Positions 1-64,000 of a stretch of DNA of 64,000 nucleotides are shown in pieces. The notes below the pieces were generated by a model. The model saw only the letters and a program-made list of their open reading frames with translations, did not search any database and was not told where the DNA came from. Position numbers and translations under genes: made by a program. Source of the DNA: Roseomonas sp. GC11 (lineage in GTDB: Bacteria > Pseudomonadota > Alphaproteobacteria > Acetobacterales > Acetobacteraceae). How positions within the stretch are numbered: position 1 is the first letter of the stretch; every line of letters starts with the position of its first letter. The DNA is taken from the NCBI RefSeq assembly GCF_024437745.1, contig NZ_JANFNY010000018.1, positions 1 through 64,000 of the forward strand, read 5' to 3'.

Positions 1-78
1 TTTGGCGTCCCGCCTCAGGCCCGAGGCGGGACGCTTTCTGAAAAAAGTTTTTTGGTTCTTTTTTTCAAAAAAGAACCC
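1..78. terminator. Composite AT/GC intergenic element, copy A (cut by window edge)
   Basis: A 12-bp GC stem (GCGTCCCGCCTC pairing with GAGGCGGGACGC, roughly 5-34) is followed by CTGAAAAAAG, a T-run, and the palindrome GGTTCTTTTTTT-C-AAAAAAGAACC at 54-77. It lies directly past the 3' end of gshB, which is read on the minus strand, so it is placed to terminate gshB transcription. The same modules recur about ten times in the window. The left arm of this copy is missing because the window starts here. Confidence 0.7.
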
Positions 79-90
79 TTCCTGAAAAAA

Positions 91-1035
91 CTACCGCTTG
101 CTCTCGATGGCGTCCCAGATGGCCTTCTCCAGATGGATGCCATCGAAGCGGGCCAGTTCCTGGAGCCCGGTGGGCGAGGTCACGTTGATCTCGGTGATAT
201 AGTCGCCGATCACGTCGATGCCGACGAAGATCAGCCCGCGCTTCTTCAGCTCCGGCCCGATGCGCTCGCAGATCTCGCGGTCGCGCGGGGTCAGGGCCAC
301 GGCCTCGGGGCGGCCACCGACATGCATGTTGGAACGCGCCTCGCCCTCGGCCGGGACGCGGTTGATGGCGCCCATCGCCACGCCATCGACCAGGATGACG
401 CGCTTATCACCCTTCCGCACGGCGGGGAGGTATTGCTGGATCATCAGCGGCTCGCGCGAGCGCTCGGCATAGAGTTCGAGCAGTGCGTTGAGGTTGGAGT
501 CCTCGGGCTTCAGGTGGAACACGCCGGCGCCGCCATTGCCGAAGAGCGGCTTGACGATGATGTCGCCATGCTTCTTGCGGAAGGCGACAATCTCCTGCGG
601 GTCGCGGGTGATCAGCGTGTCCGGCATCAGCTCCGGGAACTGCATGACGAACAGCTTCTCCGGCGCGTTGCGCACGCTGGCCGGGTCGTTCACCACCAGG
701 GTCTTCGGGTGGATATGCTCCAGGATGTGGCTGGCGGTGATATAGGCCATGTCGAAGGGCGGGTCCTGCCGCATCAGCACGACATCCATGGTGGAGAGGT
801 CATGCAGGGCGGGCTCGCCCAGGGTGTAGTGGTTGCCCTTCTCGCGCCGCACCTCGACGCTCTGCATCCGCGCCAGCACCTTGCCGGACTGCATGCTCAG
901 GTCCTTGACCTGGTAGAACCACAGCTGGTGGCCGCGCGCCTGGGCCTCCAGCATCAGCACGAAGGTGCTGTCGCCATCGATGTTGATGCCCTGGATCGGG
1001 TCCATCTGGACCGCGACCTTCAAACCCTTCGCCAT
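91..1035 (-). CDS. gshB: Glutathione synthetase
   Basis: Joins gamma-glutamylcysteine and glycine with ATP to make glutathione in the cytoplasm. The 314-residue product has the usual family length. It has an N-terminal substrate-domain motif [11 protein letters not shown] (88-98), the ATP-grasp glycine-rich loop [13 protein letters not shown] (151-163), [11 protein letters not shown] (198-208) and the C-terminal [17 protein letters not shown] (about 274-290). I chose the ATG at 1035 because the protein begins there with [13 protein letters not shown], the normal family start; the reading frame extends upstream but shows no homology. It is divergent from aroE across about 120 bp and ends in a composite terminator element. 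Assignment is secure from motif content. Confidence 0.95.
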
Positions 1036-1154
1036 GGTGGGGGCTCCGTGCCTTGAGTCTTCGTTGCCCGCAGTGGTGGCATTGCGCGGCGCGGAACGCC
1101 AGGGGGGCATCAAAGCGATTGACCGCGCGCCCGCCCGGCCCGATTCATGGCGGC

Positions 1155-2000
1155 ATGACGATTCACTCCGGCAAGGCGAAGCTGGCGGGCGTGCTCGGCT
1201 GGCCTGTCTCGCATTCGCGTTCCCCGCTGCTGCATGGCCACTGGCTGCGGCGGCATGACATCGATGGCGCCTACATGCCCCTGCCCGTCCGGCCGGAGGA
1301 TTTCACCGAGGCCGTGCGGGCCCTGGTGAAGCTCGGCTTCCGCGGCGCCAATGTCACCATCCCGCACAAGGTCGCGGCCTTCGCCCTGTGCGACGAGGTG
1401 GACGCCACCGCCCGCCGCGCCGGCGCGGTCAACACGCTGGTCTTCGAGGAAGGGCGCATCCGCGGCAGCAACACGGATGGCTTCGGCTTCGTGGAGAGCG
1501 TGCGGGAACAGGCGCAGGGCTGGTCCGCCCAGGATGGCCCGGTGGTGGTCCTGGGCGCGGGCGGCGCGGCGCGCGCCATCGCCGCCGCGCTGCTGGATGC
1601 CGGCTGCCCGCGCCTCACCCTCGTCAACCGCAGCCGCGCCCGGGCGGAGGCCCTGGCCGCCGCGCTGGGCGGCCCCATCACGGTGGCCGATGCGCCGCCG
1701 CTGGCCGATGCGGCGCTGCTGGTCAACACCACCAGCCTCGGCATGCAGGGCCAGCCGCCGCTCAGCATCGACCTCGCGCCGCTGCCCGCCACCGCCGTGG
1801 TGGCCGATGCCGTCTATGTGCCGCTGGAGACGCCGCTGCTGGCCGCCGCGCGGGCGCGCGGGCTGCGCGCGGTGGATGGGCTGGGCATGCTGCTGCACCA
1901 GGCGCGGCCCGGCTTCGCCGCCTGGTTCGGGGTGATGCCGCAGGTCGATGCCCAGCTGCGCGCCATCATCGCCGCCGACATCCCCAAGACCGCCGCCTGA
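1155..2000 (+). CDS. aroE: Shikimate dehydrogenase
   Basis: Reduces 3-dehydroshikimate to shikimate with NADPH in the chorismate pathway. The 281-residue protein shows the shikimate-binding segment [11 protein letters not shown] (about 17-27), the catalytic-lysine motif NVTIPHK (about 62-68), the nucleotide-binding loop GAGGAARAI and the downstream NTTSLGM. The frame is open upstream, but the ATG at 1155 gives the family start [21 protein letters not shown]. It is the first gene of a tight run, aroE-coaE-dnaQ, the usual alphaproteobacterial order, with 10 bp to coaE. Confidence 0.95.
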
Positions 2001-2010
2001 CGCGCCACCG

Positions 2011-2640
2011 ATGAAAATCCCAGGGCTAAAAGTTTTGGGGCGGAAAGTTTTGGGGCTGACGGTTCTAGGGCTGACCGGCGGCATCGGCATGGGCAAGTCC
2101 ACCGCCGCCGCCACCTTCCGGCGGCATGGCGTGCCGGTCTTCGATGCCGATGCGGCGGTGCATGCCCTGCAGGGGCGCGGCGGCCGCGCCGTGGCGCCGG
2201 TGGCCGCCGCCTTCCCCGACACGGTGCGCGATGGCGCGGTGGAGCGCGAGGCGCTGCGCCGCGCCGTGCTCGGCAACCCCGAGGCGCTGCGCCGGCTGGA
2301 GCGCATCATCCACCCCCTGGTCCGCGCCGAGGAGCGCCGCTTCCTCGCCCGCGCCCGCCGCGCCGGGCGGCGCCTCGTGGTGCTCGACATCCCGCTGCTC
2401 TTCGAGACGAAGGGCGAGGCGCGGTGCGATGCGGTGGTGGTGGTCTCCGCCCCCGCCGCCGTGCAGCGCGCCCGCGTGCTGCGCCGCGGCGGCATGACGC
2501 CGGAGCGCCTCGCCGCCATCCTCGCCCGCCAGACGCCGGATGCCGAGAAGCGCCGGCGGGCGGACCATGTCATCCGCACGGGCCTGTCGCTGGCCCATGC
2601 GCGCCGGGCGATCCGCCGCCTGCTGGAGTTCTACCGATGA
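2011..2640 (+). CDS. coaE: Dephospho-CoA kinase
   Basis: Phosphorylates the 3'-hydroxyl of dephospho-CoA, the last step of CoA synthesis. The P-loop GGIGMGKST sits at residues 23-31, and the body continues with the family's HPLV and LLFE motifs (209 residues in total). The ATG at 2011 lies 10 bp after aroE. The start is odd: the P-loop normally begins within about ten residues of the N-terminus, but here three imperfect 5-residue repeats ([15 protein letters not shown]) precede it, encoded by three 15-bp tandem copies at 2029-2073. The stop overlaps the dnaQ start as ATGA, implying translational coupling. Confidence 0.95.
2029..2073 (+). repeat. Three 15-bp tandem repeats inside the coaE start
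   Basis: Three successive 15-mers: AAAGTTTTGGGGCGG, AAAGTTTTGGGGCTG, ACGGTTCTAGGGCTG. They encode [15 protein letters not shown] just before the P-loop. Unlike the surrounding GC-rich codons they carry T-runs. Being in frame, they lengthen the N-terminus without disrupting the enzyme. Confidence 0.85.
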
Positions 2641-3338
2641 GCCGTGCCCTCGTCCTCGATACCGAAACGACGGGCTTCGACCCGCTGACCGGCGACCGCG
2701 TTCTGGAAGTGGCGGCGGTGGAGATCGTCAACCTCGTTCCCACGGGGCGGCATTTCCACACCCTGATCGACCCCGAGCGCGACGTGCCGGAAGAAGCCAC
2801 CAAGGTGCATGGCTTCACGCGGGACATGCTGATCGGCAAGCCGAAATTCGCCGAGATCGTCCCCGGCCTGCTGGACTTCCTGGGTGATGACCCGATCGTG
2901 GCGCACAACGCGCCCTTCGACTTCAACTTCCTCGACTTCGAGCTGAAGAAGGCCGGGCACAAGGTGCTCGACCGCGCGCGCATGGTGGACACGCTGGTCC
3001 TGGCCAAGAAGCGCTTCCCCGGCCTGCCCAACAGCCTGGATGCGCTGTGCCGGCGCTACGGCATCGACAATTCCATGCGCACCGCGCACAACGCGCTGCT
3101 CGACGTGCAGCTGCTGGCGCAGGTCTATCTGGAACTGATGGGCGGCAAGCAGCCGGGGCTGGAACTGGCCAGCCGCCCGGCCGTCTCCACCCCGGTGGTG
3201 CTGGCGGTGGATGCGCCCCCGGTGGCCGCGCGCACGCCGCGCCCGATCACCCCCAGCGAAACGGAGATCGCCGCACACAGCGCCTTTCTCGGGAAGATCA
3301 AGGACCCGGTCTGGGCGGCGCTGCTGGCGGCGGAGTAG
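2637..3338 (+). CDS. dnaQ: DNA polymerase III epsilon subunit (3'-5' proofreading exonuclease)
   Basis: Proofreading exonuclease of the replicative polymerase. The 233-residue protein has the three DEDDh exonuclease motifs: Exo I DTETTGF (8-14), Exo [13 protein letters not shown] (90-100) and Exo III with HNALLD (141-146) supplying the catalytic His and Asp. The length and the variable linker-like C-terminal tail fit the family. The start codon overlaps the coaE stop. The gene converges on an acetyltransferase gene, and the gap holds a GC-rich cloverleaf element. Confidence 0.94.
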
Positions 3339-3344
3339 CTCTTT

Positions 3345-3460
3345 GGGGAGGCTCCGCCTCCCCCAAACCCCTCCGCCGGGGTGGCAGGGCCACCCCGGAC
3401 CCCGCCTTCAGTAAAGCCCAAACGGATGTGGGGGTCCGGGGGAACTCAGTTCCCCCGGAT
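3345..3460. repeat. GC-rich cloverleaf intergenic element, copy 1
   Basis: Between convergent dnaQ and an acetyltransferase gene. It contains a leading hairpin GGGGAGGC-tcc-GCCTCCCC (3345-3363), a side hairpin GGGGTGGC...GCCACCCC (about 3378-3396), a central stem formed by GGACCCCGC (about 3397-3405) with GGGGGTCC (about 3430-3437), and a second side hairpin GGGGGAAC-tca-GTTCCCCC (3438-3456). Related copies lie at about 21782, 48245 and 56236. It may act as a bidirectional terminator; mobility is possible but unproven. Confidence 0.75.
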
Positions 3461-3467
3461 TCTTCGC

Positions 3468-7113
<3,646 letters not shown>

Positions 7114-7124
7114 GGCCGGCACGC

Positions 7125-7157
7125 GGGGCGCCAAGGCCGGGAGAAGCCCGGCGCCCC
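7125..7157. terminator. Hairpin between convergent receptor and hydrolase genes
   Basis: GGGGCGCC (7125-7132) pairs with GGCGCCCC (7150-7157), with a possible inner CCGGG/CCCGG stem. It lies in the 72-bp gap between convergent genes. No clear T-run follows, so terminator activity is inferred only from position and symmetry. Confidence 0.45.
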
Positions 7158-7185
7158 TCTCCCCAAACCGCCGCGCTGGGCGGCG

Positions 7186-8199
7186 CTACAGAGAGCGCTT
7201 CAGGAACGCCGCGATGGTCTTTTCCATCTCCCGGTGGATGGCTACCCGGTCGATCCCTGCGGCGTCCTGACAGAGCAGGGCCTGTTCGGCCGCGATTTGC
7301 GGCGGGCAGGGATTGAGAAAGACAAAATGGCGCCCGGGCGCCACGGCTTCCTGCGGCGCCAGAGGCAGGTTTCTGGCCAGCGCGAGGGCGTTGCCCGTGG
7401 CCTTCATATATGTATCGTCCTGCGGCCGGTAGAGCAGCACGGGCATACGGAGGCTAACCAAGCCGGCAGCATCGAACATGATCGCCAGCGGGTCGAGCAG
7501 GACGAGCGCCTTCAGGCGCGGCTCGGTGGGGGGCTTCCAGCTGGCGAGCGTCGAGGCACCGCCCGTATGGTCGGCCCAGGTCATGCAGGAGCCACCATCC
7601 CCCAGGCCTTCCGCCGCGCAGTAAGCGGAGGCGCGCGCGAAGTCCGGCTTGGCCCCCGCGACAATGAGCGCCGTGTAGCCACCGGCCGAATAGCCAACCA
7701 TACCGATCCGGCCTGTATCGGCATGGCCGGAGAAGCGCGCATCCCCCAGCGCGGCGTTGAGGGCCGCGATCGCCTGACGCGGCCGGTTGATCAGGACCCG
7801 CACCTGATCGTTTTCAAGCGGCTGGCTTGCGGCATCACCGAGATGCGTCGGGGCCACGACGATGAAGCCCTCCCGCGCAAGGTGGGCGGCGAGGTCGCGA
7901 TGCGAGAGGGGCGTACCTCGCCGGCCATGCGACAGCAGCACAACCGGGAAGCGGCCCTGGGCCAGGGGCGCGTCCTGGCTAGCATTGATCTGAAAAGGCC
8001 CCACCTGCCAGGGCGCTTCTGACGCGGGGCTCGGATACCAGACCAGGGCATTGGCCTGCCCGGCAGCATCCTGGAAGGGAAGCCGCACGACACCAGCCTG
8101 CCAGGAGTCAGCCCGTGCGTCCGGACATCCCCAAACGCCACAGAGCGCCATCAGGCCCAAAAGACGCAAAATGCTGAACAGCATGGATTTTTCTGCCAT
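7186..8199 (-). CDS. Secreted alpha/beta hydrolase (predicted dienelactone hydrolase/chlorophyllase-like)
   Basis: A 337-residue protein with a signal-like N-terminus (MLFSILRLLGLMALCGVWGC from Met6, possibly a lipoprotein Cys) ahead of the mature part. The nucleophile elbow is GYSAGG, and APGRHFVF near the C-terminus supplies a candidate catalytic His. VVLLSHGRRGTP is the oxyanion-loop segment. The family resembles COG4188-type predicted hydrolases; substrate unknown. A second in-frame ATG at 8184 begins directly at the signal peptide and may be the true start. A short AT-rich gap separates it from the ABC permease gene end. Confidence 0.8.
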   Translation of the reverse strand: MAEKSMLFSILRLLGLMALCGVWGCPDARADSWQAGVVRLPFQDAAGQANALVWYPSPASEAPWQVGPFQINASQDAPLAQGRFPVVLLSHGRRGTPLSHRDLAAHLAREGFIVVAPTHLGDAASQPLENDQVRVLINRPRQAIAALNAALGDARFSGHADTGRIGMVGYSAGGYTALIVAGAKPDFARASAYCAAEGLGDGGSCMTWADHTGGASTLASWKPPTEPRLKALVLLDPLAIMFDAAGLVSLRMPVLLYRPQDDTYMKATGNALALARNLPLAPQEAVAPGRHFVFLNPCPPQIAAEQALLCQDAAGIDRVAIHREMEKTIAAFLKRSL

Positions 8200-8235
8200 C
8201 GCCTCGCCCCTGGGCTATCTCAAAAGCAGTAGATA

Positions 8236-8286
8236 AATATCAAAATAAAGAAGTCTTTTTGTTTATTTTTCTTCAGAAAAAATTTC
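8236..8286. terminator. Degenerate AT-rich element, copy B
   Basis: Contains GAAGTCTTTTTG-TTTATTTTTCTTCAGAAAAA, closely resembling the beta arm of the composite element but without its GC hairpin. It sits immediately after the stop codon of the permease gene read on the minus strand, where a T-rich terminator tract would be expected. Confidence 0.5.
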
Positions 8287-8288
8287 TT

Positions 8289-9083
8289 TCACTTCCTCAT
8301 TTTCCACACCGCCAACCCCACCCCCAGCACGGCCAGCGCCATGCCGAGGATGACCACGGCCAGGGCGTTGATTTCCGGCGTCAGGCCCAGGCGCAGCATG
8401 GAGAAGACCTGCATGGGCAGGGTCGTCCCCGCCGGGCCGGAGACGAAGCTGGCCACCACCACATCATCGAGCGAGAGAGTGAAGGCCAGCAGCCAGCCGG
8501 CCACGAGGCTCGGCGCCATCAGCGGCAGGGTGACGGTGAGGAAGGCGGTGAGCGGCGGCGCGCCGAGGTCGCGCGCGGCCTCCTCCAGCTCCGGTGCCAG
8601 CACGGCCAGCCGCGCCTGCGCCAGCACCGCGACATAGGCGGCGCCGATGGTGGCATGGGCGAGCAGGATGGTGAGCGCCCCGCGCTCGGCGGGCCAACCG
8701 GTCAGGCGCTGCAACAGCACGAAGAAGAGCAGCAAAGCGAGGCCCATCACCACATCCGGCAGCACCAGCGGCGCGCCGGACAGCGCGCCGAAGAGCGCCC
8801 GCCCGCGGAATGGCCCCTGCCGCGCCAGCACCCAGCCGATGGCGCCGCCCAGCAGCACGGCGAGGCTCGCCGCCCCCAGCGCCACGCGCAGGGAGAGCAG
8901 CGCCGCCTCCACCAGCCGGTCATCCGCGCCGAGGGCGGCGAACCAGCGCAGCGAGAAGCCGCCCCACTGGAAGGGGATACGGTCCGCGCTGAAGGCATAG
9001 GCGGCGAGCAGCAGCACCGGCAGCCAGAGGAAGGCCAGCCCCGCCAGCAGCCCGGCGCGGGCGAGCAGGCCGCGCCGCCTCAT
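8289..9083 (-). CDS. potC: ABC transporter permease, PotC-like
   Basis: Inner-membrane permease of a polyamine-type ABC importer, 264 residues with about six hydrophobic segments. The cytoplasmic EAA loop reads EEAARDLGAPPLTAFLTVTLP (about 172-192), which docks on the ATPase. The ATG at 9083 overlaps the stop of the upstream permease gene (ATGA); the frame is open further upstream but would run through that gene. Last gene of the binding protein-ATPase-permease-permease operon. Substrate probably putrescine or spermidine, inferred from the binding protein. Confidence 0.87.
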   Translation of the reverse strand: MRRRGLLARAGLLAGLAFLWLPVLLLAAYAFSADRIPFQWGGFSLRWFAALGADDRLVEAALLSLRVALGAASLAVLLGGAIGWVLARQGPFRGRALFGALSGAPLVLPDVVMGLALLLFFVLLQRLTGWPAERGALTILLAHATIGAAYVAVLAQARLAVLAPELEEAARDLGAPPLTAFLTVTLPLMAPSLVAGWLLAFTLSLDDVVVASFVSGPAGTTLPMQVFSMLRLGLTPEINALAVVILGMALAVLGVGLAVWKMRK

Positions 9084-9949
9084 GGCTCCGCCTCCAGCCG
9101 CTGGAAGAGGCGGATGGGCACCAGCAGCACCAGCAGCAGCAGCACCGCCAGCGCCGCCGCCACCGGCCAGTCCCGGTTCTGGAAGAATTCCTGGAACAGC
9201 ACGCGCCCCACCATCTGCGCCTCCGGCGGGCCGAGCAGCTCGGGGATGACGTATTCCCCGGCGGCGGGGATGAAGACCAGCAGGAAGGCCGCCGCCAGCC
9301 CCGGCAGCGCCAGCGGCAGGGTGACGGTGAGGAAAACCGGCCACGGCCCGGCGCCGAGATCGGCCGCCGCCTCCTCCAGCGCCGGGTCGCGGCGGGAGAG
9401 GGCGGTGTAGAGCGGCAGCACGGCGAAGGGCAGGTAGGCATGGACCATGCCGAGGAACAGCGCAGGCCAGGAGTAGAGCAGCGGCAGCGGCGCCTCGATC
9501 AGCCCGAGGGATTGCAGCAGGCTGTTGATCCACCCCTCATCGCGCAGCAGCCCGACCCAGGCGCCGAGGCGCGGCAGGAAGCCCGTCCAGAAAGGCAGCA
9601 GCACGAGGCCGAGCAGCAGGGGCCGCGAGCGGGCCGGCGCCCGCACCAGGCCGAGCGCCATGGGGAAGGCCAGCAGCAGGCAGAGCCCCGCCGTGCCACC
9701 CGCCACCAGCAACGCATCGAGGAAGGCGGCGCGGTAATAGCCATCCCACAGCGCCAGGGCGAGCGCCTCGGTGTTCAGCCCCTGCCCTGGCACGGCCCAG
9801 GGCAGGGCGAAGGGCGGCACGCCCTCCGCCGCCCAGGAGAGCGCCAGCACCGCCACCACCAGCAGCGGCGCGGCGACGAAGAGCAGCAGCCAGAGGCCCG
9901 GCAGCGCCGGGACCAGGCGCGACGGCCAGCCGGGCAGCAGGCGGCGCAT
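9080..9949 (-). CDS. potB: ABC transporter permease, PotB-like
   Basis: First permease of the importer, 289 residues, beginning with a hydrophobic helix VPALPGLWLLLFVAAPLLVV. The EAA loop EEAAADLGAGPWPVFLTVTLP shows the same docking signature as its partner permease. It overlaps both neighbours by four bases (ATGA at each junction), which suggests tight stoichiometric coupling with the ATPase gene upstream and the second permease downstream. Symbol given by operon position and homology class. Confidence 0.87.
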   Translation of the reverse strand: MRRLLPGWPSRLVPALPGLWLLLFVAAPLLVVAVLALSWAAEGVPPFALPWAVPGQGLNTEALALALWDGYYRAAFLDALLVAGGTAGLCLLLAFPMALGLVRAPARSRPLLLGLVLLPFWTGFLPRLGAWVGLLRDEGWINSLLQSLGLIEAPLPLLYSWPALFLGMVHAYLPFAVLPLYTALSRRDPALEEAAADLGAGPWPVFLTVTLPLALPGLAAAFLLVFIPAAGEYVIPELLGPPEAQMVGRVLFQEFFQNRDWPVAAALAVLLLLVLLVPIRLFQRLEAEP

Positions 9950-10992
9950 CAGCGCGACAGCGGCACGAGGGATGCCGCCTCCCAGCCCAGGCGCAGCGCG
10001 GCGCCGCGCGGCGGCGGCGGGCCATCCTCCTCGGCATGGCTGACGCGCAGCAAGGCGCCCCCGGCGGCGCGCACCAGCAGCAGGCTGTCATCGCCGCGGA
10101 AGGCGATATCCTCGACGACGCCGCCGACCGTCTCCGGCCCGCCCGCGGCACGGACAAAAATCCGCTCGGGGCGGAGGGCGAGGGCGGCGGTGCCGGGCGG
10201 CAGCTGCGTGGGCCGCAGCGTGGCGCCAAGGGCGGGGCAGGCGAAGCCGCCCTGGCCATCCGCCTCCCCCTCCAGCACATTGGCGGCGCCGAGGAAGGCG
10301 GCGACGAAGCGCGTCGCCGGCCGGTCATAGACCTCGCGCGGCGGGCCGAGCTGGACGAGGCGCCCCTGCTCCAGCACCGCCACGCGGTCGGCCAGGGCCA
10401 GGGCCTCGTTCTGGTCGTGCGTCACCATGATGAAGGCGGCGCCCGTCTCGCGCTGCAGGGCGCGCAGCTCGAAGCCGGTGCGCTCGCGCAGATTGGCGTC
10501 GAGCGCGCCCAGCGGCTCGTCCAGCAGCAGCAGGCGCGGGCGCTTGACCAGGGCGCGCGCCAGCGCCACGCGCTGCTTCTGCCCGCCCGAGAGGCGCTGT
10601 GGCGCGCGCCCCTCGAAGCCGGAGAGGCCGACCATGGCCAGGGCCTCGGCCACGCGGCGGTCGCGCTCGGCGCGCGGCACGCCGTCGCGCTTCAGGCCAT
10701 AGGCCACGTTGCCCGCCACGGAGAGATGCGGGAACAGCGCGTAGGACTGGAACATCATGTTCAGCGGCCGCAGATGCGGCGGCACGCCGGCGAGGTCCCG
10801 CCCCTCGAAGAGCAGCGCGCCGGAATCGGCGGCCTCGAAACCGGCGATCACCCGCAGCAGGGTGGATTTGCCGGAGCCGGAACCGCCGAGCAGCGTCAGG
10901 AACTCGCCCGCCGCCACATCGAGATCGAGCCCGTCCAGCGCCAGGGTGGAACCGAAGCGCCGGGTCAGGCCCCGCAGGGAGAGCAGCGGCAA
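9949..10992 (-). CDS. potA: Polyamine-type ABC transporter ATP-binding protein
   Basis: Cytoplasmic ATPase of 347 residues. Walker A is GGSGSGKST (36-44), the ABC signature LSGGQKQ lies at 134-140 and Walker B is in RLLLLDEPLGALD (about 153-165). The C-terminal third is a TOBE-type regulatory region, normal for PotA/UgpC-like ATPases. The only start fitting the family is TTG at 10992, an unusual codon. It lies inside the third of three near-identical 14-15 bp repeats that also contain the stop codon of the upstream binding-protein gene, so start-site spacing here could vary with repeat number. Confidence 0.9.
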   Translation of the reverse strand: MPLLSLRGLTRRFGSTLALDGLDLDVAAGEFLTLLGGSGSGKSTLLRVIAGFEAADSGALLFEGRDLAGVPPHLRPLNMMFQSYALFPHLSVAGNVAYGLKRDGVPRAERDRRVAEALAMVGLSGFEGRAPQRLSGGQKQRVALARALVKRPRLLLLDEPLGALDANLRERTGFELRALQRETGAAFIMVTHDQNEALALADRVAVLEQGRLVQLGPPREVYDRPATRFVAAFLGAANVLEGEADGQGGFACPALGATLRPTQLPPGTAALALRPERIFVRAAGGPETVGGVVEDIAFRGDDSLLLVRAAGGALLRVSHAEEDGPPPPRGAALRLGWEAASLVPLSR

Positions 10993-11035
10993 CTCAGCGA
11001 CCCACTCTCAGCGACCCCACTCTCAGCGACCCGCC
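10993..11035 (-). repeat. Triple 14-15 bp repeat at the binding-protein/ATPase junction
   Basis: CTCAGCGACCCACT (10993-11006), CTCAGCGACCCCACT (11007-11021) and CTCAGCGACCCGCC (11022-11035). On the coding strand each copy reads as ...GGGTCGCTGAG. The copy nearest the binding-protein gene contains its TGA stop, and the copy nearest the ATPase gene abuts the TTG start. Duplication of the gene end is the simplest origin. Confidence 0.85.
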
Positions 11036-12138
11036 TTGAAGCGGCTCCAGCCGCGGCTGCGGGCGCGCTCGGCGGCGGGCGCCAGCGCGGTGACGGTGAA
11101 GGTGCGGGCCAGCGCCTCGGAGGTGGGGTAGACATTGGGGTCGTCGCGCACCGCCGCCTCCACCAGCGGGCGGGCCGCCGGCACGGCGTTGGGGTAGCGC
11201 ACCTGGTTGGTGATGCCCGCCATCACATCCGGCTGCAGCAGGAAGTTGATGAAGCGCTGCGCGGCCTCCGGGTTCGGCGCATCGGCCGGGATGGCCAGCA
11301 TGTCGAACCAGAGCTGCGCGCCCTCCTTCGGCTGCACATAGCCCACCTGCACGCCGCGCCCGGCCTCCTTCGCGCGGGCCTGGGCCTGGATGACGTCGCC
11401 GGAATAGGTCAGCACCATGCAGTATTCGCCATTGGCCAGGGCATCCATCAGGTTGCCGCTGGCGGTGATGGCGCGGACATAGGGGCGGATGGCCAGCAGC
11501 GCGTCCTCGGCCGCGCGCAGGTCGGCGGGCTCGGTGCTGTTGGGGTTGCGGCCGAGCCAGCGCAGCACGCTCGGCATCACGTCGATGGCCGAGTCCATCA
11601 CGGCGATGCCGCAGCGGGCGAGGCGCCGCGCATTCTCCGGCTTCAGCAGCAGGTCGAGGCTGTCGGGCGCCACGTCCGGCAGCAGCTCCTTCACCCGGTC
11701 GGTGCGGATGCCGAGGCCGATGGTGCCGTAGAGATAGATGGCGCCGAATTTGTTGCCCGGGTCGCTGCTCTCCACCTGGCGCAGCAGGGCGGGGTCCTGG
11801 TTGCCCCAGTTGGGGATCTGCGCGCGGTCCAGCGGCCGCAGCGCGCCGGCGCGCACCAGGCGGGAGAAGGTCGGCTCGCTGGTCGGCACGATGATGTCGT
11901 AGCCCGAGCGCCCGGCGGAGAGCTTGCCCTCCAGCGTCTCCAGGCTGTCATAGACGTCGTAGCGGATGCGGATGCCGGTCTCGCGCTGGAAGCGGTCCAC
12001 CGCATAGGGGTCGATGTAGTCGGACCAGTTGTAGACGTTCAGCGTCACCGGCTGTTGCGCCTGGACGGGGGCGGAGGCCGGCGCCCCGCCCAGCAGGGCG
12101 GCGGCGAACAGCGAGGTGGCGAGCAGGCGACGGAGCAT
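11023..12138 (-). CDS. potF: Extracellular polyamine-binding protein (PotD/PotF-like)
   Basis: Periplasmic solute-binding subunit of the importer. From the ATG at 12138 the protein starts MLRRLLATSLFAAALL, a clear Sec signal peptide with cleavage near ...APVQAQ. The mature part opens VTLNVYNWSDYIDPYAVDRF, the diagnostic polyamine-binding-protein opening. About 371 residues, matching the family. A GTG at 12174 would extend the N-terminus by 12 charged residues and is less likely. Putrescine specificity (PotF) over spermidine (PotD) is an inference only. Confidence 0.88.
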   Translation of the reverse strand: MLRRLLATSLFAAALLGGAPASAPVQAQQPVTLNVYNWSDYIDPYAVDRFQRETGIRIRYDVYDSLETLEGKLSAGRSGYDIIVPTSEPTFSRLVRAGALRPLDRAQIPNWGNQDPALLRQVESSDPGNKFGAIYLYGTIGLGIRTDRVKELLPDVAPDSLDLLLKPENARRLARCGIAVMDSAIDVMPSVLRWLGRNPNSTEPADLRAAEDALLAIRPYVRAITASGNLMDALANGEYCMVLTYSGDVIQAQARAKEAGRGVQVGYVQPKEGAQLWFDMLAIPADAPNPEAAQRFINFLLQPDVMAGITNQVRYPNAVPAARPLVEAAVRDDPNVYPTSEALARTFTVTALAPAAERARSRGWSRFKAGR

Positions 12139-12328
12139 GCGGGCGGTCCTGCGGCGGTGGGAGGAGGCCTGCACCGTAATCGCAGGGACGTGACGGGTCC
12201 ATTGGTTGCTGAACCCTGAACCCTAGGACTTTATTCTTGACTTTATTCCTATAAGCCCGTATCTCCAAACCCGTCACCGGGCGAATTGCGTCCGCTGATC
12301 CCCCCCTCCCCCGCTCTTATCCGAACCG

Positions 12329-12356
12329 CCCGGCCCTGCTCCCCCGCGGGGCCGGG
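12329..12356. other. GC hairpin upstream of the spike module
   Basis: CCCGGCCC (12329-12336) can pair with GGGCCGGG (12349-12356) about 50 bp before the first spike-module gene. The surrounding 269-bp gap also shows small direct repeats (GAACCCT twice near 12212; GACTTTATTC twice near 12225). Its role is unclear: leader structure or terminator of an unseen transcript. Confidence 0.4.
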
Positions 12357-12407
12357 TGTCGCCGCATGGGCCGCCCCCATCGTCGCGACCCCAGCCAGGA
12401 GACGCGC

Positions 12408-13061
12408 ATGCCCTTCGATCCTCGCGGGCTGACCTCGCTCGCCAGCACGGACAGCTTCACCCTCTGGCTTTATGTCACCACCGACACCCGGGCCGCGGTG
12501 CTGGCGCCGGGCTACTTCACGGCCGCCACGGGGCGGCTGCAGCCGGGCCATGTGGTGGTGCTGCAATCGGCGGATTCGCTGACCTTCCTGCCGGTGCGCA
12601 GCAGCGCCACGGTGGGCAACGGCCTGGTGCTCGATGCCTCGGCCGCGCCGCTGCGGCTCAACGCCAATGCCGAGCTCGTGCTCGACATCGCGATGGCCGC
12701 GGTGGCGGCGGCGACGCGCACCGTCGCCCTCGGCACCATCCCCACCGGCCTCTACACGGGGCGCAGCTTCACCGTCTCGGCCAGCGTCAGCGGCCCGGTG
12801 TCGACGCTGGTGTTCAGCATGCTGAACGCCTCCGGCACCGTGGTGCTCGGCCCGACCTCGGTGGCGGTCAGCTCCGGCGGCGCCTCGGTCAGCTTCACGG
12901 CGCCGGCGGCGGGCAGCGGCTACCGCATCCGCGTGGCCGATGCCGATGAGCCGCTGGCCACCCAGACCTCCGCCAGCATCGTGGTGACCGAGCCCTACGC
13001 GCTGCTGACCGAGGCGGGCACCAGCCTGCTGGCCAGCGATGGCGGCGAGATCCTGCTCTGA
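12408..13061 (+). CDS. Phage-like structural protein, first gene of the spike module
   Basis: A 217-residue protein not assigned to a named family. It is rich in Ser/Thr/Ala/Val beta-strand patterns, has an Ig-like middle segment (SFTVSASVSGPVSTLVFSM) and ends EPYALLTEAGTSLLASDGGE, a tail type common in phage accessory structural proteins. The ATG at 12408 has a good ribosome site (CAGGAG nine bases upstream). No signal peptide is visible. It starts a run of five same-strand genes with spike or fibre character; its own role may be an adaptor or decoration protein. Confidence 0.65.
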   Translation: MPFDPRGLTSLASTDSFTLWLYVTTDTRAAVLAPGYFTAATGRLQPGHVVVLQSADSLTFLPVRSSATVGNGLVLDASAAPLRLNANAELVLDIAMAAVAAATRTVALGTIPTGLYTGRSFTVSASVSGPVSTLVFSMLNASGTVVLGPTSVAVSSGGASVSFTAPAAGSGYRIRVADADEPLATQTSASIVVTEPYALLTEAGTSLLASDGGEILL

Positions 13062-13106
13062 CCCAGGGCGCAGCCACCCCTCCCCCCGCGAAGGACTCCC
13101 GCCACC

Positions 13107-15161
13107 ATGTCTGACAAGAAGATTTCCGAACTGAACGCGGCCAGCACGCTGGCCGATACCGACATGACCGCCCTGGTGCAGGGCACCAGCCCGAGCCTGG
13201 AGACGCGCCGCGCCACGCTCGCCCAGCTGCGCAGCGGCGTGCTGACCGAGCGCGCCCTGCATGTGCGCAACTACGGCGCCGTGGGCGATGGCGCGACCGA
13301 CGACACCGCCGCCATCCAGGCCGCCATCGACGCCGCCGCGGCCCAGGGCGGCGGCACCGTGCTGCTCGGCCCCAGGCGCTACGCCATCACCTCGGCCGAG
13401 CTCGTGGTGAAGGAGAATGTCCAGCTCACCGGCCAGCTCCACCAGGGCGGCTGGCGCACCAATGGCGATTTCTCCACCGTCCGCTACGCCCTCATCCTGA
13501 ACAGCAGCCGCACCATCCGCATGCAGCGCAATGCCGGGCTGCACGGCATCGCCATCCTGCGCGCCGGGCTGACGGCGCCCACCTCCCTGCGCGCCGGGCT
13601 GGACGCGGCGGCGGCCTTCGCCGGCACCGCCGTCACCATCGGCGCGGGCGTCGGCGGCAACAGCGCCGGCAATGGCGCCGATACCGTGCTGACCCGCCTG
13701 CTGATCCTCGGCTTCAACTGGGGCATCTACTCGGACGCCAATGCGCGCGTGCGCATCGCCGACGTGCTGGGCGACTGCACCAACGGCCTCTATCTCGGCC
13801 GCTCCTACGACGTCTCGCGCATCAGCGAGGTGAACTGGCATCCGCTCGTCACCACCGCGCGCACCTGGTCCAACACCCGCGTGGCCATCAGCGCCGTGGC
13901 CAATAACGGCTCCGGCCTGTTCCGCATCACCACCGCCAGCGCGCATGGCCTCTCCACCGGCGATCTGATCAACATCGCCGAGGTGCGCACCAGCGGCGCC
14001 CCCACCCTCTATGGCCGCTGGACCGTCACGGCGGTGAGCACCACGCAGCTCGACCTCCAGGGCAGCACCTTCGCCAGCGGCTGGAGCTCGGGCGGCGCCA
14101 TCTACATCAACCCCAACCGCCGCCTCGGCATCGCCTTCGCCGTCAACGACGCCGACATGGCGAGCTTCGAGAACTGCTTCGAATACGGCCACGAGATCGG
14201 CTTCGACATCCAGAACGCCTGCCACTCCTGCCACTTCGACAATATCGGCACGGATGGCTGGGTGGACATGGCCGACCCCAACACCATCGGCATCCGCATC
14301 AACGGCACCTCGCTGCGCACCAAGGTCGTGGGTGGCTTCATCTCCTCCAAGGGCTGCTCGGTCCAGGTCAGCACCACGGGGGCGGAGCTGCACGAGATCA
14401 TCGGCGTCAACGTCACCGGCGGCGCGCGCCGCATCGCCGAGGTGCTGAGCGGCCAGATCTCCTTCACCGCCTGCGACTTCACGGGCGCGCCGGGCACCAG
14501 CAATGTCAGCATCAGCGCCATCCATCTCGGCGGCAGCGCCGGCAATGTGATGGTCAATGGCTGCGACACCACCGCTGTCACCTTCACCGCCGACAGCGCG
14601 GCGGCCATGCAGCGCCTCGTGCTGCTCGGCAACCGCCCTGCGACGGCGGCCACCACCACCCACCGCATCGCCGCCGGGCAGCTCGAACTCGCCACCGTCT
14701 CCGACAGCGCGGCGGTGGAGACGCGCCTCTCCATCTCGACCAGCGGCACGGTGACGCTGACCGGGCCGCTCGTGCTGCCCGCCAACCCGACGGCCAACCT
14801 CCAGGCCGCGCCGAAGCAGTATGTGGACAGCCAGTTCACCAGCCGCGCCCTGGCCAGCCTGGTGCTCTCCGCCGCCACCACCGTCACCTTCGCCAGCCAC
14901 AATGCGCGGCTGCTGATCGCCAATAGCGGCACCACCCTGTCGCTGGCCTGGGCCAATACGGGGGATGGCTTCTCCTGCTCCGTCGTCAACCGCACGGGCA
15001 GCGACATGGCGCTGACGCTCACCGGCTTCACCACCGCGACGCCCGCCAACAGCGACGGCTTCACCAGGATCCGTGCCGGCGGCATCGCCACCCTGCTGGT
15101 CTACTCGCCGGATGGCGGCACCACGCGGATCTGCCACCTCTCGGGCGCGGGGGCCCCCTGA
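13107..15161 (+). CDS. Tail-spike-like protein with pectate-lyase-type beta-helix
   Basis: A 684-residue protein. The N-terminus KKISELNAASTLADTDMTALVQ, followed by TRRATLAQLRS, is the short adaptor found on many phage spikes and fibres. Next comes VRNYGAVGDGATDDTAAIQAA (about 53-73), the hallmark of the pectate-lyase-3/GH28-type right-handed beta-helix used for polysaccharide binding or cleavage. The C-terminal 120 residues are a beta-rich cap. No signal peptide. Expected role: receptor binding or depolymerase on a phage-like particle. Four bases separate it from the next gene. Confidence 0.85.
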   Translation: MSDKKISELNAASTLADTDMTALVQGTSPSLETRRATLAQLRSGVLTERALHVRNYGAVGDGATDDTAAIQAAIDAAAAQGGGTVLLGPRRYAITSAELVVKENVQLTGQLHQGGWRTNGDFSTVRYALILNSSRTIRMQRNAGLHGIAILRAGLTAPTSLRAGLDAAAAFAGTAVTIGAGVGGNSAGNGADTVLTRLLILGFNWGIYSDANARVRIADVLGDCTNGLYLGRSYDVSRISEVNWHPLVTTARTWSNTRVAISAVANNGSGLFRITTASAHGLSTGDLINIAEVRTSGAPTLYGRWTVTAVSTTQLDLQGSTFASGWSSGGAIYINPNRRLGIAFAVNDADMASFENCFEYGHEIGFDIQNACHSCHFDNIGTDGWVDMADPNTIGIRINGTSLRTKVVGGFISSKGCSVQVSTTGAELHEIIGVNVTGGARRIAEVLSGQISFTACDFTGAPGTSNVSISAIHLGGSAGNVMVNGCDTTAVTFTADSAAAMQRLVLLGNRPATAATTTHRIAAGQLELATVSDSAAVETRLSISTSGTVTLTGPLVLPANPTANLQAAPKQYVDSQFTSRALASLVLSAATTVTFASHNARLLIANSGTTLSLAWANTGDGFSCSVVNRTGSDMALTLTGFTTATPANSDGFTRIRAGGIATLLVYSPDGGTTRICHLSGAGAP

Positions 15162-15162
15162 C

Positions 15163-16431
15163 ATGTTCGTCCCCGCCCTGATCCCCGGCGTGCTGTCCAG
15201 CACGACGCCGCTGCGCGTGCTGGGGCCCGGCCATGCCGGGCGCACCGGCACCACGCGCAGCGGCACGGCGCTGGTGCAGGACAGCAGCGGCATCTGGCAG
15301 GCCGCCAGCGCCAACGCGCCCCGCTTCACCGGCAGCGCCCAGCGCCTGCTGGTGGAGGAGGCGCGCACCAACCTGATCCGCAACCCGCGCGCCGAGGGTG
15401 CCGTGGCCGGCACTCCCGGCACAATGCCAACAAATTGGGGGTCTGCCACCAATCCCACCGGGCTGGCGCGCAGCATCGTCGGCACCGGCACGGTGAACGG
15501 GCTGCCCTATATCGACATTCGCCTCTCCGGCACGCTGACGAGCAGCAATGGCAATGCCGCCATGACGTTGGACCTTCAGACTGGCATGCCAATCACAGCA
15601 GCAACAAACTACACATACTCAATTTATGTGGCTCTAATTGCTGGATCCCTCAGCAACGTCCCGAACATCGCCCTTAATTTACTGACCTACCAATCTGATG
15701 GAGTCACACAAGTCGATAACGTTTCCAACAATTTTCACACCGAACTCACATCAGCACTGAAACGTTTTTCTTTGAATTTCACGTCAGGCACGGGAGCAGT
15801 TTTTGTACTGCCGCGGCTGCGACCCGGCCTCGGCAGCAGCGGCTCGGCGGTGGATATCACCCTGCGCATCGCCGCGCCGCAGTTCGAACTGGGCACGGTC
15901 GCCACCAGCCCCGTCCTGCCCACCGCCGGAACCCCGGCCACCGCCAGCCGCGCGGCGGATCTGGTGAGCTGGTCGCCCTCCGGCGGCTTCGGCAGCAGCG
16001 GCACGGTGGTGGTCCAGGCCATGCTGCCCAACGCCGCCGTCTTCGGCGTCCACCAGGGCCTCGTGCAGATCGATGATGGCACCGACAGCAACCGCCTGCT
16101 GATCCGCAACACCTCCGCCGGCAGCACCATCTTCGGCATCATCGACAGCGGCGGCAGCACCCTGGCCAGCCTCTCCGGCGGCAACATGACGGCGGGGACG
16201 GTCTTCCGCGCCGCCTTCGCCTGGGCCCCCGGGGACCAGGCCTTCTGCCTCAATGGCGGCACGGTGCAGACCGCCGCCGCCACCCTGCCCTCGGGCCTGA
16301 CGCGGATGCTGGTGGGGCACGGCGCCACCGGCCTCAACCGCGCGGCCAACGGGGAAATCGCGCTGGTCGACTACCGGCCGGTGCGCGTGCCCAACACCAC
16401 GCTCCAGGCGCTCTCCACCAGCGGCGTCTGA
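15163..16431 (+). CDS. Phage fibre/spike protein with mosaic central domain
   Basis: A 422-residue protein. The motif LLVEEARTNLI (about 62-72) is typical of phage-borne lectin-like proteins, and the C-terminal half (SGTVVVQAML...VFRAAFAWAPGDQAFCLNG) looks like a concanavalin/LamG-type fold. Residues about 132-216 (bases roughly 15560-15810) are encoded by visibly AT-richer DNA with different codon use, and form a CBM-like beta segment. This suggests a swapped binding domain. The gene follows the spike gene immediately and ends before a composite terminator element. Confidence 0.72.
   Translation: MFVPALIPGVLSSTTPLRVLGPGHAGRTGTTRSGTALVQDSSGIWQAASANAPRFTGSAQRLLVEEARTNLIRNPRAEGAVAGTPGTMPTNWGSATNPTGLARSIVGTGTVNGLPYIDIRLSGTLTSSNGNAAMTLDLQTGMPITAATNYTYSIYVALIAGSLSNVPNIALNLLTYQSDGVTQVDNVSNNFHTELTSALKRFSLNFTSGTGAVFVLPRLRPGLGSSGSAVDITLRIAAPQFELGTVATSPVLPTAGTPATASRAADLVSWSPSGGFGSSGTVVVQAMLPNAAVFGVHQGLVQIDDGTDSNRLLIRNTSAGSTIFGIIDSGGSTLASLSGGNMTAGTVFRAAFAWAPGDQAFCLNGGTVQTAAATLPSGLTRMLVGHGATGLNRAANGEIALVDYRPVRVPNTTLQALSTSGV
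15560..15810 (+). other. AT-rich island inside the fibre gene
   Basis: About 250 bp, in frame, with codons such as AAT, TTA, TCA, ATT and ACA that are rare in the flanking genes. Both edges return sharply to GC-rich DNA within the same reading frame. No inverted repeats or transposase are visible at the borders, so it looks like homologous or illegitimate domain exchange rather than an insertion. Confidence 0.7.
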
Positions 16432-16463
16432 CGGCAGACTTCCAGAAAAATTCAGGAAGAAAT

Positions 16464-16583
16464 CTTCTTTTTCTGAAGAAAAAGAAGCAAAAAGACTTTT
16501 TTCAGTTTTTTGTTCTGCTGCAAAAAATAAAGCGCAGCGCCCACTGAAAAAAGTTTTTTGGTTCTTTTTTTCAAAAAAGAACA
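16464..16583. terminator. Composite AT/GC element, copy C
   Basis: Begins with the beta palindrome CTTCTTTTTC-TGAA-GAAAAAGAAG, then CAAAAAGACTTTTTTCAG, a divergent middle containing GCGCAGCGCCCACTG, then GAAAAAAGTTTTTTGG and the alpha palindrome GTTCTTTTTTT-C-AAAAAAGAAC. Here it separates two genes of the same direction inside the spike module, unlike most copies, which separate convergent genes. Confidence 0.65.
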
Positions 16584-16651
16584 CCTCCCGAATCCCTGCT
16601 GGACGATCTCCCGAGCCCTTTTCTCCCTCTCCGGCAAGGAAGCAGGACCTC

Positions 16652-17026
16652 ATGGCCATCCTCAGCGATTATGCCCGCAACATGCTGGCGCGCGCCCTCT
16701 GCGCCCGCGCGCCCTCGCTGCCCAGCACGGTCTTCGTGGCTCTCGGCACCGGCGGCACCACCGCCGCGGGGCTGAGCGGCGAGCCCACCGGCAACGGCTA
16801 TGCCCGCCAGCGCGTCACCTTCACCGGCACCGGGCAGCAGCGCAATGTCGAGACGCTGCGCTTCGTCTTCAGCGCCGCCGCCGGCAGCTTCACCTATCTC
16901 GGCCTCTACGATGCCGCCACCGGCGGCAACCCCCTGGCCTATGGCCCCCTGGCCCAGACCGCCAATGTCACCGGCCCCGGCACCGTGACCATCGCGGCCG
17001 AGGCCATCACCATCAACGCCACCTGA
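16652..17026 (+). CDS. Small phage tail-fibre-type protein
   Basis: A 124-residue protein. The pattern TVFVALGTGG...GEPTGNGYARQRVTF...LRFVFSAAAGSFTYLGLYDA matches a widespread short phage family (VALxT...GxGYARQ...AAxGxxxxxGLYDA) usually annotated as tail fibre or Gp80-like. No signal or membrane segment. A ribosome site (AAGGAAGCAGG) precedes the ATG. Supports the reading of this region as a phage-derived particle module. Confidence 0.7.
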   Translation: MAILSDYARNMLARALCARAPSLPSTVFVALGTGGTTAAGLSGEPTGNGYARQRVTFTGTGQQRNVETLRFVFSAAAGSFTYLGLYDAATGGNPLAYGPLAQTANVTGPGTVTIAAEAITINAT

Positions 17027-17041
17027 AACAGGAGAACAGCC

Positions 17042-17233
17042 ATGTTCGACTGGATCGCCAGCCAGATCCGCCAGCCCAGCACCTGGCGCGGGCTGTTCCT
17101 GCTGCTGACCGCCGGCCTCGGCATCAGCGTCTCGTCGGAGCTCCAGGCGGCGCTGCCCAACCTGGCCATCGCCGCCCTCGGCGTCTGGGAGGCGGTCCGC
17201 AAGGGCGGCAGCTTCGGCGAGCCCGGCGCCTGA
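17042..17233 (+). CDS. Small membrane protein, holin-like
   Basis: A 63-residue protein with an amphipathic N-terminus (MFDWIASQIRQPSTWRG), one hydrophobic stretch LFLLLTAGLGISVSSELQAALPNLAIAALG that could form one or two helices, and a short charged tail. Small proteins of this type often sit at the end of phage structural or lysis modules and are annotated as holins, but no endolysin gene is present here. A strong ribosome site (CAGGAGAA) precedes it. Function is inference. Confidence 0.6.
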   Translation: MFDWIASQIRQPSTWRGLFLLLTAGLGISVSSELQAALPNLAIAALGVWEAVRKGGSFGEPGA

Positions 17234-17280
17234 ACGGCGCCGGACGGCATCACGACGCCTGAGGGGACAGGCGTGAGCGG

Positions 17281-17319
17281 CACCGGGGAGGCGGGCGGGG
17301 CGGCCCGCCCTCCCCGGTG
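17281..17319. terminator. Strong GC hairpin after the spike module
   Basis: CACCGGGGAGGCGGGC (17281-17296) pairs with GCCCGCCCTCCCCGGTG (17303-17319) with one bulge and a six-base loop. It follows the last spike-module gene by about 50 bp. No T-run follows, so it may be a Rho-assisted or weak terminator. Confidence 0.55.
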
Positions 17320-17365
17320 GCGCACCCACGAAATGGGATATCCACAGGAAAACGCAGAAAAGGGG

Positions 17366-17395
17366 TTGCGCTCCCCCACCCATCCCCCGTAGAGA
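17366..17395 (+). promoter_or_regulatory. Candidate sigma-70-type promoter of tRNA-Thr
   Basis: TTGCGC (17366-17371), an 18-bp spacer, then TAGAGA (17390-17395). Transcription would begin about 17 bases before the tRNA. Based on motif and position only. Confidence 0.5.
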
Positions 17396-17418
17396 GCGCC
17401 TCGCTTTCACGGCGGCAC

Positions 17419-17493
<75 letters not shown>

Positions 17494-17530
17494 CCCTCCT
17501 CCCGCCGCTGCGGTGAGACGAAGGGTTCCG

Positions 17531-17758
17531 ATGAACAAGCCCCCAAATCCCGATCGCACCGGTCCTGATGGCGCCACGCCCGATGGTGCCGCGCCCAATG
17601 GCGCCACACAGGCGGCCCGCCCCGTGCCCTCCGAGCGCGAGGCCCGCCGCGCCGCCGCGCTGCGCGAGAATCTGCGCCGCCGCAAGGCCCAGAGCCGCGC
17701 CCGCGCCGAGGCGGAAGCCGATCCCCCCTCCGCTGCCCTGCCTCCGCGGCAGGACTGA
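17531..17758 (+). CDS. Small basic hypothetical protein
   Basis: A 75-residue protein with two parts: a disordered N-terminus containing [15 protein letters not shown], made by three 15-bp tandem repeats (about 17567-17611), and a C-terminal Arg/Ala helix [25 protein letters not shown] that looks nucleic-acid or ribosome binding. I do not recognise a named family. The ATG at 17531 follows an AAGGG ribosome site. It lies about 100 bp ahead of dcd and may share its transcript. Confidence 0.6.
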
Positions 17759-17855
17759 CCCCCTTCCGGCCTCGGTTGCCGCAGCGCGGCCGCTGGGCTA
17801 TCCCGGCCGGCCAACGCCGCCCGCCCGCGCGCGCGCCCCAAGGGAAGCCTGCCCC

Positions 17856-18410
17856 ATGCCCATCATGCCCGACCACTGGATCCGCCGCATGGCGACGGAA
17901 CACGGCATGATCGAGCCCTTCGTGGAGAACCAGCGCCGCGAGGGGGTGATCTCCTACGGCCTCTCCTCCTATGGCTACGATGCCCGCGTGGCGGATGAGT
18001 TCAAGGTCTTCACCAATGTCGACAACGCGCTGGTGGACCCCAAGAAATTCTCGGATGACAGCTTCGTCACCCGCAAGGGCGAGACCTGCATCATCCCGCC
18101 CAACTCCTTCGTGCTGGCCCATACGGTGGAGTATTTCCGCATCCCGCGCGACGTGCTGGTGATCTGCCTCGGCAAGAGCACCTATGCCCGCTGCGGGCTG
18201 ATCGTGAACGTCACCCCCCTGGAGCCGGAATGGGAGGGGCAGGTGACGATCGAGATCTCCAACACCACCCCCCTGCCCGCCCGCATCTACGCCAATGAGG
18301 GCATCTGCCAGTTCCTGTTTCTGCAGGGGGCGGGGGCGCCGGACGTCTCCTACGCCGACCGCAAGGGCAAATACATGGGCCAGCGCGGCGTCGCGCTGCC
18401 GCGGCTGTAA
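17856..18410 (+). CDS. dcd: dCTP deaminase
   Basis: Deaminates dCTP to dUTP, feeding dTMP synthesis. The 184-residue protein has the family landmarks [14 protein letters not shown] (about 32-45), [63 protein letters not shown] with the catalytic Glu near the end of the conserved EWEGQVT segment, and a C-terminal GKYMGQRG. The start is the ATG at 17856, directly before [12 protein letters not shown]. Fifteen bases separate it from murA. Confidence 0.95.
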
Positions 18411-18424
18411 GGGGGAGAGACGCG

Positions 18425-19699
<1,275 letters not shown>

Positions 19700-19735
19700 C
19701 ATGGCCTTGCCGCTTTTCTGGTGATACAACCCGCC

Positions 19736-20488
19736 ATGGACCAGCCCACCACCCGGCCCGAACTGGCCAGCGACCCCAGCCAGCCCAACGGCCAGCCCAC
19801 TGGCCACCCCACTGGCCAGCCCATTGGCCAGCAGCCCCTCGTCCTCGCCCTGCCCAAGGGGCGCATCCTGAAGGAGCTGGGGCCCCTGCTGGCCCGCAGC
19901 GGCATCGTCCCCGCCGCGGATTTCCACGCCGACTCCAGCCGCCGCCTGCGCTTCGAGACCAACCACCCGGATCTCGACGTCATCCGCGTGCGCAGCTTCG
20001 ACGTGGCCACCTTCGTCGCCTTCGGCGCGGCGCAGATCGGCATCTGCGGCGCCGATGTGCTGATGGAATTCGACTACCCCGAGATCTACGCCCCCCTCGA
20101 CCTCGGCATCGGCCGCTGCCGCGTCGCGGTGGCCGAGCCGGAGGCGAGCGCCGAACGGCAGGAGATGGTGCGCCAGTCCCGCCTCGCGGTGGCCACCAAA
20201 TATCCCAACATCGCCCGCCGCCACTTCGCCACCAAGGGCATCCAGGCCGAGGTGGTGCACCTGAACGGCGCGATGGAGCTGGCCCCCTCCCTCGGCCTCT
20301 CCCGCCTGATCGTCGACCTGGTGCAGACCGGCTCCACCCTCAAGGCCAATGGCCTGGTGGAGACCGAGGTCATCGCCCAGGTGACCTCCCGCCTGATCGT
20401 CAACCGCACCGCGCTGAAGACGCGGCCGGAGGCGATCGGGGAATGGCTTTCCCGCTTCCGCGCAGCACTCGCCGAGGTTGCCGCATGA
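19736..20488 (+). CDS. hisG: ATP phosphoribosyltransferase, short (HisZ-dependent) form
   Basis: Catalyses the first step of histidine synthesis, condensing ATP and PRPP. The catalytic core starts at LVLALPKGRILKE and includes FGAAQIGICGADVLMEF and the PRPP-binding segment VVHLNGAMELAPSLGLSRLIVDLVQTGSTLKANGL. At 250 residues it lacks the long-form regulatory domain, so it should need HisZ, not found in this window. The first ~35 residues are a disordered Pro/Gly extension with GQPT-GHPT-GQPI-GQQP from a 12-bp tandem repeat. A GTG at 19721 is an alternative start. The stop overlaps hisD (ATGA). Confidence 0.93.
   Translation: MDQPTTRPELASDPSQPNGQPTGHPTGQPIGQQPLVLALPKGRILKELGPLLARSGIVPAADFHADSSRRLRFETNHPDLDVIRVRSFDVATFVAFGAAQIGICGADVLMEFDYPEIYAPLDLGIGRCRVAVAEPEASAERQEMVRQSRLAVATKYPNIARRHFATKGIQAEVVHLNGAMELAPSLGLSRLIVDLVQTGSTLKANGLVETEVIAQVTSRLIVNRTALKTRPEAIGEWLSRFRAALAEVAA
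19790..19834 (+). repeat. 12-bp tandem repeats in the hisG N-terminus
   Basis: GGCCAGCCCACT (19790-19801), GGCCACCCCACT (19802-19813), GGCCAGCCCATT (19814-19825) and a partial GGCCAGCAG. They encode four-residue GQPT-like repeats upstream of the catalytic core. Confidence 0.85.
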
Positions 20489-21780
20489 TCCGCCTCTCCA
20501 CCGCCGATACCGGCTTCGAGGCCGGCTTCCGCGCCCTGCTCGACACCGCGCGGGAGACCACCGCCCGGGTGGATGCCGCCGTCGCCGCCATCATCGCCGC
20601 CGTGCGCGAGCAGGGCGATGCCGCGCTGCTGGAGATGACGGCGCGCTTCGACCGCTGGCAGCCCGAGAGCGCCGCGGCGCTGCGCGTCAGCGAGGCCGAG
20701 ATCGCCGCCGCCCGCGCCGCCTGCGCGCCGGAACTGCTGGACGCGCTCGACCTCGCCGCCACCCGCATCGAGCGCTTCCACGCCGCCCAGCTCCCCCGCG
20801 ATGTCGAGCTGGACGACCCGCTGGGCCTGACGCTCGGCCTGCGCTGGGGGCCCGTGGACGCGGTCGGGCTCTATGTGCCCGGCGGCAAGGCGGCCTATCC
20901 CTCCTCCGTGCTGATGAACGCCATCCCCGCCCGCGTGGCCGGGGTGGGGCGCATCGCCATGTGCGTGCCGACGCCGGACGGGGTGCTGAACAACCTCGTC
21001 CTCGCCGCCGCCCACCGCGCGGGGGTGACGGAAATTTTCCGCGTCGGCGGCGCCCAGGCCATCGCCGCCCTGGCCTGGGGCACGGCGGCCATCGCCCCGG
21101 TGGACCGCATCGCCGGCCCCGGCAATGCCTATGTGGCCGAGGCGAAGCGGCAGGTCTTCGGCCGCGTCGGCATCGACTCGATCGCCGGGCCGTCCGAGGT
21201 GGTGGTGCTGGCCGATGCCAGCCAGAACCCCAAGCTGATCGCCATGGACCTGCTGGCCCAGGCCGAGCATGACGAGAGCGCGCAGTCCATCCTGATCACC
21301 ACCAGCGCGCAGATGGCCAATGCGGTCGAGCACGCGGTGGAGGAGGCCCTGCTCACCCTGCCGCGCGCCGCCATCGCCGGGGCGAGCTGGCGCCGCCACG
21401 GCGCGCTGATCGTGGTGCGGGACTGGGAGGAGGGCGCGGCCCTGACCGACCGCCTGGCGCCCGAGCACCTGCAGATCATGGTCTCCGACCCGGCCGGGCT
21501 CTTCGCGCATATCCGCCATGCGGGCGCCGCCTTCCTCGGCCCCCACTGCCCGGAGGCGCTGGGCGACTATATCGCCGGGCCGAACCACGTCCTGCCCACC
21601 GGGCGGACGGCGCGCTTCGCCTCCGGCCTCTCGGTGTTCGACTTCCTCAAGCGCACCACCTGGGTGAGCGCCGAGCAGCGCGGCCTGGACGCCATAGGCC
21701 CCGCCGCCGTGGCCCTGGCCGAGGCAGAGGGCCTCACCGCCCATGCGCGCAGCATCGCCATGCGGCTGGGGCAGGGCTGA
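20485..21780 (+). CDS. hisD: Histidinol dehydrogenase
   Basis: Oxidises L-histidinol to histidine in two NAD-dependent steps. The 431-residue protein contains VGLYVPGGKAAYPSSVLMNAIPA, VGGAQAIAALAWGT, the signature DSIAGPSEVVVLAD, the zinc-ligand region ...DLLAQAEHDESAQSILIT, and the C-terminal GPNHVLPTGRTARFASGLSVFDFLK. The ATG at 20485 overlaps the hisG stop. It is the last gene of the run; a GC-rich element follows. Confidence 0.96.
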   Translation: MIRLSTADTGFEAGFRALLDTARETTARVDAAVAAIIAAVREQGDAALLEMTARFDRWQPESAAALRVSEAEIAAARAACAPELLDALDLAATRIERFHAAQLPRDVELDDPLGLTLGLRWGPVDAVGLYVPGGKAAYPSSVLMNAIPARVAGVGRIAMCVPTPDGVLNNLVLAAAHRAGVTEIFRVGGAQAIAALAWGTAAIAPVDRIAGPGNAYVAEAKRQVFGRVGIDSIAGPSEVVVLADASQNPKLIAMDLLAQAEHDESAQSILITTSAQMANAVEHAVEEALLTLPRAAIAGASWRRHGALIVVRDWEEGAALTDRLAPEHLQIMVSDPAGLFAHIRHAGAAFLGPHCPEALGDYIAGPNHVLPTGRTARFASGLSVFDFLKRTTWVSAEQRGLDAIGPAAVALAEAEGLTAHARSIAMRLGQG

Positions 21781-21781
21781 A

Positions 21782-21922
21782 GGGGGGCTCCGCCCCCCTT
21801 GCCCCCCGCCGGGGTGGCACGGCCACCCCGGACCCCGCGTTCAGTTTGGCGCTTTCTGATGGCGGGGTCCGGGGGGACCCTGTCCCCCCGGTGGAGGGGT
21901 CTGGGGAGGCGAAGCCTCCCCA
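21782..21922. repeat. GC-rich cloverleaf intergenic element, copy 2
   Basis: Follows the hisD stop directly. Modules: hairpin GGGGGGC-tcc-GCCCCCC (about 21782-21798), side hairpin GGGGTGGC...GCCACCCC, central stem GGACCCCGC/GCGGGGTCC enclosing GTTCAGTTTGGCGC, side hairpin GGGGGGACC...GTCCCCCC, and a last hairpin CTGGGGAGGC-gaa-GCCTCCCCAG (21901-21922). The rest of the 303-bp gap to infA (21923-22083) shows no gene and is presumably the infA leader. Confidence 0.75.
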
Positions 21923-22083
21923 GAAAAGCCGGGCAGCGTTGCCGTCCTTGACCGTAGGCGCCCGCCCCCTCATCTTCTGCCCGCGAATTCTCCGGCGCGG
22001 GTTCCCGCGGCGGTGCTTCCACACATCCAGCAAAGCGGAGATGTCCGGCGCAGATGCGTCGCCTGCCGCGATGAAGAGGTCTG

Positions 22084-22302
22084 ATGTCGAAAGAAGATAT
22101 GATCGAGTTCAGCGGCCAGGTCGTTGAGCTGCTCCCCAACGCGATGTTCCGCGTCAAGCTCGACAATGACCACATGGTCCTGGCCCATACCAGCGGCAAG
22201 ATGCGCAAGAACCGCATCCGCGTCCTGGCCGGCGACCGCGTGAATGTCGAGATGACGCCGTATGACCTGACCAAGGGCCGCATCACCTTCCGGTTCAAGT
22301 AA
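22084..22302 (+). CDS. infA: Translation initiation factor IF-1
   Basis: Binds the 30S A site during initiation. The 72-residue S1/OB-fold protein reads [20 protein letters not shown], then [51 protein letters not shown], almost the family consensus. The ribosome site GAAGAGGT is eight bases upstream. The stop TAA overlaps the ATG of maf by one base. Codon choice is typical of a highly expressed gene. Confidence 0.98.
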
Positions 22303-22892
22303 TGTCCCTGGCGGGCCAGCCGGCCCTGGTGCTGGCCAGCAGCAGCCCGCGGCGCCTGGATCTGCTGAAGCGGATCGGCGTCGTGCCCGCGCGCGTGCGG
22401 CCACCCGATATCGACGAATCCCCGCTGAAGCAGGAGCTGCCCCGGCAACTGGCCGGGCGCCTCTCCCAGTCCAAGGCCCGCGCCGTCATGGCCAGCGAGC
22501 CGGAGGCGCTGGTGCTCGCCGCCGACACGGTGGTGGGTGTCGGCCGCCGCATCCTGCCCAAGGCCGAGACGGAGGAGCAGGCGCGGGCGTGCCTGGACCT
22601 GCTCTCCGGCCGGCGGCACCGGGTCTATACCGGCGTGGCGCTCGGCCTGCCGGATGGCCGCCTGCTGACGCGCGTGGTGGAAAGCATCGTCACCTTCCAG
22701 CGGCTGACGGCCGGGCAGGTCAACGCCTACATCGCCAGCGGCGAATGGCGCGGCAAGGCCGGCGGCTACACCATCCAGGAATCGGCGGAGGCCTTTGTCC
22801 GCTTCCTCGCCGGCAGCCATTCCAACGTGGTGGGCCTGCCGCTGCACGAGACGGCGCAGCTGCTGCGCGGCATCGGGTGGCTGAGGCCCTGA
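22302..22892 (+). CDS. maf: Maf-family nucleoside triphosphate pyrophosphatase
   Basis: Hydrolyses dTTP/UTP or modified nucleotides to monophosphates, a house-cleaning activity. The 196-residue protein has the N-terminal LVLASSSPRRLDLLKRIG (9-26), the DES motif (IDESPLKQEL), SKARAVM, the catalytic LAADTVVG and SGRRHRVYTGVAL. Located in the conserved infA-maf-rng-yacG run. Substrate subgroup (dTTP/UTP or m7GTP) cannot be fixed by eye. Confidence 0.93.
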   Translation: MSLAGQPALVLASSSPRRLDLLKRIGVVPARVRPPDIDESPLKQELPRQLAGRLSQSKARAVMASEPEALVLAADTVVGVGRRILPKAETEEQARACLDLLSGRRHRVYTGVALGLPDGRLLTRVVESIVTFQRLTAGQVNAYIASGEWRGKAGGYTIQESAEAFVRFLAGSHSNVVGLPLHETAQLLRGIGWLRP

Positions 22893-23986
22893 TCCATGTC
22901 TCCGTCTCGCCCGGGGAGCAGCGCACGGCGCTGACCCTGGACGGGAGGCTGGAGGCCGCCTTCACCGAGCGCCCCGCCCGCCCCGAGGGGGTGGGGGATG
23001 TGCATGTCGCCCGGCTTTCCGCCCGCGCCCCCGCCATGGGCGGCGCCTTCCTGGCCCTGGCCGGGGGCGAGACCGGCTTTCTCCCCGATACCGAGGGCGC
23101 CAAGGGCCGGCACGAGGGCGCGTGGCTGCGCGTCACCGTCACCCGCGCGGCGCAGGGCGGCAAGGGGCCGCGCCTCTCCGCCAAGGGCCATGAGGGCGCC
23201 GAGCAGGGGCCGCTGCGCCTGATCGCGCGCGGGCCGGATGCGCCGCGCCTCCTGGCGGCGCGCCACCCGCAGGCCCGGCTGGTGGTGGACCACGCCGCCA
23301 CCGCCGCCCGGCTGCGCGCCGCGCTGGGGGCGGAGCGCGTCACCCTCTCCCCCGCCCCCGCCTTCTCCGAGGAACTGGAAGAAGAGTTCGAGACCCTGGC
23401 CGGCATGGCGGTGCCGCTGCCCGGTGGCGGGCGGCTGACCCTGCACCCCACCCCGGCGCTGCTGGCCATCGACATCGATGCCGGCACCCAGGCGGGCGGG
23501 CGGGACGCGGCGGCGCATCACCGCCTGAACGCCGCCGCCCTGGCCGAGGCGCTGCGCCAGATCCGCCTGCGCCACCTCGCCGGCGCCATCCTGGTGGACA
23601 TGGCCGGGATGGCGGTGAAGAAGCGGCAGGAACTTCTGCCCTGGCTGAAGCCCGCCCTGGCGGCGGACCCGGATCTGCGGCTGCTCGGCCTCACCGGGCT
23701 CGGGCTGCTGGAATTCCAGCGGCGGCGCACCCACACCCCGCTGCATGAGGTGCTGGGCCACCCGCTATCCCCCCTCACCCGCGGGCTGGCGGCGCTGCGG
23801 CGCGGCGCGCGCGATGCCGCCGCCCGCCCCGGCGGCCGCTGGGCGCTGACCGCCCACCCCGCCGTGCTGGAGGCGCTCCGCCACTGGCCCGGCGCGCTGG
23901 AGGAGTTCGCCGCCCTGGCCGGCATGCCGGAGCTGCGCCCGGACCCGCTCTGCCCCGCCGGACAGGAGCATCTCCATGCCGTCTGA
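22877..23986 (+). CDS. rng: Ribonuclease E/G-family protein, short form
   Basis: RNA endonuclease homologue of about 369 residues, shorter than RNase E or G. It has an N-terminal S1-like segment ([32 protein letters not shown]) and a central catalytic-like part ([14 protein letters not shown], with Asp residues placed as metal ligands, and [12 protein letters not shown]). The best start is GTG at 22877, which overlaps the end of maf by 16 bases and yields [19 protein letters not shown]. This short homologue is characteristic of the alphaproteobacterial infA cluster. Whether it still cleaves RNA is uncertain. Confidence 0.85.
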
Positions 23987-24185
23987 CACGCCCCCCGCCC
24001 CGCGCCCGCCGCGCCGCGCCGCCTGCCCCGTCTGCGGGAAACCCGCCGCCACGGGCCATCGGCCCTTCTGTTCCGACCGCTGCCGGCAGGTCGATCTCGG
24101 GCGCTGGCTGTCCGGTGGCTATGTCATCCCCGGCCGCCCGGCCGAGCCGGAGAATGAGGACGAGGAACAGGGCTTCCAGCCCTGA
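23976..24185 (+). CDS. yacG: DNA gyrase inhibitor YacG-like zinc protein
   Basis: A 69-residue zinc protein. The four zinc ligands are in CPVCGK (about 17-22) and FCSDRCR (about 33-39), followed by [18 protein letters not shown], the family signature. YacG binds GyrB and inhibits gyrase in E. coli. It overlaps the end of the ribonuclease gene by 11 bases, completing the infA-maf-rng-yacG cluster. The acidic tail is variable in the family. Confidence 0.93.
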
Positions 24186-24251
24186 AAGCCGGGTTTCCGC
24201 ATGGGATCGCGGAAACTCCGGAACTCCCTCAAAACAATTCAACTTCCCCGC

Positions 24252-24280
24252 TGGACAGCCTCGCCGTCATCCAGTATTCA
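24252..24280 (+). promoter_or_regulatory. Candidate promoter of tRNA-Phe
   Basis: TGGACA (24252-24257), a 17-bp spacer, then TATTCA (24275-24280). Spacing is optimal for a sigma-70-type promoter and the tRNA starts 45 bp later. Motif-based only. Confidence 0.55.
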
Positions 24281-24325
24281 CCCGGCCACCAACCGATGGC
24301 GGTCCGCAAGGGCCACCAAGCATGG

Positions 24326-24401
24326 GCCCAGATAGCTCAGTTGGTAGAGCATGCGACTGAAAATCGCAGTGTCGCTGGTTCGATTCCGGCTCTGGGCACC
24401 A
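24326..24401 (+). tRNA. tRNA-Phe (GAA)
   Basis: The acceptor GCCCAGA pairs with TCTGGGC, the D arm carries AGCTCAGTTGGTAGAGC, the anticodon loop CTGAAAA holds GAA, the T loop TTCGATT is normal, and CCA is encoded. Confidence 0.95.
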
Positions 24402-24520
24402 TCCTCTCTTTCTTATGATCAGGCATCCGTCGCGGGCCACCTCCTGGTGAGGTTTGGTTAACCGCGTCCCCGTGAATGTCTCCGGCGCCTACCCGCCCGC
24501 CGCCGGAGAAAACCACCGCG

Positions 24521-26227
24521 ATGCCCAGCCTGCGGATCCCCCACAGCCCGCTGACGCAGTGGCCCCTGGCCCACAAGATCCTGCTGGTGACGGGGCTGAT
24601 GGCCAGCATGGCCCTCGGCACCGCCTGGCACACCACCGGCGTCCTGTGGGAGACCAATGAGCGCTACAACGCGCTGCTGGAAAGCGATTCCCGCGCCGCG
24701 GTGATGATGGCGCGGCTCAACACCACCCTGCAGAACTATGCCCGCCTGCTCTGGCGCGCCGTCGCGGCCGAGGGGCTGGGCGACCCCGCCGCCATGCGCC
24801 GCGAGCTGGATGCCGCCCGCCGCGAAATGGCCGAGCGCCTCGCCCTCAGCGAAACCATGCTGGGGCCGCAGGCCACGCGCCTCGCCGCCTTCCGCGCCAC
24901 CGAGGCGCGGGCCCGCCCGGTCATCGCCGAGGCCGAGCGCCTCGCCTTCTCCGGCCAGGGCGAGGCCGCGCGCCGCCTCCTGGTGCAGCAATACGACGCC
25001 CTGTCGCTGGAAATGCGGCTGCAAATCCGCGCCGTCTTCGAGCAGACACAGAAAGAGATGGACAGCGCCGCCGCGCAGCTCACCGGCACCACGCGCGACA
25101 CCTACTGGCAGGCGCTCCTGACCGCCGCGGGCGGCACCCTGCTGGCCACCGCCTTCGCCCTCTGGCTGATGGCGGCGGGGGTGGCGCGGCCCATCGGGCG
25201 GATCACCACCCGCATGCGCGCCCTGGCCGCCGGCGACAAGGACAGCCCCGTGCCCGGCGCCGAGCGCCGCGACGAAGTGGGCAGCATGGCCGCCGCCCTC
25301 GAAAGCTTCCGCCGCGCCGCGCTGGAGCAGGACCGCCTCGCCGCCGAGGCCACCGCCGAGCAGGAAGCCCGCATCCGCCGCGCCGCCCAACTGGAAAAAA
25401 TGGTCCGCGCCTTCGAGCACGAGACCAGCGCGCCACTGCGCGAGGTCGGGCAGGCCGCCCTCACCCTCGACCGCATGGCCGAGGAAATGCAGACCACCAC
25501 CGACAACGGCACCCAGCGCGCCAAGGTCCTCGCCACGGCCTCGCAGCAGGCCAATGCGCATGTCCAGTCCGTCGCCGCCTCCACCGAGCAGATGGCCGCC
25601 TCCGTCGCCGAGGTCGCCCGCCAGCTCGCCGAAAGCGCCCGCATCGCCCGCCAGGCGGCCGACAATGCCGAGGCCACCGACACCACCGTGGGCAGCCTCG
25701 CCGAGGCCGCCAACCGCATCGGCGAGGTCGTCCGCCTGATCAGCGACATCGCCAGCCAGACCAACCTGCTGGCGCTCAACGCCACCATCGAGGCCGCCCG
25801 CGCCGGCGAGGCCGGCAAGGGCTTCGCCGTCGTCGCCTCCGAGGTGAAGGCGCTGGCCAACCAGACCGCCCAGGCCACCGAGCAGATCAACGCCCAGATC
25901 CTCGGCATGCAGGGCGAAACCCAGCAGGCGGTGCGCGCCATCCGCGAGATCGGCGGCACCATCAGCAGCATGAACAACATCACCGGGCAGATCGCCGCCG
26001 CCGCCGAGGAGCAGGCCGCCGCCACACAGGAAATCGGCCGCGCCGTCAGCGACGCCGCCTCCGGCACCCGCGAGGTCAACAGCCACGCCGTCGAACTCAG
26101 CGCCGGCGTGCAGCAGGCAGGCCAGGCCGCGCGCCGCGTCCGCGAGGCCTCCGCGACGCTCAACCGCACCACGGGCCAGCTTCGGCAACAGATCGACGGC
26201 TTCCTCTCCGGCCTGCGCGCCGCCTGA
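24521..26227 (+). CDS. Methyl-accepting chemotaxis protein (receptor 2, tandem pair)
   Basis: A 568-residue chemoreceptor. The first membrane helix is near residues 17-40 ([18 protein letters not shown]), followed by a periplasmic four-helix-type domain to about 200, a second helix [27 protein letters not shown], and a signalling domain with [21 protein letters not shown]. The ATG at 24521 has GGAGAA upstream. From about base 25130 to 26170 it is almost identical at DNA level to the next gene, whereas the ligand-binding halves differ strongly. It probably senses a different ligand through the same signalling core. Confidence 0.93.
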
Positions 26228-26278
26228 AGGCGGCATCCCCCCCACCCTCCCGTACCCTAATCAGAAGAGCTGCACGCC

Positions 26279-27967
26279 ATGGCAAAGCTCCTCGGCAATC
26301 TGCCGATCGTCCGGAAAATCCTGCTGGTGATGGTCCTCATGGCCCTGACCGCCATCGGGACCGCGCTCTACACGACAGGCCACCTCGCGGAAGCGGATGA
26401 CCGCTACAGCGCCCTGCTGGCGGGCGAGACCAAGGCCACGGTGCAGATCGTGCGCGCCAACACCAGCCTGACCGAGATCAGCCGCCAGCTCCTGCGGCTG
26501 GTCACCGCCGAGTCTCCGGCCATGGCCAACGAGGCCCATGCGGCCATCGACACGGCCATCCGCGAGATGAATGAGCGGCTCGACCTCGCCCTCAGCCTCC
26601 TGCCCCGCATGGCCGCGGATTTCAACGGCTTCGCCGAGAATCGCCGCCAGACCCAGGAGGCCGCCGATGAAGTGCGCCGCCTGATGCGGGCGGGCAACCT
26701 CGAAGGCGCGCGGCAGGCCTTCGCCGGGCGCTTCGACCCGCCCACCAACCAGTTCCGCCGCCAGCTCCGCACCATCGTCGAGAAGACGCTGGACGAGCTC
26801 GACGCCACCGCCCGCGCCACCACCAATCAGATGGATTCCACCTACTGGCGCGCCCTGCTGGCCGCCGGCGGCGGCACCCTGCTGGCCACCGCCTTCGCCC
26901 TCTGGCTGATGGTCGCCGGCGTCACCGGGCCCATCGGGCGGATCACCGCCCGCATGCGCGCCCTGGCCTCCGGCGACAAGGACAGCCCCGTGCCCGGCGC
27001 CGAGCGCCGCGACGAGGTGGGCAGCATGGCCGCCGCCCTCGAAAGCTTCCGCCGCGCCGCGCTGGAGCAGGACCGCCTCGCCGCCGAGGCCGCCGCCGAG
27101 CAGGAAGCCCGCATCCGCCGCGCCGCCCAACTGGAAAAAATGGTCCGCGCCTTCGAGCACGAGACCAGCGCGCCACTGCGCGAGGTCGGGCAGGCCGCCC
27201 TCACCCTCGACCGCATGGCCGAGGAAATGCAGACCACCACCGACAACGGCACCCAGCGCGCCAAGGTCCTCGCCACGGCCTCGCAGCAGGCCAATGCCCA
27301 TGTCCAGTCCGTCGCCGCCTCCACCGAGCAGATGGCCGCCTCCGTCGCCGAGGTCGCCCGCCAGCTTGCCGAAAGCGCCCGCATCGCCCGCCAGGCCGCC
27401 GACAATGCCGAGGCCACCGACACCACCGTGGGCAGCCTCGCCGAGGCCGCCAACCGCATCGGCGAGGTCGTCCGCCTGATCAGCGACATCGCCAGCCAGA
27501 CCAACCTGCTGGCGCTCAACGCCACCATCGAGGCCGCCCGCGCCGGCGAGGCCGGCAAGGGCTTCGCCGTCGTCGCCTCCGAGGTGAAGGCGCTGGCCAA
27601 CCAGACCGCCCAGGCCACCGAGCAGATCAACGCCCAGATCCTCGGCATGCAGGGCGAAACCCAGCAGGCGGTGCGCGCCATCCGCGAGATCGGCGGCACC
27701 ATCAGCAGCATGAACAACATCACCGGGCAGATCGCCGCCGCCGCCGAGGAACAGGCCGCCGCCACACAGGAAATCGGCCGCGCCGTCAGCGACGCCGCCT
27801 CCGGCACCCGCGAGGTCAACAGCCACGCCGTCGAACTCAGCGCCGGCGTGCAGCAGGCCGGCCAGGCCGCGCGCCGCGTCCGCGAGGCCTCCGCGACACT
27901 CAACCGCACCGCCGATCAGCTGCGGCGGCAGATCGACGGCTTCCTCTCGGGGCTGCGGGTGGCGTGA
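26279..27967 (+). CDS. Methyl-accepting chemotaxis protein (receptor 3, tandem pair)
   Basis: A 562-residue chemoreceptor, 51 bp after the previous one. N-terminal helix [22 protein letters not shown], a periplasmic domain with its own sequence ([22 protein letters not shown]...), a second helix [22 protein letters not shown] and a signalling domain. Only about ten base differences separate bases 26940-27900 from the matching part of receptor 2 (offset 1740). It ends just before a composite terminator. The pair probably arose by duplication with replacement or divergence of the sensor half. Confidence 0.93.
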
Positions 27968-27974
27968 GGAAAGC

Positions 27975-28095
27975 CTTCTTTTTCTGAAGAAAAAGAAGCA
28001 AAAAGACTTTTTCAGTGTGGCGTCTCGCCCCTCGAAGTCGGGACGCCACACTGGAAAAAATCAGACTGGGAAAAATCAGGCTGGGAAAAATCAGT
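27975..28095. terminator. Composite AT/GC element, copy D, with 15-bp triplication
   Basis: Beta palindrome CTTCTTTTTC-TGAA-GAAAAAGAAG, then CAAAAAGACTTTTTCAG and a long stem CAGTGTGGCGTC...GACGCCACACTG. It is followed by three 15-bp copies, CTGGAAAAAATCAGA (28051-28065), CTGGGAAAAATCAGG (28066-28080) and CTGGGAAAAATCAGT (28081-28095); the last contains the TGA stop of the minus-strand usp gene. It lies between convergent genes. Confidence 0.75.
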
Positions 28096-28933
28096 GCGAG
28101 AGCAGGATGGGAACCGTCATGCTCTGCAACAGGCTGCGGGTGACGCCGCCCAGCACCATCTCCCGCAGCCGGCTATGGCCATAGCCGCCCAGGATCATCA
28201 GGTCCGCCCCCAGCTCGGCGGCGCGGTTCAGCAGGGTGTCGGCCTCGCTGATGCCGGCGGCCACGATATTCTCCACCTCCACCTTCAGGCCATGCCGCGC
28301 CAGATGCAGGGCGATATCGGCGCCCGGCTCCGCGCCATGGCCCCCCTCCCCCCGCCGCGGGTTGATGGCGAGCACCGTGGTGGTGGAAGCCGCGGCGATC
28401 AGCGGCAGCGCATCATTCACCGCCCGCGCGGCCTCGCGGCTGGCATTCCAGCCGATCAGCACCCGCTCGCCCAGGCTGTTGAAGCGGCCGGCATAAGGCA
28501 CCACCAGAAGCGGGCGGCCGGAGGTGAAGAGGACCTCCTCCAGCACCGCCGAGGCCAGGGGTGGGCCGCCCGGCTGCGTCTGCCCGAGCACCACCAGATC
28601 CGCGTAGCGCGCATGCAGCGCCACCAGCGAGGCCGTCTCACCCTCGCCCAGGCGCCATTCGCCTTCGACCGCCTCACGCCGCAGGGTCTCGCGGAACAGC
28701 GCCTCAACCTCGCGGGCCCGCTCCTGCGCCTCGTCGCGCATCCGGCCCAGCACGGTGGAGACGGCATTGGCGCTCGCCCCCTCCCCGGCGAAAACCGGCC
28801 AGGCGACATCAATGACGAACAGCCCCGCCAGATGCGCGCCATGCCGCCGCGCCAGCCCCGCCGCGAGGCGCAGCCGCAGGGCCGAAGCCTCCGTCCCGTC
28901 CAGGTGAACCAGGATGTCCTTGAGCTGCGTCAT
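28091..28933 (-). CDS. Universal stress protein, double Usp domain
   Basis: A 280-residue cytoplasmic protein with two UspA-like halves. The N-half begins MTQLKDILVHLDGTEASALRLRLAA; the C-half has ERVLIGWNASREAARAVNDALP and ends GGYGHSRLREMVLGGVTRSLL, the G-x2-G-x9-G-type ATP-binding signature. The ATG at 28933 fits the family start; upstream in-frame residues are low complexity. Usually linked to stress, respiration or starvation responses. Its stop codon lies in the last copy of a 15-bp triplication. Confidence 0.88.
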   Translation of the reverse strand: MTQLKDILVHLDGTEASALRLRLAAGLARRHGAHLAGLFVIDVAWPVFAGEGASANAVSTVLGRMRDEAQERAREVEALFRETLRREAVEGEWRLGEGETASLVALHARYADLVVLGQTQPGGPPLASAVLEEVLFTSGRPLLVVPYAGRFNSLGERVLIGWNASREAARAVNDALPLIAAASTTTVLAINPRRGEGGHGAEPGADIALHLARHGLKVEVENIVAAGISEADTLLNRAAELGADLMILGGYGHSRLREMVLGGVTRSLLQSMTVPILLSH

Positions 28934-29081
28934 GGCGTCTTCCCCTTTTGCCCGTCTGGCTGGCCGCGACGCTAGGCGCACCGCCCACGGCTGGCCTTGA
29001 TCTGTCGCAAGGGGAAACAGCCATTGGCGTTGGGCCCTGTCTGCGGCAGGAGGAAACCGCAACCCGCGCCGGAGACGCCGC

Positions 29082-29624
29082 ATGGCCGACGAGATCACCA
29101 CGCTGAGCAGCCGCATCGCCTACGCCAATCGCTGGCTGCGGGTGCGGGAAGACATCATCCGCCGCCCCGATGGCGCGGAAGGACTCTATGGCGTGGTGGA
29201 GCGGAGCGATTTCGTCGTGCTGCTGCCCTGGCAGGATGGCCGGCTGACCCTGGTGGAGCAGTACCGCTACCCCATCCGCGCCCGGCAATGGGAACTGCCC
29301 ATGGGCACCTGGGAACAGGCGCCCGAAACCGACCCGCTGCACCTCGCCGCCGCCGAACTGCGGGAGGAAACCGGGCTGGTGGCGGCACGGCTGGAGCGGC
29401 TCGGCACCATCTTCCAGGGCGCAGGCTACTGCAACCAGAAGGGCCATGTCTTCCTCGCCACCGGGCTGGAGCAGCACGCCCATGCCCGCGAGGCCACCGA
29501 ACAGGATATGGTCTGCCGCAGCTTCACCCTGGCCGAGGTGGAAGCCATGGCACGGAATGGCACCCTGCAGGATGCGCCCACCCTGGCGGCCCTGGCGCTG
29601 GCGCGGATTCAGGGAGTCTGGTGA
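29082..29624 (+). CDS. Nudix hydrolase, ADP-ribose pyrophosphatase-like
   Basis: A 180-residue Nudix protein. The Nudix helix reads GTWEQAPETDPLHLAAAELREETGL, containing the REExxE-type core AELREETGL with metal-binding glutamates, preceded by VEQYRYPIRARQWELPMG, which is typical of ADP-ribose and related sugar-nucleotide pyrophosphatases. It is divergent from usp across about 150 bp and convergent with the PHB depolymerase gene. Exact substrate is unknown. Confidence 0.87.
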   Translation: MADEITTLSSRIAYANRWLRVREDIIRRPDGAEGLYGVVERSDFVVLLPWQDGRLTLVEQYRYPIRARQWELPMGTWEQAPETDPLHLAAAELREETGLVAARLERLGTIFQGAGYCNQKGHVFLATGLEQHAHAREATEQDMVCRSFTLAEVEAMARNGTLQDAPTLAALALARIQGVW

Positions 29625-29710
29625 GGGTTCTTTTTTGAAAAAAAGAACCAAAAAACTTTTTTCAGTCAGCGTCCCGCCTCAGGCCTGAAGCGGGACGCCA
29701 AACTGAAAAA
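29625..29710. terminator. Composite AT/GC element, copy E
   Basis: Alpha palindrome GGGTTCTTTTTTG-AAAAAAAGAACC, then AAAAAACTTTTTTCAG, GC stem GCGTCCCGC...GCGGGACGC, then AAACTGAAAAAA. Fills the gap between the convergent Nudix and PHB depolymerase genes exactly. Confidence 0.8.
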
Positions 29711-29716
29711 ATGCTC

Positions 29717-30934
29717 TTAGCCTGCTTCCGCGATGATCTCGCGCACCAGCGGATAGACCTCATTGGCCCAGCGCCGCCCGCTGAACACACCATAATGCCC
29801 GGCACCGATCTGCAGATGGTTGCGCTTCATGGTGTGCGGGATGCTGCGGCAGAGGTCGAGGGCGGCGGAAGTCTGGCCGATGCCACAGATATCGTCGCGC
29901 TCGCCTTCCACGGTGAGGAGGCGGGTGCGGCGGATGGCCTCGGGCCGCACCGGCCGGTTGCGGTGGGTCAGCTTGCCCATCGGCAGGTGGTGCTCCTGGA
30001 AGACGCGGCGGACGGTCTCCAGGTAGAATTCCGCCGGCAGGTCCATCACCGCCAGATATTCGTCGTAGAAGCGGCGATGCGCATCCGCCAGCTCCGAGTC
30101 GCCACCGACCAGGTTGCGGAACTGCTCCACATGGGCGTTCACATGGCGGTTCATGTTCATCGACATGAAGGCGGTGAGCTGGAGGGCGCCCGGATAGACG
30201 CGCCGCCCGCCACCCCGCAGCCGCCAGGGCACGGTGTCGATCAGGTGCTGCTCGAACCAGGCGATGGGCTTGGACTGCGCCAGTTCATTCACCTTGGTCG
30301 GGCTGATGCGGGTATCGATGGGGCCGGCCATCAGCGTCATGCTGCGCGGCGTGGCCGGGTTGCGGTCCTCCGCCATCAGCGAGACGGCGGCGAGCACCGG
30401 AACCGCCGGCTGGCAGACGGCCAGGATATGCCCACCGGGCCCGATTTCCTCCTGGAAGCGGATGACGTGGTCGACGAACTCGTCGAAGCCGAAGCGCCCG
30501 GCCGAAAGCGGCACGTCCCGCGCATTGGTCCAGTCGGTGATATAGACGTCATTGTCCGGCAGCAGCACCTGCACCGTGCCGCGCAGCAGGGTGGCGAAAT
30601 GGCCGGACATCGGCGCGACCACGAGGATTCGTGGCTGCGGGATATCAATTTCCTTGCGGAAATGTAATAGCGTGCCAAAAGGGGTGGAGAAGACGGGTTC
30701 TTCCTCCACCGCGACCGCCCGGTTGCCGACCTGGACGGTGCGGAACCCGAAGGAGGGCCGTTCATGGGTGATGGCCGTGCTGCCCAGCAGCTCGAGCGCG
30801 GCTGTGAGCTGCCGCAGGCCATAGGTTTCCGGTCGTCCGGTGTCGAACTGGCGCAATAAGGCGCCTGTTCCCCGCGCGAACTGCCGGATGGGCGTCATCA
30901 GGTCCTGCTGGGCCTGATAGATCTGGTACATCAT
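29717..30934 (-). CDS. phaZ: Intracellular polyhydroxybutyrate depolymerase
   Basis: Degrades stored PHB granules in the cytoplasm. The 405-residue protein has an alpha/beta-hydrolase core in which the nucleophile is Cys164 in VCQPAVPVLA, the Cys-box typical of PhaZ-type intracellular depolymerases rather than a Ser lipase box. It also has LLPDNDVYITDWTNARDVP, VEGERDDICGIGQT (candidate Asp) and LQIGAGHYGVFSGRRW (candidate His). No signal peptide. I chose the tandem ATGs at 30934/30931 (MMYQIYQAQQDLMTP), the standard start; the frame is open further upstream. Confidence 0.93.
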   Translation of the reverse strand: MMYQIYQAQQDLMTPIRQFARGTGALLRQFDTGRPETYGLRQLTAALELLGSTAITHERPSFGFRTVQVGNRAVAVEEEPVFSTPFGTLLHFRKEIDIPQPRILVVAPMSGHFATLLRGTVQVLLPDNDVYITDWTNARDVPLSAGRFGFDEFVDHVIRFQEEIGPGGHILAVCQPAVPVLAAVSLMAEDRNPATPRSMTLMAGPIDTRISPTKVNELAQSKPIAWFEQHLIDTVPWRLRGGGRRVYPGALQLTAFMSMNMNRHVNAHVEQFRNLVGGDSELADAHRRFYDEYLAVMDLPAEFYLETVRRVFQEHHLPMGKLTHRNRPVRPEAIRRTRLLTVEGERDDICGIGQTSAALDLCRSIPHTMKRNHLQIGAGHYGVFSGRRWANEVYPLVREIIAEAG

Positions 30935-31117
30935 TCCGCCGGAGCCTCTTCCGCGCAAAGCCATGACCAAGTGTGGCCGGCTTCTTGCCGCCGCCCCAGC
31001 GAACGGTAACGCAAAGGTACCTTCGCTGCGAGCCTGCATCTTGACGGGCCAGTTATGACCATTCCGTCAAGCGCGTGCCGCGCATAAGGTTGCATCGTCA
31101 TCGCGCAGGGGTGTGCC

Positions 31118-31774
31118 ATGAGTGACTCCCGGCTTCTCATCAGCAGCTACAACTACTCCTCCTGGTCCATGCGGGGCTTTCTGCTCTGCCGCCTGGCCGG
31201 GATCCGATTCGCCGTGCAGACCGCCTCGGCGGAGGACCCGCGGGTGCGGGCCGAACTGCTCTCGCGCAGCTCCACCATCCGCCTGCCTTGCCTGGTGCAG
31301 GGCGACATCCGGCTGTGGGACACGCTGGCCATCGCCGAGCACCTCAACGAGCAGCACCCCGGCGCGGGGATGCTGCCCGCGGCGCCGCTGGCCCGCGCCC
31401 ATTGCCGCTCCATCTCCGGCGAGATGCATGGCGGCTTCTCGGCGCTGCGCGCCTCGCTGCCGCTGAACATCCGCGCCCGCCGCCCGGGCTTCCGCGTCTG
31501 GTCCGGGCCACAGGCGGATATCGACCACCTGCGCTCCATCTGGGAGGAATGCCTGGAGAATTACGGCGGGCCCTGGCTGTTCGGGGAGCGGCCGGGCATC
31601 GCCGATGCCATGTTCGCCCCCGTCGCCAGCCGCTTCCTCACCTATGATGTCCGCCTGCCGGGCGCCGCCGGGGCCTACCAGGACCACCTCCTGGCCTGGC
31701 CCGACGTCGCCGACTGGATGGGCGAGGCCGAGCGCGAGCCCGAGGCCATCGAGGAACTCGAGGTCGAGTTCTGA
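31118..31774 (+). CDS. Glutathione S-transferase family protein
   Basis: A 218-residue two-domain protein. The thioredoxin-like N-half begins LLISSYNYSSWSMRGFLLCRLAGI, where Ser/Tyr residues near 12-14 may contact glutathione, and has STIRLPCLVQGDIRLWDTLAIAEHLNEQ with the cis-Pro and the glutathione-binding loop. The helical C-half contains WLFGERPGIADAMFAPVASRF with the conserved GxxxxxAD N-capping motif. Substrate unknown. It faces the cupin gene. Confidence 0.88.
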   Translation: MSDSRLLISSYNYSSWSMRGFLLCRLAGIRFAVQTASAEDPRVRAELLSRSSTIRLPCLVQGDIRLWDTLAIAEHLNEQHPGAGMLPAAPLARAHCRSISGEMHGGFSALRASLPLNIRARRPGFRVWSGPQADIDHLRSIWEECLENYGGPWLFGERPGIADAMFAPVASRFLTYDVRLPGAAGAYQDHLLAWPDVADWMGEAEREPEAIEELEVEF

Positions 31775-31780
31775 CACCAC

Positions 31781-31882
31781 GCCGCCCCGCGCCCGGGGCC
31801 CCGCGGGGAGCCCCGGGTGGCGGCGCGCCAAACCCTCTCCGGCACTGGCCTCTCGGGCATGGGCCTCTCTGGCCTGGGCCTG
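31781..31882. terminator. Nested GC hairpin and small repeats between convergent genes
   Basis: GCCGCC (31781-31786) pairs with GGCGGC (31819-31824) outside CCCGGGGC (about 31792-31799) with GCCCCGGG (31810-31817). It is followed by a 15-bp tandem repeat, GGCCTCTCGGGCATG then GGCCTCTCTGGCCTG, at about 31846-31880. Probable terminator between convergent GST and cupin genes; no T-run. Confidence 0.5.
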
Positions 31883-31899
31883 TGGCATCGCGCCGGGCC

Positions 31900-32343
31900 T
31901 CAGCCGCTGGCGGCCGGCACAGGCCAGGGGGTGGGGGATGGCACGGGGGCCGGGCCTTCCGCGTCATGCGTGCCGAAATCGGCCGGGCCCACCACCTCCA
32001 GATATTCCATGTCCGGCGAGTAGTCGAAGAGGAAGTGCCGGATGCCCGGCCGCTGGTGCACGCAGTCGCCGGCGGCCACCAGGGTTTCCTTGTCCTCGTA
32101 CATGAAGCGGGCCCAGCCCTTCAGCATCAGCACGATGTGGAATTCCGCGCTGTGCGTGTGCCAGCCCGTGCCCTTCTCCGGCGCGCTGTTGGCGCGCACC
32201 AGATGCGCGATCACCCGCCCCCCCGTCGCCTGGGCCACGCCCAGGTCGCGGTAGAGGAAGAAATCCCGCAGCCCCTGGCCCTTCCAGGGCGTGTCACCGG
32301 GGCGCACATGCGAGAACTCATTGACGATGGTCTTGTCGAGCAT
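31900..32343 (-). CDS. Cupin-domain protein
   Basis: A 147-residue single cupin. Motif 1 is GTGWHTHSAEFHIVLMLKG, with the metal-binding His-x-His and Glu/His; motif 2 is GDCVHQRPGIRHFLF. It could be a small-molecule sensor, isomerase or dioxygenase-like protein; the substrate is not visible. The ATG at 32343 (MLDKTIVNEF) is chosen; another ATG nine bases upstream (MTRMLDK) is possible. A 17-bp palindrome lies about 110 bp upstream. Confidence 0.8.
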   Translation of the reverse strand: MLDKTIVNEFSHVRPGDTPWKGQGLRDFFLYRDLGVAQATGGRVIAHLVRANSAPEKGTGWHTHSAEFHIVLMLKGWARFMYEDKETLVAAGDCVHQRPGIRHFLFDYSPDMEYLEVVGPADFGTHDAEGPAPVPSPTPWPVPAASG

Positions 32344-32728
32344 CCGCGTCATCCTGCCGCTGGAGGAGGGGACGGAATGGCGCCGGGCGCCACTCCCCCG
32401 GATGCACGGGAGGGGCCGCGGCACCCGGTGCGGCGCAGCATCCTTCAGTTGATTATTGCATCGCAATAAAAAAGCGGGGCGGGCACCCCGCCGCCGCCCC
32501 TCCGCCCGTGATGAAAAAGAGAAGGGCGATGCAACTGGCCGGAAAGGGAAGAAAATTGAGCGGAGGGCAGGCAGCGGCAAGGCAGATCAAAAAATAGCGA
32601 GGATTCCGCCTTTGCTTAACCGGTGCCCCGGCGCGGCGCCGGGCTGGCCGCCACCGCCCCCGGGCCTGCCCCCTCCAGCGCCGCCCCACACCTGGCCCCG
32701 CGGCGCGCCCCACCCCGGGCCGCCATGG
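32344..32728. other. 385-bp gap with a candidate operator and no gene
   Basis: Lies between the cupin gene start and the end of the flavoprotein gene; both are read on the minus strand. I see no convincing coding sequence. The cupin-proximal part holds a perfect palindrome (separate entry); the rest is low-complexity GC and A-rich DNA, including a TTAACCGG segment near 32620. Confidence 0.6.
32453..32469. promoter_or_regulatory. Perfect 17-bp palindrome upstream of the cupin gene
   Basis: TTATTGC-ATC-GCAATAA, seven-base arms with a three-base centre, in an AT-rich pocket of a GC-rich region. Size and symmetry suit a dimeric repressor operator. It lies about 110 bp before the cupin start codon; the regulator is unknown. 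Confidence 0.6.
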
Positions 32729-33904
32729 CTAGACCGACTCGCCGGCACTCCAGCCGCTCGCCCAGGCCCATTGGAAATTATAGCCGCCCAGCCAGCCGGT
32801 GACGTCCACCGCCTCGCCGATCACGTGCAGTCCGGGAACCTCGCGCGCCGCCATGCTGCGGGAAGAGAGCGCGGCCGTGTCCACGCCCCCCAGCATCACC
32901 TCCGCCTTGGCATAGCCCTCGCTGCCCGCCGGCGTCAGGCTCCACTGGCCGAGACGCGCGCCAGCCTGGCGCAGGGCCTTGTCCGTCTGCTCGGCCATGA
33001 TGCGCTCCGGCAGCCAGGCGGCGGCCAGGGCCTGCGCCAGCCGCTGCGGCAGCCACTCGGCCAGCACGCTGCGCGGGCCCGCCTTCGGCCGCGCCTGCTT
33101 CGCCGCCAGCAGCGCCGCCACCGCATCCTGCCCCGGCAGCAGGTCCAGCGTGATCGCCGCGCCCTCCCGCCACGCCGAGGAAATCTGCAGGATCGCCGGG
33201 CCAGACAGGCCGCGATGCGTGAACAGCACCGCCTCCGGGAAGCGGTGCCGCCCGAGCCGCGCCACCGCCGGCAGCGCCACGCCCGACAGCTCCCGCATCA
33301 TCGCCAGCTCCTCCCCGGCGAAAGTCAGCGGCACCAGCGCCGGGCGCGTCTCCGTCAGGGGCAGGCCGAAGCGCCGCGCGAGGTCGAGGGAAAGCCCCGT
33401 CGCCCCCATCTTCGGGATGGACAGGCCGCCCGTGGCCAGCACCAGCGCGGGCGCGGTGAAGACGCCCCTGTCCGTCTCCACCCGGAAGGCATCGGCGCGC
33501 GAGACGCCGGTGATGCGGTGCGCCAGCCGGATCTCCGCCCCCACCGCGGCGCATTCGGCCAGCAGCATGGCCACGATCTGCCGCGCCGAGCCGTCGCAGA
33601 ACAGTTGCCCCAGCGTCTTCTCGTGCCAGGCGATGCCGTGCTTCTCCACCAGCGCCAGGAAATCCGCCGGGCGGTAGCGCGAGAGGGCGGATTTGCAGAA
33701 ATGCGGGTTGGCCGAGAAATACCGCTCCGGCACCGTCTCGCGGTTGGTGAAGTTGCACCGCCCGCCACCGGAAATGAGGATCTTCGACCCCGCCTGGGGC
33801 GCATGGTCCAGCACCAGCACCCGCCGGCCCCGCTGCCCGGCCCGGATCGCACACATCAGCCCGGCGGCGCCGGCGCCCAGGATCAGCGCATCATAACTCT
33901 GCAT
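32729..33904 (-). CDS. HI0933/BaiN-type NAD(P)/FAD flavoprotein
   Basis: A 391-residue flavoprotein. The FAD-binding Rossmann motif is ALILGAGAAGLMCAIRAGQRGRRVLVLD (about 6-33), followed by the family hallmark GSKILISGGGRCNFTNRE, then VLATGGLSIPKMGATG and the C-terminal GLHVIGEAVDVTGWLGGYNFQWAWASGWSAG. Homologues include E. coli YhiN; the substrate of most members is unknown (BaiN was assigned to bile-acid reduction). The ATG at 33904 begins MQSYDALILGAG. Confidence 0.9.
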   Translation of the reverse strand: MQSYDALILGAGAAGLMCAIRAGQRGRRVLVLDHAPQAGSKILISGGGRCNFTNRETVPERYFSANPHFCKSALSRYRPADFLALVEKHGIAWHEKTLGQLFCDGSARQIVAMLLAECAAVGAEIRLAHRITGVSRADAFRVETDRGVFTAPALVLATGGLSIPKMGATGLSLDLARRFGLPLTETRPALVPLTFAGEELAMMRELSGVALPAVARLGRHRFPEAVLFTHRGLSGPAILQISSAWREGAAITLDLLPGQDAVAALLAAKQARPKAGPRSVLAEWLPQRLAQALAAAWLPERIMAEQTDKALRQAGARLGQWSLTPAGSEGYAKAEVMLGGVDTAALSSRSMAAREVPGLHVIGEAVDVTGWLGGYNFQWAWASGWSAGESV

Positions 33905-34224
33905 CGGCCGCGCATAGCCCGAAAGCCACCCCTGCCGGAAGCGCCACCGCCCGGAATCTCCGCCCTCCTCCCCCGCCGCCGGGGATAACCCCGATCTATC
34001 CCCAGTTTCCGTGGATGAAGCTGGGGATAAGGAAGGGGAAGCCGTGGGGACAGGGAGGAAGAGAGGTTTCTTAAGTGTTTATTTTTGAAAGGGGAATCGA
34101 CGAAATCCCCGGCACCTTGTTGCGCCTCCGGGCGGGTTTGCCCTTGCCAGGGGGGCGGGGGAAAGGCTTGGCTGGGGGGCAAGGCCCGCCGGCAAGAGCG
34201 GGCCCCTTCCAGGGAGGAGTGCCC
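33905..34224. other. 320-bp gap with repeated TATCCCC motifs
   Basis: Between divergent flavoprotein and Bug-protein genes; no gene seen. It contains three related motifs: GGGGATAACC (33981-33990), TATCCCCAG (33997-34005) and CTGGGGATAAG (34021-34031); the last two form a 9-bp inverted repeat. They resemble DnaA-box or operator half-sites. Downstream is an AT-rich segment TTTCTTAAGTGTTTATTTTTG near 34067, which could hold the Bug-gene promoter. Confidence 0.5.
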
Positions 34225-35202
34225 ATGAGGCTTTTGTCTCGCCGCCTGCTGCTGGCCGCGCCCTTGGCCATGCCCTTGGCTGCCCCCGCGCTGCGCGCCC
34301 AGCCTGCCTGGCCCAACGGGCCGGTGCGGCTGATCGTGCCCTTCCCGCCAGGCGGCAGCGTGGACACGCTGGCCCGCCTCGCCCAGCCAGGCCTGCAGGC
34401 GGCGCTCGGCGTGCCGGTGGTGATCGACAACCGCGGCGGCGCCAGCGGCTCCATCGGCACCGCCGCCGCCGCCCGCGCCGCGCCGGATGGGCAGACCTTC
34501 CTCTTCGTGTTCGACACCCATGCGGTGAACCCGGCCCTGATCCCCAATCTGGGCTTCGACACGCGGCGCGACCTCGCCGGCGTCATGCTGATCGGCACCG
34601 CCCCCATGCTGATCACCACCCACCGCTCCCGCCCCTGGCGGGACCTGCCGGCGGTGCTGGCGGCGGCACGGGCGAAGCCGGAGAGCATCACCTATGGCAG
34701 CATCGGCAATGGCAGCCTCGCCCACCTGACCATGACGCTGATGCAGGAACAGGGCGGCTTCCGCGTCACCCATGTGCCCTATCGCGGCGGTGGCCCGCTG
34801 AGCGCCGCCGCCGCCGCCGGAGAGGTGGACCTGCCCATGGCCACCAATGCCGGGCTGGGCGGGCAGGTGGGGCAGACGCTGCGGCCCCTGGCGCAGACTG
34901 GCGCCAGCCGCTCCGTGCTGTTCCCTGATCTGCCAACGGTGGCGGAGGCCGGCCTGCCCGGCGTGGATGCCCTGGCCTGGTGGGGCGCCCTGGCCCCCGC
35001 CCAGACGCCGCGCCCCATCCTCACCCGCTTCCACGCCGCGCTGATGCAGGCCTTCCGCGCCCCCGAGGCCCTGGCGCGGCTGGCCCAGCCGCTCGGCATC
35101 GATGCCGTGCTCTCCTCGCCCGAGGAATTCGAGGCCTTCCTGGACCGGCAGATGGAAGTCTGGGGGCAGGTGGTGCGGGAGAAAGGAATCCGGGCGGATT
35201 AG
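34225..35202 (+). CDS. Bug-family (tripartite tricarboxylate transporter) solute-binding protein
   Basis: Periplasmic binding protein of 325 residues. Signal peptide LLSRRLLLAAPLAMPLAAPALRA, then VRLIVPFPPGGSVDTLARL, the family fingerprint for the ligand loop, GGASGSIGTAAAARAAPDGQTFLF, and VPYRGGGPLSAAAAAGEVDL. No TctA/TctB membrane genes lie nearby, so it is an orphan binding protein, as is common in this family. Ligand unknown (often a carboxylate). AGGGAGG precedes the ATG. Confidence 0.9.
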   Translation: MRLLSRRLLLAAPLAMPLAAPALRAQPAWPNGPVRLIVPFPPGGSVDTLARLAQPGLQAALGVPVVIDNRGGASGSIGTAAAARAAPDGQTFLFVFDTHAVNPALIPNLGFDTRRDLAGVMLIGTAPMLITTHRSRPWRDLPAVLAAARAKPESITYGSIGNGSLAHLTMTLMQEQGGFRVTHVPYRGGGPLSAAAAAGEVDLPMATNAGLGGQVGQTLRPLAQTGASRSVLFPDLPTVAEAGLPGVDALAWWGALAPAQTPRPILTRFHAALMQAFRAPEALARLAQPLGIDAVLSSPEEFEAFLDRQMEVWGQVVREKGIRAD

Positions 35203-35222
35203 GAGAGAGAGAAAGTAAAGCA

Positions 35223-35312
35223 TCTTCTTTTTCTGAAGAAAAAGAAGCAAAAAGACTTTTTCAGTCTGGCGTCCCGCCTCCGGCCTGGAGTGGGGCGCCA
35301 GACTGGAAAAAA
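35223..35312. terminator. Composite AT/GC element, copy F
   Basis: Beta palindrome CTTCTTTTTC-TGAA-GAAAAAGAAG, then CAAAAAGACTTTTTCAG and a stem CAGTCTGGCG...CGCCAGACTG, then GAAAAAA. The stem bases TCT/AGA differ from TGT/ACA in copy D but remain paired. Between convergent Bug-protein and flavin-reductase genes. Confidence 0.8.
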
Positions 35313-35822
35313 TTACGACGCCACGGGCAGCGGCAGCTTGTGGTAGTCGCGCTGCCACCAGATCAGCCCCGGCCCCTTCTCCCCCAGGCGAATGGCGCGG
35401 ATGGCGGCAAAGAACACGCTGTGCGTGCCCTTTTCCAGCACATCCTCGATCTCGCAGTCGAGCGACACGGCGGCGCCCTCCAGCGCCGGGCTGCCCGTCT
35501 CCAGCACCGACCAGGAACCGTGGCGGAAACGCTCCTCCGCCGTGGCGGCACCGGTCATGCCGGCGAAGGTGTTGGAAATGTCGCTCTGCGCCGCCGAGAG
35601 CACATTGACGCAGAGCACCCCATTCGCCTTCACCGCCGCATGCTGGCTGCTGGTGCGGTTGATGCAGACCAGCAGCATCGCCGGCTCGTCCGTGACGGAA
35701 CAGACGGCGCTGGCCGTCAGCCCCGCCCGGCCGGCCGGGCCATCGCTGGTGATGACGCTGACCGCCGCGCCCAGGCGCGCCATGGCTTCGCGGAAATCGG
35801 GGCGGGAGACGGGCATGGGCAT
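35313..35822 (-). CDS. Flavin reductase (HpaC/RutF-type)
   Basis: A 169-residue FMN-binding split-barrel protein. Landmarks are FREAMARLGAAVSVITSDGPAGRAGLTASAVCSVTDEPAMLLVCINRTSSQHAAV, then GVLCVNVLSAAQSDISNTFAG, and DYHKLPLP at the C-terminus. It should supply reduced flavin, using NAD(P)H, to a two-component monooxygenase, but no oxygenase subunit is adjacent. Which pathway it serves cannot be told. Confidence 0.88.
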   Translation of the reverse strand: MPMPVSRPDFREAMARLGAAVSVITSDGPAGRAGLTASAVCSVTDEPAMLLVCINRTSSQHAAVKANGVLCVNVLSAAQSDISNTFAGMTGAATAEERFRHGSWSVLETGSPALEGAAVSLDCEIEDVLEKGTHSVFFAAIRAIRLGEKGPGLIWWQRDYHKLPLPVAS

Positions 35823-35854
35823 TCTCTACAGTCAGGGCTGGGGGAAGGATAATC

Positions 35855-36487
35855 TCACATTCCGCCCCCGCAAGATGCCGCCAGCCGATAGCCCCGCCCC
35901 GCCAGCGCGGCGGACCAGGCCTCGCCATCGCCCCGCCAGCCGAAGCCCGGGCGCTCCTCGATGGTGAGGGAGGCCATGCCCTCCGGCAGCTGCCCCGGGC
36001 GATAATTGACCAGCAGCAGTTCGAAGCCGCCGGGCTGGAGCTTCTCCAGCAGCGCCGGCAGGCGCAGCAGCTCCGGCGCGCGGTCCGCCCCGTGGCGCTC
36101 CCGCACGAAGAGGGGCGGCGGGCCGGGCGGGCGCTCCGCCAGGCGCCGCGCCAGGGCGGCGAAGCGGGCGGCGGCGCGCGGGATATGCTCGCGCCAGCCG
36201 GGCAGCACGCCCTGGGTGGCGTCCTTCGGGAAGTCGTGCTCGTGGATGATGCCGTAGCGCGCGTTGCGGATATGCTGCACGCGGCCCGCCTCGTCACGCT
36301 CCTCCACCAGCAGGTCGGGGTGGTAGACGGCGCCGGCCTCCAGCCCTTCCTCCAGGATCGCCAGCAGCCCGTGCAGCGGCAGGATGTACCAGTCGAACGG
36401 GTATCCGGTGGTGAAGCCGAAATGCGCCCGGAGATTATGCGTCAGCCGGCAGCGCGAGCCGAGGGGGATGATGCGGGAGACGTCCAT
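35855..36487 (-). CDS. DUF1796-like putative cysteine-peptidase-fold protein
   Basis: A 210-residue protein beginning IIPLGSRCRLTHNLRAHFGFTTGYPFDWYILPLHGLLAIL. The pattern LGSxC...LR...YPFDW matches DUF1796-type proteins, with Cys13 as the candidate nucleophile and a later RYGIIHEHDFP giving candidate His residues. The family is predicted papain-like, function unknown, and often lies near surface-polysaccharide genes, which are not seen here. The ATG at 36487 is chosen; earlier in-frame codons would overlap the divergent promoter region. Confidence 0.7.
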   Translation of the reverse strand: MDVSRIIPLGSRCRLTHNLRAHFGFTTGYPFDWYILPLHGLLAILEEGLEAGAVYHPDLLVEERDEAGRVQHIRNARYGIIHEHDFPKDATQGVLPGWREHIPRAAARFAALARRLAERPPGPPPLFVRERHGADRAPELLRLPALLEKLQPGGFELLLVNYRPGQLPEGMASLTIEERPGFGWRGDGEAWSAALAGRGYRLAASCGGGM

Positions 36488-36623
36488 GCCCCTGATGTGA
36501 ACAGGCGCGGCGCAAAAAAACAGCCGGTTTTTCACATCCCGGCCGGGCGGGGCGGCGCCGGGCTTCCGCCCGTGGTGGTTCCGTCTATCCTGCGCCCCTT
36601 CCCTCCCCGCATGAGGAAACGAC

Positions 36624-37322
36624 ATGCCCGAAATCACGATCCAGGCGAGCGACGGCAGCGGCAGCTTCAGCGCCTACCTTGCCATGCCGAAGACGCTCCC
36701 GGCCGGCGCGGTGGTGATGATCCAGGAAATCTTCGGCGTGAACCACGCCATGCGCGCGCTGTCCGACTGGGTGGCGGATATGGGCTTCATCGCCATCAGC
36801 CCGGATCTCTTCTGGCGGCAGGAACCGGGCGTGCAGCTGACCGATGGCAGCAAGGCGGAATGGGACCGCGCCTTCGCCCTGATGAACGGCTTCGACCAGC
36901 AGAAGGGCGTCGAGGACCTGAAGGCCACCCTGGCCGTGGCCCGCACCCTGCCGGGCAGCAATGGCAAGGCCGGCACCATGGGCTTCTGCCTCGGCGGGCG
37001 GCTCGCCTTCATGATGGCCACCGACTCGGACGCGGATTGCAACATCTCCTACTACGGCGTCGGCATCGATGGCCTGCTGGAGGGCCGGGAGCGCATCGCC
37101 AGGCCGCTGCTGATGCACATCGCCGAGCTGGACCGCTTCGTGCCCGAGGCGGCGCGCAAGGCGATCCAGGCCGGGCTGGAGGGCAATGCCCACGCGGCGG
37201 TGCATGTCTATCCGGCGGTGGACCACGCCTTCGCCCGCATGGGCGGCCATTCCTGGGACGGCCGCGCCGCCACCATCGCCAATGGCCGCACGGCGCAGCT
37301 TCTGGCCGAAACGCTGGGGTAA
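36624..37322 (+). CDS. Dienelactone hydrolase family protein
   Basis: A 232-residue cytoplasmic alpha/beta hydrolase. The catalytic triad is visible: Cys122 in GFCLGG, Asp170 in ELDRFVPE and His201 in VDHAFAR; Glu35 in IQEIFGVN also matches carboxymethylenebutenolidase. A GAGGAAAC ribosome site precedes the ATG. No other catechol-pathway genes are near, so the physiological substrate may differ from dienelactone. Confidence 0.9.
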   Translation: MPEITIQASDGSGSFSAYLAMPKTLPAGAVVMIQEIFGVNHAMRALSDWVADMGFIAISPDLFWRQEPGVQLTDGSKAEWDRAFALMNGFDQQKGVEDLKATLAVARTLPGSNGKAGTMGFCLGGRLAFMMATDSDADCNISYYGVGIDGLLEGRERIARPLLMHIAELDRFVPEAARKAIQAGLEGNAHAAVHVYPAVDHAFARMGGHSWDGRAATIANGRTAQLLAETLG

Positions 37323-37335
37323 TTTTTCAAGAAAG

Positions 37336-37457
37336 GGTTCTTTTTTAGAAAAAAAAGAACCAAAAAACTTCTTTCCGTTGGCGTCCCGCCTCAGGCCATA
37401 GGCGGGACGCCAAACTAAAAGAAAGTCTTTTTGCTTCTTTTTCTTCAGAAAAAGAAG
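37336..37457. terminator. Composite AT/GC element, copy G (full symmetric form)
   Basis: Alpha palindrome GGGTTCTTTTTT-AG-AAAAAAAAGAACC, CAAAAAACTTC, GC stem GTTGGCGTCCCGCCT...AGGCGGGACGCCAAAC, then AAAGTCTTTTTG and the reversed beta palindrome CTTCTTTTTC-TTCA-GAAAAAGAAG. Alpha on the left and beta on the right are the complete arrangement. Between convergent dienelactone-hydrolase and tdo genes. Confidence 0.82.
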
Positions 37458-37461
37458 ATTT

Positions 37462-38277
37462 TCAAAGCCTTGTCCGCACCGACCAAAGTTCAGGAAAAAA
37501 TTTCCGCTCCAGCGCCGCCTTCAGGTATCCCACCCCGGCGGAGCCGCCGGTGCCCTGGCGGTGGCCGATGATGCGCTCCACCGTGGACATGTGCTTGAAG
37601 CGCCAGGTGCGGAAGGCATCTTCCAGGTCCACCAGTTCCTCGGCCAGCTCATAGAGGACGAAGTGGCGGCTGCTGTCGCGGTAGACGGCCTCCCAGGCGG
37701 CGATCACCGCTTCATGTTCCGCATGCGGCTGCGTCACATCGCGCGTGAGCACGGCCTCCGGCACCGGCAGGCCATGGCGGGCCAGCAGGCGCAGCGCCTC
37801 GTCATAGAGGCTCGGCGCCTCGTAGGCGGCCTGGAGGATGGCCATCACCTCCGGCCGGTGCGCGTGGGGGCGCATCATGAAGGCGTCCTTCGCGCCCAGG
37901 CGGAATTCCAGCAGCCGGTACTGCCAGGACTGGAAGCCCGAGGCGGCGCCGAGGCTGCCGCGGAAGGCGAGGTAATCCGCCGGGGTCATGGTGGTCAGCA
38001 CGTCCCACGCCTCGACCATCTGGCGCTGGATGCGGGCGACGCGCGCCATCGCCTTGAAGGCCGGGCCGGGGTCATCGGCGCGCAGCCGGGCCACGGCCAG
38101 TTCCAGCTCGTGGTTCATCAGCTTCATCCACAGTTCCTGCACCTGGTGGATGACGATGAACAGCATCTCGTCATGCTCGCCCGAGAGCGGGGACTGCGCC
38201 TTCAGCAGCGCGTCCAGGCCGAGATAATCGCCATAGGACATGCGCTGCCTGAAATCCGTCTCGACGCCCTCGACCAT
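37462..38277 (-). CDS. kynA: Tryptophan 2,3-dioxygenase
   Basis: Heme enzyme opening the indole ring of tryptophan to N-formylkynurenine. The 271-residue protein has MSYGDYLGLDALLKAQ, HDEMLFIVIHQVQELWMKLMNHEL (distal-side His and substrate contacts), GFQSWQYRLLEFRLG, and the proximal region FRTWRFKHMSTVERIIGHRQGTGGSAGVGYL. The ATG at 38277 gives the normal start. It is divergent from a kynureninase-like gene; the gap contains a 14-bp tandem repeat. A formamidase gene is not seen nearby. Confidence 0.95.
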   Translation of the reverse strand: MVEGVETDFRQRMSYGDYLGLDALLKAQSPLSGEHDEMLFIVIHQVQELWMKLMNHELELAVARLRADDPGPAFKAMARVARIQRQMVEAWDVLTTMTPADYLAFRGSLGAASGFQSWQYRLLEFRLGAKDAFMMRPHAHRPEVMAILQAAYEAPSLYDEALRLLARHGLPVPEAVLTRDVTQPHAEHEAVIAAWEAVYRDSSRHFVLYELAEELVDLEDAFRTWRFKHMSTVERIIGHRQGTGGSAGVGYLKAALERKFFPELWSVRTRL

Positions 38278-38338
38278 CCTGCTCTCCCCGGTGTTGCGGT
38301 GGCGGCAGTCTAGCGCGGCCCGGGCGGGGGCGCGCCAG

Positions 38339-38398
38339 GGGGAGAACCTGGAGGGGAGAACCTGGAGGGGAGAACCAGGAGGGGAGAACCGGTTCCCC
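38339..38398. repeat. Four 14-bp repeats ending in a palindrome in the tdo/PLP-enzyme gap
   Basis: GGGGAGAACCTGGA (38339-38352), the same again (38353-38366), GGGGAGAACCAGGA (38367-38380), then GGGGAGAACCGGTTCCCC (38381-38398), itself a near-perfect palindrome. It lies in the shared region between the two divergent start codons, so it could be a regulator site or a length-variable spacer. Confidence 0.85.
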
Positions 38399-38434
38399 CT
38401 GGACCGGCTGGCGCCGCTGCCGCAGGATACCGCC

Positions 38435-39622
38435 ATGCTCGACCTGCGCCCGCATTTCTCCGCCTTCCTCGGCAGCGATCCCGCCCGGCTGCATTTCGCC
38501 GCGCACAGCCACCACCCCTGGCCGGATGTGACGCGCGCCGCGCATCTGGCGGCCTGGGACCTCGCCGCGCGGCGAATCGACGGGAAGTGGGAGGAGGTGC
38601 TGGGCGCGCTCTCCACCCGGCTGCGCCAGCGCATCGCGGGCCTGCTCGGCCTGCCGGACCCGGCCACGCTGGTCTTCGCCCCCAACACGCATGAATTCGT
38701 CGCCCGCATCCTCTCCGCCCTGCCGGCGGGGCGCGCGCCGCGCATCCTGACGACGGATGGGGAATTCCATTCCTTCGCCCGCCAGATCGGCCGGCTGGAG
38801 GAGGAAGGGCTGGTGCGGGTCACGCGCATCCCCACCCTGCCGGCGGCGGAGTGCCTGCCGCGCCTCATCGAGGCCGCGCGCGGCGGCGGCTGGGACCTGA
38901 TCTGGACCAGCGAGGTGTTTTATCAGACCGGCACGGTGCTGGAGGGGCTGGAGGCCCTGGCCGAGGCCGCCGGCGAGGCGCCGCTGGTGATCGATGGCTA
39001 CCACGCCTTCATGGCGCGCCCGGTGGATCTCTCGCGCATCGCCGGGCGGGCCTTCTATCTGGCGGGCGGCTACAAATACGCGATGGGCGGCGAGGGCTGC
39101 TGTTTCCTGCACTGCCCGCCCGGCTGGCTGCCGCGGCCGCGGCTGACGGGGTGGTATGCCGCCTTCTCCGCCCTGGCGCGGCCGGATGGCGGCACGCCCT
39201 ATGCCACGGACGGGCAGCGCTTCATGGGCGCCACCTTCGACCCCTCCGGCCTGTTCCGGCTGGATGCGTCGCTCGGCTGGGCGGCGGCGCAGGGCGCCAG
39301 CCCGGCGGCCATCCACGCCCATGCCCGCGCGCTCCAGGCGCAGTTCCTGGCCGGGCTGGTGGAAACAGGGCTGGCGGAAACAGGGCTGGCCAAGGGGCTC
39401 GCGGGCGTGCCGCTGGCCGGCGGCGGCTTCGACCCCGGCCCGGCGCGCGGCAACTTCCTGGCCTTCGAGACGGAGCAGGCGGGCGCGTGGCAGGCGCGGC
39501 TGGCGGCGGCGGGCATCGTCACCGATTACCGCGGCAACCGGCTGCGCTTCGGCTTCGGCCTCTGCCACACGGCGGCGGAGGTGGAGGCGCTGCTGGAGCG
39601 GCTGCGCGCGAGCCCCACCTAG
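38435..39622 (+). CDS. Class V aminotransferase-fold PLP enzyme, kynureninase-like
   Basis: A 395-residue PLP enzyme. It opens LHFAAHSHHPWPDVT, has the lysine motif AGGYKYAMGGEGCCFLH, where the Lys should form the PLP aldimine as in kynureninase (GYKYLNGGPG), and TSEVFYQTGTVL and VIDGYHAFMARP supply cofactor contacts including Asp. Divergence from tdo suggests tryptophan/kynurenine catabolism. True kynureninases differ at the N-terminus, so kynureninase activity is an inference. Bases about 39356-39397 carry a 15-bp tandem repeat (LVETG, LAETG). Confidence 0.78.
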   Translation: MLDLRPHFSAFLGSDPARLHFAAHSHHPWPDVTRAAHLAAWDLAARRIDGKWEEVLGALSTRLRQRIAGLLGLPDPATLVFAPNTHEFVARILSALPAGRAPRILTTDGEFHSFARQIGRLEEEGLVRVTRIPTLPAAECLPRLIEAARGGGWDLIWTSEVFYQTGTVLEGLEALAEAAGEAPLVIDGYHAFMARPVDLSRIAGRAFYLAGGYKYAMGGEGCCFLHCPPGWLPRPRLTGWYAAFSALARPDGGTPYATDGQRFMGATFDPSGLFRLDASLGWAAAQGASPAAIHAHARALQAQFLAGLVETGLAETGLAKGLAGVPLAGGGFDPGPARGNFLAFETEQAGAWQARLAAAGIVTDYRGNRLRFGFGLCHTAAEVEALLERLRASPT

Positions 39623-39685
39623 CACATCTTCCATTTACCGGATGCCTGGAGACTGCGGGCGTTGTTTGCCTCCGCAGGAGCCAGC

Positions 39686-41356
39686 ATGTCGCTCAAACTC
39701 CGCCTTGTCGCCTCCCTGCTGGCCATCCTGCTGGCCTTCGTCGGGCTGGGCGCCTTCGCCCTCAACCGCATCATGGTCATGCGCTCGGTGGCGCAGGAGA
39801 TCAATGAGAACTGGCTCCCCAGCATCAAGGAGCTCAGCGATCTCAGCGAGGCCGGCCTGACCCTGCGCGGCCATGTGCTGCGCCACATGCTGCAGACCAC
39901 GGAAGCGGACCACGCGGCGGTCGAACGGCAGATCGAGGAGACCAGGGCCGAAGCCATCAAGGTGATGAACGGTTACGGCTCGATGCTGTATAACGAGCAG
40001 GAGCGCGTCCTCTACAGCGCGGCGCAGCGCAGCCTGGACGCCTATCTGCGCCTCCTGCCGGAGACGGTCGCGCTCAGCCGCGCCAGGCAGGTGAGCGAGG
40101 CCATCCAGCGCGTCAATGGCCCCAATCGCCAGGCTTTCCGGGCCTATACCGATGCGCTGGAGCAGCTGATCCAGTTCAATGTCGATGGGTCGAAGCGGGC
40201 CGCGTCCCTCTCCGATGAAACCTCAAACACCGCCTTCTGGATGATCCTGGCCACCATCGGCCTGGGCATCGTGCTGGTCGCCGGGCTGAGCGTCAGCCTC
40301 GTCCGCGCCATCAGCCTGCCGGTGCGGCGCCTGACGGGGGCGATGGAGCGGATGACCCATGGCGACCTCGACGCCCGGGTGGAGGACAAGGAGCGCCCCG
40401 ACGAGATCGGCGCCATGGCCCGCGCGCTGGAGATCTTCCGCGACAAGGTGCGCGAGGGCGAGCGCATGGCCGCCGAGCAGGCCCGCGCCGACGAGGCCAC
40501 CAAGGCCCGCGCCCGCAAGGTGGACCAGCTGGTGGGCCAGTTCGGCCAGGAGGCGCAGAAGGCCCTGGACGCGCTGCGTGGCGCCTCGCAGCGCCTGGGC
40601 GAGACCTCCGGCGTGATGTCGGGCGAGGCGGAGAAGGCCCAGCGGCTGACCGGCACGCTCTCCGCCGCCACGGAAAACGCCTCCAGCAACGCGCAGACCG
40701 CCGCCGCCGCGACGGAGGAACTGAATTCCTCCATCGGCGAGATCACCCGGCAGGTCAGCCGCTCCGCCGAGGTGGCCCGCCGCGCCGTGACCGAGACGGA
40801 GCGCACCGACCGCACCGTGCGCGAACTGGCCGATACCGCCAACAAGATCGGCGATGTCGTCCGCCTGATCGCCGATATCGCCGGGCAGACCAACCTTCTC
40901 GCCCTCAACGCCACCATCGAGGCGGCCCGCGCCGGCGAGGCCGGCAAGGGCTTCGCCGTGGTGGCCTCCGAGGTGAAGAACCTCGCCAGCCAGACCGCCA
41001 AGGCCACGGAGGAAATCAGCCAGCAGGTCGCCGCCATCCAGGGCGCCACCGGCCATGCGGTGGAGGCCATCCGCAGCATCGCCGCGGTGGTGACGGAAAT
41101 CGACCAGACCTCTGCCGCCATCGCCGCCGCCGTCGAGGAACAGGGCGCGGCCACGCAGGAAATCGCCCGCAATGTCACCGGCACGGCCCAGGCGGCGGGC
41201 AGCCTCTCACGCGAGGTCGGGGTGGTGCGCAACGCGGCCGAGGTGAATGGCCGCTCCGCCGCCCAGGTGCGCGAAGCCTCCGGCGAGGTGGCCTCGACCA
41301 GCGAGACGCTCCGCAACCAGGTGGACCGCTTCCTGAAGGGAATCCAGGCAGCGTAA
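39686..41356 (+). CDS. Methyl-accepting chemotaxis protein (receptor 4)
   Basis: A 556-residue chemoreceptor. First helix [22 protein letters not shown] (about 4-25), a periplasmic four-helix-bundle-type domain ([35 protein letters not shown] resembles 4HB_MCP), second helix [27 protein letters not shown] ([23 protein letters not shown]), and a signalling domain with [33 protein letters not shown] precedes the ATG at 39686. Located alone between the kynureninase-like gene and a convergent CoA-transferase gene. Confidence 0.94.
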
Positions 41357-41364
41357 AAAGAAGC

Positions 41365-41484
41365 GTTCTTTTTTAGGAAAAAAGAACCAAAAAACTTTTT
41401 CCAGCCAGCGTCCCGCCTCAGGCCATAGGCGGGACGCCAAACTGAAAAAAGTCTTTTTGCTTCTTTTTCTTCAGAAAAAGAAGA
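41365..41484. terminator. Composite AT/GC element, copy H (full symmetric form)
   Basis: Alpha palindrome GTTCTTTTTT-AGG-AAAAAAGAAC, CCAAAAAACTTTTTCCAG, stem GCGTCCCGCCT...AGGCGGGACGC, then AAACTGAAAAAAGTCTTTTTG and the reversed beta palindrome. Nearly identical in layout to copy G four kilobases away. Between convergent receptor and CaiB-type genes. Confidence 0.82.
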
Positions 41485-41489
41485 TTCTT

Positions 41490-42752
41490 TTAAATCTTCT
41501 TTTCAATCAAAATCTTCTCCGCCTTCAGCGCCGCGATCTCCTCTTCCGAGAAACCATGCGCCGCCAGCACCTCATCGCCATGCTGGTTGAAGCTGGGCGG
41601 CGCGGCGCGGGTGCCGCCCGGGGTGCGGGAGAGCTTGATCGGCGTGCCCAGCGCGCGGAACGCGCCAAGCTGGGTGACCATCTCGCGATGCGCGGTGTGG
41701 GGCGCGGCCAGGGCCTCGTCCACATTCAGCACCGGCCCGGCGGGCAGGCCGGCGGCCAGCAGGCGGTCCGAGAGGTCGTGGCCATCCTCGCTGGAGAGGC
41801 GTTCCTCCAGGATGGCGGCCAGCGCATCGCGGTTCACCACGCGGTCGCCATTGGTGCGGAAGCGGGGGTCCTCCGGCAGCCCGTCCAGGCCAAGGAAGGC
41901 GCAGAACTTGCGGAAGGCCGGATCATTGCCGCAGGCCACGAAGATCTCGCAGGTGCGGGTGCGGAAGGAGGAATAGGGCGAGATATTCGGGTGCGGGTTG
42001 CCCGTGGCCTTGGGGCGGCGGTCGTTCAGCAGGTAGTTGGCGGCCTGGGGGTGCAGCAGGGCCATGCCGCAGTCATGCAGCGTCATGTCGAGATACTGGC
42101 CCTGGCCGGAGCGCGCGCGCTCCTGCAACGCCATCAGGATGCCGATGGCGGAATAGAGGCCGGTGGCGAGGTCGACGATGGGCGTGCCCATGCGGACGGG
42201 CGCCGTCTCCGGCGTGCCGTTGATGGACATCAGCCCGACCATGGCCTGGATGATGGCGTCATAGCCCGGCAGCCCGCCGCGCGGCCCGGTGGCGCCGAAG
42301 CCGGAGACGCGGCAATGCACCAGGCGCGGGAATTGCTGGCGCAGCACCTCCTGGTAGCCCAGGCCCCATTTCTCCATCGAGCCGGGCTTGAAGTTCTCCA
42401 CCAGCACATCGGCGCCCTCCAGCAGGCGCAGCAGCACGGCGCGGCCGGCGGGCTTGCTGAGGTCGAGGGCGATGGCCTTCTTGTTGCGGTTGACGCCGAT
42501 GAAGTAGCTGGCGGCATCGCCCTGGAAGGGCGGGCCCCATTCGCGCACCTCATCGCCCTGGGGCGGCTCGATCTTGATGACCTCCGCGCCGTGGTCGGAG
42601 AGGATCATGGTGCAGTAGGGGCCGCCGAGGACACGGGTGAGGTCGATCACCTTCAGCCCGGCCAGCGCCCCGGCCGAGCGGGCCAGCCCGGTTCCTTCCG
42701 CGACGGTTCCTTCCGCGAGGGGCGTCTCCGCGAGGGGCAGGGCATCAGTCAT
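41490..42752 (-). CDS. CaiB/BaiF-type (class III) CoA transferase
   Basis: A 420-residue acyl-CoA transferase. GLKVIDLTRVLGGPYCTMILSDHGAEVIKIEPPQGDEVR (about 32-70) is the family opening; ADVLVENFKPGSMEKWGL, the loop YDAIIQAMVGLMSINGTPETAPVRMGTPIVDLATGLYSA and DMTLHDCGMALL follow. The catalytic Asp should lie in the GTPIVDLATG segment. The N-terminus PLAETPLAEGTVAEG comes from three 15-bp repeats. It overlaps the next gene in the operon by four bases. Substrate unknown; homologues include formyl-, succinyl- and mesaconyl-CoA transferases. Confidence 0.9.
   Translation of the reverse strand: MTDALPLAETPLAEGTVAEGTGLARSAGALAGLKVIDLTRVLGGPYCTMILSDHGAEVIKIEPPQGDEVREWGPPFQGDAASYFIGVNRNKKAIALDLSKPAGRAVLLRLLEGADVLVENFKPGSMEKWGLGYQEVLRQQFPRLVHCRVSGFGATGPRGGLPGYDAIIQAMVGLMSINGTPETAPVRMGTPIVDLATGLYSAIGILMALQERARSGQGQYLDMTLHDCGMALLHPQAANYLLNDRRPKATGNPHPNISPYSSFRTRTCEIFVACGNDPAFRKFCAFLGLDGLPEDPRFRTNGDRVVNRDALAAILEERLSSEDGHDLSDRLLAAGLPAGPVLNVDEALAAPHTAHREMVTQLGAFRALGTPIKLSRTPGGTRAAPPSFNQHGDEVLAAHGFSEEEIAALKAEKILIEKKI
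42690..42734 (-). repeat. Three 15-bp tandem repeats in the CaiB-type N-terminus
   Basis: GGTTCCTTCCGCGAC (42690-42704), GGTTCCTTCCGCGAG (42705-42719) and GGGCGTCTCCGCGAG (42720-42734). In frame on the minus strand they encode LAE(T/G)-type pentapeptides before the conserved domain starts. Confidence 0.85.
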
Positions 42753-43510
42753 GCGGCATTTTCCTCCTGGTGGCGCCGCGCGAAGACGCGGGCGCAGAAT
42801 TCGGGATAGGTTTCCAGCATCTCGTCACAGACGGGGCCGCGCAGCAGGGCCAGTTCCTCCGGCGTCGGGTCCGGGGTGGTGGGCAGGCTGGCGGGTTCGT
42901 CATAGTCGAAGCCGGTGGCGGCGCGGAGGGAGGCGGCATCCTCCCCCGGATGGGCGCTGGCCAGGGTGAAGCGCGCCCGCGCCGGGTCGAACAGGAAGAG
43001 GCCCCGGCCCGTCAGCAGCGCCTGGGCCGTGCCGCGGCGGAAAACGCCGGGGGCGGAGAGGCCGGGGGCCGAGATATGGTCCACGCGCTCCACCAGCACG
43101 CGGGGCGAGTGCTCCTCGCGGAAGAGGATGGTGCGCGGCGTCATCATGTACATGAAGGCGCTGCCGAAGCTGCCGGGGAAGCGCACCCCCTGCCCCGGCC
43201 AGTCCCCGGTGCCGATCAGGTTGATATTGGCCTGCCCGTCGATCTGCCCGCCACCGAGGAAGAAGAGGTCGATCCGCCCCTGCCCCGTCAGGTCGAACAA
43301 TTCGCGCGAGCCCTCGGTGAAGGGGTTGCCGCTCGGCCGGTGCAGCAGGGAGAGGCGGAGGGGATGCCCCTGCTTGCGCAGCAGCCAGCAGGCGGCGGCG
43401 GGGATGGGCGATGCGGCGCCAACGGCGATATGCCGGGCCGGCGGGGCGGCGGGGTCCAGGATCAGCCGCGCCAGGGCGGCGGCCAGGCGTTCCTCGGGCT
43501 GGATGCTCAC
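42749..43510 (-). CDS. Class I CoA-transferase-like beta subunit
   Basis: A 253-residue protein of the GctB/IpdB-type beta family: VGAASPIPAAACWLLRK, then LFDLTGQGRIDLFFLGGGQIDGQANINLIGTG and LPGSFGSAFMYMMTPRTILF-like segments. The usual catalytic E-x-G motif expected in the early part is not obvious; LLHRPSGNPF occupies its place. This raises the possibility of a hydrolase-like (IpdAB-type) activity. The GTG start at 43510 overlaps the stop of the alpha gene; the stop overlaps the CaiB-type start. Confidence 0.8.
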   Translation of the reverse strand: MSIQPEERLAAALARLILDPAAPPARHIAVGAASPIPAAACWLLRKQGHPLRLSLLHRPSGNPFTEGSRELFDLTGQGRIDLFFLGGGQIDGQANINLIGTGDWPGQGVRFPGSFGSAFMYMMTPRTILFREEHSPRVLVERVDHISAPGLSAPGVFRRGTAQALLTGRGLFLFDPARARFTLASAHPGEDAASLRAATGFDYDEPASLPTTPDPTPEELALLRGPVCDEMLETYPEFCARVFARRHQEENAA

Positions 43511-44367
43511 AGCGCAACCTCCGCCAGCGGAGCAAGGGATGGAGCCGCGGCGCCCGTGACATGCTCGGCCAGCCAGGCGTCGAAGCCCTCCCGCGTGCGG
43601 GCGGCGCGGGCATAGGCGGCGACATAGGCGGCATCGGCGCCATATTCGTCGAGCAGGCCGATGGGGTGGGCCCCCCGCGCCGCCACCGCCACCGCCTCGA
43701 TATAGGTGGCGCTGATGGTGCCGGGGGCGAGGCGCTCATCCTCCAGCAGGTTGCCCTCCACGATGCGCTCGACGGTGACGAGGCTGCGGCGCGCGGCATG
43801 GGCCAGGGTGGCGCATTCCCGCCGCCGCCCGACCCAGACATTGCCCGCCCGGTCCGCCATCACGGCGTGGAAAAGGGCGACATCGGGCGAGAGGGCGGGC
43901 AGCAGGACGATGGGGTCCCCGCCGCCGGCGAAGGGGTTGTCGATCACGCGCCAGTCCGGCCGGTGGGCCAGGATGTCGCTGCCAATCAGCCCGCGCAGCG
44001 GCATGAAGGGCACGCCCTTCTCGGCGGCCTGGAGCATGGTGTGGATGGCCGGGCAGGTGGCATCGCGCATCACGATGCGGCCTTCCTTCAGCGCGGCGCT
44101 GAAGCGGGGGGCGAAGCCGGCCTCGCCCAGGCTGACGGCGCTGGTCTGGATCTCGGCGACGCAGCCGGCACCCACCAGGAGATCCGTGGCGAAGCCGGAG
44201 ACAGGCACGCCCAGCAGCCGCAGCCCCCGCGCCCCGCGGCGGATCAGCGCCTTGGCGAGGGCCAGGGAGGGCAGCGAATTGTCCGGCGGCAGGGCCACCA
44301 GGGCACCATCCGGGATGCTGGCGGCCAAGGCTTCGACGCTGTGCGCTTCCACGCCGTGTGCGGTCAT
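43507..44367 (-). CDS. Class I CoA-transferase-like alpha subunit
   Basis: A 286-residue alpha-subunit homologue (GctA/IpdA type), beginning at ATG 44367 (MTAHGVEAHSVEALAASIPDGALVALPPDNSLPSLALAKALIRRGARGLRLLGVP). The internal segments ALSPDVALFHAVMADRAGNVWVG and LAPGTISATYIEAVAVAARGAHP fit the family. First gene of a three-gene operon with the beta subunit and a CaiB-type transferase; all junctions overlap by four bases. Confidence 0.82.
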   Translation of the reverse strand: MTAHGVEAHSVEALAASIPDGALVALPPDNSLPSLALAKALIRRGARGLRLLGVPVSGFATDLLVGAGCVAEIQTSAVSLGEAGFAPRFSAALKEGRIVMRDATCPAIHTMLQAAEKGVPFMPLRGLIGSDILAHRPDWRVIDNPFAGGGDPIVLLPALSPDVALFHAVMADRAGNVWVGRRRECATLAHAARRSLVTVERIVEGNLLEDERLAPGTISATYIEAVAVAARGAHPIGLLDEYGADAAYVAAYARAARTREGFDAWLAEHVTGAAAPSLAPLAEVAL

Positions 44368-44437
44368 GCTCGTGTTCCTCCGGCGGTTACCATACCCCCT
44401 TCGGCGCGGCGGGGAAGCGGGATAGGCTGGACAGGCC

Positions 44438-45019
44438 ATGCCAGACCCCGCCCTCCTGAACGGCCCCCGCCTGCGGCTGCGCCCCTTCACCGGGGCGGAC
44501 CGCGATGCCTTCGCCGCCATGAACGCCGATGCGGCCGTGATGCGATACTTCCCCGCGCCGCTGGGCCGGGCGGAGTCGGATGCCTTCCTGGACCGCATCG
44601 CCGCGCATTTCGCCGCGCATGGCTATGGCTTCTGGGCGCTGGAGCGGCATGGCACGCCGGGGCTGGTCGGAATGTGCGGCCTGGCGCGCCTGCCCTGGGA
44701 GGTGATTCCCTGGCAGGACCCCGCCGACCCGCCGGTGGAAATCGGCTGGCGGATCGCACAGCCCTTCCAGCGCCAGGGCTATGCGGAGGAGGCGGCGCGC
44801 ATCGCGCTGGCGCATGGCTTCGGCCCGCTGGGCCAGAGCGAGATCGTGGCCTTCACCCTGGCGGAAAACCTCCCCTCCTGGAGCCTGATGGAGAAGCTGG
44901 GCATGCGGCGCGCGGGCGGCTTCGAGCATCCGCGCCTGCCGGAGGGCCACCGGATGCGGCGGCAGGTGCTGTATCGCCTGACGCGGCGCGACTGGATCGA
45001 GAGCCGCTTCGGCGAGTGA
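44438..45019 (+). CDS. RimJ/RimL-type GNAT acetyltransferase
   Basis: A 193-residue GNAT protein: LNGPRLRLRPFTGADRDAFAAMNAD (N-terminal), EIGWRIAQPFQRQGYAEEAARIALAHGF (acetyl-CoA loop QRQGYA) and LAENLPSWSLMEKLGM (motif B). Typical of ribosomal-protein or small-molecule acetyltransferases; substrate unknown. It is divergent from the CoA-transferase operon and 74 bp ahead of a membrane-protein gene. Confidence 0.88.
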   Translation: MPDPALLNGPRLRLRPFTGADRDAFAAMNADAAVMRYFPAPLGRAESDAFLDRIAAHFAAHGYGFWALERHGTPGLVGMCGLARLPWEVIPWQDPADPPVEIGWRIAQPFQRQGYAEEAARIALAHGFGPLGQSEIVAFTLAENLPSWSLMEKLGMRRAGGFEHPRLPEGHRMRRQVLYRLTRRDWIESRFGE

Positions 45020-45093
45020 TTTCTTTCCGGGGGCGGGGAGCCCTTGATCTGCCGCAAGGCAGCGTCCTGGCGTTTGCCCTACCCTTCCCCCTC

Positions 45094-45852
45094 ATGCTCG
45101 CGAATTGTCTGCATGATCTGGCGGCCCTCGGGCCGGGCGGCCTGGCCGCGCTGATGGGCGCCCTCTTCCTGGCCGGGCTGGCCGGCGGGGTGACGCATTG
45201 CGCCGGCATGTGCGCGCCCTTCGTGCTGGCCCAGGCGGCGGCCGGGGCGGAGCGCGGCATGGGCGGCCCCTTCCTCGCGCGCCTCGCCGGGGCGGCGCTG
45301 CTGCCCTACCACGCCGGGCGGATGCTGGGTTACGCCATGCTGGGCGGGCTGGCCGGCGGCATCGCCGGGCTGGTGGAGGGGCAGCTGGGCTGGCCGCGCC
45401 TGCTGCTGGCCGGGCTGCTGGCCCTGGCCGCGCTGCTGATGCTGGGGCAGGCCTCGGCGCGGCTGGCCGTCTCGCTGCGCTGGCCGGGCTGGCTGCCGCA
45501 TCCGCGCCTGCCGGCGGTGGCGGCGCGGCGCGTCTCCGCCCTGCTGGCGGCGCCGGGAGGGTGGCGCGGGGTCGGGCTCGGGCTGATGCTCAGCGCCCTG
45601 CCCTGCGGGCTGCTCTATGGCGCGCTGGCAGGGGCCGCGGCCTCGGGCAGCGTGCTGGCCGGGATGCTCGCCATGGCGGCCTTCTGCCTCGGCACCGTGC
45701 CGGCGCTGGTGGCGGTGGCGATGGTCGGGCGCTTCTTCGGGCGGCGGGCCGGGCCGCAGTTGCGGCTGGCCAGCGCGGCGCTCTTCGCCCTCAATGCCAT
45801 CATGCTCGCGGCCCTCGCCTGGAGGCTCATCACCCAGGCGCCGCTCGCTTGA
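45094..45852 (+). CDS. TauE/SafE- or DsbD-like membrane protein
   Basis: A 252-residue integral membrane protein with about six hydrophobic segments. GALFLAGLAGGVTHCAGMCAPFVL carries the HCxGMC motif found in the DsbD_2/SafE-like family linked to copper or cytochrome oxidase maturation; ALPCGLLYGAL is a second conserved Cys-containing segment. Could act in electron or metal transfer across the membrane. The ATG at 45094 (MLANCLHDLAALG) is chosen. Confidence 0.82.
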   Translation: MLANCLHDLAALGPGGLAALMGALFLAGLAGGVTHCAGMCAPFVLAQAAAGAERGMGGPFLARLAGAALLPYHAGRMLGYAMLGGLAGGIAGLVEGQLGWPRLLLAGLLALAALLMLGQASARLAVSLRWPGWLPHPRLPAVAARRVSALLAAPGGWRGVGLGLMLSALPCGLLYGALAGAAASGSVLAGMLAMAAFCLGTVPALVAVAMVGRFFGRRAGPQLRLASAALFALNAIMLAALAWRLITQAPLA

Positions 45853-45867
45853 GGGAAAATCAGGAAA

Positions 45868-45909
45868 AGGGTTCTTTTTTGAAAAAAAGAACCAAAAAAC
45901 TTTTCTCAG
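45868..45909. terminator. Composite element, copy I (alpha arm only)
   Basis: GGGTTCTTTTTT-G-AAAAAAAGAACC, then AAAAAACTTTTCTCAG, without a GC stem or beta arm. It lies between two genes of the same direction and follows the membrane-protein stop by about 15 bp. Confidence 0.65.
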
Positions 45910-45992
45910 GGGCGGGGTGAGGCGCGGGGCGCTTCATCTTTCTTCAGCCCAGGCCGCCATGCTGCCGCCCGCAAGCACCGGGAGGCACGGGC

Positions 45993-47669
45993 GTGGCCCT
46001 GCTGGTGTCGGGGGATGTGCCCTCGACCATCTACGAAAACAACCGAGACGGGGACTGGGAAGCCCGGCTGACCCTCACAGGGGTAAGCGGCGTCACCGCC
46101 GTCAGGCTCACCGGCACCAACGCCAACCTGTTCAACGCCACGCTCGACCCCACCACCGGCCAGGTGGTCATCGTGCCCGCCATGCGCTTCGACCACGAGG
46201 CCTATGGCAACGCCGCCACCGTCGTGAACTTCACCTTTGGCCTCTCCGTGCAGGCCAATGGCAGCTGGATCAGCGGCAGCGACACCTACACCGTCACCAT
46301 GCTCGACGTGAACGACGCGCCGCCCAGCACGCTGCGCTTCACCGCGGGCGGCTCAGTGCTGGAGGATGATCTCGGCGGCGTCATCGGCACCCTCCAGGGC
46401 GGCGACAATGACAGCCCCAAATCCTCCCTGACCTTCCGCGTGCTCTGGCCGGACGAAGCCTTCTTCGAAATCATCAACGGCAACGTCCTGAAGCTGCGCG
46501 ACGGCGTGGACCTGATGCGCGAGGGCGGCACCACCCGCCAGGTGATGATCGAAGTCTCCGACGGCAAGAACGAGGCGAATTTCGCCCTCGACGTGGTGGT
46601 GCTGAACACCGGCGACACCGACACCACCCCCGCCCCGCCCGCCATCGTGGTCTCGCCACCGGAATCCCCGCCGGAATCGCCGCCCGTCTCGCCGCCCGTC
46701 TCACCACCGGTGTCTCCACCGGAATCGCCCCCCGTCTCGCCGCCCGTCTCGCCACCTGAGTCCCCACCCGAGTCCCATCTGGAATCGCCGCCTCCGCCCT
46801 CGCCCCCCGAGACGCCCCCCACACCCGAGCACCACGAGGCCACCCATCTGGTGGCCGAGGCGGGCACGGCGCTGACCGGCAGCCTCGCCCTGCACTGGCA
46901 GGCCGAGCACAGCAGCGCCTGGGGCGATGCGGCCCCCGGCACGGCCCTCAGCAGCGGCACGCTGCTCTGGCTCTCCGTGGCGGACCAGCAGGGGCTGGCC
47001 AGCGGCAAGCTCACCCTGCCCGGCCTCTCCGGCGCGGAGGAAATGCTGCGGCTCGAAGTGCCCTCGCCCGACGGCTCGGGCGGCACCATGCTGCTGCTCG
47101 CCTGGGCCAGCGGGCAGGAGGAGGCGCTGGACCTCACCGGCGCCCTGCGCGGCCTGCTCGGCGACCTCAAGGTGCAGGCCGCCCTGGGCCAGCGCGACAA
47201 CGGGTTGCTGCTGGCCAGCCTGCAGCATCTGGTGGGGCCGGGGGATGACAGCCTGCCGGTGGAGTTCCATGTGGAAGGCCCCCTCACCGCGCCCGACCCC
47301 GGCATGACCGCGCCCGGCGGCAGCGCCGTGACCCAGTTCATCACCCTGGCCTTCAACACCCTGCTCGACCGCGCCCCGGATTCGGGCGACCTCGCGCGCT
47401 GGAACAGCGCCCTCGCCACTGGCACGCTCGATGCCCGCTCCCTGGTGCAGGCCCTGCTCGGCAGCGCGGAATACCAGTCCGTCCATGCCGGGGAGAGCGA
47501 CGAGGCCTTCCTCTCCGCCCTCTACCGCAGCGCCCATGCGGAGGAGATCGACCCCACCCTGCTCAGCCAGTGGGTGGAGCTGCTCTCCAGCCAGGCGGTG
47601 GACAAGGCGGATGCGGTGCTGGTGCTCGGCCTCGCCCATCATGGTGACGACGCCCTGCCAGGACGCTGA
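45993..47669 (+). CDS. Cadherin-like and DUF4214 domain surface protein
   Basis: A 558-residue protein starting at GTG with GGGAGG upstream. Residues about 1-210 are two cadherin/Ig-like repeats (VTMLDVNDAPPSTLRF is a typical junction). Residues about 220-275 are a low-complexity linker of SPPE/SPPV repeats. The last 110 residues (TQFITLAFNTLLDRAPDSGDLARWNSALATGTLDARSLVQALLGSAEYQ) are a DUF4214 domain, found on large secreted or surface proteins. No signal peptide; type I secretion is likely, but no transporter is adjacent. Role: adhesion or matrix, inferred. Confidence 0.8.
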   Translation: MALLVSGDVPSTIYENNRDGDWEARLTLTGVSGVTAVRLTGTNANLFNATLDPTTGQVVIVPAMRFDHEAYGNAATVVNFTFGLSVQANGSWISGSDTYTVTMLDVNDAPPSTLRFTAGGSVLEDDLGGVIGTLQGGDNDSPKSSLTFRVLWPDEAFFEIINGNVLKLRDGVDLMREGGTTRQVMIEVSDGKNEANFALDVVVLNTGDTDTTPAPPAIVVSPPESPPESPPVSPPVSPPVSPPESPPVSPPVSPPESPPESHLESPPPPSPPETPPTPEHHEATHLVAEAGTALTGSLALHWQAEHSSAWGDAAPGTALSSGTLLWLSVADQQGLASGKLTLPGLSGAEEMLRLEVPSPDGSGGTMLLLAWASGQEEALDLTGALRGLLGDLKVQAALGQRDNGLLLASLQHLVGPGDDSLPVEFHVEGPLTAPDPGMTAPGGSAVTQFITLAFNTLLDRAPDSGDLARWNSALATGTLDARSLVQALLGSAEYQSVHAGESDEAFLSALYRSAHAEEIDPTLLSQWVELLSSQAVDKADAVLVLGLAHHGDDALPGR

Positions 47670-47743
47670 GGGCGCGGCGCGGGCCGGGGGATCGGCCGGG
47701 GGGCGGCGAACAGGACGAGGCACGCTGCAACACGGTATTACTT

Positions 47744-47762
47744 GCGAGTGATTCTCATATGC
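47744..47762. promoter_or_regulatory. Candidate Fur-type operator
   Basis: GCGAGTGATTCTCATATGC lies about 33 bp before a start codon. Its core TGATTCTCA matches the centre of Fur-box variants, while the outer bases are poorly conserved. Expected to confer iron-repressed expression on the downstream gene if real. Confidence 0.4.
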
Positions 47763-47794
47763 GGCAGCCTGGAGAGCCTACAGGGAGAATCACC

Positions 47795-48226
47795 ATGGCA
47801 ACGCATGGCCTGCCGACCTGGCCCTGGACCGACGCCTGCGCCGAGTCCCTGGCCCCGCCCGAGGCGCTGCTGCTGGAGGGGATGCGCCGCTGGGCCTGCG
47901 CCATGCGGGGCGGGCGGCCGGCGCTGGCTGCCGCGCGGCTGCCCTTCATCGCCGAGGATGTGGCGGAGGCCGCGCCGGCGCTGGAGGCCGTGCTGCGGCT
48001 CGGGGCTTTCCGCATCGCCTGCCCCACCGCGCCGCGGCTGACGGGGGAGGAGCCGGCCCTGCTGCTGGCCTTCGCCCTGGCGCAGCGCGGGCCGAAGCGC
48101 GAGGCGCTGGCGGCTTTCCTGCGGCTGATGCCGCCCGGCGCGGCCTATGCCGCCATGGGGCCGGCGGTGGCGCTCGGTCTGTCTTTCCGCAAGGCCGGCC
48201 TGCTGCTGGCCAACCCGCTGCGCTAA
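47795..48226 (+). CDS. Hypothetical protein behind the candidate Fur box
   Basis: A 143-residue, Ala/Leu/Arg-rich, probably helical cytoplasmic protein (MATHGLPTWPWTDACAESL...GLLLANPLR). No recognised domain; the two N-terminal Trp-rich residues and two Cys residues are not arranged as a known site. The ATG at 47795 has AGGGAGAA as ribosome site. A candidate iron-responsive operator and convergence with the heme operon hint at an iron or heme link, but that is inference only. Confidence 0.6.
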   Translation: MATHGLPTWPWTDACAESLAPPEALLLEGMRRWACAMRGGRPALAAARLPFIAEDVAEAAPALEAVLRLGAFRIACPTAPRLTGEEPALLLAFALAQRGPKREALAAFLRLMPPGAAYAAMGPAVALGLSFRKAGLLLANPLR

Positions 48227-48244
48227 CGCCCCTGATGGCGGGGC

Positions 48245-48298
48245 CTGGGGGGACCCTGTCCCCCCAGCGGGAGGGTCCGGGAGGGCGGCGCCCTCCCG
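48245..48298. terminator. GC-rich element, copy 3 (half form)
   Basis: Hairpins CTGGGGGGACC...GTCCCCCCAG (48245-48267) and CGGGAGGGC-ggc-GCCCTCCCG (about 48278-48298), related to half of the cloverleaf element. Located between the convergent hypothetical gene and hemY. Confidence 0.65.
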
Positions 48299-48317
48299 AT
48301 TCTTCACTCCCAGGGCT

Positions 48318-49559
48318 TCACCCCCAGGCCACCCGCCCGGCAGTGCCGCAGCCATCGCACACGGGCGCCCAGGCGGCATGCACCTTGCCGCACTGGCCAC
48401 AGCGCCAGCGCGGTTCCGGCTTGGCGGTGGTGGCGGCGCGCAGCCACCTGGCCTCGGCGGCGCGGGCCAGGGTGGTGTCCCCCTGCTCCGCCTGCTCCAG
48501 CTCCACCAGCAGCAGATAGGCGCGGGCATCGGCCTCGCCGCTGGCCACCAGCGCATCCAGCTCCGTGCGGGCGCGGCCGGTCAGCCCGGCGCCGAGCGCG
48601 GCGCGGGCCAGCAGCAGGCGGCTCTCGGCATGGGTGCGGTTGCGGTGGACCAGGGCTTCCGCCGCCTTCACCCGCGCCAGCGGCTCGGCCTCGCCCTCCA
48701 GATAGGCGGCGGCGAGCTGCGGGTGCGGCGCGGCGGCCCAGCCCTGTTCCAGCACGCCCTTGGCGCGCCGGGCATTGCCGGCGGCGGCCAGCCGCGCGGC
48801 ATGGGCCAGGGCGGCGGGGGCGAAGGCCGGATCGGCCTGGAAGGCCTGCTTCTCCAGCTCGGCGGCGCGGGCCGCGTCGGCCTCCTTGCCGGCGGCGGCC
48901 AGGGCGAGCGGCGCGCGCGGCGTCGCCGGGCTGGCCAGGGCCAGGGCCTCGCGCCAGTCCTGGGTGCGCTGGGCCAGCAGGGCGCGCTCCTCGCGCAGCC
49001 AGGTGGCGCCGGGATGCGCGGCCTCGGCCTCCTTCGCCAGGGCCTGGGCGGCGGGCCAGTCCTGCCGCTGCATCGCCTGCCGCAGCAGGCCGCGCAGGCC
49101 GATGAAGCGGGCATCCTCACGCTTGGCCAGGGCCTGGAAGGCCTCGGCCGCCGCCTCTTCCCGCCCGGCCATGCGCTCGGCCTCGGCGGTCAGCAGCAGC
49201 AGCTGCGGCGTGTCGCCCAGCAGCTGGCGGGCGCGCTTCACCTCGCTGCGCGCCGCATCGGCCGAGCCGGCGGCGAGCGAGACGAGGGCGCGGGTCAGCA
49301 TCATCTCGCCATGGTTGCGGCGGCGGGCGGCGCGGCGGGCGCGCAGCCGGGCGGGCCAGTTCACCAGGCTGCGGAAGCCCACGATCAGCAGGTGCAGCAC
49401 CAGGAACAGCGTGACGAGGAGGATCAGCAGCACCGGCAGGGAGAGGACGATCTCCATGTCGGCCACGCGCACCTCGACGGCGCCGCCGAGGCGCATCAGC
49501 CCCCAGGCGAGGCCGACGGCGAGGGCGCAGAGGATCAGCAGCCAGAGAGCGCGGCGCAT
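48318..49559 (-). CDS. hemY: HemY-like membrane protein with TPR region
   Basis: A 413-residue protein of the HemY N-terminal family (tetratricopeptide, bacterial heme operon type, not protoporphyrinogen oxidase). Two N-terminal helices (ALWLLILCALAVGLAWGLM and VLLILLVTLFLVLHLLIVGF) are followed by alanine-rich helical repeats. The C-terminus carries a zinc-ribbon-like CGQCGKVHAAWAPVCDGCG. It overlaps the Mic60 stop (ATGA) as last gene of hemC-hemD-mic60-hemY. Its exact role in heme synthesis is unclear even in E. coli. Confidence 0.85.
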   Translation of the reverse strand: MRRALWLLILCALAVGLAWGLMRLGGAVEVRVADMEIVLSLPVLLILLVTLFLVLHLLIVGFRSLVNWPARLRARRAARRRNHGEMMLTRALVSLAAGSADAARSEVKRARQLLGDTPQLLLLTAEAERMAGREEAAAEAFQALAKREDARFIGLRGLLRQAMQRQDWPAAQALAKEAEAAHPGATWLREERALLAQRTQDWREALALASPATPRAPLALAAAGKEADAARAAELEKQAFQADPAFAPAALAHAARLAAAGNARRAKGVLEQGWAAAPHPQLAAAYLEGEAEPLARVKAAEALVHRNRTHAESRLLLARAALGAGLTGRARTELDALVASGEADARAYLLLVELEQAEQGDTTLARAAEARWLRAATTAKPEPRWRCGQCGKVHAAWAPVCDGCGTAGRVAWG

Positions 49560-51316
49560 CAGCCGAGGCCTCCGGCGCGCAGGGCCTCCAGCGCGGCGCG
49601 GGCGTCGAGCAGGCCGCGCCCCTGCTCCAGCCAGCCGGCCATGGCGGCGCGCGGCGCCTCGGGCAGGGCCTCGATGCGCTTGACGGCGGCGGCGAGGTCG
49701 CCGGCCTCCAGCGCGCGGCGGGCGATTTCCAGCTCGCTGCTGATGGCGTCACCCCAGACCACCTGTTCGCCGCGGCGGACGGTGACGAGATTGCCGAGCC
49801 GCGTCGCCGCCGATTCCCACACCGTCTGCCCCTGGGTGGCGGGCTCCGACTTGGCGCGGGCGGCGCGCGTCGCCTCCTCGAAGGAGAGGCGCAGCGCGGC
49901 CTCGGTGGGCGGCGCCGCGGTGGCGTAGCGGCGCAGCGCCGCCGGGGCCTCGCCCGGCAGGCCGGAGAGCGCCTGGCCCAGCGGCCGCCCGGCCTCCAGC
50001 GCCGTGGCGGTGGCGGTGGTGGCGATCAGGGTGGAGAGGCGGCGCTCGGCGGTGGCGAGGCGGCTCTCGCGCTGCTCCAGCGCGGCGAAGCGGGTATCGA
50101 GGGCGCGGTCCCGCTCGGCCATGCGCTGGCGGGCGGCTTCCTCGGTGGCGGCGATGCGCTGCTGCATGGCCGTCTCGACGGCGGAGAAGCGCGGGTTCAG
50201 CGCGGCCTCGGCGGCGGCCATGCGCTGGGCGAACTGGGCCTCGGCCTGGCTGATGCGCTCGGCGAGGCTGCGCTCGCCGCGCGCCACGCGCTCATCGGCG
50301 GCGCGCTGGACGGCCTCGCGGTCGCTGCGCTGGGATTCGACCTGGGCGCGCAGGCCCTGCACGGCCTGCTGGGCCTCGGCCAGAGCGGCGGCGGTGGCGG
50401 TGGTGGTGGTCTGCGCCTGCCCGCCCAGCTGGGCGACGGCCTGGGAGACAGCCTGGGCCTGGGCGCTGGCCTGTTCGCGCAGGCTGCCTTCCAGCGTACC
50501 GAGGCGGCCATCCAGCGCCTGGAGGGTGGTGACGCGCTGCTCCAGCGCGGCGAGCTGGGCCGGCGTCGCGGCCGGCGCCTGCCCGCGCGAGAGGGCGACG
50601 CCGAGCGCGACCAGCGCCAGGACGCCGCCACCGGCGGCCAGCGGCAGGGCGAGATGGGCGTGGCGCTGCCAGGGGTAGGAAGCGGCGGCCGGGCTGGCGG
50701 CGGCGGGCTTCGGGGTTTCGGGCGCGGCGGGCTTGGGCATCGGCGGAGGCATCGTCCTGGTCGCGTCGGTGGGCGCGGCGGGGCGGGCCGCTGGAATGGC
50801 GGTGGCAGCCGCCGGGGCGGAAGCGGGGGTGGAGGAAACGGGGGCGGGCGGCGCCGGAGGCGCGGAGACGGGCGGCGCGGAGACGGGCGGCGCGGCGGCG
50901 GGCGCCACGGAGGCAGGCGGTGGGGCGGCGGGCGCGGAGGTGGGCGCCGGCGCGGGCGGCGCGGCGGCAGGCGCCTCGGCCGTCACCACGGGCTGCGGTG
51001 CTTCGGGCGTGGTGGCTTCAGGCTTGGGGGCTGCTTCACCCTGGGGCGCCGCGGGCGGCGTGGCCTGGGGCGTCTCGGCCCCGGTGGCGGGCGGCAGGGC
51101 GGCGGCGGGCGAGGCCGTGGGGCGGGCGGATTGCGGCACGCCGGCCTTCGGCCCCCCGGGCAGAGCGGCACCAGGAAGCGCCGCACCAGGAAGCGCCGCG
51201 CTCAGGGCCCGCGGCATCACGCTGGGATTCTCCCGGCCCGCCTTGCGGCCCTGGCCGGATGGGCGGGCGCCCGGCACCGGCTCACCCTTGGGGCTGTCTT
51301 TCGGCGTGTCGGTCAT
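49559..51316 (-). CDS. Mic60/mitofilin-family inner-membrane protein
   Basis: A 585-residue protein: a disordered Pro/Ala-rich N-terminus (about 1-215) that contains three 15-bp repeats (GAALP) at about 51159-51203, a membrane helix HLALPLAAGGGVLALVALGVALSRG (about 220-245), a coiled coil (about 250-430), and a C-terminal mitofilin-like region (about 460-585). In alphaproteobacteria Mic60 homologues occur in the heme operon and shape the inner membrane. Assignment rests on this architecture and on position between hemD and hemY. Confidence 0.82.
   Translation of the reverse strand: MTDTPKDSPKGEPVPGARPSGQGRKAGRENPSVMPRALSAALPGAALPGAALPGGPKAGVPQSARPTASPAAALPPATGAETPQATPPAAPQGEAAPKPEATTPEAPQPVVTAEAPAAAPPAPAPTSAPAAPPPASVAPAAAPPVSAPPVSAPPAPPAPVSSTPASAPAAATAIPAARPAAPTDATRTMPPPMPKPAAPETPKPAAASPAAASYPWQRHAHLALPLAAGGGVLALVALGVALSRGQAPAATPAQLAALEQRVTTLQALDGRLGTLEGSLREQASAQAQAVSQAVAQLGGQAQTTTTATAAALAEAQQAVQGLRAQVESQRSDREAVQRAADERVARGERSLAERISQAEAQFAQRMAAAEAALNPRFSAVETAMQQRIAATEEAARQRMAERDRALDTRFAALEQRESRLATAERRLSTLIATTATATALEAGRPLGQALSGLPGEAPAALRRYATAAPPTEAALRLSFEEATRAARAKSEPATQGQTVWESAATRLGNLVTVRRGEQVVWGDAISSELEIARRALEAGDLAAAVKRIEALPEAPRAAMAGWLEQGRGLLDARAALEALRAGGLG
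51159..51203 (-). repeat. Tandem 15-bp repeats in the Mic60 N-terminus
   Basis: The unit GGAAGCGCCGCACCA repeats with small changes and encodes SAALPGAALPGAALPGG-type pentapeptides on the minus strand. A second repeat of GGCGCGGAGACGGGC lies near 50870-50900 in the same gene (APPVS units). Confidence 0.75.
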
Positions 51317-51364
51317 TCTCTACTCCTGCCCCTTCTTCTGACGCATGCCGGCCTTCTGCCGGGA

Positions 51365-52123
51365 CTATTCCGGCGCCGGGCCCAGCAGGGCCAGCAGCGC
51401 CGAGGAATCGGGCACCGGGGTAGCACGGATCTCTTGCCATGGCATTCCCGCCAATACCCCGGCAATACGGGGCGAGAGCGCCAGGGCCGCCACGGCGCGC
51501 AGCTGTTCCGCCAGCCCGGCGCGGCGCAGCAGCCGCTGCGTCACATGGGCCGAGCGCGGCGAAAGGAACAGGGCGGCGCAGATTTCCCCCGCCCGCAGCG
51601 CGGCGGCGGCCTCCTCCGGCAGGGCGGTGGCGGGGCGGGCCTCATAGACCACGCGCCGCCGCACCGCGAAGCCGCGCGCCCGCAGCGCCGCCGCCAGCTC
51701 CAGGCTGTAGCCGCGCCCGGTGGCCAGCCAGAGCGGCACACCGCCCGGCCCTCCCCCCGGTTCCTTTCCTGGCGCCAGCCGCGCCGCCACCAGCGCCGCG
51801 AGCGAGGCGGCATCGCCCTCCGCCAGGGCGACATCGGTGAAGCCGGCGCGCCGCGCCTCGGCCGCCGTGCCCGGCCCCACGGCGAAGACCGGGATCTCCG
51901 CCGGGAGCGCCGCCGGGATCAGCGGGGCCAGCGCCCGCGCCGCCGCGCGGCTGGGCAGCAGCAGCGCCCGCGCCGGGCGCCCCCAGCCCGTGGCCGGGGC
52001 ACAGGAGGACAGCACCAGCGCCGGCGCCGCCACCGCCCGCCAGCCCAGCGCGGCGACAGCCGCCACGGTCTCGGCGCAGCCAGGCTCCGGGCGCGTGACC
52101 AGGATGGCGCGGCCCTCCGGCAC
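51365..52123 (-). CDS. hemD: Uroporphyrinogen-III synthase
   Basis: Closes hydroxymethylbilane to uroporphyrinogen III. The 252-residue protein has AILVTRPEPGCAETVAAVAALGW, FAVGPGTAAEARRAGF, YEARPATALPEEAAAAL and AALFLSPRSAHVTQRLL, matching the weakly conserved family at both lobes. The start is GTG at 52123, eight bases after the hemC stop. Second gene of the heme operon. Confidence 0.9.
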   Translation of the reverse strand: MPEGRAILVTRPEPGCAETVAAVAALGWRAVAAPALVLSSCAPATGWGRPARALLLPSRAAARALAPLIPAALPAEIPVFAVGPGTAAEARRAGFTDVALAEGDAASLAALVAARLAPGKEPGGGPGGVPLWLATGRGYSLELAAALRARGFAVRRRVVYEARPATALPEEAAAALRAGEICAALFLSPRSAHVTQRLLRRAGLAEQLRAVAALALSPRIAGVLAGMPWQEIRATPVPDSSALLALLGPAPE

Positions 52124-52131
52124 CCGCCCGC

Positions 52132-53211
52132 CTAGCTGATAAAAATATCGGCGGGGCTGTCGGCGCGCAGGCTCTCGCCCAGTTCGCGGCCGATGCGCTC
52201 CGCCTCGCCCGCCGCGCCATGCAGGCTGCGCTTGAGGAGGAAGCTGCCATCCGGCCGCGCCACCAGCCCGGTCAAATGCAGCTCGCCATTGGGCAGCAGC
52301 CGCGCATGGCCGCCGATCGGCGTGCGGCAGGAGCCATCCAGCGCCGCCAGCAGCGCCCGCTCCGCGCGCGAGACGGCGCGCGCCGCGCGGTCCTCGATGC
52401 CGGAGAGCAGCTCATGCAGCTCGGTATCGGCGGCGCGGACGGTGACGCCCACAATGCCCTGCCCCGCCGCCGGCACCATCGCCTCCGGGTCCAGCACCAC
52501 CGAGGCATGGCTCTCCAGCCCGAGCCGCTTCAGCCCGGCCAGGGCGAGCAGCGTGCCATCGCATTCCCCCGCCGCCAGCTTGGACAGGCGGGAGCCGACA
52601 TTGCCGCGGATCATCTCCACCTGGAGATCAGGCCGCGCGTGCAGAAGCTGCGCCTGCCGCCGCAGGCTGGCCGTGCCGATGCGCGCCCCGGCCGGAATCG
52701 CCGAGAAAGGGTCCGCCACATCCGCCACCACCGCGCCGGGGCCGAGCACCAGGGAATCCCGCGCATCCTCGCGCTTCAGCGTGCAGGCCAGCACGATGCC
52801 GGGCGGCAGCTCCGTTTCCAGATCCTTCAGGCTGTGGACGGCGAAATCGATCCGCCCATCCAGCAGCGCCTCATGGATCTCCTTGGCAAAGAGGCCCTTT
52901 CCCCCGATATCCGCCAGCCGCCTGTCCTGGATGCGGTCGCCGGAGGTGGCGATCACATGCTCCTCGAACGCCTTGGCGTTGCGGAGCACGGGGCAGAAAT
53001 GCAGCACCAGCTCCAGAAAGGTGCGGGTCTGCCACAGCGCCAGCGGCGAGCCGCGGGTGCCGACGCGCAGCGGCAGCGGCCGCCGCGCATGCGGCTTCAC
53101 CGCGCCACCCGGCGCGGCGCCGGCCGGCATCCCGGGGGGCGTCCCTGGGGGAGGCCCTGGAGGCGTCACGGGGTGTCCGCCCACACCGCCCCGCTGATCC
53201 GCCGGGGCCAT
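52132..53211 (-). CDS. hemC: Hydroxymethylbilane synthase (porphobilinogen deaminase)
   Basis: Polymerises four porphobilinogens. The catalytic core starts at LPLRVGTRGSPLALWQT (about 46) and includes FAVHSLKDLETELP, GTASLRRQAQL, RGNVGSRLSKL and the dipyrromethane-anchoring Cys295 in LDGSCRTPIGGHA. Total 359 residues, longer than usual because of a Pro/Gly-rich N-terminal extension (PPGPPPGTPPGMPAGAAPGG). The ATG at 53211 is chosen; a start at MSFAHPVL further upstream is possible. Divergent from tsaD, as in many alphaproteobacteria. Confidence 0.95.
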   Translation of the reverse strand: MAPADQRGGVGGHPVTPPGPPPGTPPGMPAGAAPGGAVKPHARRPLPLRVGTRGSPLALWQTRTFLELVLHFCPVLRNAKAFEEHVIATSGDRIQDRRLADIGGKGLFAKEIHEALLDGRIDFAVHSLKDLETELPPGIVLACTLKREDARDSLVLGPGAVVADVADPFSAIPAGARIGTASLRRQAQLLHARPDLQVEMIRGNVGSRLSKLAAGECDGTLLALAGLKRLGLESHASVVLDPEAMVPAAGQGIVGVTVRAADTELHELLSGIEDRAARAVSRAERALLAALDGSCRTPIGGHARLLPNGELHLTGLVARPDGSFLLKRSLHGAAGEAERIGRELGESLRADSPADIFIS

Positions 53212-53320
53212 GACGCGGTTTTTTGCGAAGGCGCCCGCCGGGGCAAGCGGCAGGACGGGGTGGGCAAACGACATGCCGCCGTCATAGAACCACGGCCCGG
53301 CATGGGGAAGGCAGGAACGA

Positions 53321-54400
53321 ATGCGATCGGCGCCTATCGAGGGTCCAGTTCTGGGTTTGGAGGCCAGCTGCGATGAAACCGCGGCCGCCCTGCTGGCGCC
53401 CGATGGCACCATCCTGGCCGAGGCCGTGCGCAGCCAATTGGCCGAGCACACCCCCTTCGGCGGCGTGGTGCCCGAGATCGCGGCGCGTGCCCATCTCGCC
53501 CACCTGCCCCGCCTCGCCGCGCAGGTGATGGCGGAGGCCGGGGTTCGGCCGGAGCAGCTCGGCGGCATCGCCGCCACGGCGGGGCCGGGGCTGATCGGCG
53601 GGCTGATCGTCGGCGCCAGCTTCGGCAAGGGCATGGCCATCGCCCACGGCCTGCCCTTCGTCGCCGTCAACCACCTGGAGGGCCACGCCCTCACCGCCCG
53701 CCTGCCCGCCCTGCGCGCCACGCTGAACGAGTCCGGCCTGGTGGAGGGGGAGGTCCGCTTTCCCTATCTGCTGCTGCTGCTCTCCGGCGGGCACTGCCAG
53801 TGCGTGGCGGTGGAGGGGCTGGGCCGCTACCGCCGCCTCGGCTCCACCCTGGATGACGCGGTGGGCGAGGCCTTCGACAAATCCGCCAAGCTGATGGGCC
53901 TGCCCTGGCCCGGCGGCCCGGCCCTGGAAAAACTGGCCCAGGCCGGGAATCCGCGCCGCTACCCCCTGCCTCGCCCGCTCTTCGGCCGCCCAGGCTGCGA
54001 TTTTTCCTTCAGCGGCCTCAAGACCGCCGTGGCCCAGGCCGTGCCGAAGCTGGCGACGGAGCAGGACCGCGCCGACCTCGCCGCCGCCTTCCAGCATGCC
54101 GTCGCCGCCGTGCTGGCGGACCGCGCCCGCAACGCCCTGGCCCTGCTGCCCGGCGCCACCGCCCTGGTGGTGGCCGGCGGCGTCGCCGCCAACCAGGGGG
54201 TGCGCGCCGCCCTCGCCGCCGAGGCCGCCCGCGCCGCCCTGCCGCTGATCGCCCCGCCCATCCGCCTCTGCACCGACAATGCGGTGATGATCGCCTGGGC
54301 GGGGATCGAGCGCCTGCGCGCCGGCCTCACCGACCCGCTGGACCACGCCCCGCGCCCGCGCTGGCCCCTCGACGAGCTGCGCGCGGAGGCCACCGCATGA
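53321..54400 (+). CDS. tsaD: tRNA threonylcarbamoyladenosine transferase
   Basis: Transfers threonylcarbamoyl to A37 of tRNAs reading ANN codons. The 359-residue protein has GLEASCDETAAALL, HTPFGGVVPEIAARAHLAHLP (metal-binding His), VAVNHLEGHALTARL, LLLSGGHCQCVAVEG, and the C-terminal VAGGVAANQGVRAAL with LCTDNAVMIAWAG. First of tsaD-rlmJ-gpsA; it overlaps rlmJ by four bases. Confidence 0.96.
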   Translation: MRSAPIEGPVLGLEASCDETAAALLAPDGTILAEAVRSQLAEHTPFGGVVPEIAARAHLAHLPRLAAQVMAEAGVRPEQLGGIAATAGPGLIGGLIVGASFGKGMAIAHGLPFVAVNHLEGHALTARLPALRATLNESGLVEGEVRFPYLLLLLSGGHCQCVAVEGLGRYRRLGSTLDDAVGEAFDKSAKLMGLPWPGGPALEKLAQAGNPRRYPLPRPLFGRPGCDFSFSGLKTAVAQAVPKLATEQDRADLAAAFQHAVAAVLADRARNALALLPGATALVVAGGVAANQGVRAALAAEAARAALPLIAPPIRLCTDNAVMIAWAGIERLRAGLTDPLDHAPRPRWPLDELRAEATA

Positions 54401-55224
54401 ACTACCGCCACGCCTTCCATGCCGGCAATTTCGCCGACTGCATGAAACATGCCCTCATCGTCGCCCTCGTCCGCCGGCTGGCGATGAAGGACACGCCCTT
54501 CCGCGTGCTCGACACCCATGCCGGCATCGGCGCCTACGACCTCACCGGCTCCGAGGCGGAGCGCACCGGGGAGTGGAAGCGCGGCGTCGGCCGGCTGCTG
54601 GACATTGAGGAGGGGCCGCTGGCCGACTGGCTGGACCTCGTCCGCCGCGCCGGCTTCCCGCCGCGCTACCCCGGCAGCCCGGCCCTGGTGCGCATGCTGC
54701 TGCGCCCGCGCGACCGCCTGGTGCTCTGCGAACTGCATGAGGAGGACAGCGCCACCCTGCGCACCCTCTTCCGCGGCGACCCGCAGACCGCCGTCCACAA
54801 GCGCGACGCCTGGGAGGCGCTCACCGCCCTCACCCCCTTCGCCGAGAAGCGCGGCCTCGTGCTGGTCGATCCGCCCTTCGAGCTGGAGGGCGAGTTCACC
54901 CGCATGGCGGAGGCGCTGGAAACCCTGGCGCACCGCTTCCGCGCCGGGGTGCAGGCGCATTGGTACCCGATCAAGCACCGCGCCCCGGTGCGCGCCTTCC
55001 ACACCGCCATCCAGGAGAGCGGCGTGCGCGACGTGCTGGCCTGTGAAATGTGGCTGCGCGAGCCGACCGACCCGCAGCGCCTCAATGGCTGCGGCCTCGT
55101 GGTGGTGAACCCGCCCTGGAAGTTCGAGGAGGAGGCCCGCGCCATCCTCGCCGCCCTGCTGGAGCATCTCGGCGATGGCGAGCCGGGGCAGGGCTGCGCC
55201 GTCACCCGCCTCACCGAGGAATAG
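54397..55224 (+). CDS. rlmJ: 23S rRNA (adenine-2030-N6)-methyltransferase
   Basis: Methylates the N6 of A2030 of 23S rRNA. The 275-residue protein begins MNYRHAFHAGNFADCMKHALIVALVRRL, the family start, has the SAM-binding segment VLDTHAGIGAYDLTG and the catalytic motif LVDPPFELEGEF (DPPF instead of the more common DPPY), and ends with NGCGLVVVNPPWKFEEE. Co-translated with tsaD by overlap. Confidence 0.93.
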   Translation: MNYRHAFHAGNFADCMKHALIVALVRRLAMKDTPFRVLDTHAGIGAYDLTGSEAERTGEWKRGVGRLLDIEEGPLADWLDLVRRAGFPPRYPGSPALVRMLLRPRDRLVLCELHEEDSATLRTLFRGDPQTAVHKRDAWEALTALTPFAEKRGLVLVDPPFELEGEFTRMAEALETLAHRFRAGVQAHWYPIKHRAPVRAFHTAIQESGVRDVLACEMWLREPTDPQRLNGCGLVVVNPPWKFEEEARAILAALLEHLGDGEPGQGCAVTRLTEE

Positions 55225-55231
55225 GCCGCCC

Positions 55232-56212
55232 ATGCAAAAGATCGCGGTGATCGGCGCCGGCGCCTGGGGCACGGCGCTGGCCCTCCAGGCCGCGCGCGCG
55301 GGGGGGGAAGTCGCCCTCTGGGCGCGCGATGCCACCCGCGCGGCGGCGATGCAGGAAAGGCGCGAGAACACGGCCCATCTGCCGGGCTGGACCCTGCCCG
55401 CCGCCATCACCGTCACGGCCGATCCGGCGGCGGCGGTGGCGGGGGCCGGGCTGGTGCTGCTCGTCATCCCGGCCCAGCACATGGCGCGCGTGCTGGAAGG
55501 CTTCCCGGCCGCCCTGCCCCCCGCCCTCGTCGCCGCCAAGGGCGTGACGGCGGAAGGCCACCGCCTGCCGCTGGAAACCCTGGCCCTGGCGCGGCCGGGG
55601 CTGGCCGCCGGCGTGCTCTCCGGCCCGAATTTCGCCGCCGAGGTCGCCGCCGGCCTGCCCGCCGCCGCCATCATCGCCAGCACAGAGGCCAGCCTGCGCG
55701 AGGCCGCCATCCAGCGCCTCGCCACCCCCGGCTTCCGCCTCTACGGGCAGGAGGACGCGGTGGGCGCCCAGGTCGGCGGCGCGGCGAAAAACGTCATCGC
55801 CATCGCCGCAGGCGCCGTCATGGGCGCCGGCCTCGGCGAGAATGCCCGCGCCGCCCTCGTCACCCGCGGCATCGCCGAGATCGGGCGCCTCGCCCTCGCC
55901 CTCGGCGGGCGGATGGAAACCGTCTCGGGACTCTCGGGGCTCGGCGACCTTCTGCTGACCTGCACCGGGCCCGGGAGCCGAAATTTCTCGCTCGGCTTCG
56001 CCCTCGGCCAGGGGCAGACCTTGAAAAACATCCTGGCGGCGCGGAACAGCGTGACGGAAGGCGTCGCCACCGCCCCGGCCCTGCTGGCACGGGCGGAAAG
56101 CGTGGGGGTGGAGATGCCCATCACCCGCGCGGTCAGCGAAGTGCTCCAGGGGCGGCACGATGTCGTCAGCGCCATGCGGGCGCTGATGGGAAGGCCGCTC
56201 AGGGCGGAGTAG
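55232..56212 (+). CDS. gpsA: Glycerol-3-phosphate dehydrogenase (NAD(P)+)
   Basis: Makes sn-glycerol 3-phosphate for phospholipids. The 326-residue protein has the Rossmann loop IAVIGAGAWGTALALQAARAG (about 3-23), VLLVIPAQHMARVLE, LSGPNFAAEVAAGLPAA, the catalytic Lys in GGAAKNVIAIAAG, and SGLSGLGDLLLTCTGPGSRNFSLG. The ATG at 55232 gives the exact family start, seven bases after rlmJ. It converges on ccmB with a cloverleaf element between. Confidence 0.95.
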   Translation: MQKIAVIGAGAWGTALALQAARAGGEVALWARDATRAAAMQERRENTAHLPGWTLPAAITVTADPAAAVAGAGLVLLVIPAQHMARVLEGFPAALPPALVAAKGVTAEGHRLPLETLALARPGLAAGVLSGPNFAAEVAAGLPAAAIIASTEASLREAAIQRLATPGFRLYGQEDAVGAQVGGAAKNVIAIAAGAVMGAGLGENARAALVTRGIAEIGRLALALGGRMETVSGLSGLGDLLLTCTGPGSRNFSLGFALGQGQTLKNILAARNSVTEGVATAPALLARAESVGVEMPITRAVSEVLQGRHDVVSAMRALMGRPLRAE

Positions 56213-56235
56213 GGTTTAAATTTAAATAAATAAAA

Positions 56236-56372
56236 GCAGGGGCGCTGCCCCCAGGCCCCCGCCGGGGGGACAGGGTCCCCCCGGACCCCGCCATCAGTTG
56301 GCGCCAAACTGAACGCGGGGTCCGGGGTGGCCGTGCCACCCCGGCGGGGGTTCAGGGGGCAGCGCCCCCTGC
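56236..56372. repeat. GC-rich cloverleaf intergenic element, copy 4 (most complete)
   Basis: Outer arms GCAGGGGCGCTGCCCCC (56236-56252) and GGGGGCAGCGCCCCCTGC (about 56355-56372) pair with one bulge across the whole element. Inside are side hairpins GGGGGGACAGGGTCCCCCC and GGGGTGGCCGTGCCACCCC, and a central stem GGACCCCGC/GCGGGGTCC enclosing TTGGCGCCAA. This predicts a cloverleaf. Between convergent gpsA and ccmB. Confidence 0.78.
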
Positions 56373-57023
56373 TTAATCGGCCCGCAGCGCCGCCCCAGCC
56401 GCCAGCGGCGCGAGGGGCAGGGCCGCCGCCACCAGCGCCCCGAGCAGCAGCAGGAAGGGCCGCGCGCTCAACCCGCTGGCCGCCGCCTCGATCCCCGCGG
56501 CGCCGAAGATCATGGCGGGAATGGCGAGCGGCAGCACGAGCAGCGGCAGCAGCACCCCACCCCGCCGCGCCCCGAGCGTCAGCGCCGCCCCCGCCGTGCC
56601 GAGCAGGGAGAGAAACATCGTCCCCAGCCCGAGCACGAGCAGCGCGACGCCCCAGGCCTCTTCCGGCAGGTTGAGCATGGCGGCGGCGACGGGGGTGGCG
56701 AGCAGCAGCGGCGCGCCGGTGGTCAGCCAGTGGGCCACCGCCTTGGCCGCCGCGATCTGCGCCCCGGACAGGCCGGAGAGCAGGAGCTGGTCCAGCGACC
56801 CATCCTCCGCCTCCGCGCCGAAGAGACGGTCGAGCGGCAGCAGCGCGGCGAGCAGGGCGGCGGCCAGCAGGGCGCCCGGCGCGAGTCGCGCCAGGGTTTC
56901 CGGCGCCGGACCCACCCCGAAGGGGAAAAGAGCCGTGACCAGCAGGAAGAACAGGCATGCGGCCAGCGTATCGGCCGGGTGCCGCGCGGCGAGCAGCAGC
57001 TCGCGCCGCAGGAGGGCGATCAT
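56373..57023 (-). CDS. ccmB: Heme exporter protein CcmB
   Basis: Membrane subunit of the CcmABC(D) heme-handling transporter for cytochrome c maturation. 216 residues, about six hydrophobic segments. RELLLAARHPADTLAACLFFLLVTALFPFGVGP is the family start, and FGAEAEDGSLDQLLLSGLSG is conserved. It overlaps ccmA by four bases. The remaining ccm genes are not in the window. Confidence 0.93.
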   Translation of the reverse strand: MIALLRRELLLAARHPADTLAACLFFLLVTALFPFGVGPAPETLARLAPGALLAAALLAALLPLDRLFGAEAEDGSLDQLLLSGLSGAQIAAAKAVAHWLTTGAPLLLATPVAAAMLNLPEEAWGVALLVLGLGTMFLSLLGTAGAALTLGARRGGVLLPLLVLPLAIPAMIFGAAGIEAAASGLSARPFLLLLGALVAAALPLAPLAAGAALRAD

Positions 57024-57634
57024 TCCGCGTCCTCCAGCGGCGGCGCAAGCCGGAATTCACGGGCATCGGGCAGCGGCAGCGGCACATGGGTGGCGGCCAC
57101 CACCGCCCCGCCGCGCGCCCGGTGCGCCGCCAGCAGCGTGCCGAAGCGGGCGATGGAGGCGGCATCCAGCCCCACCGAGGGCTCGTCCAGCAGCCAGAGC
57201 GGCACGGGGGCCAGCGCCAGCCGGGCCAGGGCCAGGCGCCGCTTCTGCCCGGCCGAGAGCAGCCGCGCCGGCAGCTCCGCCAGGGCCGAGAGATCCACGG
57301 CGGCCAGGGCCGCGGCGATGTCCCCGCCCCAGCGGCGCGACCAGAAGAGGAGGTTCTCCGCCGCCGTCAGGCCGGGCTTCAGCGCCTCGGCATGGGCGAG
57401 GTAGCGCAGCCGGGCGGCATGCGCCACGCGGTCGGCCAGGGCGGGCGCGCCGTGCCAGAGGATCTCGCCCTCCGCGACGGGGACGAGTCCCGCCAGCACG
57501 CGGAGCAGAGTCGATTTTCCCGCGCCATTGGCACCGGTCAGGAGAATGGCCTCACCCGGTGAGATGGAGAGCGACAGGCCGGTAAACACCACCCGCTCCC
57601 CCCGCAGCACGCCGATATCTTTCGCTTCCAGCAC
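57020..57634 (-). CDS. ccmA: Heme exporter ATP-binding protein CcmA
   Basis: ATPase of the CcmAB(C) complex, which releases holo-CcmE. 204 residues: Walker A LTGANGAGKSTLLRVLAG, signature LSAGQKRRLALARL, Walker B PLWLLDEPSVGLD, and a C-terminal VVAATHVPLPLPDAREFRL. The family start is met at GTG 57634 (VLEAKDIGVLRGERVV); longer in-frame extensions look artefactual. Divergent from acnA. Confidence 0.93.
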   Translation of the reverse strand: MLEAKDIGVLRGERVVFTGLSLSISPGEAILLTGANGAGKSTLLRVLAGLVPVAEGEILWHGAPALADRVAHAARLRYLAHAEALKPGLTAAENLLFWSRRWGGDIAAALAAVDLSALAELPARLLSAGQKRRLALARLALAPVPLWLLDEPSVGLDAASIARFGTLLAAHRARGGAVVAATHVPLPLPDAREFRLAPPLEDAE

Positions 57635-57725
57635 GGCACCCCAGCCCACGCCCGCCGATGGACCGTGGCACCGCTCCGTGTAATAAGCGGCAGCGTTCGC
57701 AGCAAATATTGAGGGACCCCGGACC

Positions 57726-60422
<2,697 letters not shown>

Positions 60423-60451
60423 TCTCCAGGCTTTCCCTCCGCGGAGAGACC

Positions 60452-60484
60452 GGGCCGGGGCAGCAATGCCCCGGCCCTTTTTTT
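60452..60484 (+). terminator. Rho-independent terminator of acnA
   Basis: GGGCCGGGGC-agcaat-GCCCCGGCCC followed directly by TTTTTTT. Textbook terminator 30 bp after the acnA stop. Confidence 0.93.
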
Positions 60485-60610
60485 CGGCCGGGACAGCGCA
60501 GGGCAGGCGCCAGAAAAGGAGAGGCAGAAAGGGGGGCCAGAAACAGGAAGGGCGCCAGCCCCGTCCTGGGGTGGCGCCCGTCCTGAGATGCGCGTGAAGG
60601 GGAAGTCAGT

Positions 60611-60730
60611 CTAGTGCTCAGGCCGCTTCAGGCGAAGCGGACCAAACAGGGGTGCATTCCACGGCAGGGCCAGGAGGCCGCGCAAGGCATTGCGAGCGGT
60701 CAGCGGGCGACGAGCGTGGGTCCAGGTCAT
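60611..60730 (-). CDS. 39-residue small protein with strong ribosome site
   Basis: Reading the minus strand from ATG 60728-60730 gives 39 codons then TAG: MTWTHARRPLTARNALRGLL, continuing ALPWNAPLFGPLRLKRPEH. The Shine-Dalgarno AAGGAGG lies about eight to ten bases before the start, one of the best in the window. The protein is basic, Leu/Pro/Trp-containing, with no obvious membrane helix. No known family recognised. Codons are not biased as for random intergenic sequence, but conservation would be needed to confirm it. It lies between acnA and a chemoreceptor, possibly with its own promoter in the AT-rich DNA at 60740-60830. Confidence 0.6.
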   Translation of the reverse strand: MTWTHARRPLTARNALRGLLALPWNAPLFGPLRLKRPEH

Positions 60731-60973
60731 CAGCGCGAGCCTCCTTGGTTGAGAACAAGGTGATTTTCACGCCTGGGGGTAAAAACTTTCTTTAAAGCGC
60801 CTCGAAAAAGAGATTTTTTGCGTGGGGTGGGTCGCTTTTTTTGCAGAGCCCTGCCGGCCAGCAAGAGCGTTCTTTTTTGAAAAAAAAGAACCAAAAAACT
60901 TTTCCCCGCTGGCCGAGCGCATCACCTGGATGCGCTCGGCCAGCGGGGAAAATGCGAAGAGGCGGCGGGGAAA
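60731..60973. other. Leader of the small gene plus terminator of receptor 5
   Basis: 60731-60840 is AT-rich and contains TTTAAAG and GGTAAAAACTTTC-type segments that could carry the promoter of the 39-codon gene on the minus strand. 60869-60952 is composite element copy J (separate entry). No other gene seen. Confidence 0.5.
60869..60952 (-). terminator. Composite element, copy J, with a perfect 24-bp stem
   Basis: The alpha palindrome GTTCTTTTTT-GA-AAAAAAAGAACC (60869-60892) is followed by AAAAAAC and a perfect stem: TTTTCCCCGCTGGCCGAGCG plus CATC (60900-60923) pairs with 60929-60952 around the loop ACCTG. Read on the minus strand it is a long hairpin followed by AAAAGTTTTTTGG and a T-run, an ideal terminator for receptor 5. 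Confidence 0.88.
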
Positions 60974-63055
60974 TCAGGCGACGCGGACAGCGGTCAGGAA
61001 GCCATCCACCTGCCGCTGCAATTTGCGGCCCACCTTCTGCAACTCCTCCACCGAGCGGAAGACCGTCGCGGCGGCCTCGCCCGTCACGGCGCTGTCCTGC
61101 GCCACGCTGGCAATGGTCTGCGTCACCTCATTGGTGCCATGCGCGGCCAGCTGCACGCTGCGGGCGATTTCCTGCGTCGCCACGCTCTGCTCCTCCACCG
61201 CGGCGGCAATGGCGCTGGCCGAGTGGTCGATGCCCTCCACCCCCTCGGTAATGGCCTGCACCGCCATCACCGCCGCGCCCGTCGCCTGCTGGATCTGGCC
61301 CACCAGCTCGGCGATGCCATCGGTGGCCTTGGCGGTTTCGTTGGCCAGGTTCTTCACCTCGCTGGCCACCACGGCGAAGCCCTTGCCGGCCTCGCCGGCG
61401 CGGGCGGCCTCGATCGTCGCGTTGAGGGCCAGCAGGTTGGTCTGGCCGGCGATGCGGCGGATCAGCTCCACCACATCGCCAATGCGCGAGGCGGAATCCT
61501 GCAACTGCTGCACCACGGCGCCGGTGCGCTCCGTCTGGCTGGAGACATCGCGCGTGGCGGTGGCGGAACCCTGCACCCGCGCGGCGATCTCGCGGATCGA
61601 GGCGCCCAGCTCCTCCGTCGCGGCGGCCACGGTGTTGACATTCTCCAGCGCGCCATCGGCCGAGCGCGCGGCGGATTGCGCCCGCTCGCCGGTCTGCCCC
61701 GCCTGCTGGCGCATCTGGCCGGCGGTGCCCTGCAGCCCCTCCCCGGCGCGGGCCAGCTCGGCCAGGGCCTCGCCCACGCTGTGCTCGAAATCCTGGCACA
61801 GCCCGGCGACGATCTCGGCGCGCTGCAATTCCGCCTGCTGCTGCTGCATCTGGCGCTGGCGCAGCGCCTCGGCCTCCGCCGCCCCCAGGCGCAGCGCCTC
61901 CAGCGCCTCGCCCATGCGGCGGAACTCATCCTCGGCGCGCGGCAGCGCCACGGGGGTATCGAGGTCCTGCCGCGCCAGCCGCCCCACCGCCTCGCGCAGC
62001 GACAGCACCGGCCGCGCCAGGCGGCGCAGCAGGATGACCGCCGCCACCACCGCCAGCAGCACCGCCCCGGCCAGCAGGACGGCGGACACCACCATGCCGC
62101 GCCACGCCTCCTCGCGCAGCGTGGCGGCGCGTTCCACCGCGAGGTCCAGCGCGGCATTGCCGATGCCCACCACCCGGGCGAAGGGCGCGTTGCAGCGCTG
62201 CGTCCATTCCTGCGCCGGCACCGCGGGCTTGCCGCTGCCATCGAGGCGGCCCAGCACGCCATCCATCCAGCGGTTGGCCTCCTGCATCTCCTGCCGCACC
62301 AGCTTCGCCTCGGCGCGCAGCGTGGTGGAGGCGCCGGGGCGCGCCAGCAGGTCGTCCAGCGCATCCAGCCCGATCACCGCCCGCGCGCGCTGCGCCGCCA
62401 GCTCATTCTGCTGCGGCACCGTCAGCGGCTGGCTGGTGGCCACCATGGCGCGCAGCATCGAGCATTGCCGGCCGAAATAAGAGCGCGACTCCCAGGATTG
62501 CTGGCGGATCTGCACCAGCTCGGCGAAGTAGCCGTCGATCAGCCGCATCCGCGTGCTGACCACGGAGGAGACATCGCCCAGCTTCTCCCCCGCATCGGCC
62601 ACGGCCAGGGTCAGGGGCTGCATGGTGGCGAGGTTGCGCGCCGCGCGCGGCTGGGCGGCGATCTGGTCGGCCAGGGACAGGTTGCGGTGCACGGCGGCCG
62701 AGCTCTCGCCCAAGGCCGCCAGGGGCCTCTCCAGCTCCGGCACGCCCAGGCCACGCGCCGATTCATCCGCCGCGCGCAGCCAGCGCTCCGCCTCCGAGCG
62801 CGCATTGCGCAAGGCCTCGGAGGCATCGTCCTGCGTCAGCAGCGCCGTGCCCAGCGGGCCGGTCAGGAGCCGCACCTGCTGGCTGGCGCGGAACAGCACG
62901 CGGTCCACCTCCGACACGGTCACCGCGGTTTCCGCCTGGCGCAGCTGCGCCGCCGACTCCACCAATGACACGCCGGACTGCACCAGGAAGCCGAGCAACG
63001 GAATGGCGAACACCACCGCCAGCAGCGTCACCACTGATCCACGCCAACGCGACAT
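60974..63055 (-). CDS. Methyl-accepting chemotaxis protein (receptor 5, large sensor domain)
   Basis: A 693-residue chemoreceptor, the largest here. First helix [23 protein letters not shown] (about 7-29), a periplasmic helical region of about 290 residues (NIT-domain-like in length and in its repeated helical pattern, with two Cys residues in RQCSML and TQRCNAP), second helix [24 protein letters not shown] (about 325-348), HAMP, and a signalling domain with [21 protein letters not shown]. Nitrate/nitrite sensing is only a guess from the domain type. Ends in composite element copy J. Confidence 0.92.
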
Positions 63056-63171
63056 CGCGGAAACCCCTGAGCCCCTTCACAAGAACGTTAAGCAACCTGG
63101 GTGAACAGGGGCTGAACGGATGCAACCTTCCTGGGGCATCGGCATTGCCCGGCCGCAGAAAGGCTGCCGCC

Positions 63172-63942
63172 ATGACCGTGCTCCGCCGCATCGACCATAT
63201 TTCAGACCTGCATTTCGGCCGGGTGGACGAGGGTGTGGCCGAGGCCCTGCTCGCCGCGCTGAATGACGGGCCGGCGGATCTCGTGGTCATCAGCGGCGAC
63301 CTGACGATGCGCGCCCGCCGCCGCGAGTATCAGGCCGCCCGCCGCTTCATCGCGGCGCTGAAGGCCCCTGTGCTGGTGGTGCCGGGCAATCACGACATCC
63401 CCACCTATTGGCCCTGGGAGCGCTTCCTCGACCCCTTCGGCCGCTGGCACCGCTACATCAACCCGGATACGGAACCGCTCTGGCAGGATGAGCATCTGGC
63501 GGTGATCGGGCTCAACACCGTGGTCCGCGCCGCGCCGCGGCTCGCCTGGCAGGAGGGGCGGGTGAAGCGCCACCGGCTGGAGCGCCTGCTGCAACGTCTG
63601 GCGCGGCTGCCGCCGGGCCTGTTCCGCGTCGTCGTCGCCCATCATCCCTTCCTCGCCCCGGAGGACGCGCCGGAGACACCGCTCGCCCATCGCGCCGCCC
63701 CTGCCCTGGCGGCGCTGCGGCAGGCGGGGGTCCGCCTCATCCTCGCGGGGCATCTGCATCGCGGCTATGTCCGCCTGCATCGTGGCACCACGGCGGAGGG
63801 GGAGGACCTGCTGGTGGTCCAGGCCGGCTCCGCCACCTCCACCCGCCTGCGCGGGGAGCCCAACGCCTATAACCGCATCCTCATCCAGGACGGGCAGCCC
63901 AGCATCACGCCCCGCCGCTGGAACGGCCACACCTGGCTGTGA
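63172..63942 (+). CDS. Calcineurin-like metallophosphoesterase
   Basis: A 256-residue phosphoesterase with all five metal-binding blocks: DHISDLHFG (8-16), VISGDLTMRA, VVPGNHDIPT, VVVAHHPFLAPE and ILAGHLHRGY. Could act on cyclic nucleotides, UDP-sugars or phospholipid-like substrates; the 3',5'-cAMP phosphodiesterase (CpdA) type is the closest by block spacing. The ATG at 63172 is chosen over longer in-frame starts. Divergent from receptor 5. Confidence 0.9.
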   Translation: MTVLRRIDHISDLHFGRVDEGVAEALLAALNDGPADLVVISGDLTMRARRREYQAARRFIAALKAPVLVVPGNHDIPTYWPWERFLDPFGRWHRYINPDTEPLWQDEHLAVIGLNTVVRAAPRLAWQEGRVKRHRLERLLQRLARLPPGLFRVVVAHHPFLAPEDAPETPLAHRAAPALAALRQAGVRLILAGHLHRGYVRLHRGTTAEGEDLLVVQAGSATSTRLRGEPNAYNRILIQDGQPSITPRRWNGHTWL

Positions 63943-63944
63943 TT

Positions 63945-63980
63945 CTTCTTTCAGGCTGCTTTTCTTTCAGGCTGCCGCTG
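63945..63980. repeat. Tandem 16-bp repeat after the phosphoesterase gene
   Basis: CTTTCAGGCTGCTTTT is followed by CTTTCAGGCTGCCGCT. The rest of the window end (63981-64000) shows nothing recognisable. Confidence 0.65.
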
Positions 63981-64000
63981 TCTCCCGGCACGGCGGGACT

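Follow-up and report, generated by a model that had tools for sequence, protein, structure and literature searches.

To our knowledge, the recognised gene transfer agents (GTAs) of alphaproteobacteria are type I, which is RcGTA-like, and type II, found in Bartonella. RcGTA-like clusters are reported to be absent from orders such as Acetobacterales. The available excerpt on RcGTA gives its head spike as rcc01080 and its tail fibre as rcc00171, gene numbers that lie far apart (PMC10218006), and the available extract on BaGTA presents a domesticated, host-inherited alphaproteobacterial GTA (PMC9662315). According to the accessible part of the report on FpGTA of Faecalibacterium, this podovirus-like agent carries terminase, portal, scaffold and capsid genes in one operon, and tail fibre, receptor-binding protein, holin and endolysin genes in a second operon ~125 kb away (PMC12946183). 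Our literature search found no such podovirus-type system described for alphaproteobacteria. We examined a 64-kb stretch of the Roseomonas sp. GC11 genome (the window) and propose that five of its genes probably form the receptor-binding and lysis module, detached from the main gene cluster, of a domesticated, GTA-like particle of podovirus type that is kept by its host and packages DNA.

The five genes, g1 to g5, lie on the plus strand within positions 12408-17233. As in the preliminary description, they are five same-strand genes, and no head or packaging genes stand beside them; their reading frames are intact, with no internal stops. g1 (12408..13061, +; 217 aa) joins an N-terminal phrog_18004-type virion domain (residues 5-66, E 1.7e-6; a family of unknown function) to a C-terminal half covered by Ig/CBM-like domains, its sole fold-search matches. 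A tblastn search of 50,697 phage records returned no match to g1, and neither its single sequence nor its profile found one among PDB sequences. g2 (13107..15161, +; 684 aa) is a spike with a conserved N-terminal anchor, a PF12708 beta-helix and an exchangeable C-terminal part. It also matches several tail-spike PHROGs, in keeping with the beta-helix tail spike proposed earlier, and its matches in five phage records span roughly 10% of the protein. g3 (15163..16431, +; 422 aa) is a fibre protein with a GTA head-spike-fibre domain, scoring 53 bits against NCBIfam NF048003 'GTA_spike_fiber' (cut-off 36) and matching phrog_5939 'tail protein'; two of three g3 relatives tested also exceed the NF048003 cut-off. 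Its two matches among PDB sequences (E 0.12-0.17) we take as chance.

g4 (16652..17026, +; 124 aa), described earlier as a short fibre protein, scores 77.6 bits against PF23140 'Podophage GP4 fiber I protein gp80' (cut-off 27) and also matches phrog_240 'head protein'. A g4 profile finds PDB 8jou_a with E 8e-8, and the predicted model (pLDDT 88.6) aligns with that structure at TM 0.85 and 24% identity. The family score and the modelled fibre-I fold together indicate a Gp80 family member, a podophage fibre-I/adaptor protein; seven phage records match g4 at 33-45%. g5 (17042..17233, +; 63 aa) is small and hydrophobic, and we call it holin-like from its size, hydrophobic stretch and position. It matches an uncharacterised phage family weakly (phrog_8494, E 3e-4) and has relatives in loci L038, L040, L042, L043, L126 and L146. 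Relatives of g1 to g4 keep the same order in related genomes, as does g5 in the closest ones, and dN/dS is estimated below 1 for each of the five in same-genus comparisons (as a rule three genomes for g1-g4, two for g5). Thus, we regard g1 to g5 as genes and not as chance reading frames.

The upstream flank is a divergent binding-protein-dependent ABC transporter operon, which we take to be pot. Its potD-like gene for an extracellular solute-binding protein (11023..12174, -; PF13416) has homologues that cluster in 40 of 48 module loci and mark the site, and the module adjoins this divergent operon in many genera of Acetobacteraceae. Downstream lies a tRNA-Thr(ggt) gene (17419..17493, +), noted beside the module from the outset, followed by genes that we read as dcd, murA, hisG and hisD. 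In 12 loci a further gene, c6, presumably a Crp/FNR-type regulator, comes after g4; we set it aside as a host gene. The adjoining tRNA-Thr might suggest a recent prophage at this site, of which the module would be the decayed end, an alternative raised in the preliminary description. Three relatives also have holin-like and lysozyme genes after the fibres, an arrangement like that of a phage late region. Against this reading, the frames are intact with dN/dS estimates below 1, and they are kept across genera beside the same pot-side neighbour. Furthermore, tRNA-Thr is present in just 8 of 39 related module loci scanned (29 of these 39 hold ~1.5 kb a side or less), and its 3' end is not repeated within the window. 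Broken frames, a strain-specific site and an attachment repeat are thus not what we find, and the probability of this explanation is vanishingly small.

A search of the same genome for a particle cluster, as had been suggested, located head, packaging and tail genes of podovirus type on another contig, C88. This compact T7-like cluster comprises a divergent S24 repressor, two small genes, portal, scaffold, capsid, tail tubes, an internal virion protein, a T7-type spike, a large terminase and a SleB-like lysin. The portal (PF12236), scaffold, tube and fibre N-domain all score over their Pfam cut-offs, the fibre by just 0.1 bit; the nozzle was identified by PHROG, and the terminase matches the T7-type model NF033889 with E 1e-122. 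The capsid belongs to PF19821 and has no NCBIfam match. By its portal, scaffold, tail tubes, terminase and fibre N-domain, the cluster is predicted to encode a T7-like podoviral particle. None of the 14 cluster genes examined encodes an integrase or replication protein, and the particle loci, that is, this cluster and the module, hold no replication or integration genes.

Other particle types fit the genome poorly. An RcGTA-like type I particle was rejected, as the genome has no GTA_TIM (PF13547) and no HK97-type portal (PF04860). The preliminary description had also named a tailocin as possible host particle; a contractile tailocin does not agree with the head genes, and the genome gives no sheath match (PF04984), although 9 of 26 module genomes do. 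An HK97 capsid (PF05065) is found in 8 of these 26, including ours on contig C32, outside the podoviral cluster, and a DUF2460 tail gene in two, again including ours (C143). Terminase_6N is negatively associated with the module, occurring in 8 of 45 genomes with a strong g4 match vs 110 of 155 others; the match in our genome is weak (C157).

Several observations tie the module to the cluster. A podoviral portal is found in 39 of the 45 strong-g4 genomes vs 10 of the 155 others (Fisher p 9e-26). The exceptions are those 10 and six strong-g4 genomes with no portal match, including G124 (listed as 100% complete), G106 (97%) and G115 (90%). In all 20 regions from other alphaproteobacterial families, a g1 homologue lies between the capsid and tail-tube genes (15 by tBLASTn, raised to 20 by a profile). 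In none of 29 main-cluster regions from the window's own family was one found, and g1 there belongs to the module. g1 therefore appears, from sequence, to be a relocated homologue of that cluster gene. The empty slot is seen in relatives and not cleanly in our own cluster, because a run of Ns lies exactly between its capsid and tail tube. A g4 profile matched neither family nor distant main clusters, so only g1 links the two directly.

Likewise, module and cluster genes diverge in step across 24 genomes, and after removal of pot distances a correlation remains between g1 and capsid (0.39) and between g1 and nozzle (0.57). This host yardstick is weak, as potD and potA distances themselves hardly correlate (r 0.22, p 0.12). 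A promoter-like element upstream of g1 (TAGGA...TTCTTGAC type; 12224..12241, +; once in the window) resembles one that the main cluster carries between its S24 repressor and its first gene. Hand-made patterns for it were chosen after the data had been seen, and we rely instead on a matrix test with shuffled controls, made from 25 S24-side promoters with our own genome left out and a starting block picked by eye from the S24 side. Of 33 module loci, 14 have a potD-g1 site as the best match to the matrix, 22 have one among the top three and 28 among the top ten; in our own genome the site ranks sixth. The match exceeds shuffled controls; a reverse-complement matrix still places it in the top ten in 24 of 33, and comparison by exact words is weak.

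Module and cluster could be independent and occur together through the shared ancestry of one clade. Both are indeed clade-restricted, and kinship inflates co-occurrence and distance correlations. Nevertheless, the absence of g1 from family clusters and its presence in the module, the common promoter element and the correlation left after pot removal argue against independence, which we judge highly improbable. The earlier proposal of a receptor-binding module for a domesticated particle encoded elsewhere is well borne out by the cluster, the co-occurrence, the g1 gap and the common element, and we are strongly confident that the module belongs to a C88-type particle.

We also considered the history of the cluster. 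One gene order (portal, scaffold, capsid, tail tubes, internal protein, spike, terminase) recurs in 26 of 28 other family regions. An mprF-like neighbour is found in 17 of 26 family regions with an S24 gene and not in the other nine (in G127 over 10 kb), so that the site of the cluster is not the same throughout. Among 384 other sampled members of the class, 57 carry a capsid 54-71% identical; they span many families, and the smallest of their genomes measures 0.9 Mb. Alternatively, the main cluster could be a prophage or satellite that has been trimmed and is maintained through repeated exchange with podoviruses in circulation, with the module as host-range cargo. Clear homologues in free podoviruses (the capsid of Pelagibacter phage Hodr is 44.6% identical) and the many cluster copies entered in IMG/VR as viral contigs agree with such exchange. 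In contrast, the capsid tree splits the chromosomal capsids from four free phages (support 0.94) and unites those of Acetobacteraceae, the window's family, in a clade (0.978), none of 72,556 plasmids carries the capsid, and our cluster holds no integrase or replication gene. We consider repeated exchange very unlikely. The conserved order, the correlated divergence and the family clade instead indicate that the virion genes are host-kept by vertical inheritance, as far as sequence comparison can tell.

For the domesticated, DNA-packaging particle, we propose the following mechanism. A cellular signal would act on the S24 repressor or on the common promoter element, and both operons would then be expressed. 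The T7-type terminase would load DNA into heads via the podoviral portal, g1 (at the capsid) and g2 to g4 (spike and fibres) would be carried on the particle, binding or breaking down the surface polysaccharide of relatives, and holin and lysin would release the particle. Since the cluster has no genes for replication or integration, its cargo is most likely host DNA, as in a GTA. The same genes might instead form a headed, PBSX-like particle that kills relatives or cuts polysaccharide and transfers no DNA. The accessible part of one report discusses PBSX as an example of this (PMC12946183), and the fast evolution of receptor genes fits a weapon as well as a GTA. The ATPase and nuclease residues of the terminase are invariant, as expected if packaging matters; yet PBSX packages DNA too. 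We regard a weapon as unlikely and lean towards a role of the particle in DNA transfer, judging from its genes.

There is about an even chance that these loci represent a second, ancient type of alphaproteobacterial GTA, derived from a T7/pelagiphage-like podovirus, whose receptor module moved beside the pot operon in Acetobacteraceae and evolves there as an exchangeable targeting cassette. A podovirus-type particle of this kind would also give a possible series from virion gene to detached, swappable module: g1 in the cluster, g1 on the pot side without the Ig domain (G176), and g1 on the pot side with it. If true, a podovirus-type GTA would serve orders reported to lack RcGTA-like clusters, such as Acetobacterales, and the presence of such a particle, inherited with the chromosome, in many other alphaproteobacterial families would close a gap. 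It would also account for conserved 'prophage' clusters of ~12-13 kb, and why GTAs are retained, a question of long standing, could then be tested in additional hosts that grow in culture. The locus may thus point to a kind of gene-transfer particle that has so far gone unrecognised in alphaproteobacteria.

Compared with known systems, g4 resembles podophage GP4 fibre I (PDB 8jou, PF23140) in family, profile and predicted fold (TM 0.85), although just 24% of residues are identical in the structural alignment. Pelagibacter phage EXVC031P Hodr and related podoviruses resemble the system in their capsid and have a g1-type gene following the capsid gene; unlike Hodr, a complete 34 kb phage genome, the cluster is short, lacks replication genes and has a detached receptor module. 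BaGTA (Bartogtaviriformidae) is approached through a weak, below-cut-off match of its endolysin model to the module lysozyme in locus L037; here the capsid is PF19821, the portal PF12236 and the terminase of T7 type. With RcGTA (Rhodogtaviriformidae) the module shares the GTA_spike_fiber domain of g3, whereas RcGTA is long-tailed and our genome has neither GTA_TIM nor an HK97-type portal. FpGTA, as far as the available text describes it, is likewise a podovirus-type particle with a separate receptor and lysis operon, a likeness by description; it belongs to a different phylum, and its particles and packaged host DNA have been demonstrated, whereas the Roseomonas system is known from its genes.

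The module consists, as the preliminary description had claimed, of five intact ORFs on one strand (12408-17233). In the family scan g1 (217 aa) matched phrog_18004 over residues 5-66, and its structure model shows an Ig/CBM-like C-terminal domain (pLDDT 83, pTM 0.48). The spike gene g2 matched the PF12708 beta-helix and several tail-spike PHROGs; of the two fibre genes, g3 matched phrog_5939 ("tail") and, over cut-off, NCBIfam NF048003 (GTA_spike_fiber), and g4 matched PF23140 (podophage GP4 fiber I) and phrog_240. For g4, the AlphaFold prediction (pLDDT 88.6) resembles PDB 8jou_a ("Fiber I and fiber-tail-adaptor of phage GP4") at a TM score of 0.85. The sole family match of the holin-like g5 is weak, to a phage protein family that is uncharacterised.

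The module is old and its position is kept. Strong g4 homologues (E <= 1.5e-29) occur in 45 of 200 sampled Acetobacteraceae genomes and weaker ones in 12 further genomes. The order of the divergent ABC transporter genes upstream, which we call pot, and g1-g2-g3-g4 is identical in six named Pseudoroseomonas/Roseomonas contigs (L037, L038, L040, L041, L042, L043) and kept in part in L044-L046; dcd-murA-hisG-hisD follows 3' of the module in L040, L042 and L043, and dcd-murA alone in L045. ORF clustering of 48 loci (40 fetched, 7 named and the window, a few named loci sharing their organism with a fetched genome) recovered g4 in 45, g2 in 42, and g1 and a potD-like gene in 40 each. The slot between g2 and g4 is variable, holding g3, a gene of 100-104 aa or neither; g2 itself varies in its C-terminal part from one group of genera to another. 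In L037 (10398-11074), L147 and L204 genes for a small peptide and a lysozyme-like protein, the latter PF00959 in L037, lie directly 3' of g4; the window genome keeps g5, with no lysozyme between module and tRNA. At the same pot site, genome G176 (locus L163) carries a divergent module: its g1 is short and lacks the Ig domain, it has other fibre proteins and a weak g4-like gene, and dcd-murA follows. The tRNA-Thr downstream (17419-17493) looks like a neighbour rather than an attachment site, since its 3' end is present in one copy within the window and, of 39 related loci scanned, 8 showed a tRNA-Thr, although 29 of the 39 extend no more than ~1.5 kb to either side.

A cluster very probably encoding the rest of the particle, which had been suggested to lie elsewhere in the genome, was found on contig C88 (about 48.6-62.7 kb) and is of T7-like podovirus type. 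The clue was a g1-type gene directly 3' of the capsid gene in two podoviral contigs (L233, L216), which led to the T7-like portal PF12236. Other particle markers, namely GTA_TIM, HK97-type portal, sheath, HK97 capsid and DUF2460, were absent or sporadic. The portal is present in 25 of 26 genomes picked for carrying the module (G176, with its weak g4, among them) versus none of 14 controls, and, over the 200 family genomes, in 39 of 45 with strong g4 versus 10 of 155 others (Fisher p 9e-26, uncorrected for relatedness). Six strong-g4 genomes lack it (G075, G087, G106, G115, G124, G177); three of these are less than 85% complete, and G124 is listed as 100% complete. The ten portal-positive genomes without strong g4 include G176 and also G142, whose portal belongs to an unrelated phage. 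Where portal and module share a contig (G102, G159, G028, G016), they lie about 39-122 kb apart. Terminase_6N was found in 110 of 155 family genomes without strong g4 versus 8 of 45 with it; another prophage or GTA type may take the place of the podoviral one there. A second podovirus-like region on contig C157 of the same genome (about 51.5-71.5 kb; portal E 7.5e-88), where terminase and capsid match weakly and there is also a spike-like match, is probably an ordinary prophage.

The C88 cluster begins with a divergent S24 repressor gene and two unknown genes, followed by portal (PF12236), scaffold (PF05396), capsid (PF19821), tail tube (PF17212), nozzle (phrog_376), internal virion protein (phrog_418), a spike with a T7-tail-fibre N-domain and a pectate-lyase part, a 108-aa gene, T7-type terminase (NF033889), a 155-aa gene and a PF07486 hydrolase; in this assembly a run of N separates capsid and tail tube. 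Of 28 other family regions, 26 show the same succession from portal through scaffold, capsid, the two tail-tube proteins, internal protein and spike to terminase, the exceptions being G047, cut by a contig end, and the unrelated G142. An mprF-like gene adjoins S24 in 17 of 26 S24-holding family regions and none does in nine (in G127 over 10 kb), and lysK lies ~2 kb from S24 in nine family regions and ~100 bp from it in two non-family regions (G492, G403); the cluster position is thus kept widely, not universally. Terminase residues R58 and G61-T64, which we take to be the P-loop, D158/D159/E161, and the acidic D309, E375, D453, D454 and D457 are invariant, each covered by 44-45 of 46 sequences, with one stop in one sequence.

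All 20 regions examined from other alphaproteobacterial families have a g1-type gene, usually of 75-115 aa, between capsid and tail tube (15 by tblastn, 20 by profile), and Pelagibacter phage Hodr has one in the corresponding place. The profile found none in 29 family main-cluster regions, and the family capsid-tail tube gap is 67-340 bp (27 regions with both neighbours found). On the simplest reading of these sequences, g1 would have moved out of the cluster into the module, and the short pot-side g1 of G176 is a plausible intermediate.

Module and cluster also appear to share a promoter element. An 18-bp matrix built from 25 S24-side promoters, with the tested genome left out, was scored over each entire module locus; a site in the potD-g1 gap, oriented to g1, came first in 14 of 33 loci, within the top three in 22 and within the top ten in 28. 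Maxima for 150 column-shuffled matrices were 6, 11 and 19 loci, and the reverse-complement matrix gave 4, 9 and 24. Downstream of the g1 promoter (12260-12300) lies a GC-rich near-palindrome of the type CGGGCGAATTGCGCCCG, which recurs in most potD-g1 gaps compared. A 29-nt near-palindromic AT-rich repeat stands, with zero mismatches, at 48-76, 16554-16582 (between g3 and g4), 29627-29655 and 45871-45899 of the window, with one copy near the main cluster (L323, 17059-17087); it is dispersed in this genome and stands out from the GC-rich DNA around it.

In a comparison of 24 genomes, the distances of g1 and of g4 are correlated with those of the capsid (0.59, 0.58) and terminase (0.48, 0.83). 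With pot distances removed, g1 gave 0.39 with capsid, 0.57 with nozzle and 0.25 with terminase; pot is a poor host yardstick, because potD and potA distances themselves correlate at only 0.22 (p 0.12). Estimates of dN/dS (NG86 against three same-genus genomes, two for g5), a method inclined to overestimate in GC-rich genomes, were 0.10-0.43 for cluster genes, 0.11-0.38 for host genes, and 0.36-0.49, 0.49-0.53, 0.58-0.73, 0.35-0.65 and 0.43-0.59 for g1 to g5, a pattern that points to a particle under constraint whose receptor parts evolve faster.

Of 384 sampled genomes from elsewhere in the class, 57 have the capsid at E < 1e-90 and 54-71% identity; 20 such regions were retrieved, of which 19 have the terminase close by and 11 a detected portal. 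In a tree of 75 capsids, chromosomal copies stand apart from Hodr, L233, L216 and Vibrio phage CKB-S2 (support 0.94), the family copies form a clade (0.978), and MT838907, a 5 kb faecal "phage" fragment, groups with the chromosomal capsids. Identity to the nearest capsid of an isolated phage is 44.6%, and that to phage terminases is about 30%; a plasmid search gave no match. Many viral-labelled cluster copies, often 11.5-13 kb, stand among the 80 of 256 IMG/VR matches listed (L343-L422); as they resemble the chromosomal cluster, viral catalogues may hold it as false prophages.

The g1 slot, promoter matrix, distance correlations and dN/dS pattern bear out the earlier suggestion of a receptor-binding part of a domesticated particle, and we consider it very probable that the module is the receptor-binding/lysis part of one of podovirus type. 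Its likeliest purpose, judged from gene content, conservation and analogy, would be that of a functional gene transfer agent, which we favour with some reserve. In the literature searched, outside which most subscription papers and preprints lie, no alphaproteobacterial GTA of podovirus type was found described, and nothing contrary came from PMC3245306, PMC13236601 and PMC11909080. RcGTA-like clusters have been reported in none of 62 Acetobacterales and none of 24 Rhodospirillales genomes (PMC6821227), the recognised GTA families are those of PMC9662315, RcGTA bears head spikes (PMC10218006), and Azospirillum lipoferum produces particles with random 10-kb host DNA (PMC3899980).
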